From the NCBI GenBank assembly GCA_037442505.1, contig JBBIPZ010000026.1:1-30979 (forward strand): 30,979 nucleotides of DNA, given 5' to 3'. This DNA is from JBBIPZ01 sp037442505 [NCBI: Deltaproteobacteria bacterium]. Its GTDB lineage: Bacteria; CALINM01. A program made the translations under genes and the position numbers. A model generated the notes under the pieces. It was not told the DNA's origin. It worked only from the letters and a program-made list of their open reading frames with translations, and searched no databases. The stretch's first letter is position 1. Each line of letters starts with the position of its first letter. This document shows, piece by piece, positions 1-30,979 of this stretch.

Positions 1-2985
1 TGCCATCGTTGGAAAACTCCATATACGCAACTTCACTCAAATCTGAAGCTATTAAAGTTAAGTTAACCTGTTGTTGGTTTGTATATTCAGAACCATCATT
101 AATCTTAATACTGCCCACCGGTGGAACAGTATCAATTGTATAAACCTCGGTAATAACATCGCTTAGATTGCCAACAACGTCAACAGCAAAAAATTTTAAT
201 GTTGTGGTTTCAGTGACAGTGATAGGATTAGTGTATTTTGTTGAATTTACAGTTGGAAGGGTGCCGTTAACAGTGTAATAGATAGTAGCAGGCTCATCAG
301 AAGTTAACGCAATATTTCTTGCAGAGTTATATAAACCACTAGGCAAAGACGCTTTTACAGAAGGCGGAACGGTATCTATAATGTATTGTTCTGTTTTTAC
401 AGGAGTCTGGTTTCCAGCTGAATCAATAGCAAAAAACTTGAGTGTAGAGTTTTCATATATAATGATTGGGGAAATATATATTTGCGAAAATATGGTTGGT
501 TCAGTGCCGTCCAATGTAAAGAATATATATGCTTGCTCATTAGAAGTTATAGTAACTTCTTTGGGCGTGTTGTAAGCAGCACCTTTAGGAGAAACATCAA
601 GGAGTGGATAAGCAGTATCTAATTTTATAGTACTGCTCACTGGCTCTGAATAATTACCCGCAGAATCTTTAAACTTAACATATACAGTTTTGTTACCATC
701 GCCTGATGTAAGAGACCATGTTTTTGATGTAGCATAAGCCTCTTCAGGCGACCAGTTTATACCATCATTCGATAACTGCATTGCAGTAACACCGTTCGCA
801 TCCGTTGCACTAAGTGTTAAATTAACAGAAGTATTCTTTGTTATATTACCGTCATTAATCACAATTGTTCCTGTAGGTGGCGTAGTATCAATCTCAATGA
901 ATGCTGTTTTAACGGTATCATAATTGTTAGCTCTATCATAAGATACATACTTAATTGATGAAGTCTGAGTTATATTGAATGTGACTTTCTGGGTAGTTGG
1001 ATCAGCACAGGTTTTCGTTGTTGAGTAAGATGGATCGGTGCCATCAAGTGTGTAACAAATAGTAGCATGCTCATTAACATAAATTGTTACATCCTGTGGC
1101 GAGTTATAAAGATGTCCATCTGGGCTAATTGTTGTGTTTGGAGCGGTCTGGTCAAGAATTATCGAATCGCAAATTGGTGAAGACCAGTTACCTGCTAAAT
1201 CATTATATCTCACACATACAGTTTTTTGCCCATCTCCTGGTGAAAGTTCGTATATTTTAGATGTACTATAAATTTCCTCTGGAGTCCAATTTACGCCATC
1301 AGCAGAAAACTGCATCTTTGTCTGACTGCTGGATTCAGAACCGCTCAAATTCAGTGTGACATATACTGAAGACGTGTATAAATCACCATTATTTATTTCG
1401 ATAGTTCCGGTAGGCGGAATAAGATCGAGAGAGTAATTATAAACTTGCGTTTGTGAAGAGTTGCCTGCTTTGTCAATAGCTAATACTTTCAACAGCTTGC
1501 TATCTGATATCAAAATTGGCGCTACATATTGAGTAGAGCTATTCGTGGGCAGTGTGTTATCCAGTGTGTAATAAATTTTATCACAACCAGATCCATTCTC
1601 ATCTACACATGACAGTTCAACACTTATTGAATTATTATATGTTCCTGAAGCCCTTGAAGCTGTAACTACCGGATTTAAAGTATCCAAAATTATTGTATCT
1701 GAGGCGATGTTAGACCAATTGCCCACCGCATTTTTAAATCTTACATAAACAACTTTTAATCCATCTCCAGAAGAAAGTGTCCATGCAATAGTAGAAGAGA
1801 AAGCATAAACATTAGTAGTAAAATCTGATGGTTGAACATCATTCATTATCTGAACGTGAGTTACGTCTGTTAAACCAGAAACATTAAAAGATAAGGTTAC
1901 ATTTCTATTGTTGGTAGCAAATAGACCATTATTTATTGTTACGCTGCCCTCTGGTGGGGTCTGGTCTATTGTATACGTTGATGTGACAACGTCCCCAGAG
2001 TTACCTGCTGAATCTACAGCAAAAAACTTCAATGTTGTTGTGGTAGATATTTCTATTGGATTGCTATAAACATTTGAGCTAAATGTGGGTACAGTTCCAT
2101 CAATAGTATAATAAATTGTAGCCTGTTCATTGGAAGATAACGTTACTATCTGAGGTGTGCTGTAAACACCAGTAGCTGGAGTAGCAACAACCGTTGGTGG
2201 GGTAGTATCCAACCTTATAGAGTTCGAAACTGGAGAAGACCAGCTACCTGCACCATTTTGCACAGTTAAAAACACTGTTTTTTGCCCATCCAAAGCTGAT
2301 AACGTAAAAACCTTTGATATAGTGTAATTTTCTGGATTCGTCCAGCTAATACCATCTTCAGAAAACCTCATTTTACTACATGCGGTTTCTGGATCATTAC
2401 AGGTTATTGTTAACGTTACATCACGATTATTTGTTATTGGTGCACCACCGTTAATGATGAACCCAACGCTTGGTGGCGTCTGATCAATAACATAGTTTGC
2501 AGTTCTTTCTGTTTCGGTGTTACCAGCTTGATCCTTTGCATAAAACCTTAAAGTTGTTGTTCTATCCACCAAGATAGCACCAGTATAGATATTTGTTGGT
2601 GTGGTTCCATCTGTAGAATAATAAATTGTAGCTGGTTCGTTGGAATACATCGTTATCAGTTGTGGTGTACTGAATGTTGCAGGTTGAGGATAGAAAAATG
2701 TTGTGGGTGGCGTTTTATCTAAAATTATCTTATCTGAGTAAGTCTGAGAAACATTTCCATCGTTATCTTTAAACCTTACATAAACTGTTTTTTCACCGTC
2801 GGATTGATTGATAAAAGTATATGTTTTTGTGGCAGAAAAAGTTTCGTATAGACTCCAGTTAATACCATCTTCAGAAAACTGCATCTCACCACAACCACTT
2901 CCAGTATCGTTACAGGTTAAAGATAAATTAACCGTGGTAGACATTGTATAACTGTTATCATTGTCGATTATAATTGAGCCGATTG
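1..2985 (-). repeat. Alternating two-type Ig-like module array (A-B)n
   Basis: Each A module (about 90 residues) has an I.IN.G...T....VNLTL start, MQFS.DG.NWS, KTVYVRFKD.AGN.S and an end in LDTTPP. Each B module (about 80 residues) resembles the chitobiase/beta-hexosaminidase C-terminal family: SP.G.YN.P..VT..SNE.ATIYYT.DGT.PT, LKFFA.DSAGN, IDTTPP. The order from the N-terminal side is A-B-A-B-A-B-A-B-A-B-B-A(cut). The DNA copies have diverged, so this is old module duplication. Confidence 0.8.
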
Positions 2986-4894
2986 GTGGTATGCTTTCTT
3001 TAAAGTTTGCCACCACTGAGGCATTATTAGAAGTATCAACACTACAGGTAGAAGTCCCGATACACGCACCTGACCATCCCGTAAATTCGGAACCATTATC
3101 AGCGTTGGCGTAAAGAAGTATTGTTGTAGGAGAAGTATATGTGGCGCTACAGCTGTTGCCACAGTAAATATCATTAGGAAAAGAAGTAATAATACCAGTT
3201 CCTTTACCTCTCTTCGTAACATTAAGAAAACTTCTACCAACACCTTTAAACTGCAGCATGATAGATGGCTCGATAAAGTCATTTGAGCTTATAGTAACGT
3301 TCAAAACTTTTTCTCCTGCAGATACAGGCTTAAACTTAAATGCTATCCTGCAGGTCTCATTTACATTTAAAGTTATATTTGCGCAGCCGTTTTCTAACAA
3401 AATAAAATCAGCTGTATTACCTGAAAGACTGACAGAACTGATATTTACTGGCAAAAATCCAACTGCTTTTATAATAAATTCTAATGCCAGGGTTTCGCTG
3501 AACAGATCAGTTGTGCCAAAATCATTAATTCGTGATACGGGATTGATACTAAGCTTAGAAAAACTTATATTTTTAGGAACATAAGAATCTGTTGTAGTTC
3601 CATCTCCAAGTTGTCCAAAATTGTTACGTCCCCAGGAATATAACGATGGTGTTGATTTTAACCCTATGGAATGGTAACCAGAAGCGTCAATGTTTGTCCA
3701 ATCGGTATCACTTCCTATCTGTGAAAAGCTGGCTTTAGGAGAGGTGTTTCCTGTGCCCAATTGACCAAAAAAATTAAAACCTGTCGCCCATAACGAGTTA
3801 TCTGTTTTTTTTGCAAATGTATGATATGCACCAGCCTTTACATCTGACCAATTTGTGTCAGTTCCAATCTTAGTTATGGTTGTTATTTGAGTTGGCGGTA
3901 CCGCCCCTAAACCTAATTGTCCATTACCATTATACCCTACTGCCCATAACGTACCATCATTTTTAGTAGCTATCGTATGTAATTCTCCTCCAGCCACCAT
4001 TGACCAATTCGTATCAGAAGTAGAACAACTAAGAGTCCCTAAAAAAAGGCTCTGACTTCCTTCAACACCAGCATAGCTATATGTCTTGGCACCAGTACAA
4101 ACCCTTGTAGGCACATTTTTATCAGGTGTTGATAAAGTAACCAGTTCATAACTTGAACATGCTGAGAAAGAAGTTACATTTAATGGAGTTAGACATTTAA
4201 CCTTTTCTTCCACATACCCAAGCTGTCCAGTTGAGTTACTGCCAAAGGCATATAAAGTTCCATCCGTCTTAATCGCAAGAGAGTGAAATCCACCAGCAAC
4301 AACTTTTGCCCAGTTAGTATCTGTGCCTATCTGAACAGGTAGTAGTTTATCAGCACCAGTTTCGTCACCATTTCCTAACTGTCCAAAGCCGTTATCCCCC
4401 CATGCCCACATACGTCCATCAGATGTAATCGCAACGACATGATAGTAGCCTGCTGAAAAAGACACAACATTGCCAAAATTAACAGTGTTTCCACTTGAAT
4501 CTATAGCGGTAGTTATTTTAATAGGTCTATCTTTCCCTCCGGTGATTCCTGTTCCGTCACCTAATTGTCCCGATATGTTATCGCCCCACGCCCATAAAGA
4601 ACCATCTGCCTTTAATCCCACACTAAATTTATAACCAGCTGACACATCAACCCAGTCTGTATCAGTGCCCACCTGAACAGGTGATTTGACCATACCACCG
4701 GTAGTGCCTATACCTAATTGACCAGAAGAGTTGTCCCCCCACGCCCATAAAGAACCGTCCTGGAGTATCAAAAGATTATGAGATGCTGTTACACCATCAC
4801 CACCTGCAGCAACTTTAAGCTCTGCGGCAAATGAGTGATTTGCAAACATAATGAAATATATTGCGATTATTATTTTTGCTATTTTCCTGAGCAT
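1..4894 (-). CDS. Giant secreted RCC1-propeller / Ig-like repeat protein (3' end outside window)
   Basis: The frame is open from an ATG at 4894 to base 1 with no stop (1631 codons), so the C-terminus lies outside the window. A Sec signal peptide (basic MLRK start, hydrophobic stretch, likely cleavage after residue 23, SFA/AE) points to export. Residues about 40-440 hold seven RCC1-type repeats with WAWGDN..GQLG cores (near residues 50, 101, 163, 215, 317, 369, 420), enough for one closed seven-bladed propeller. Residues about 445-555 resemble an ASH/choice-of-anchor beta domain. Residues about 556-632 resemble a divergent InlB B-repeat (GSEFTGWSGAC..). From about 638 on, two Ig-like module types alternate. 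One has MQFS.DG.NW and KTVYVRFKD; the other has the chitobiase/hexosaminidase C-terminal-like core TIYYT.DGT.PT and LKFFA.D.AGN. It is probably a surface or extracellular adhesin-like protein; ligand unknown. Module calls are by eye. Confidence 0.88.
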   Translation of the reverse strand, partial: MLRKIAKIIIAIYFIMFANHSFAAELKVAAGGDGVTASHNLLILQDGSLWAWGDNSSGQLGIGTTGGMVKSPVQVGTDTDWVDVSAGYKFSVGLKADGSLWAWGDNISGQLGDGTGITGGKDRPIKITTAIDSSGNTVNFGNVVSFSAGYYHVVAITSDGRMWAWGDNGFGQLGNGDETGADKLLPVQIGTDTNWAKVVAGGFHSLAIKTDGTLYAFGSNSTGQLGYVEEKVKCLTPLNVTSFSACSSYELVTLSTPDKNVPTRVCTGAKTYSYAGVEGSQSLFLGTLSCSTSDTNWSMVAGGELHTIATKNDGTLWAVGYNGNGQLGLGAVPPTQITTITKIGTDTNWSDVKAGAYHTFAKKTDNSLWATGFNFFGQLGTGNTSPKASFSQIGSDTDWTNIDASGYHSIGLKSTPSLYSWGRNNFGQLGDGTTTDSYVPKNISFSKLSINPVSRINDFGTTDLFSETLALEFIIKAVGFLPVNISSVSLSGNTADFILLENGCANITLNVNETCRIAFKFKPVSAGEKVLNVTISSNDFIEPSIMLQFKGVGRSFLNVTKRGKGTGIITSFPNDIYCGNSCSATYTSPTTILLYANADNGSEFTGWSGACIGTSTCSVDTSNNASVVANFKESIPPIGSIIIDNDNSYTMSTTVNLSLTCNDTGSGCGEMQFSEDGINWSLYETFSATKTYTFINQSDGEKTVYVRFKDNDGNVSQTYSDKIILDKTPPTTFFYPQPATFSTPQLITMYSNEPATIYYSTDGTTPTNIYTGAILVDRTTTLRFYAKDQAGNTETERTANYVIDQTPPSVGFIINGGAPITNNRDVTLTITCNDPETACSKMRFSEDGISWTNPENYTISKVFTLSALDGQKTVFLTVQNGAGSWSSPVSNSIRLDTTPPTVVATPATGVYSTPQIVTLSSNEQATIYYTIDGTVPTFSSNVYSNPIEISTTTTLKFFAVDSAGNSGDVVTSTYTIDQTPPEGSVTINNGLFATNNRNVTLSFNVSGLTDVTHVQIMNDVQPSDFTTNVYAFSSTIAWTLSSGDGLKVVYVRFKNAVGNWSNIASDTIILDTLNPVVTASRASGTYNNSISVELSCVDENGSGCDKIYYTLDNTLPTNSSTQYVAPILISDSKLLKVLAIDKAGNSSQTQVYNYSLDLIPPTGTIEINNGDLYTSSVYVTLNLSGSESSSQTKMQFSADGVNWTPEEIYSTSKIYELSPGDGQKTVCVRYNDLAGNWSSPICDSIILDQTAPNTTISPDGHLYNSPQDVTIYVNEHATICYTLDGTDPSYSTTKTCADPTTQKVTFNITQTSSIKYVSYDRANNYDTVKTAFIEIDTTPPTGTIVINDGNITKNTSVNLTLSATDANGVTAMQLSNDGINWSPEEAYATSKTWSLTSGDGNKTVYVKFKDSAGNYSEPVSSTIKLDTAYPLLDVSPKGAAYNTPKEVTITSNEQAYIFFTLDGTEPTIFSQIYISPIIIYENSTLKFFAIDSAGNQTPVKTEQYIIDTVPPSVKASLPSGLYNSARNIALTSDEPATIYYTVNGTLPTVNSTKYTNPITVTETTTLKFFAVDVVGNLSDVITEVYTIDTVPPVGSIKINDGSEYTNQQQVNLTLIASDLSEVAYMEFSNDG
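3575..4777 (-). repeat. Seven RCC1-type beta-propeller repeats
   Basis: Protein-level repeats of about 50-60 residues, each with a small-residue turn (SAGY/VAGG), a variable-to-conserved strand and a W-x-W/x-G-x-N core followed by GQLG. The repeat around residues 215-300 contains an insertion with several cysteines (residues 234-290). Seven copies match the number needed to close an RCC1 propeller. Confidence 0.8.
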
Positions 4895-4976
4895 AATAAT
4901 ACCTATTCCATCATTCTTATTTTTTTTGATATTGTAAGCAAAAAATGAGCCCGGAGAAGGGGTTAACCACATACAA

Positions 4977-5507
4977 TTATTTCTTTACTTCGTTAGCTTT
5001 AAGTTCAGAAATAATGCGCATTATATTGCCGACATCTTGAGCGTTTGGAGATAGAGCAAGATATGTTTCAAATTCTTTTATAGCTTCAGCCTTTCTGCCT
5101 AAGTCAGTTGCCAATAAAACACCTAAGTTACGATGTGCATAGGGATGTTTTGGATTAATTTTTATTGCCTTTCTGTACTCCACTTCTGCAATTTGAGGCT
5201 TGCCAGACTCTTTTAAACAAGTTGCCATATCAACCCTAACATCAACGTTATCTGGCTTAAGTTCTAATGCTCTGGAGTATGCTTCAACCGCCTCTGAAAA
5301 ACGACCAGTATCCATCAACATATTACCGAGATTAACCCAACCATCAACATTTTCGGGGTGTTTCTGCAGAACTTCTTTCAAAACATTAATCTGTTCAGCA
5401 TATTTTAGCTGTATCTGATTGACGTTGACTGGTGATGGAGCATTTTCAAGCTTTTTGCAAGCAAAAGTCAAGGGCAATAAAAGTAACAAAAAAATCAACT
5501 TTTTCAT
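4977..5507 (-). CDS. TPR-repeat lipoprotein
   Basis: 176 residues. The N-terminus is a lipoprotein signal: MKK, a hydrophobic run, then the lipobox LTFAC with the acylated Cys at about residue 17. Three tetratricopeptide units follow from about residue 52 to 160 (cores W.NLGN.L...G...EA, A..LKE.G....AE.EYRKAI..NP, and .NLGVLLA...GR..EAI.EFE.YL). TPR lipoproteins generally serve as envelope scaffolds, for example in pilus or outer-membrane assembly; the partner here is unknown. It lies 82 bases upstream of the giant secreted-protein gene on the same strand, so they may be co-transcribed. No ribosome site precedes the ATG. A -10-like TAAAAT sits only 9 bases upstream, which suggests a leaderless message. 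Confidence 0.85.
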   Translation of the reverse strand: MKKLIFLLLLLPLTFACKKLENAPSPVNVNQIQLKYAEQINVLKEVLQKHPENVDGWVNLGNMLMDTGRFSEAVEAYSRALELKPDNVDVRVDMATCLKESGKPQIAEVEYRKAIKINPKHPYAHRNLGVLLATDLGRKAEAIKEFETYLALSPNAQDVGNIMRIISELKANEVKK

Positions 5508-5516
5508 TATAAAAAT

Positions 5517-5545
5517 ATTTTAACACACAAGAGTTGATATAGCAA
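5517..5545 (-). promoter_or_regulatory. Predicted promoter of the TPR lipoprotein gene (leaderless)
   Basis: Read on the minus strand: TTGCTA (5545-5540), 17-base spacer, TAAAAT (5522-5517). Nine bases then separate the -10 box from the ATG at 5507, so transcription would start at or almost at the start codon. No Shine-Dalgarno sequence is present. Confidence 0.5.
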
Positions 5546-5717
5546 ACAATTTAATGGTACTGGATAACGGTATAGTCATTCTGATCGCAAGCGAAAAATT
5601 TCTTGTCTTTGGATTCTTTAAGTTACACTTTTGCAAAGAGCGAACCAAATCGCATTTTTTCAGTTATCCACAGGTAATCAAAAATAGGTTTTGCAAGTTT
5701 TAAATTTATAAATAAAC

Positions 5718-5740
5718 ATGACATTTGCGTCATTTTTTTT
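5718..5740 (+). terminator. Possible short intrinsic terminator (plus strand)
   Basis: Stem ATGAC/GTCAT with a 6-base loop at 5718-5733, followed directly by a run of T. The stem is only 5 bp and no plus-strand gene precedes it. It matters only if a small plus-strand transcript exists in this gap. Confidence 0.25.
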
Positions 5741-5877
5741 GATTTTATCAAAAAAATAAAAAATAACTACCTTTGCAAAACCTTGCAAAAGTCTTTAAAA
5801 TAATTGGGAATTATTTTGAAATTTCTAATAAATTAATAACTTATCACGAGGGTGCTTTCTGATGTGCCCCAGAGGAA

Positions 5878-5898
5878 GAGACTTTTTTCAAAGGTCTC
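5878..5898. repeat. Imperfect palindrome with a near-copy at 20221-20239
   Basis: GAGAC at 5878-5882 pairs with GTCTC at 5894-5898, and the inner T and A runs extend the stem to about 9 bp with a 3-base loop. The core 19 bases (5879-5897) match 20221-20239 in inverted orientation with two differences. A second small hairpin (GGGTGC/GTGCCC with wobbles) lies just before it at about 5850-5869. Confidence 0.4.
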
Positions 5899-5959
5899 AA
5901 ATAGTATCTTTTTATTTTGATGTTGTAACTTTTTTTCAGAGATGCAGAAATTTAAATCT

Positions 5960-5980
5960 CACTCAATTATTTTTTGAGTG
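5960..5980 (-). terminator. Weak hairpin over the folK stop codon
   Basis: CACTCAA/TTGAGTG, a 7-bp stem with a 7-base loop, overlaps the folK stop codon (5967-5969). On the minus strand it is followed by AT-rich sequence without a clean T-run, so termination would be weak. Confidence 0.3.
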
Positions 5981-6452
5981 TTTGTATGCCTAAGAGGTCT
6001 TTAAGATTGTTTTTTAAGGTTGTTATGGAAACGTTAAACAATGGATGAATAAACTCGCCTGCAAGCTCGCTTAAAGGAAAAAGGACAAATGAACGATCCT
6101 GTATCTTTGGATGCGGTATTGTAATGTTTGTGTCTTGATAGATAATTTTGTCATAGAAAAGTATGTCAAGGTCTATAATCCTTGGACCATACCTTAATAT
6201 TTTTTTTCTTCCCATAATGTTTTCAATCTCTTTTAAAGCAAGAAAAAGATCTATAGGCGTTAAACTGGTTTCTATAATCCACACAGCATTGGAAAATTTG
6301 GGTTGGTCTTTTACACCCCAGGGCTCTGTTTCGTAAATTGATGAGCTTTGTATAAATTTTATCCCGGATGCAGATGCCAGTAGTGTTTTAGCTTTTTCAA
6401 TATTTTGGGCAGGCTCGCCTAAGTTTGAGCCTACCCCGATATATGCTAACAA
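5967..6452 (-). CDS. folK: 6-hydroxymethyl-7,8-dihydropterin pyrophosphokinase
   Basis: 161 residues, usual length for the family. HPPK transfers pyrophosphate from ATP to 6-hydroxymethyl-dihydropterin in folate synthesis (cytoplasm). The sequence shows the N-terminal YIGVGSNLG signature, the conserved SSIYETEPWG segment and the ATP/metal-binding motif RYGPRIIDLDILF, whose two Asp residues bind Mg. The start is TTG, preceded at a good distance by GAGG; that ribosome site overlaps the TGA stop of dapL, so the two are probably translationally coupled. This is the last gene of the 12.8-kb minus-strand biosynthetic run. Confidence 0.95.
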   Translation of the reverse strand: MLAYIGVGSNLGEPAQNIEKAKTLLASASGIKFIQSSSIYETEPWGVKDQPKFSNAVWIIETSLTPIDLFLALKEIENIMGRKKILRYGPRIIDLDILFYDKIIYQDTNITIPHPKIQDRSFVLFPLSELAGEFIHPLFNVSITTLKNNLKDLLGIQTLKK

Positions 6453-6461
6453 GTATCAACC

Positions 6462-7625
6462 TCAAATTTTTATTTTAGATATACGATTAAATGCCTCTTC
6501 TATCCTTTTTATGTCAACAGTTAAGGCTATTCTGAAGTATCCTTCTCCGTGTTCTCCAAAACCAACACCGGGAGTTACAACAACTCCAGCCTCTTCAAGC
6601 AGTTTTGTGCAAAACTCTCGTGATGGAGCATTATTAGGAGTTTTTACCCAAACATAAAATGTGGCTTTGGGATAAAAAAAGCTGTAACCTAAAGCAGACA
6701 GTTTTTTCACTACAAAGTCCCTTCTTTCTTTGTATATCTGCCTGTACTCGTCTACCTTTTCCTGACTGCCTGTAAGTGCTTCAATACCAGCCTCCTGAAC
6801 AGCCTGAAAGATACCTGAATCAACATTTGTTTTTATCTTGCCAAGCCCTTCTATGATAGAAGGATTTCCTACAGCAAAGCCAATCCTCCAACCAGTCATG
6901 CTATATGTTTTAGAAAGTGAATGCATCTCTATGGCTACCTGTTTTGCACCATCCACATTGAATATGCTTATTGGTTTATCTCCATAAAATAGCTCTGAAT
7001 AAGCCATATCATGACAAACAATAAATTTGTATTTTAGGGCAAGCTTAACAACATCTTCAAAAAAGGTTTTGTCAGCAGTTGCTGATGTTGGATTGTTTGG
7101 ATAGTTTATATGCATAATCTTGGTTTTTTTTAACACATCCTCTGGTATAGCTTTTAAATCGGGCAGGAAGCCATTTTCTTCTTTAAGCGGCATAATGTAA
7201 CTTATCCCGCCGGCAAACAGCGTCCCTATGTTATACACAGGGTAAGCTGGATCTGGAACGAGCACATAATCACCAGGATTTACAAAAGCTAAAGGAATAT
7301 GGGCGATACCCTCTTTTGAACCGATGAGTGAAACTACCTCAGTGGCTGGGTCGAATTTGACACCAAACCTCTGTTCAACAAATTTTGACGCAGCAGCCCT
7401 AAACTCATATAAACCTTCGTAATCAGGATATTTGTGATTTTTTGGGTCTTCAGCTGCATTTTTTAGTCTTTCTACAATGTGTTTGGGTGTGGGCAGGTCT
7501 GGATCACCAATACCCAAGCTTATAATGTCAACACCCCTTGCTGCAACTTCTTTTTTCTTTTTGTCGATCTCTGCAAAGAGATATGGGGGAAGGTGTCTTA
7601 AACGTTCTGCCTTCTCAAAAATCAT
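6462..7625 (-). CDS. dapL: LL-diaminopimelate aminotransferase
   Basis: 387 residues, class I/II PLP aminotransferase fold. DapL converts tetrahydrodipicolinate directly to LL-diaminopimelate using glutamate, bypassing the acylated intermediates of the DapD/C/E route. Visible: GIGDPDLPTP near residue 38-47, NYPNNPTSA at 174-182, D206 with Y209 contacting the cofactor, and the Schiff-base Lys K239 in SLSKTYSMTGWRIGF. General aminotransferases of this family look alike. The specific call rests on overall DapL-like sequence plus its place after dapA and dapB; no dapC/D/E is present in the window. AAGGAGT precedes the ATG, and the gene follows the FAH-family gene by 25 bases. Confidence 0.88.
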   Translation of the reverse strand: MIFEKAERLRHLPPYLFAEIDKKKKEVAARGVDIISLGIGDPDLPTPKHIVERLKNAAEDPKNHKYPDYEGLYEFRAAASKFVEQRFGVKFDPATEVVSLIGSKEGIAHIPLAFVNPGDYVLVPDPAYPVYNIGTLFAGGISYIMPLKEENGFLPDLKAIPEDVLKKTKIMHINYPNNPTSATADKTFFEDVVKLALKYKFIVCHDMAYSELFYGDKPISIFNVDGAKQVAIEMHSLSKTYSMTGWRIGFAVGNPSIIEGLGKIKTNVDSGIFQAVQEAGIEALTGSQEKVDEYRQIYKERRDFVVKKLSALGYSFFYPKATFYVWVKTPNNAPSREFCTKLLEEAGVVVTPGVGFGEHGEGYFRIALTVDIKRIEEAFNRISKIKI

Positions 7626-7650
7626 CTTTGACTCCTTTTTTTTGATTTAT

Positions 7651-8430
7651 TTATCTGACAAAATTTGTAAGTTTGCCTATGCCCTCTATTTCAACTTCAA
7701 TTTCATCTCCACTTTTTAATGGTCCGATACCTGCAGGTGTTCCTGTAGTTACTACATCGCCCTCAAGAAGGGTCATGACGTTGCTTATAAAGCTTAAAAG
7801 CTGAAAAATATTAAAAATCATATCAGATGTATTTGTTTTTTGTACCACTTCTCCATTCAATATTGTAGTTAAATTAAGTGAAAGAGGATTCACCTGCGTT
7901 GCTATACAAGGCCCAATAGGACAGAATGTGTCAAACCCCTTTGCCCTTGTGTACTGTACGTCTTTCGCTTGAAGGTCTCTGGCGGTCACATCATTCAGGC
8001 AAGTGTATCCTAATATATACTGACCTGCATTGTTGACAGACACATTTTTGCATCTTTTTCCAATAACAAATGCTAATTCTCCCTCGTAATCAACTCTTTT
8101 AGAGCTGGATGGCAAAATGATATAATCTCCATGACCAACAACGGCTGTAGCTGGCTTTAAGAATATCTGTGGTTCTTCCGGCAACTCTTTTTTCATTTCT
8201 TTGGCATGACCTTTGTAGTTTAATCCTATCGCAACAACTTTAGTAGGTTCAGATGGTGACAGAATCTTAAGTTGATCTAAGGACAGCCCTTTTGAAGATA
8301 CACAACTTTCGCTAAGTTTGCCTTCACTAAATAGTAAAAAAGGGTCTTCTTTAAAGGGGTAAAACTTGTCAGTTATAACACCAAACGATATCTCTCCATT
8401 ATTGTTATTCAAAACACGATAAATATTCAT
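7651..8430 (-). CDS. Fumarylacetoacetate hydrolase (FAH) family protein
   Basis: 259 residues from the ATG at 8430. A GTG three codons upstream (8439) is also in frame but overlaps the AAAGG ribosome site, so the ATG is preferred. The FAH C-terminal fold is clear: [18 protein letters not shown], then [12 protein letters not shown] with two metal-ligand Glu (about 116 and 118), the downstream metal Asp in [10 protein letters not shown] (about 147), [11 protein letters not shown], and near the end [14 protein letters not shown]. The family includes acylpyruvate hydrolases, oxaloacetate decarboxylases/tautomerases and 2-hydroxyhepta-2,4-diene-1,7-dioate isomerases; the substrate cannot be read from sequence. 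Its place inside the lysine operon between dapB and dapL suggests work on a keto-acid linked to that pathway or housekeeping of oxaloacetate/pyruvate derivatives (inference). Confidence 0.88.
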
Positions 8431-8448
8431 TAAAAACACCTTTCTGAA

Positions 8449-9246
8449 TTAAAGATTCAAAACATCTTTCATGCTGTAAAATCCGGCGGGTTTGTCGATT
8501 ACCCACTTAGCAGCCCTTAAGGCACCACGTGCAAAGTTTTCTCTGCTGTGAGCACGATGTATAAGTTCGATACGTTCACCCATCCCACCAAAGATTACTG
8601 TATGTTCGCCCACTACATCGCCAGCCCTTAGTGTCTGCATGCCAATTTCTTCCTTACTCCTTTCTCCAGTGATGCCTTTTCTTTCAAAAACAGCAACCTT
8701 TTCGTATTCCCTACCAAGCGCATTGGCTATTATCTGCCCTAATTTAACAGCTGTTCCGCTTGGGGCGTCTTTTTTCATCTTGTGATGTATCTCGAGAATC
8801 TCCACATCATACTCATCTTTTAAAACATTTGCAGCCTCTTCCACAAGCTTAAATAACAGATTTACCCCCATGCTCATATTGGGCGATAACACACAGGGAA
8901 AAGCCGATATCGCCAACGCCTCAATCTCTGCAAGCTGACTTTTGTCAAAACCTGTGGTACCAATAACCATTGGAGATCTTTTATCACCGGCAATCTTTAC
9001 GTTAATCATCGCAGAGTCACGATGGGTAAAGTCAATTATTACTGTGTCTTTTGATGCTACATCACGAAGAGATTCGGTAATTTTGATGCCATTTTTCCCA
9101 CCAAAACGAGAACAATCTTCTCCGATGAACGGACTGTCTTTTCTTTCTATAGCACCAACAAGTTCCAATGAAGCATCTTCTTCAATCAATCTCATTATGG
9201 TGCTTCCCATCCTACCGCAAGCACCAACCACTACTATTTTAGTCAT
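8449..9246 (-). CDS. dapB: 4-hydroxy-tetrahydrodipicolinate reductase
   Basis: 265 residues. It reduces the DapA product to tetrahydrodipicolinate with NAD(P)H. The Rossmann motif GACGRMG is at residues 8-14, GTTGF at 96-100 in the cofactor region, and the family signature EIHHKMKKDAPSGTA at 152-166, with H154/H155 and K158 as catalytic and substrate-binding residues. AGGAG lies a good distance before the ATG, and that ribosome site overlaps the dapA stop. The gene therefore follows dapA with only 8 bases between, and precedes the FAH-family gene. Confidence 0.97.
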   Translation of the reverse strand: MTKIVVVGACGRMGSTIMRLIEEDASLELVGAIERKDSPFIGEDCSRFGGKNGIKITESLRDVASKDTVIIDFTHRDSAMINVKIAGDKRSPMVIGTTGFDKSQLAEIEALAISAFPCVLSPNMSMGVNLLFKLVEEAANVLKDEYDVEILEIHHKMKKDAPSGTAVKLGQIIANALGREYEKVAVFERKGITGERSKEEIGMQTLRAGDVVGEHTVIFGGMGERIELIHRAHSRENFARGALRAAKWVIDKPAGFYSMKDVLNL

Positions 9247-9254
9247 AAAAACTC

Positions 9255-10133
9255 CTACTTAATAAGTTTGTAATCAAGCAATATCTTTTTTAGTTTAGTT
9301 AAGTTGTTATCAGAGATCTCGCAAAGCGGTAATCTAAACTCGTTTTTAATCATCCCCATCAGGTAAAGTGCGGTTTTTACTGGAATGGGATTGGTTTCGA
9401 TAAATAAAGCCTGCATAAGCTCATAAAGTTCCTGATGAAGTTTCAAAGACTCTTTAGTCTTACCTGATAAGTAGTAAGCAACAAGTTTTGCCACTTTAGA
9501 GGGGATTATATTAGAAGCAACCGAAATAACACCGCAGCCACCTACTGACAAAATCGGAAGCGTTAACGCATCGTCACCAGAAAGAACCGAAAAATTTTTC
9601 TTTTTGACATTTTTACAGATTTCTGTAACCTGATTTATATTTCCTGACGCCTCTTTTATACCAACAATGTTAGGTATTTGGGAAAGTCTAGTAACAGTCT
9701 CAGGCAAAAGATTAACCCCGGTTCGTCCAGGGACATTGTATAAAATTATAGGGATATCAATATGTTCAGCTATTTTTTTGAAATGCCGATAAAGCCCTTC
9801 CTGTGTGGGTTTGTTATAGTAAGGTGTAATCTGAAGTGATGCATCAGCTCCGACCTTTTTTGCATGATTAGTTAGTTCAATCGCCTCATCGGTACTATTA
9901 GCACCCGTTCCTGCTATAACAGGCACCATTTTCTTTACAAAATTAACTGTCATCTCAACAACTTTGTTATGTTCGTCGTAAGAAAGCGTAGCAGATTCAC
10001 CAGTCGTTCCACAAGGAACGATGCCATTAATACCGCCCTTTATTTGAAAAGATATCAGTTTCTCATACGCCTTCCAATCAATTTCGCCATTCATAAAAGG
10101 TGTTACGATTGCAGTAATTGCACCTTTAAACAT
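9255..10133 (-). CDS. dapA: 4-hydroxy-tetrahydrodipicolinate synthase
   Basis: 292 residues, the normal size. It condenses pyruvate with aspartate semialdehyde, the committed step to lysine and diaminopimelate. Seen: CGTTGESATL at 41-50 (Thr-Thr of the proton relay), Y132 in LYNVPGRTG, and the Schiff-base Lys K160 in GIKEASGN. GAGGAG stands before the ATG. The gene begins 14 bases after the pssA stop, so it is transcribed with the phospholipid genes upstream. Lysine feedback cannot be judged from sequence. Confidence 0.97.
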   Translation of the reverse strand: MFKGAITAIVTPFMNGEIDWKAYEKLISFQIKGGINGIVPCGTTGESATLSYDEHNKVVEMTVNFVKKMVPVIAGTGANSTDEAIELTNHAKKVGADASLQITPYYNKPTQEGLYRHFKKIAEHIDIPIILYNVPGRTGVNLLPETVTRLSQIPNIVGIKEASGNINQVTEICKNVKKKNFSVLSGDDALTLPILSVGGCGVISVASNIIPSKVAKLVAYYLSGKTKESLKLHQELYELMQALFIETNPIPVKTALYLMGMIKNEFRLPLCEISDNNLTKLKKILLDYKLIK

Positions 10134-10147
10134 ATCAGTCTCCTCGT

Positions 10148-10891
10148 TTACATTGCTTTTTTATTTTTTTCGTATAAATAAAATATTGGTCCAGAAAGCG
10201 AATAACCAATGAAAAGGATAAAAAGTGTTAGCTCATGTTTAGCCGCAATTAGTATAGAAATAAGTATCACTATTATCAAAAAAGAAAAAGGCTTCCTTTT
10301 TATAGGATCCATATCTTTAAAGCTGTGAAACTTAATATTGCTCACCATCATTGCTGCTAAATAAAATGTTAGCACTAAAACAAAGTATTCTTTAAGTGTT
10401 GTCCCCTCTCCTGCCAGCTCATAATAAAAAATCACAGCAGAAGCTATTACAAGTGCAGCACCAGGGATTGGCAAACCGTTAAATTTTTTGCTCTCTACGG
10501 TATTAATCTGAATATTAAACCTTGCAAGTCTAAGCGCTCCACAAATCAAAAACAAAAATGATGCTATCCAGCCCAATCTGCCATACGGCATAAGCGCCCA
10601 AACATAAATTAGCAATGACGGTGCAACACCAAAGGCTACAAGGTCTGCAAGTGAATCGTATTCAACTCCAAAACGGGAAACAGAACCAGTCATCCTTGCA
10701 ATCCTGCCATCAAGCATATCAAATACCGCTGAAACAATAATAGCATACGCAGCGTGGATAAACTCTTTATTCCAGACAGAAATTATCGCATAAAAACCAG
10801 AAAACAGACTTGCAGAAGTCAAAAGGTTAGGTAGTATGTAAACACCTTTACGAAGACTATCTTTCGGATACTTTTTTTGCTCTTCAGACAT
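10148..10891 (-). CDS. pssA: CDP-diacylglycerol--serine O-phosphatidyltransferase
   Basis: 247 residues from the ATG at 10891; an upstream in-frame TTG (10906) is less likely because GGAG lies between it and the ATG. Integral membrane enzyme making phosphatidylserine from CDP-diacylglycerol and serine. The CDP-alcohol phosphatidyltransferase signature is complete: D-x2-DGR-x-AR-x8-G-x3-DSLAD, starting at about residue 60. Several hydrophobic segments follow, as expected for a type II PssA. The start codon overlaps the end of psd by 8 bases (ATGTCTGA), which couples the two consecutive enzymes of phosphatidylethanolamine synthesis. Confidence 0.95.
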   Translation of the reverse strand: MSEEQKKYPKDSLRKGVYILPNLLTSASLFSGFYAIISVWNKEFIHAAYAIIVSAVFDMLDGRIARMTGSVSRFGVEYDSLADLVAFGVAPSLLIYVWALMPYGRLGWIASFLFLICGALRLARFNIQINTVESKKFNGLPIPGAALVIASAVIFYYELAGEGTTLKEYFVLVLTFYLAAMMVSNIKFHSFKDMDPIKRKPFSFLIIVILISILIAAKHELTLFILFIGYSLSGPIFYLYEKNKKAM

Positions 10892-11534
10892 TTTGCAGCT
10901 CTCCAATCACTGTTTCACCTGCTTTAGTCCTGGAGTGCAAGGAAACATTAATTTTTACTCCCTTTGGAATATACATATCAAGTCTAGAACCGTAACAGAT
11001 CAAACCGTAAGTTTGTCCTCTCTCTATAAAATCCCCTTTCTGAACATCACATACTATTCTGCGTGCAATCAAACCAGCAACCTGAACTACTAAAATCTTG
11101 AAACCATTTACTCCCTCTATGAACAAGTAATTTTTTTCGTTATTTTCTGTAGCCTTATCTAAATCAGCAGAGAAAAACGTGCCCGACTCATGTTTAACAT
11201 CCAAAACAGTCCCCGATATTGGGGCTCTATTTATGTGCACGTTGAAAATACTCATAAATATACTAATCTTCACTGCCTCCTGCTTTAAAAATTTGTCTTC
11301 AAAAACTTCTTTTATAAGAATCACTTCTCCATCTGCAGGGGCTAAAATACTGTTGCCTTCTGGTGCAAACCGCCTGGGATTTCTAAAAAAATAGACATTG
11401 AAAAGCGTAAAAGCACCAAAAAAAACAGCCACAAATTTATAGTTTATAGCATAAAAAAAGACGGCAAGGGCAAAAGATGAAAGAATTAAAGCTACACCTT
11501 CCCTTGCTATAATAAACGTTCTTTTTTCAGCCAC
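10884..11534 (-). CDS. psd: Phosphatidylserine decarboxylase proenzyme (short form)
   Basis: 216 residues, the short PSD-A-like class. It makes phosphatidylethanolamine from phosphatidylserine. Two hydrophobic segments at about 13-50 form the membrane part. Characteristic stretches are FFRNPRR, LAPADGEV, MSIFNVHINRAPI.G.V and, near the end, GLICYGSRLD. There the Gly-Ser bond is the expected self-cleavage site that gives the pyruvoyl cofactor on the new alpha chain. The start is GTG at 11534, just after the ilvC TAG stop; the preceding AGAAAG is a weak ribosome site. Together with pssA it links phospholipid synthesis to the ilv operon. Confidence 0.93.
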   Translation of the reverse strand: MAEKRTFIIAREGVALILSSFALAVFFYAINYKFVAVFFGAFTLFNVYFFRNPRRFAPEGNSILAPADGEVILIKEVFEDKFLKQEAVKISIFMSIFNVHINRAPISGTVLDVKHESGTFFSADLDKATENNEKNYLFIEGVNGFKILVVQVAGLIARRIVCDVQKGDFIERGQTYGLICYGSRLDMYIPKGVKINVSLHSRTKAGETVIGELQNV

Positions 11535-11536
11535 AA

Positions 11537-12606
<1,070 letters not shown>

Positions 12607-12636
12607 AGAAATTAATATTTTCTAAGTGTTTAAGTC

Positions 12637-13122
12637 CTATTTACTCTTCTCTTCCCTTAAAATTGCGATAGGCCCCGTTCTAACAAGCTCTTTTATTCCA
12701 AGTGGTCTCAGCAAATTTACAATAGCATTAATTTTTTGTTCATCACCTGTAACTTCAATAGTGTAAGTCGTCGGACTTGAATCCACTACACGCGCCCTAA
12801 AAATATTGGTAATTCTTAAAGCTTCTTCCCTGTCACTACCTTTTGCTGATACTTTGATTAAAGCTACCTCGCGTAAGATATAATCCTGCCCACTATAATC
12901 ACTAACCTTTATTATATCTATGGTTTTGTTTAGTTGTTTGGTTATTTGTTCTATCACCTTATCATCTCCAGCTGTGACTATTGTCATCTGGGATATGCTT
13001 GGATCTAAGGTTGGAGCAATAGAAATGGATTCGATGTTAAAACCTCTTCCACTAAAAAGACCAGCAACTCTTGAAAGAACTCCAAACTTGTTTTCTACTA
13101 ACAAAGAGAGAATATGTGTCAT
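12637..13122 (-). CDS. ilvH: Acetolactate synthase small (regulatory) subunit
   Basis: 161 residues, full length. The N-terminal ACT domain (residues about 3-75) shows LLVENKFGVLSRVAGLFSGRGFNI and the effector-site Asn-Ile. The C-terminal domain begins near REVALIKV and ends with the conserved GIKELVRTGPIAILRE. It binds IlvB, raises its activity and carries valine feedback inhibition in known relatives. AGAAGGAGA precedes the ATG, and it starts 11 bases after the ilvB stop. Confidence 0.96.
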   Translation of the reverse strand: MTHILSLLVENKFGVLSRVAGLFSGRGFNIESISIAPTLDPSISQMTIVTAGDDKVIEQITKQLNKTIDIIKVSDYSGQDYILREVALIKVSAKGSDREEALRITNIFRARVVDSSPTTYTIEVTGDEQKINAIVNLLRPLGIKELVRTGPIAILREEKSK

Positions 13123-13133
13123 AGAGTCTCCTT

Positions 13134-14879
13134 CTATTTAACTGCTTTTAGCTTGTCAGATTTTTTTTCTTTTTTATTAGGTAAAATCATCTCGTTTATG
13201 GCACCACCCGCTGGCACCATAGGAAACACCTTCTCCATCTTGTCAATCCTGAAGTCCATCAAAACGGGCTTTTTAACTTTGATAGCCTCTTTCAAAACCG
13301 GTTCAACCTCAGAAGGTGTTGTTGCACGCAATCCAACAGCCCCATAAGCCTCAGCAAGTTTAATAAAATCAGGGGACTCTTCGCAAAGAATAGAAGAAGA
13401 ATAGCGCTCGCCATAAAACAGTTCCTGCCATTGACGAACCATACCAAGACAGGTGTTGTTTAAAATGGCTACTTTGACATTTAGCTGTTCTATAACAGCT
13501 GTTGCTAATTCCTGAATATTCATCTGAATACTGCCATCACCGGCGATGTCAAAAACAATCTTATCTGGATTAGCTGCTTGCGCACCTAAGGCAGCAGGAA
13601 AGCCATACCCCATTGTTCCTAAACCACCAGAAGTTAACCACGTGCGAGGCTTAATAAATTTATAAAATTGCGCAGCCCACATCTGATTCTGTCCTACTTC
13701 TGTCGCAATTATAGCATCGCCTTTTGTAAGTTCGTAAATTTTCTCAACAACAAACTGCGGTTTTATAACTTCGTCGTTCCATTCATACCATAAAGGATGC
13801 TCGCTTTTCCAATCAGTTATAGTCTTCTTCCACTGTTTTCTTGCGGCAGAGATAACTTCGTTTTCTTCCTTTAATAATGTTTTTAACCCTTTTATAAGGT
13901 CAGTCAAAACTAACTTAACATCTCCAACTATCGGAATATCCACATGAACACTTTTTCTGATAGATGTCGGGTCGATATCTATATGGATTATTTTTGCTTC
14001 TGGAGCAAAATCCTTAACTCTTCCCGTTACGCGATCATCGAAGCGAGCACCTACTGCAATAATAAGATCAGCATTGTGGATTGCCATATTTGCCACATAA
14101 GTACCGTGCATACCAAGCATACCAAGAAATAATGGATCGTCACCCGGAAAACCTCCCAATCCCATCAATGTTAAGGTAACAGGTATATCAGTCATTTTTG
14201 CAACATCTCTTAACTCATCACTTGCATTAGAGAGAATCACTCCTCCACCTGCATAAATTATAGGTTTTTTCGCCTTAACTATTGCCTCTGCCGCCTTTCT
14301 TATCTGCCATCTATTCCCAATATAGGTAGGATTGTAACTTCTGATGTTGATGGTCTCTGGATAAACATAGTCAGTCTTAGATGCTATTATATCTCTTGGA
14401 ATATCAACAAGTACTGGGCCTGGTCTGCCTTTAGAAGCTATATAAAAAGCCTCTTTGATGATATATGCAAGGTCATTAACGTTTTTTACAAGGTAATTAT
14501 ATTTTGTGCATGGACGAGTTATTCCAACTATGTCAGCCTCTTGAAACGCATCCACACCAATCATTGGAGTTGGAACCTGACCTGTAAATACTACTATCGG
14601 AATAGAATCCATATAAGCTGTTGCGATACCGGTTACAGTGTTTGTTGCGCCAGGACCAGAAGTTGCAAGTGCAACGCCTACCTTTCCTGTTGAGCGCGCA
14701 TATCCATCTGCCATATGAACTGCAGCCTGTTCGTGGCGAGGCAGTATAACCTTAATCGACTTTTCATTGTAGAGAACGTCAAAGATAGGCAATACAACAC
14801 CACCAGGGTATCCAAATATCGTGTTTACACCTTCTTTTTTTAAAGACTCTACAAAAATTTCTGCACCAGAAAGTTTCAC
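13134..14879 (-). CDS. ilvB: Acetolactate synthase large (catalytic) subunit
   Basis: 581 residues. A ThDP- and FAD-dependent enzyme that joins two pyruvates, or pyruvate and 2-oxobutyrate. N-terminal PYR domain with [13 protein letters not shown] and the catalytic Glu E50 in [17 protein letters not shown]; central FAD-type domain; C-terminal PP domain with the ThDP motif [15 protein letters not shown] ... LNN near residue 450-475. The end is Lys-rich. It starts at a GTG that overlaps the TGA of ilvD by 4 bases, so the two are translationally coupled. Confidence 0.97.
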
Positions 14880-16534
14880 AAAACCTCCTTGAATACCGCA
14901 CCTTTTGCGGCAGATGTTACAAATTCTGCATACCTTTTTAAATAACCTCTAAGTGGCTTTTTTAAAGGTTTATACTGTTTTTTGCGTTTTTCTACCTCTT
15001 TTTCAGATATCAAAGCCTCTAACTTTCTTTTTGAGATGTCTATCAGTATCCTATCACCATCTTTCAAGAGCCCTATAAGCCCACCTTCAGCCGCTTCAGG
15101 TGAAACATGTCCTATACATGGTCCTTGAGTACCACCAGAAAATCTACCATCTGTAATTAATGCTGCAGATTTTGCCAGCCCCATACCCACAAGTGCAGCT
15201 GTAGGCGAAAGCATTTCTCTCATTCCAGGCCCACCTTTTGGACCTTCATTTCTAATCACAACGACATCTTTTGGTTTTATTTTACCAGAAATTATAGCCT
15301 TCATAGCATCTTCTTCACACTCAAAAACCTTAGCAACACCTTCAAAAACAAGCATTTCTTTTGCAACTGCAGATTGTTTTACAACTGCTCCTTCAGGAGC
15401 GAGATTTCCTTTCAAAATAGCTATACCACCTTCTTTATGATGCGGATTTTCTAAACTCCTTATAATATCATCATCGTAAACCTCGCCTGATTTAGCAACC
15501 TCTTTGATATCTTTTCCAGAGACAGTCTTATTACTCAAAAGCCTTTTTTCTAATCTGTTTAAAACTCCAGCAATCCCACCAGCTCTATCCAAATCTTCCA
15601 TATAGTAAATGCCGCCAGGTATCATACTAACAATGTGGGGCGTCTTTTTGCTTATTTTATCGAACAAATCAATCTTTACCGGACAGCCTGCCTCGTATGA
15701 TATTGCTGTAAGATGTAAAACCGTATTGGATGAACCGCCAAGTGCAACATCAACGGTTATGGCGTTTTTTATAGCATTCTCATTTACAATATCTCTTGGA
15801 CAGATATTTTTCTTAACTAACTCAACTATCTTCAAACCACTTTCAAAGGCGATATGTTTCTTTTTACTTGAAACTGCAAGTGCAGTTGCACAACCGGGCA
15901 GGGACATTCCCATTGCTTCTGTTAAACATGCCATAGTGTTAGCAGTGTAAAGCCCCTGACAGGAACCAGCACCCGGGCAGGCATTTGCCTCATACCCAGC
16001 TAACTCCTCTGCAGATAATTCACCCTTATTATATCTGCCAACCGCCTCAAACGTCCCACTCACAAGAGACAACCTTTGTCCTTTATAGTAGCCTGCGAGC
16101 ATTGGTCCAGCAGTGACGAAAATGGAAGGGATATTCAACCTTAGCGAAGCCATCAACATTCCGGGCGTTATTTTGTCACAATTTGTTAAAAATACAAGGC
16201 CATCAAGCTTATTTGCTGAAACAACACATTCGATTAAATCTGCAATCGCCTCTCTGGAAGGGAGAGAATATTTCATCCCTTCATGCCCCATTGCGATCCC
16301 ATCACAAATACCAGGTACGGTTAAAGTAAAACTGTAGCCACCACCAGAATGGATGCCTTTTTCGATAAATCTTTCAAGGTCTCTCATTCCAACGTGACCA
16401 GGTATAAGCTCGTTATAGCTGCTTATTATCCCAATGAAAGGCCTTCCCATCTGCGTATTAGGTAATCCACATGCCATAAGCAATGCTCTATGTGGCGCCC
16501 TTTCAACACCTTTTTTTATATCATCGCTTCTCAC
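14876..16534 (-). CDS. ilvD: Dihydroxy-acid dehydratase
   Basis: 552 residues from the GTG at 16534, which has AAGGAGG at the ideal distance and gives the family's normal start (VRSDDIKKG). An ATG 9 codons upstream (16561) is in frame but would add an atypical tail. It dehydrates the IlvC products to 2-oxo acids. The iron-sulfur Cys positions are visible in [11 protein letters not shown] (C119 from the GTG) and [10 protein letters not shown] (C186, C192). The early segment reads [11 protein letters not shown], with Gly where [2Fe-2S] enzymes typically have Cys, as in the E. coli-type oxygen-sensitive [4Fe-4S] enzyme (inference). A perfect 12-base palindrome sits in its leader. Confidence 0.95.
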
Positions 16535-16571
16535 TATTCCTCCTTTTTGAAAACAAAACATCTCTCTTTAG

Positions 16572-16583
16572 GTTTTGCAAAAC
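16572..16583. promoter_or_regulatory. Palindrome GTTTTGCAAAAC upstream of ilvD
   Basis: Perfect 12-base palindrome 38 bases before the ilvD GTG and 28 bases after the transketolase stop. The TTGCAAAA half-site also recurs in the 5508-5966 intergenic region. It could be an operator or chance in AT-rich DNA; no T-tract follows, so it does not look like a terminator. Confidence 0.3.
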
Positions 16584-16611
16584 TAAAATTATTTAAAACT
16601 ACTGGTGAAAA

Positions 16612-16845
16612 TTAGTTATTTTTGCTTCTATACTCTTTTAAAATCTCAAACATCCTGTCCTTCCCAGCTAACTTTATCTTCTGTAAACGCTTTTTTTCAA
16701 GTTCCTCTTCCGGGGTAATATAATGCTTGCTTTCAAATTCTGCAATTTTGCCTTTTAACTCAAGATGTTCTTCGTAAAGCTTTCTAAACTCTTCATTTTC
16801 ATCAACCAACTTTTTAACCAATGCTTCATCTTTCAACAAATCCAT
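16612..16845 (-). CDS. DUF465/YdcH-like small protein, nested in frame at the 3' end of tkt
   Basis: 77 residues starting at the ATG at 16845, inside and in frame with the transketolase gene. The sequence MDLLKDEALVKK then EFRKLYEEHLEL, YITPEEELEKKRLQKIKL and KDRMFEILKEYR has the pattern of DUF465/YdcH proteins: short helical-hairpin proteins of unknown role with the ELxxKRLxKxKLxxKD core. AAAAGGAGGC (16858-16849) stands 4-6 bases before the ATG, as good as any ribosome site in the window. It could be made separately by internal initiation as well as being the tail of the fusion. Confidence 0.6.
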   Translation of the reverse strand: MDLLKDEALVKKLVDENEEFRKLYEEHLELKGKIAEFESKHYITPEEELEKKRLQKIKLAGKDRMFEILKEYRSKNN

Positions 16846-18798
16846 ACTGCCTCCTTTTGTTAAAGTTGGATTAGTAATAAAATTTTTTATTCTTTCCGCT
16901 GCCTTTTCAGAACTTAAACCGATCATATCGAAAACCTCTTCCGTTGCACCCGAAAAACAATAATTTTCAATGCCTAATTTAAGAATCTGACAAACTACCC
17001 CCTTTTCAACAAGATAATCGCTGATAATTGAGCTTAACCCGGTGAAACAGTTATGATCTTCGTATGTAATAATTTTGCCTAAATTCACGACTTTATCCAT
17101 TATATCTTCGTCTATCTGCTTGGGTGAAGAAACATTTATAACCATAACCGATATGCCGTTTTCTTTAAGAATTTCTGCAATCTTTATAGCTCTATATACC
17201 ATCACTCCGTAAGTTAGTATTGCGGCATCTTTCCCATTTCTAAGTATATCCCATTTACCATATTTATATCTATAGTTTTCATCAAAAAAAGGCGTTCCAT
17301 CTTCCTTTGTGATTACAGGTGTAACAGACCTTCCCATACCTATAAAAACATTTCCTGGTGTAGCAAGCTCTCTGGTTACTACTCTAAATGTCTGATTTGC
17401 ATCTGCAGGCATAACAACTCTGAAGCCAAAGAGATTTCTAAGTAAGCCTAAGTAATCTATACATTGATGTGTTTTCCCGTCCTCACCCACATCAACACCT
17501 AGATGAGTACAAACGACTTTTAGATTAGTATTGTTTATATCGTTCAATCGTTGCTGATTATAAACCTCATCAATACCAAAAACACCAAAATCTGCAAAAA
17601 CAGAAACCAAGCCTTGAGTAGAAACTGCACCAGCAATGGTACATGTGTTATGCTCTTGAATTCCACTCTCAAAGAAGTTTTCTGGAAACAGTTTTGCAAA
17701 ACCATCAACTTTTACAGAAGATGCCAAATCACAATCAAACACAGCAAAGGGAAGATAATCTGATAATAAGTTTGCTTTTGCAGCTTCCACTAAAGCATCT
17801 CCAAAGGCAGATCTCATATCAATCTTTTTATCTTTCTCATAAACTTTTTGTTGAGGCTCTTTTAACTTCGGAAACAGAGAATGTGCCTTTACATACTGAA
17901 CAGGAAATTTTTTGTTTTTCCTCAAATCTTCGTAATACGCCAATTTGTTATCACTGTTAAGTTCCTGAAGGGCTTTTTCATACTGTTCTCTTGTAAGTGC
18001 TTTTCCGTGATAATCTTTTATATTCTCCATAAAACTGACACCTTTACCCATAACAGTATGTGCCAATATCACAGCTGGCCCACCCTTTGTCAACGCAGTG
18101 CGAACTGTATTATAAATTGAGTTAAAATCATGTCCATCTGTTTCGTAAACATCCCAACCATCTGAAAGATAGTTTTCTTTTAAATTCTGCTTCATTACAA
18201 AGTCTGTAGAGCCAGAAATCTGTAGTTTATTCATATCAACAAATGCAAAAAAATTGTTTAAATTGTATTTTTTTGCAAATCTTCTTGCCTCCGTAAGTTG
18301 TCCTTTTTGCTGCTCTCCATCCCCCATAACAACAAAAACAAGACTATCCTTTTTCTTAAGCCTGGCAGATAATGCAAAACCACACCCTGCAGAAAGTCCC
18401 TGTCCTAAATTTCCCGTTGACCAATCAACACCTTTAAGATGTCTTTCTATATGGCCTTCGTAAGGACTTCCAGCCTTCCTAAAGTATGCAATCGCCTCGT
18501 CTATATCAAAAAAACCCAGTCTGCCAAGCGTTGAATAAACACCAGGAGATGTATGGCCATGGCTAACTACCACGTAATCCCTTTCATCAGTATCGGCATT
18601 ATCTGGATTTATATTTAAAAAGTAGAAAAGCGTAAGAAAAATTTCAAGTGATGACATAGACCCACCCGGGTGTCCCGAATTTGCAAGTGTCGTCATCGTT
18701 AAAATATCTGCGCGTGCCTGTTTTGCTGTGTCTTCTAAAAACTTCTGCACATTGGCTGTTATTTTCTCATCTTTAAATCTGTTGTTTTTCTGCTCCAT
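16612..18798 (-). CDS. tkt: Transketolase with in-frame C-terminal DUF465-like extension
   Basis: 728 residues. The first about 650 make a complete single-chain transketolase (ThDP enzyme moving two-carbon units between sugar phosphates): GHPGGSMSSLEIF near residue 43, SHGHTSPGVYSTLG, the ThDP motif GDGEQQKGQLTEA...MNKLQ, the PYR-domain segment ESGIQEHNTCTIAGAVSTQG, and a C-terminal domain ending about SSEKAAERIKNF. Residues 652-728 are a charged, coiled-coil stretch that matches the small DUF465/YdcH family and begins at an internal ATG with its own AAAGGAGG. Either a true fusion, two overlapping products, or loss of the original stop. The start at 18798 has GAAGGAAC before it. First gene of the minus-strand biosynthetic run, divergent from the HD gene. 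Confidence 0.93.
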   Translation of the reverse strand: MEQKNNRFKDEKITANVQKFLEDTAKQARADILTMTTLANSGHPGGSMSSLEIFLTLFYFLNINPDNADTDERDYVVVSHGHTSPGVYSTLGRLGFFDIDEAIAYFRKAGSPYEGHIERHLKGVDWSTGNLGQGLSAGCGFALSARLKKKDSLVFVVMGDGEQQKGQLTEARRFAKKYNLNNFFAFVDMNKLQISGSTDFVMKQNLKENYLSDGWDVYETDGHDFNSIYNTVRTALTKGGPAVILAHTVMGKGVSFMENIKDYHGKALTREQYEKALQELNSDNKLAYYEDLRKNKKFPVQYVKAHSLFPKLKEPQQKVYEKDKKIDMRSAFGDALVEAAKANLLSDYLPFAVFDCDLASSVKVDGFAKLFPENFFESGIQEHNTCTIAGAVSTQGLVSVFADFGVFGIDEVYNQQRLNDINNTNLKVVCTHLGVDVGEDGKTHQCIDYLGLLRNLFGFRVVMPADANQTFRVVTRELATPGNVFIGMGRSVTPVITKEDGTPFFDENYRYKYGKWDILRNGKDAAILTYGVMVYRAIKIAEILKENGISVMVINVSSPKQIDEDIMDKVVNLGKIITYEDHNCFTGLSSIISDYLVEKGVVCQILKLGIENYCFSGATEEVFDMIGLSSEKAAERIKNFITNPTLTKGGSMDLLKDEALVKKLVDENEEFRKLYEEHLELKGKIAEFESKHYITPEEELEKKRLQKIKLAGKDRMFEILKEYRSKNN
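16849..16858 (-). promoter_or_regulatory. Internal ribosome binding site inside tkt
   Basis: AAAAGGAGGC on the minus strand, encoding TKGG within the transketolase frame, ends 3 bases before the ATG at 16845. Strong SD and ATG pairs are rare inside coding regions by chance, which supports a formerly or still independent start. Confidence 0.6.
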
Positions 18799-18824
18799 CT
18801 TTGTTCCTTCTTTAAAATTTAATA

Positions 18825-18855
18825 TTTACTATTTTTATCATAATTTTGATATAAT
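18825..18855 (+). promoter_or_regulatory. Predicted promoter of the HD/Rrf2/trxA genes (near-leaderless)
   Basis: TTTACT at 18825-18830, 19-base spacer, perfect TATAAT at 18850-18855. The ATG at 18868 lies 12 bases past the -10 box, leaving a leader of roughly 5-6 bases with no Shine-Dalgarno sequence. Confidence 0.5.
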
Positions 18856-18867
18856 GTTTATAAAAAA

Positions 18868-19452
18868 ATGAGAGAACTTGCCAATTTTCTTTTTGAAGTG
18901 GGTATGTTAAAACGGACCCCAAGAACTGGTTTCCAGTTTTTAGGCTCAGGAGAAGAGTCAGTTGCTGAACATATCCTTAGGACTGTATACATCAGTTATG
19001 TGCTATCTTATACGCATCCTAAGGTTGATAGATTCAGGTTGATATTAATTGCTCTTTTCCATGACTTTTTAGAAGCGCGAACTGGCGACCTTAACTATAT
19101 GAACAAGAAGTATAACGTCACTGATGAGACAAAGGCTATGGAAGATGCCTTAAAAGCCCTCCCTTTCAAAGAAGAAGTTGAAAATTTTTTAAATGATTTC
19201 TGGCAACAAGACTCTTTAGAAGCAAAATTGGCTAAGGATGCAGATAATTTAGAACTTCTCCTTCAGCTCAAAGAACAAAAAGACCTTGGTAATCCTTATG
19301 CTGATGACTGGATCAATTTCACACTGCAAAGGCTTATTACTAAAGCAGGCAAAAAATTATCAAAGGCTATTTTAGAAACCGATTCCACACAATGGTGGTT
19401 TGATAAAAAAAGTAAATGGTGGATTAACGCCAGGGAGGATTTTGAAAAATGA
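18868..19452 (+). CDS. HD-domain phosphohydrolase (YfbR/5'-deoxynucleotidase-like)
   Basis: 194 residues. The family-typical start FLFEVGMLKRTPRTGFQFLGSG supports the ATG at 18868. Metal-binding HD residues: H35 in SVAEH, H65-D66 in LFHDFLEARTGD, and D124/D126 in KDADNLELL. Relatives such as E. coli YfbR remove phosphate from deoxynucleoside 5'-monophosphates; this branch (short HD proteins with the LGSGEESVAEH segment) is widespread, with the substrate mostly inferred. Cytoplasmic, no signal. Its stop overlaps the ATG of the Rrf2 gene (ATGA), so both are in one operon with trxA. Confidence 0.85.
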   Translation: MRELANFLFEVGMLKRTPRTGFQFLGSGEESVAEHILRTVYISYVLSYTHPKVDRFRLILIALFHDFLEARTGDLNYMNKKYNVTDETKAMEDALKALPFKEEVENFLNDFWQQDSLEAKLAKDADNLELLLQLKEQKDLGNPYADDWINFTLQRLITKAGKKLSKAILETDSTQWWFDKKSKWWINAREDFEK

Positions 19453-19856
19453 GAATAACTAACACTTCAGAGTACGCAATAAGGGCAATTGTCTTTATGG
19501 CAAAAAATCCACAGAACTCTTATTCAGCTACAGAGCTTTACACTAAGGTAGATGCACCATTAAAATTTCTTGCAAAAATTTTGCAAAGACTGGCAAAAAA
19601 AAAGATTCTAAAATCACAAAGAGGAGTAAATGGTGGGTTTAAGCTTGCTGTTCCACTTGAAAGTTTGACAATATTGGATATAATTGAAGCAGTGGACGGA
19701 CCTATAGCTTTAAACAAGTGTTTAATTACTGGTTTCGATTGTGTACGGGAAAATTTGTGTCCTGTTCATCCTATATGGGATGAGGCACAAATGGTACTGA
19801 AGGATGTGTTGAGAAAGAAAACAATAGCAGAAATAGTTAACGAATTGCTAAAATAA
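19449..19856 (+). CDS. Rrf2-family transcriptional regulator (probable Fe-S sensor)
   Basis: 135 residues. N-terminal winged helix-turn-helix: ITNTSEYAIRAIVFMA, LKFLAKILQRLAKKKILKSQRGVNGGFKLA (about 35-65), then the family's ILDIIEAVDGPI. Three Cys follow in KCLITGFDC...NLCPVH, spaced C-x6-C-x5-C, the Rrf2/IscR/NsrR/RsrR type arrangement for an iron-sulfur cluster. It could sense oxidative stress, NO or Fe-S status; the exact signal is not readable. The start codon overlaps the HD gene stop. A thioredoxin gene follows 27 bases on, which fits a redox role (inference). Confidence 0.92.
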   Translation: MRITNTSEYAIRAIVFMAKNPQNSYSATELYTKVDAPLKFLAKILQRLAKKKILKSQRGVNGGFKLAVPLESLTILDIIEAVDGPIALNKCLITGFDCVRENLCPVHPIWDEAQMVLKDVLRKKTIAEIVNELLK

Positions 19857-19883
19857 TCTTAAAATTTAATTGAGGGGGGATTT

Positions 19884-20213
19884 ATGGCAGAAAATGTGAA
19901 AGCTATTAAAGACGTAGATTTTGACAGTGTTGTTTTGAAATCTTCAAAACCAGTTCTTGTGGATTTCTGGGCAAGCTGGTGTGGACCTTGTCGTATGTTG
20001 GCTCCTGTTATTGAAGAGCTTGCATCACAATACGGAGATAAGGTTGATTTTGTAAAGATAAATGTTGATGAAAATCCTGAAACTCCCAGAAAATACGGAA
20101 TCAGGGGCATACCAACACTTATCCTTTTTAAAAACGGAGAGGCTATAAACACATCTGTTGGAGCTATCCCAAAGGGACAGATTGAAGATATGATAAAAAA
20201 GGCCGGGATTTAA
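19884..20213 (+). CDS. trxA: Thioredoxin
   Basis: 109 residues, standard single-domain thioredoxin that reduces protein disulfides in the cytoplasm. The redox motif WCGPC is at about residues 33-37 within LVDFWASWCGPC, and the cis-Pro loop GIRGIPTLILFKNGE at about 74-88. No signal peptide. GAGGGGGGA gives a strong ribosome site before the ATG. Last gene of the HD-Rrf2-trxA operon, ending at a hairpin shared with the convergent rodA gene. Confidence 0.97.
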   Translation: MAENVKAIKDVDFDSVVLKSSKPVLVDFWASWCGPCRMLAPVIEELASQYGDKVDFVKINVDENPETPRKYGIRGIPTLILFKNGEAINTSVGAIPKGQIEDMIKKAGI

Positions 20214-20220
20214 AAAACCA

Positions 20221-20239
20221 AGACATTTGAAAAAGGTCT
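20221..20239. repeat. Second copy of the AGAC...GTCT palindrome
   Basis: AGAC, a 6-base A/T-rich half, GAAAAAG, GTCT. It is the inverted-orientation near-copy of 5879-5897 with two substitutions. It lies between trxA and rodA, both of which end here, just before the large hairpin at 20252-20281. Both copies sit in intergenic, gene-end positions. Confidence 0.4.
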
Positions 20240-20251
20240 AAAATCTTACTG

Positions 20252-20281
20252 GGTAGAGGTTACTGATAAGTAGCCTCTACC
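20252..20281. terminator. Bidirectional hairpin between trxA and rodA
   Basis: GGTAGAGGTTACT pairs with AGTAGCCTCTACC (13 bp with one G-T pair, loop GATA). Outer AAATCT/AGATTT arms (20241-20246 and 20282-20287) can extend the structure. It lies between two convergent genes and ends only 5 bases before the rodA stop. No long T-run follows on either strand, so it may act as an mRNA-end stabiliser as much as an intrinsic terminator. Confidence 0.6.
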
Positions 20282-20285
20282 AGAT

Positions 20286-21374
20286 TTAGGATGTTCTGCT
20301 TAATTTTAGCATAAAGCCCAATGCAGTGAGATGTACTATTAATGCTGTTCCTCCATAACTAAAAAGTGGCAAGGGAACCCCCACAACGGGGAAGAGACCG
20401 CAAACCATAGCAAGATTAACGATAAAGTGTAAAGAAAATAATATTATTATGCCTGAGCCTGCCAGAAAAACAAACCTATCTTTGATATTTTTTACCACCT
20501 TATACATCCAATGAATTAGCAGTAAATTGAATATTATATAAAACAACACACCTATAAATCCCCATTCTTCAGCAAATACCGAAAACGCAAAGTCTGTATG
20601 TTTTTCCGGTATAAATCCCAGTTTACTTTGAACACCTTTTAAATATCCTTTACCCCAAAAACCACCTGTCCCAACAGCAATGTTAGCCTGAATTGTGTGA
20701 TAACCAGAGCCTAAAGGGTCACTTTCAGGCGATAAGAATGCATAAACTCGCCTTTTTTGATAATCTTTTAAAAAATGCCAAAAAATTGGTGATAACAAAA
20801 GAACCAATCCAAAAACAGTTAATATAAGTTTTCTGTTTATACCTAAAAGTAACACCATAAAGAATGCGGTAAAAAAAAGTATTAATGCAGTTCCCAGATC
20901 AGGCTGCTTTGCTATCAATAACGTAGGAATCATTACGATTGTAAAAGGCAATATAAGATGGTGTAGCTTATACCCTCCATCACATAAAGGCATATAACGA
21001 TAGAATTTTGCCAGATAAAATATCGTAACCAGTTTTATTAATTCCGACGGCTGAAAAGAAAAAGATGCTGTCCCTAACCACCTTTTTGCACCATAAACTC
21101 TCTTGCCAGCTATTAAAACTAACACAAGAAGCAGTACACAAAAGATAAATGCTTCTCTTGCAGTATTCTCTATGTAACTATTATTAACAATCTGTATCAA
21201 TAAAACAGAAATTGTCCCGATAAATATAAAAATTAGATGTTTGTAAAACATTGATGACACACCATTTTCAGTGTATAGAGCACTATAAATATTTATGGTT
21301 CCTATTATAATAATCAGTAAAATTATTATCAAACCTTCATAAAAAAGCCTATTGCTGTTTGTGATATTTTTCAT
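20286..21374 (-). CDS. rodA: Rod-shape peptidoglycan glycosyltransferase RodA
   Basis: 362 residues with about ten hydrophobic segments, SEDS family. It polymerises lipid II into glycan strands for cell elongation together with PBP2. Family marks: KRWLGTASFSFQPSELIKL in the middle, GSGYHTIQANIAVGTGGFWGKG, the HTDFAFSVFAEEWG segment with the catalytic Asp region, and the closing FPVVGVPLPLFSYGGT. Its start overlaps the end of mrdA by 26 bases. Last gene of the mreB-mreC-mreD-mrdA-rodA operon. Confidence 0.96.
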   Translation of the reverse strand: MKNITNSNRLFYEGLIIILLIIIIGTINIYSALYTENGVSSMFYKHLIFIFIGTISVLLIQIVNNSYIENTAREAFIFCVLLLVLVLIAGKRVYGAKRWLGTASFSFQPSELIKLVTIFYLAKFYRYMPLCDGGYKLHHLILPFTIVMIPTLLIAKQPDLGTALILFFTAFFMVLLLGINRKLILTVFGLVLLLSPIFWHFLKDYQKRRVYAFLSPESDPLGSGYHTIQANIAVGTGGFWGKGYLKGVQSKLGFIPEKHTDFAFSVFAEEWGFIGVLFYIIFNLLLIHWMYKVVKNIKDRFVFLAGSGIIILFSLHFIVNLAMVCGLFPVVGVPLPLFSYGGTALIVHLTALGFMLKLSRTS

Positions 21375-23190
21375 TCTTGACTTCCTTTTTCAAAGAAAAG
21401 TATTTACTCATTACTGCTTTAACTATTGGCGCTGCTGTGCCACCACCGTGTCCGCCATGCATCACAAAGGCACAAACAACAATTTCTGGATTATATGCAG
21501 GGGCAAAACCGACAAACCACGCATGATCATTTTTGAAGCCAGATAATTTTACTCTTTCTTTAAAAGCCCTTACTTGAGCTGTACCTGTTTTACCCGCCAC
21601 AACTACTTCGTCAATATACGCAGCATGACCAGTTCCAGAAGGTTCGTTTACCACTCCAATTAACCCACTTCTTACAGCTTCTATTGTTTCAGGTTTTAAC
21701 CTTACATTTCTGATTATTGAAGGAACATTTTGTTTTATAACTTTGCCATCCTTGCCTTCAAACTGTTTTACAATGATTGGCTTTAGAACACTACCACCAT
21801 TAGCAAATGTAGAATAGGCAATAGCTAACTGTAATGGTGTCACTGCCAGATATCCCTGTCCAATCGCGAACGGTAGAGTGTCTCCATCATACCAGCGTTG
21901 GCTAAACTTTTGTCTTTTCCACTCTGGCGAAGGAACTACTCCGGACAATTCACCTTTTAGCTCCAGACCTGTTTTTTCCCCTAAACCTATCTGTTTTGCA
22001 TAATAGGCAAGCTTTTCAGGACCAACCTTAAGTGCGGTTTCGTAAAAAAATACGTCACAAGATTCTACCAAAGCCTTATGCACATCAACACTACCGTGAC
22101 CAGAATCCCTCCAGCACCTAAAATCCTTTGAACCAATGCGTTTCTTCCCATTGCAATAAAAACGAGTGTGCTGGTTTATAACCCCTTCTTCAAGCCCGGC
22201 TATCGCTGTAACAAGCTTAAAAGTGGAGCCTGGCGGGAATATTCCCTGCAAAGCCTTGTTTTGCAATGGATGAAATGGATTTTTTGCAATATTTAGCCAT
22301 TCCTCTTTTTTAAATCCTTTCACAAAAAGGTTAGGATCAAAATTGGGATGACTTACCATAGCCAATATCTCTCCTGTCATCGTTGAGATTGCCACAACTG
22401 CGCCATTCTTCTCACCCAAGGCTTCTTCTGCAGCTTCCTGAAGTGACCAATCAATAGTTAATTCTACATTACCACCTGCAACAGGATCTAATTTGTATAA
22501 CACCTTTTGCTTTTTACCATACGCGTCAACCTCTATCCTTTCTACACCATCAAAACCTCTCAAATATGGTTCAAAAACGTTTTCAAGTCCAGCCTTTCCT
22601 ATCTTTGTACCAACCTGATAACCTTTTATCTTTTCTAACTCACTTTTATCTATCTGTGATACATATCCTAACAAATGTGAAGCCAAATTATTAAATGGAT
22701 AGCTACGTTCAGAACGATAACTTATCTTAACCCCTTTCAATTTCCATTTTAATGCCTCTACAGCCACAATCTGTTCCCTTGTTAAGTGTTCAAACATTAA
22801 TACTGGATAAAATTGCGGAGTTACACTAACCCTTGCTTTGTATAGTTTCTCAACTTCTTCCTTAGGCAGATTAAAAATTTTGCTTAATTCAGAAAAGAGC
22901 AGGTCTTTATTGTTAACCTCTTCTCTTGTTATTTCAAGAATAAAGTTAGGCGCACTTGAAGCTATGATTTTCCCATTTCTATCCCTTATAAAACCTCTCG
23001 GGGCAACAATTTTAAAGTTTCTGATTCTACTCTTTTCAGAAAGCTCATAGTAGTAATTATGTTTTAAAATCTGAAGATACCAGAAACGCCCCAGTAACAA
23101 CAAACCAACGACCATCACTAAAGTTATAAACTGTGCTAACCTCTTCTCTAAAACCGGTTGAGCATCAAGAGTAACGTAAACCTTTTTCAT
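21349..23190 (-). CDS. mrdA: Penicillin-binding protein 2 (peptidoglycan transpeptidase)
   Basis: 613 residues, class B PBP. One N-terminal membrane anchor (about 20-40), a pedestal/dimer domain starting at APRGFIRDRNG, then the transpeptidase domain with the three active-site motifs: STFK at 322-325 (nucleophile S322), SCD at 377-379, KTGT at 534-537. It cross-links new wall in the elongasome with RodA. It overlaps the end of mreD by 26 bases. The ribosome site before the ATG is weak (AAAG), so translation is probably coupled to mreD. Confidence 0.96.
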   Translation of the reverse strand: MKKVYVTLDAQPVLEKRLAQFITLVMVVGLLLLGRFWYLQILKHNYYYELSEKSRIRNFKIVAPRGFIRDRNGKIIASSAPNFILEITREEVNNKDLLFSELSKIFNLPKEEVEKLYKARVSVTPQFYPVLMFEHLTREQIVAVEALKWKLKGVKISYRSERSYPFNNLASHLLGYVSQIDKSELEKIKGYQVGTKIGKAGLENVFEPYLRGFDGVERIEVDAYGKKQKVLYKLDPVAGGNVELTIDWSLQEAAEEALGEKNGAVVAISTMTGEILAMVSHPNFDPNLFVKGFKKEEWLNIAKNPFHPLQNKALQGIFPPGSTFKLVTAIAGLEEGVINQHTRFYCNGKKRIGSKDFRCWRDSGHGSVDVHKALVESCDVFFYETALKVGPEKLAYYAKQIGLGEKTGLELKGELSGVVPSPEWKRQKFSQRWYDGDTLPFAIGQGYLAVTPLQLAIAYSTFANGGSVLKPIIVKQFEGKDGKVIKQNVPSIIRNVRLKPETIEAVRSGLIGVVNEPSGTGHAAYIDEVVVAGKTGTAQVRAFKERVKLSGFKNDHAWFVGFAPAYNPEIVVCAFVMHGGHGGGTAAPIVKAVMSKYFSLKKEVKNEKYHKQQ

Positions 23191-23659
23191 ATATCTTTAA
23201 ACTTTGAGAATAAAGTTGTTTTAGAAATATAAATGCTGGATACGAAAATAGTGCCGTTATCAGCGCGTCAAATAAATACTCTGTAACAAGAAGTGAGGTT
23301 AAGCTGAACAACTTTCTAACATAAATAAAATATGCCAATGCCTTTAGAGATGTAAAAATAAAGGAAAAGGTAAACAAAAAAACGGGAGAATCAATAAGAA
23401 AATGCTCTTTCAGTAACTTAAAAATGTATTTCATTAAAACTGCTATAAATATATAAATCGATATCATGCCATACAGACTGCCAAAAATACCCCCCCATAA
23501 CACAGCTAAAATGTTGCCTCTGTAATCAGAAAAGTTAATCGAAATAAACACCAGTATAGCTATAAATATATCAATCTGAATGAAATAGCTACTCAAAAAG
23601 AAATTAACTGTATGAAAAAATATAAAAACCACATAAGATACAATAAATGCAATTATCAT
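23165..23659 (-). CDS. mreD: Rod shape-determining protein MreD
   Basis: 164 residues, almost wholly hydrophobic with about five membrane segments; the sequence is weakly conserved as usual for MreD. Recognised mainly by size, topology, GNILAVLWGGIFGSLYG and its place between mreC and mrdA. Membrane part of the elongasome. Its ATG overlaps the mreC stop by 4 bases and its end overlaps mrdA by 26 bases. Confidence 0.9.
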   Translation of the reverse strand: MIIAFIVSYVVFIFFHTVNFFLSSYFIQIDIFIAILVFISINFSDYRGNILAVLWGGIFGSLYGMISIYIFIAVLMKYIFKLLKEHFLIDSPVFLFTFSFIFTSLKALAYFIYVRKLFSLTSLLVTEYLFDALITALFSYPAFIFLKQLYSQSLKIYEKGLRYS

Positions 23660-24474
23660 TTCTTTTTCTCAAACTCTTTTATAACCATAACTTCTCTTAT
23701 CTTTAATACGTCAACAACAGGAATTACATTCGCATCCAGAAAATATGCGCCAAAAGGTTTGTTAACCTCTATTAAGTATCCCACAGGAATTCCAGGTGGG
23801 AATGACATATCAAGGCCAGACGTTATTAGCATCTCTCCCAATTTAAGTTCTTCAAAACGAGGCACATAGTTTATTTTCATTATAGATGTTCCAATTCCAG
23901 AACATAATGCAAGGACATTCGAATCCTGTCCTCTCACATCTACCGAAAATTCTGGGTCTACCATTAGTAACACTCTCGAGTATTCTGGATATACGGCGGT
24001 TATTTTGCCAACCAAGCCATCTTTTGTAATAACAGGCATTCCAGGCTGAAAACCTTTATCCTTTCCACCTTCTATCATTACATGTTGATGCCAATATAGT
24101 GGATTTCTTGAGATTATTTTGGATACTTCCATCTTAAAAGGATACTTGCTTTTTATCTGTTCAAGCTCATTCAATCTTTCAAAAGCCAATAACTTTTCTT
24201 TCAAAAACATGTTTTCAGCCTCTATTAACTGTTTTTCTCTTTGCTCTTTCATTAACATTTCGTATGCTTGGGAAAGCTGAGTATATTTCTTATATTTCTC
24301 ACCAAAATAGTCCAAAATATTAATCGACATACGAGTTGGAAAAAACAGTACTCTAAAAAAAGAGATGTTTGAAAATCTTTCTATCATCTCAACTTTAAAG
24401 AGAAGAGCTAAATTTAATAACAAAAAGGCTGCTAACAAAGTGATTAACAGCCTTTGTTTGTTTTGAACCTTCAT
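23656..24474 (-). CDS. mreC: Rod shape-determining protein MreC
   Basis: 272 residues. Short cytoplasmic start, one membrane segment (about 10-27), a coiled coil rich in Glu, Lys and Leu (about 60-105) and the periplasmic beta domain with EGGKDKGFQPGMPVITKDGLVGKI and VDVRGQDSNVLALCSG. MreC binds PBP2 and activates RodA-PBP2. It starts 3 bases after the mreB stop. Confidence 0.95.
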   Translation of the reverse strand: MKVQNKQRLLITLLAAFLLLNLALLFKVEMIERFSNISFFRVLFFPTRMSINILDYFGEKYKKYTQLSQAYEMLMKEQREKQLIEAENMFLKEKLLAFERLNELEQIKSKYPFKMEVSKIISRNPLYWHQHVMIEGGKDKGFQPGMPVITKDGLVGKITAVYPEYSRVLLMVDPEFSVDVRGQDSNVLALCSGIGTSIMKINYVPRFEELKLGEMLITSGLDMSFPPGIPVGYLIEVNKPFGAYFLDANVIPVVDVLKIREVMVIKEFEKKK

Positions 24475-24477
24475 CTC

Positions 24478-25572
<1,095 letters not shown>

Positions 25573-25584
25573 ATCTAAAATTGC

Positions 25585-27156
25585 TTATCGAACTTTTTCT
25601 TTTGCATGCATAACTTTAGCAGATTTACCTTTTACTACAATAGAATCTAAAGCAGTTATCACCTTTTCAGCCGCATCTTCCTTAACTTCAACAAAAGTGA
25701 ACCTATCGTGAATATTTATCCTTCCGATATCTTCACCTCTAATTTCTGCATTTTCTACAAGTGTCTTAAATATATCCTTAGGCAAAATACCATCCTTTTT
25801 ACCAATAGTTACAAATAACCTCTTTATTCCAGCATCTTTTTTCTCTGATGTATCGGTATCCATTCCCGCATAAATCATAAAAGAAGCTATAAGCATATCA
25901 AGCAAATCGTTTTTTGAAAATTGAGCGGCAAAATCATCCCGTAACTTAACTATCTCTTTTGCATTTTTTGTTTTAACATTATTAAGTCTTGCAAAAAAGC
26001 TGTTTTTCTTAACCTCTACAAGCTCTGTGGGATCTGGAGTTGGGCTTCGTTTTATCTTGCTTTTTGTAAGCCTTTCTATTTCCTGAATTCTTTTATATTC
26101 ACGTGGTGTAACAAGTGTTATCGCTATACCCTCTTTTCCTGCCCTCCCTGTACGTCCAATACGGTGTATATAATTTTCAGGATTTTGTGGAATACTAAAA
26201 TTTATAACATGACTGACACCAGAAACATCTATACCCCTTGCAGCAACATCTGTAGCTACCATTATGTTTATTTTCTTTTTTCTAAACTTCTCCATCACCT
26301 TTTCACGCTGGGCTTGACTATAATCACCGTGTAATGGTTCGGCAAGATATCCTCTGCTTTTCAATGCGTAGGCAACCTCATCCGTCTCCTTTTTTGTGTG
26401 ACAAAAAATCAGTATTAAGTCACCACCCTCTAAATCAAGTATTTTTGTTAATACATCCAACTTATCGTTTTCTTTAACTTCGTAAAAAATCTGTTTAATA
26501 TTAGGAACAACAATATTTTCTCTGCTTAAAGATACCCGCTCGTAATTCTTAATATACTTGTTTGCGATTGATAAAATCGGATTAGGTATCGTTGCAGAAA
26601 AAAGTAAACGCTGACTTTCACCAGAAACGTGGCTCAAGATGCGTTCTATTTCTTCTTCAAAACCCATATCAAGCATCTCATCAGCCTCGTCGAGAATAAC
26701 AAAAGATACATCACTTAATTTCAGTGTCCGCCGTTCGATATGATCGATTAACCTACCTGGTGTCCCTACAACAATCTGAACACCTTTTTTTAATGCTTTT
26801 ATTTGATTCTCAATCGATTGTCCACCATAAACTGGTAATGACAGGATGCCTAACTTCAACCCTACTCTATTAAGCTCCTGTGCAACTTGAATACATAGCT
26901 CTCTAGTAGGGACAAGAATAAGCGCATTGGGAAACTTCTTTCTATTAATTATTTCCATCAAAGGTAAACCAAAAGCTAAAGTTTTGCCGGTTCCAGTAGG
27001 CGCCTGTGCAAGGACATTTTTCCCCTCAAGTATCAGGGGAATAGACATTTTTTGAATCGGAGTTGGCTCTTCAAAACCTAACTCGGAAACAATTTTTAGA
27101 ACTTTTTTTGACAGGTTAAGCTCATTAAAACCTGATTTTACGTCTTTCTGATTCAT
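25585..27156 (-). CDS. DEAD-box ATP-dependent RNA helicase (CsdA/DbpA-like)
   Basis: 523 residues. All helicase motifs are present: Q motif EEPTPIQ, I APTGTGKT, Ia PTREL, II DEAD, III SAT, motif V region VATDVAARGID, VI HRIGRTGRAGKEG. After a linker of about 60 residues, the C-terminal 75 residues (RLFVTIGKKDGI.PKDI...DIHDRFTFVEV-type pattern) fit the DbpA RNA-binding domain of CsdA/DbpA proteins. Such enzymes help ribosome assembly and RNA decay, especially in the cold. The ATG is preceded by AGAAGGG. Same strand as mreB, 69 bases upstream of it. Confidence 0.94.
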   Translation of the reverse strand: MNQKDVKSGFNELNLSKKVLKIVSELGFEEPTPIQKMSIPLILEGKNVLAQAPTGTGKTLAFGLPLMEIINRKKFPNALILVPTRELCIQVAQELNRVGLKLGILSLPVYGGQSIENQIKALKKGVQIVVGTPGRLIDHIERRTLKLSDVSFVILDEADEMLDMGFEEEIERILSHVSGESQRLLFSATIPNPILSIANKYIKNYERVSLSRENIVVPNIKQIFYEVKENDKLDVLTKILDLEGGDLILIFCHTKKETDEVAYALKSRGYLAEPLHGDYSQAQREKVMEKFRKKKINIMVATDVAARGIDVSGVSHVINFSIPQNPENYIHRIGRTGRAGKEGIAITLVTPREYKRIQEIERLTKSKIKRSPTPDPTELVEVKKNSFFARLNNVKTKNAKEIVKLRDDFAAQFSKNDLLDMLIASFMIYAGMDTDTSEKKDAGIKRLFVTIGKKDGILPKDIFKTLVENAEIRGEDIGRINIHDRFTFVEVKEDAAEKVITALDSIVVKGKSAKVMHAKEKVR

Positions 27157-27185
27157 TTTTTCCCTTCTTTTTATTCATTTCTTAC

Positions 27186-27193
27186 AGTATAAT
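27186..27193. promoter_or_regulatory. Overlapping divergent -10 boxes (helicase gene and zinc-ribbon gene)
   Basis: Plus strand TATAAT at 27188-27193, 7 bases before the zinc-ribbon ATG at 27201; minus strand TATACT at 27191-27186 facing the helicase gene. Neither has a convincing -35 box. The two polymerase sites overlap, so the genes would compete for initiation. Confidence 0.35.
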
Positions 27194-27200
27194 TTTTTTC

Positions 27201-27413
27201 ATGCGCAAACAGAAAAAGTGTAAGAAATGTAATTCTTCTTTTACACGCGAAGAACATAAGATTAACAATTATAACATAATTATCGATCGCTGTAAATGTG
27301 GCTGGGTGCTTGTAGACGTCATTGATGATTTCAACTTCAGTCTGATAGAAAGTATTGACAGAAAGGTTATAGAAAAGATGCTAAAATCTGTTGCAAGCAC
27401 TGTAAAGTTATAA
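27201..27413 (+). CDS. Small zinc-ribbon protein (zf-TFIIB-like)
   Basis: 70 residues. CKKC near residues 7-10 and CKC near 31-33 followed by GWVLVD form a pattern close to the zf-TFIIB family, in which two Cys pairs bind one zinc; here the second pair is C-x-C rather than C-x2-C. The C-terminal half is helical and charged. Function unknown; such proteins are usually DNA- or RNA-associated or chaperone-like. No ribosome site; a perfect TATAAT ends 7 bases before the ATG, implying a leaderless message. Its stop is 2 bases from the hpt stop on the other strand. Confidence 0.75.
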   Translation: MRKQKKCKKCNSSFTREEHKINNYNIIIDRCKCGWVLVDVIDDFNFSLIESIDRKVIEKMLKSVASTVKL

Positions 27414-27415
27414 AA

Positions 27416-27925
27416 CTATTTCAAAACAAAAATATCTTTCAACTCTCTCATCTTCTCGTTATAATCCAGCCCATAACCAACAACAAACATATCATCAATC
27501 TCAAAACCAAAAAAATCTGCCTTCAACTCCTTTAATCTATTTTTCTTTTTATTTAGCAAACTGCATATATAAATCTTCTTTGCACCCTTACTAACAAAAT
27601 ATTCCTTAATGAACGATAACGTAATCCCGGTATCCAATATATCTTCAACAATAAGGACTGTTTTTCCTTTTACTTCACAGTTAGGCTCTTTTAAAATACT
27701 TATGCTACCTGTAGTTTGTGTCCCCTCGTAAGATTTAACCTGAATAAAATCATAAACAAAAGGAAATCTTAATTCTCTTAGCAGATCCGCCATAAAGAAC
27801 AAAGCACCTTTGAGAACCCCTATAATGACAACATCTTCGCTGTGCAGCAGTTGCGTAATTTGTGCTGCTATTTCTTTAGTTTTATCATTAATATCTTTTT
27901 CGGATAACAACAACTCAAGTTTCAT
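27416..27925 (-). CDS. hpt: Hypoxanthine(-guanine) phosphoribosyltransferase
   Basis: 169 residues, normal length. It salvages hypoxanthine or guanine with PRPP to make IMP or GMP. The PRPP-binding motif VLIVEDILDTGIT is at about residues 90-102; VVIIGVLKGALFFMADLLREL gives the PP loop, and FVVGYGLDYNEKMREL is the typical C-terminal segment. A -10-like TAATAT ends 9 bases before the ATG, without a good -35 or a Shine-Dalgarno sequence. Convergent with the zinc-ribbon gene. Confidence 0.95.
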   Translation of the reverse strand: MKLELLLSEKDINDKTKEIAAQITQLLHSEDVVIIGVLKGALFFMADLLRELRFPFVYDFIQVKSYEGTQTTGSISILKEPNCEVKGKTVLIVEDILDTGITLSFIKEYFVSKGAKKIYICSLLNKKKNRLKELKADFFGFEIDDMFVVGYGLDYNEKMRELKDIFVLK

Positions 27926-27993
27926 TCACTAAAGATATTACAATAAAATCAAAAAATTAGATAGCTTTATTTAATAAATTAATAAAAGATAAC

Positions 27994-28009
27994 TGACCTG
28001 TCCCCTTTT
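27994..28009. repeat. AAAAGGGGACAGGTCA motif, possible transposase-associated repeat
   Basis: The minus strand reads AAAAGGGGACAGGTCA in the otherwise AT-rich hpt-lptF gap (27926-28066). From memory, similar GGGGACAGGTC words occur around Y1/REP-associated transposase genes in many bacteria; no transposase is present here. Single copy in this window. Confidence 0.3.
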
Positions 28010-28026
28010 GCCCTTTTGAACTGCTG

Positions 28027-28055
28027 TTTACTAAAAATAGTTTTTGATGTATATT
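28027..28055 (+). promoter_or_regulatory. Predicted promoter of lptF-lptG (near-leaderless)
   Basis: TTTACT at 28027-28032, 17-base spacer, TATATT at 28050-28055, then 11 bases to the lptF ATG at 28067. No Shine-Dalgarno sequence lies between. The -35 word is the same as that before the HD gene. Confidence 0.5.
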
Positions 28056-28066
28056 AAGCTAAATTT

Positions 28067-29125
28067 ATGAGAAAAAGGCTTGTTTTATTTATCTGGGCTG
28101 ATTTTTTTAACATTTTTATTCCACTTTTTTTTAGTCTGATTATATTAGCCATCGGTTTTAAAATCTCCACAATATCCGATGTTGAAACAGTATATTTATC
28201 AACAAAACAAGTTGCCGTTATTTCAGTCTGTCTATTATCCATTACACTTTCTATAGTTTTGCCTATCTCGTTTTTCTTTTCCTTGATACTTTATTTAACA
28301 AAAATATCACAAAGTGGTGAATTAACATCACTATTTATATCGAGAATTTCAGTAAAACGCATAAACATTATACTTTTTGTTCCAGCCTTATTAGTATCAA
28401 TATCAGGTATGGTTAACTCTATTTACTTTAAACCACGTGCTTATGCAAAACTTCAACACATTTTAAATATCCAGCCTTATGACGCTTTAAGAAATATCAA
28501 AGCTGAAACCATCAAAAAAATCGATAATAGCAGTTTTATATACGTAAAAAATATCGATAATGAAAAATTTAGTGACGTCTTATATTACAAATCATCAAAT
28601 GAAGACCTAAAAATAACCTTAATCTCAGCAAAAAATATGTCGCTGCCACCAAAAGGTTTTTTTCAGGTTATTTTCAATAACGGTTCACTTGTTAACATAA
28701 ATGAAAGCGATATAACTATTTCTGACTTTGGGACACTTGCCATCTCCCCCTTTAGACCAAAATATATAACTGAGATATCGTTAAGTATGCTTCCAACTAA
28801 AGCCCTATTACATATCGCTCAAAAAAACAATGTGGCAAACAAAGAAATGGCTGCCTTTTGCGAAAGAATTTTTCTCCCACTATCAACATTAATTCTGCTA
28901 ATAATAACCTTCACTGTTGCTGTTTCTAACAAAAAAACGGGGCAAATTAAGAGGATGATAATTTCGTTATTTATTTGCATAGTGTTTTTTGCCATCTTTT
29001 TTATGATATATACGTTGGGTAAAAAGGATGGTATGCCCACATTTACCTTATTTTTAAGCATGTTTTTGGCAGAAGCTATACTTTCAACATACTTTTTCTC
29101 TAAAAAATTTAAAAGGGTGTTTTGA
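28067..29125 (+). CDS. lptF: LPS export permease LptF-like (LptF/LptG family)
   Basis: 352 residues. Typical YjgP/YjgQ layout: membrane segments near 8-30, 50-78 and 97-117, a periplasmic beta domain (about 120-260) and three C-terminal membrane segments (about 268-345). With LptG and the ATPase LptB it extracts lipopolysaccharide from the inner membrane and passes it to LptC/A. Sequence identity to textbook LptF looks low; the call rests on topology, the early ISFFFSLILYL...SGELTSLFISRIS segment and the tandem partner. Which of the pair is F or G is assigned by order only. No LptA/LptC lies nearby in the window. Confidence 0.85.
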   Translation: MRKRLVLFIWADFFNIFIPLFFSLIILAIGFKISTISDVETVYLSTKQVAVISVCLLSITLSIVLPISFFFSLILYLTKISQSGELTSLFISRISVKRINIILFVPALLVSISGMVNSIYFKPRAYAKLQHILNIQPYDALRNIKAETIKKIDNSSFIYVKNIDNEKFSDVLYYKSSNEDLKITLISAKNMSLPPKGFFQVIFNNGSLVNINESDITISDFGTLAISPFRPKYITEISLSMLPTKALLHIAQKNNVANKEMAAFCERIFLPLSTLILLIITFTVAVSNKKTGQIKRMIISLFICIVFFAIFFMIYTLGKKDGMPTFTLFLSMFLAEAILSTYFFSKKFKRVF

Positions 29126-29127
29126 TA

Positions 29128-30168
29128 GTGATAAAACTTTACAAGTTAATTTTGACTGAATACATTATACACTTTGTGTTAATCTCACTTTCACTCCTGG
29201 CTGTTGTTCTAATATTTGACACATTAGAGTTTTTAGATGAGTTGCTAATGCTTAAACATGATGAAGTAATCAAGTTCTTGATTTACCGAATGTTTTTCTG
29301 TTTTTCCTATATCTCATTGTTTAGTATTGTGGTAGCAGCAGTGTCAAGCTTAACATCTCTGGCACAAAGTTTTGAACTTATAGCAATATATTTTTCTGGT
29401 GTTTCTACAAAAAAAGTATCACTATATTTTGTTTTATTAATATTATTTTTTTCTTTAGCCACGTTTATCAACAATGCATTCATTGCCCCGATTTGTTTTA
29501 AAAAGAGTTTAATTTTAACAAAGAAACTCCCCTCTCAGCACGAACTTGTCTTAACTGACCTTGCACTCAAGAAAGGCAACTCTTTTATGTTCATCAAAAA
29601 GATTGAAAATTACGGTAAAGTGATTAAAAAGGCGACAAAGATTAACTTTGATTCAAAAGGTTTAATAGAAAGCATTTACCTGATACCTGAAGCAGTAAAG
29701 ACCGCTTCAGGTTGGCATACAGAAATCGGCTATAATTTTAACGAAAAGGCTGAAAGAGAGACGTTTAATGGCATAGTTGATATAGATATAAACGAAGCTG
29801 CCATTAATTTAGCGATAAAACCTTCACTTTTACCCATTAACGACATAATACAGATAATTGAGTTTGGAAACAATAACAACATTAATGTTTCCAAATACTC
29901 ACACGCAGTTTCAAGAAAGGTGTTATCGATTTTTTCTGCAGTATTGATTTTCATGCTATTTTTTAACACAGCATCAGAACGCTTAGACGATAAAAGTAGA
30001 ATTAATATACTGATAAAACTGATAACCTTTTTATTCTTTTACAGTATATTTGAGTCAAACTTATTCAATTTTTCTATTGCGCATCAATTTCGTCCTGTAA
30101 CGCCAGTGATAACAGTAGTAAGTTTTTTATTGCTTCTTAAGATAATAAAATTTGAACGCTTGTTATAA
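29128..30168 (+). CDS. lptG: LPS export permease LptG-like (LptF/LptG family)
   Basis: About 346 residues from the GTG at 29128, which is 10 bases after AAAGGG; a TTG at 29122 that overlaps the lptF stop by 4 bases is the alternative start. Starts with YKLILTEYIIHFVLISLSLL, then F.DTLEFLDELL, a second membrane pair with AQSFELIAIYFSGVS (the family's SxExxAxxxxG-like segment), a soluble domain of about 170 residues and a C-terminal trio of membrane helices. Works as the heterodimer partner of the preceding gene in lipopolysaccharide transport. Confidence 0.86.
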   Translation: MIKLYKLILTEYIIHFVLISLSLLAVVLIFDTLEFLDELLMLKHDEVIKFLIYRMFFCFSYISLFSIVVAAVSSLTSLAQSFELIAIYFSGVSTKKVSLYFVLLILFFSLATFINNAFIAPICFKKSLILTKKLPSQHELVLTDLALKKGNSFMFIKKIENYGKVIKKATKINFDSKGLIESIYLIPEAVKTASGWHTEIGYNFNEKAERETFNGIVDIDINEAAINLAIKPSLLPINDIIQIIEFGNNNNINVSKYSHAVSRKVLSIFSAVLIFMLFFNTASERLDDKSRINILIKLITFLFFYSIFESNLFNFSIAHQFRPVTPVITVVSFLLLLKIIKFERLL

Positions 30169-30183
30169 CTTTTTAACTTAGTT

Positions 30184-30612
30184 TCAATTAACTCTGTCTA
30201 TCAAAACATTGTTGTTTTTGATTTTTACTATAACAGTATGCGCGTTTTGTGGTAATTTAAAGCCCTTGTTTTCTACCTTTTTTAAACCTTTAAGCTCGAG
30301 CTTAGAGTAATCTTTGTTAGCAAGACCCTTTTCTGCCTCTATAAACAGTCTCTTTTTTCCCAGAGTCAAGGTTAATCTTAAGTAACTTATCTTTGTTGTG
30401 TAGCCCTTTTTCGTTTCTAACAATACATAAAATGGGTCTGGAACTTTAATCTCGTATGGTCTTACTACACCACAAAAAAGCTCCATATTAACCTTGCCAA
30501 AACTTTTTTTTACAGTAACTTCTTTTGCTTCACTCTTACCTCGTTCTGATACCATTTGAGAATAACAAACAGAAACCAGCAAAAATGTTAATATAACTAT
30601 CCTTTTGACCAA
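30184..30612 (-). CDS. Small secreted protein of unknown function
   Basis: 142 residues, not recognised. Signal peptide VKRIVILTFLLVSVCYSQ with likely cleavage near residue 19. The mature part is beta-rich and Lys-rich (VNMELFCGVVRPYEIKVPDPFYVLLETKKG..., LRLTLTLGKKRLFIEAEKG), possibly a periplasmic or surface beta domain; one Cys remains in the mature chain. The start is TTG at 30612, set by GGGAGG 6 bases before it. That ribosome site directly follows the T-tract of a strong terminator, so expression probably needs read-through from the upstream Cys-rich gene. Convergent with lptG (15 bases between stops). Confidence 0.75.
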   Translation of the reverse strand: MVKRIVILTFLLVSVCYSQMVSERGKSEAKEVTVKKSFGKVNMELFCGVVRPYEIKVPDPFYVLLETKKGYTTKISYLRLTLTLGKKRLFIEAEKGLANKDYSKLELKGLKKVENKGFKLPQNAHTVIVKIKNNNVLIDRVN

Positions 30613-30624
30613 GTGTTTCCTCCC

Positions 30625-30656
30625 AAAAAAAAGGGATTCCCACGGGAATCCCTTTT
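30625..30656 (-). terminator. Strong intrinsic terminator between the two last minus-strand genes
   Basis: 12-bp perfect stem (AAAAGGGATTCC / GGAATCCCTTTT) with a 4-base loop. On the minus strand the stem's own final T run extends to eight T (30632-30625). It ends the transcript of the Cys-rich protein gene. The next bases are the GGGAGG ribosome site of the following gene. Confidence 0.85.
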
Positions 30657-30677
30657 AAAATTATTCACTAAACTCTT

Positions 30678-30979
30678 TTACTTTTTTGGAATACTCATCT
30701 TAAATTTAGCTGTATTATTAGAAGCCTTAGAAGCTGTAAAAGACACATCCGACTCTAATTTACCAACTCCTGTTGCTGTCAGCTGTGTTAAATTGATACC
30801 TCCTACATAACTAACCTCGGTAAAGGAACAGGTTTTTGTAGCTGCATCATAAACTTCTCCGGGATCTTGTGTTCCGCCATAACAGGCTGTTTGCAGATCC
30901 TCCTCACAACGCATTAAACTATTGTTATAAGTCCCGCCATTATAACAGATGATATTACCCTGGATACCATTATTATAAC
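30678..30979 (-). CDS. C-terminal end of a Cys-rich repeat surface protein (5' end outside window)
   Basis: The frame is open to the window edge, giving at least the last 100 residues. The visible part has two related Cys segments, ICYNGGTYNNSL.RC and TACYGGTQDPGEVYDAATKTC, then a last stretch with SDVSFTASKASNNTAKFKMSIPKK. The CxNGGTY / YDAATKTC style recalls repeated Cys modules of TraN-like or adhesin-like secreted proteins, but I cannot name the family. The in-frame ATG at 30914 is not the real start because the frame continues upstream without a stop. Confidence 0.7.
   Translation of the reverse strand, partial: YNNGIQGNIICYNGGTYNNSLMRCEEDLQTACYGGTQDPGEVYDAATKTCSFTEVSYVGGINLTQLTATGVGKLESDVSFTASKASNNTAKFKMSIPKK

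What the first reader, a model, noticed from the sequence alone, without database searches (positions are those of the whole stretch)
16612..16870. Transketolase reads in frame into a DUF465/YdcH-like gene that keeps its own ribosome site and start
The transketolase chain is complete by about residue 650, yet the frame continues for a 77-residue DUF465-type protein beginning at an ATG with AAAAGGAGGC before it. This looks like two adjacent genes whose intervening stop was lost, or a fusion with a second internally initiated product. A cell would then have both a tailed transketolase and free DUF465 protein. DUF465 proteins have no firm function, so a physical link to a central carbon enzyme would be informative.
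Basis: partly seen in the sequence, partly recalled or inferred. Interest (0 to 1): 0.7.

Follow-up and report, generated by a model that had tools for sequence, protein, structure and literature searches.

The report
Transketolase fused to a DUF465 gene
In this genome a sugar-metabolism enzyme gene runs without a stop into a small neighbouring gene of unknown function; close relatives keep the two apart, so this is a recent merger or a one-letter sequence error, and the small gene's usual neighbours are the branched-chain amino acid genes.

Summary
One open frame (16612-18798, minus strand, 728 codons) encodes a complete transketolase (about residues 1-641), an 11-residue linker that includes the next gene's translated ribosome site, and a 77-residue DUF465 protein starting at ATG 16845. 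In the three nearest relatives (65-67% identical) the two are separate adjacent genes: each transketolase has its own stop and each DUF465 gene lies in another frame. None of the 56 related transketolases with a readable end (of 59) has the tail. So the join is specific to this sequence: most likely a real recent merger by a small indel, with free DUF465 probably still made from its retained start. A one-base assembly error remains the main rival, because every single-base indel at the junction splits the frame; against it, 17 compared genes (16.4 kb) show no other frameshift. AlphaFold2 gives two confident parts and a disordered junction. In two other phyla DUF465 sits not with transketolase but directly before the ilv/psd genes: 8 of 9 genomes in one, 38 of 40 systematically sampled loci in the other. 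I found no mention of this linkage in the papers searched. It is the more useful lead.

The parts
16876..18798 (-). transketolase part (residues 1-641, homologous to relatives)
   Evidence: tblastn of relatives' ORFs ends at 16876 (L068, L069) or 16879 (L070); Pfam; NCBIfam NF004556 residues 6-641
16846..16878 (-). 11-residue linker ITNPTLTKGGS (residues 641-651; its first residue, 641, still aligns with two of the relatives), including the translated Shine-Dalgarno AAAAGGAGG
   Evidence: AlphaFold2 pLDDT below 50 at residues 646-653
16850..16858 (-). Shine-Dalgarno AAAAGGAGG, 4 nt before ATG; the relatives have AAAGGAGGG followed by CTTT or CTCT
16612..16845 (-). DUF465 domain/gene, 77 aa plus stop, own ATG
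   Evidence: PF04325 27.3 bits; alignment A2; model me3ad2f3430ad
14876..16534 (-). ilvD, next gene of the presumed operon (probable start GTG 16534; the ORF list gives 16561)
   Evidence: relatives' ilvD aligns from 16534 or 16528; aaaaaggaggaataGTG
11537..14879 (-). ilvB, ilvN, ilvC; same order in the L001 and L002 relatives, ilvB and ilvN only in L003
10148..11534 (-). psd and pssA, next in line; same in the L001 relative, the only one whose fetched stretch reaches that far

Best explanation
A lineage-specific merger of two neighbouring genes. The ancestor had tkt (with its own stop), then DUF465, then the ilv genes. An indel (or an indel plus loss of the stop) near the 3' end of tkt put DUF465 in frame with tkt, with the DUF465 ribosome site now translated as part of the linker. 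Shown: one open frame; separate genes in a different frame in all three relatives; retained ribosome site and ATG; a conserved, intact DUF465 domain; two confidently predicted parts with a disordered junction. Inferred: that the stop is absent in the organism; that ribosomes from tkt make a 728-residue tailed enzyme; that independent initiation at 16845 still makes free DUF465; and that the free form keeps the ancestral role, with the tail on transketolase being tolerated rather than functional.
For: Relatives L001-L003: tkt stops, then DUF465 with AAAGGAGGGCTYTATG; the DUF465 frame is offset by 2 from the tkt frame in 3 of 3 and by 0 in the window. Same order tkt-DUF465-ilvD in all three. For 17 window genes the best match in a relative is one stretch in one frame, 16,386 coding bases in all, so the sequence is generally sound. 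Tail identity to relatives (64-74%) is about that of the core (65-67%), so the tail has not decayed. The internal Shine-Dalgarno is among the strongest of those printed for the window's minus-strand genes (my reading). AlphaFold2: 516 of 728 residues at pLDDT 90 or more; the blocks of ten over the tail helices average 91-95 (83 for the last eight residues), and residues 646-653 are below 50. PMC3711429 (abstract and sections 27 and 29 read) suggests that frame changes near a gene's 3' end are more likely indel mutations than sequencing errors.
Against: No read support is available and no whole genome is held for the window. No second genome carries the fusion: 0 of 3 relatives, 0 of 56 related transketolases with a readable end, and 0 of 150 listed (of 170) DUF465 open frames in another phylum are long enough to hold a transketolase (longest 316 codons). 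All 51 one-base deletions and all 204 one-base insertions at the junction split the frame (stop 52 bases before to 17 bases after the DUF465 ATG). The same section 29 of PMC3711429 expects single-genome frameshifts that are validated by BLASTp to be sequencing errors rather than genuine indels.
Confidence: 0.62

Rival explanations
1. Sequence or assembly error: one base was missed or added in the AT-rich junction (runs of six A and four T, then a purine-rich ribosome site), and the organism has two ordinary separate genes as in its relatives.
For: Every one-base indel there separates the genes; relatives are all separate with a different frame offset; no second example; PMC3711429 section 29 expects many single-genome frame changes to be errors.
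Against: No other frameshift in 16,386 compared coding bases of 17 genes. Several further window genes (dapA, dapB, dapL, folK) match NCBIfam models over nearly their full length.
Confidence: 0.3
2. A selected, functional fusion: the DUF465 tail regulates or localises transketolase, in the way DUF465 may act on the ilv enzymes (acetolactate synthase is also a thiamine-diphosphate enzyme; recalled).
For: The tail keeps all invariant family residues; tkt and DUF465 are neighbours in 4 of 4 genomes of the clade, the window included; 3 of 40 loci in another phylum have tkt downstream of DUF465-ilvB-ilvN.
Against: The fused state was found nowhere else; the retained ribosome site means the tail's conservation can be explained by the free protein; contact between the two parts was not examined.
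Confidence: 0.06

Closest known systems
Transketolase, NCBIfam NF004556 (PRK05899.2-2)
   Same: 933 bits, over its cut-off of 575; full profile length
   Different: Carries 87 further residues, 77 of them the DUF465 protein
DUF465 (PF04325); H. pylori HP1242 (PDB 1ZHC)
   Same: Pfam over cut-off on the tail alone; the family profile finds 1ZHC at E 2e-7; predicted helices 7-16, 18-39, 45-76 against 6-14, 18-38, 43-75 reported for HP1242 (PMC3397514, passages read)
   Different: Here joined to an enzyme; HP1242 is described as a 76-residue protein of its own. Foldseek did not list 1ZHC among the 50 matches shown for the model
E. coli YdcH
   Same: Annotated DUF465
   Different: The window tail is below the YdcH cut-off; E. 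coli ydcH lies between opgD and rimL, not beside ilv genes
Translationally coupled genes with frame transitions (PMC3711429, sections read)
   Same: Adjacent genes, the second with its own initiation
   Different: Here the two frames are the same, giving one continuous frame

Membership tests
Transketolase | Full-length equivalog match | tested here: met
   NF004556 residues 6-641, 933.3 bits, cut-off 575
Transketolase | Catalytic activity | not testable with these tools
   No assay
DUF465 (PF04325) | Pfam gathering score on the tail | tested here: met
   27.3 bits, cut-off 25 on the 77-aa tail; 22.9 on the whole 728-aa protein, below the cut-off
DUF465 (PF04325) | All-helical coiled-coil-like fold as in HP1242 | tested here: inconclusive
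   AlphaFold2 mean pLDDT 83, pTM 0.62, three helices at matching places, but Foldseek gave no PDB match with E up to 0.001 and did not list 1ZHC among those shown
YdcH (NF008505) | Equivalog score | tested here: not met
   21.4 bits against 91
Established gene fusion | Fused frame present in more than one genome | tested here: not met
   0 of 3 relatives; 0 of 56 transketolases with readable ends
Established gene fusion | Fused polypeptide detected | not testable with these tools
   Needs proteomics
DUF465 before the ilv/psd genes | DUF465 directly before an ilv or psd gene on the same strand | tested here: met
   Window: DUF465 then ilvD. Elsewhere 8 of 9 and 38 of 40 sampled loci

The most novel reading that the evidence does not exclude
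DUF465 is a dedicated small helical partner of the branched-chain amino acid (and phosphatidylserine) pathway, conserved as the leader gene of the ilv/psd operon in at least three phyla. In this organism it has become physically tethered to a second thiamine-diphosphate enzyme, transketolase, while the free form is still made from the internal start.
Probability: 0.2. Interest if true: 0.6.

Novelty: new variant of a known kind. Interest (0 to 1): 0.4.

Why it matters
The fusion itself is probably a neutral, recent merger or an error. What matters more is what it led to: DUF465, a family without a known function, sits directly before ilvB, ilvD, ilvN or psd in nearly all sampled loci of a large phylum, often with touching or overlapping ends. 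That gives a concrete, testable hypothesis about its role.

Tried and rejected
Tail as an ordinary C-terminus of clade transketolases: rejected, absent in the 56 of 59 loci with a readable end. tblastn ranges that seemed to show tails in L001-L003, L040 and L044 were joined pieces: separate DUF465 genes in L001-L003; in L040 and L044 a downstream frame that I read as a response regulator. In the script my frame choice did not follow the transketolase to its end or followed the wrong piece for these five loci; one search corrects it. Taxon-wide searches for more relatives (family, class, phylum of G003) returned only the same three genomes.

Ten DUF465 matches with open frames of 156-316 codons in another phylum were fetched and read. 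In three (L092, L097, L099) the frame from its first start codon is only 76-77 residues. In six the DUF465 part follows a longer upstream stretch, in most of them opening with low-complexity, Arg/Ser/Gly-rich residues that I take for out-of-frame sequence; I did not scan these with Pfam, so small fusions there are not excluded. L098 looks like a different coiled-coil protein and a probable false match.

Foldseek of the DUF465 model gave nothing with E up to 0.001. Plasmid tblastn: 736 records, all under 60% identity, five rows seen, best 38%. Paper searches: DUF465 (12 papers, listing with abstracts' starts), YdcH (18 papers, 15 listed), HP1242 (4, listing), PF04325 (0), DUF465 with ilv (0), a mixed search (970 papers, 8 listed, none of those 8 with DUF465) and a fusion search (22, 6 listed). 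The statement that I found no mention of the DUF465-ilv linkage rests alone, in an open-licence library only; the 12 DUF465 papers were not opened.

Full report
OBSERVATION. The window carries one open frame at 16612..18798 (minus strand) of 728 codons. Pfam places the three transketolase domains on residues 29-632 and DUF465 on 671-720. The 77-aa tail alone passes the DUF465 cut-off (27.3 against 25 bits), while within the whole protein the score (22.9) is just below it. NCBIfam transketolase NF004556 is complete at residue 641. The tail's ATG is at 16845 (residue 652). The linker ITNPTLTKGGS is the translation of spacer plus the Shine-Dalgarno AAAAGGAGG, four bases from the ATG. Spacings of four bases from GGAGG to the start also occur before ilvD and ilvB in the window.

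RELATIVES. A genome-collection scan returned 59 loci. Three (L001-L003) are 65-67% identical and the next ones at most 52%. In those three, tkt has its own stop (…FLKK*, …FLEEK*, …FNKN*) and is followed by a separate DUF465 gene with AAAGGAGGGCTYTATG and then ilvD. The DUF465 frame is offset by 2 from the tkt frame in all three, and by 0 in the window. The order then continues as in the window to pssA in L001, to ilvC in L002 (end of the fetched stretch) and to ilvN in L003, where the remaining 2.2 kb of the contig has no ilvC match. Of the 59 loci, 56 have a readable transketolase end and none has the tail; L016, L027 and L046 run off their contigs. The three genomes are the only ones the tool returned for their family, class and phylum. 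Each has one DUF465 match, the one beside tkt (coordinates also).

REAL OR ERROR. For seventeen window genes, tkt and DUF465 counted apart, the best match in a relative is one stretch in a single frame: 16,386 coding bases with no frame change except at this join (converse comparison). This covers only part of the window: mreD is too divergent, psd is covered for 165 of 216 codons, and genes outside the fetched stretches were not compared. Against a real merger, all 51 one-base deletions and all 204 one-base insertions from six codons before the linker to the ATG split the frame, with the stop between 52 bases before and 17 bases after the DUF465 start; 4 of 99 substitutions in the linker make a stop. 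A single-base error therefore cannot be excluded. PMC3711429 (abstract, sections 27 and 29) cuts both ways: it suggests that frame changes near a gene's 3' end are more likely indel mutations than sequencing errors, but it expects BLASTp-validated single-genome frameshifts in general to be sequencing errors. It also describes adjacent genes whose second product comes from separate, coupled initiation. I put a real merger at roughly two in three; that is a judgement, not a computed value.

PRODUCT. AlphaFold2 on the fused protein (37-row alignment A1) gives mean pLDDT 90.6, with confident tail helices (658-667, 669-689, 696-727) and a stretch below 50 at 646-653. Docking of the tail onto the core was not examined. 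The tail alone folds as three helices, mean pLDDT 83, pTM 0.62, at the places published for HP1242, a solved DUF465 protein (PMC3397514 passages; 1ZHC found by profile at E 2e-7; not among the matches Foldseek showed). In 31 DUF465 proteins H27, K58 and L59 are invariant and E50 and D63 nearly so; the window tail keeps all of them. Tail identity to relatives (64-74%) is about that of the core (65-67%).

WHAT DUF465 TRAVELS WITH. In the phylum of G008 (9 genomes held) DUF465 is present once in 9 of 9, free-standing, with open frames of 78-87 codons. It is followed by ilvD in 8 of 9 and preceded by a RimI-like acetyltransferase in 9 of 9. In four of four loci scanned with Pfam (L080, L081, L082, L086) that gene is an acetyltransferase and the gene before it is TsaD-family, as expected of TsaB. 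In the phylum of G016, 168 of 395 genomes have a match; 150 of 170 matches were listed, the longest open frame being 316 codons. I took every third of the first 120 listed matches, ±4 kb where the contig allowed (40 loci from 39 genomes). A gene of the ilv/psd/pss set lies in 38 of 40. By nearest same-strand neighbour downstream (among the window's proteins and a few reference genes): ilvB 27, ilvD 6, psd 3, ilvN 1, plus L132, where the DUF465-like frame was missed by BLAST but lies directly before ilvB. The two misses are L107 (match at a contig end) and L129. Of 37 gaps 27 are at most 60 bases and 13 are zero or negative; frames were taken from their first possible start, so gaps may be understated. 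As a control, none of 18 other window proteins in the same search appeared in any of the 40 loci at E 1e-10; tkt appeared in 3, downstream of ilvN. A TsaB-like gene is the nearest upstream match in 17 of 40. L078 (genome G005, DUF465 score below the cut-off) also has tsaB-DUF465-ilvD.

RESULTS AGAINST THAT LINK. L076 and L077 have DUF465 matches below the cut-off with no ilv gene in the 1.5 kb seen on either side. E. coli ydcH lies beside rimL. Ten of 18 genomes and 227 of 395 have no DUF465 match at all; whether they carry ilv operons was not tested, but if they do, DUF465 is not required for the pathway. The sample is ranked by score in one phylum with the weakest matches left out, so 38 of 40 is not a rate for all DUF465 genes.

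INTERPRETATION. The join is best read as a recent merger of two neighbouring genes in one lineage, with the downstream ribosome site left intact. The organism may then make a tailed transketolase and free DUF465, neither shown. The tail tells little about DUF465, whose usual context in the genomes sampled is the ilv/psd gene set. A role near acetolactate synthase, dihydroxyacid dehydratase or the expression of that operon is a reasonable hypothesis, without direct evidence here. Leader-peptide control seems unlikely, because the protein is conserved at residue level across phyla and shows no Ile/Val/Leu runs (my reading of the alignment).

Noticed in passing
L103-L142; L080-L088: DUF465 is nearly always the gene directly before ilvB, ilvD, ilvN or psd (38 of 40 sampled loci; 8 of 9 genomes in a second phylum), often with touching or overlapping ends.
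   Followed up: partly
L080-L088; L143 (E. coli): DUF465 lies next to a RimI/RimL-type acetyltransferase gene both in the phylum of G008 (9 of 9) and in E. coli (ydcH-rimL).
   Followed up: partly
L105, L111, L117: DUF465-ilvB-ilvN followed by a transketolase gene, a different order of the same genes.
   Followed up: no
window 19859-20213: Open frames on both strands (19859-20152 minus, 19884-20213 plus) both match frames in relatives at 68-79% identity; which strand is coding was not resolved.
   Followed up: no
window 2-4972: 1657-residue frame open at the window edge with a match to OmpL47-type beta-barrel domain models.
   Followed up: no
L107 and L114 (genome G333): Two DUF465 matches in one genome, one before ilvD and one at a contig end with no ilv gene in the 4.1 kb downstream.
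   Followed up: no
L003 / L070 (genome G003): ilvC does not follow ilvN on this contig, unlike in the window and the two other relatives.
   Followed up: no
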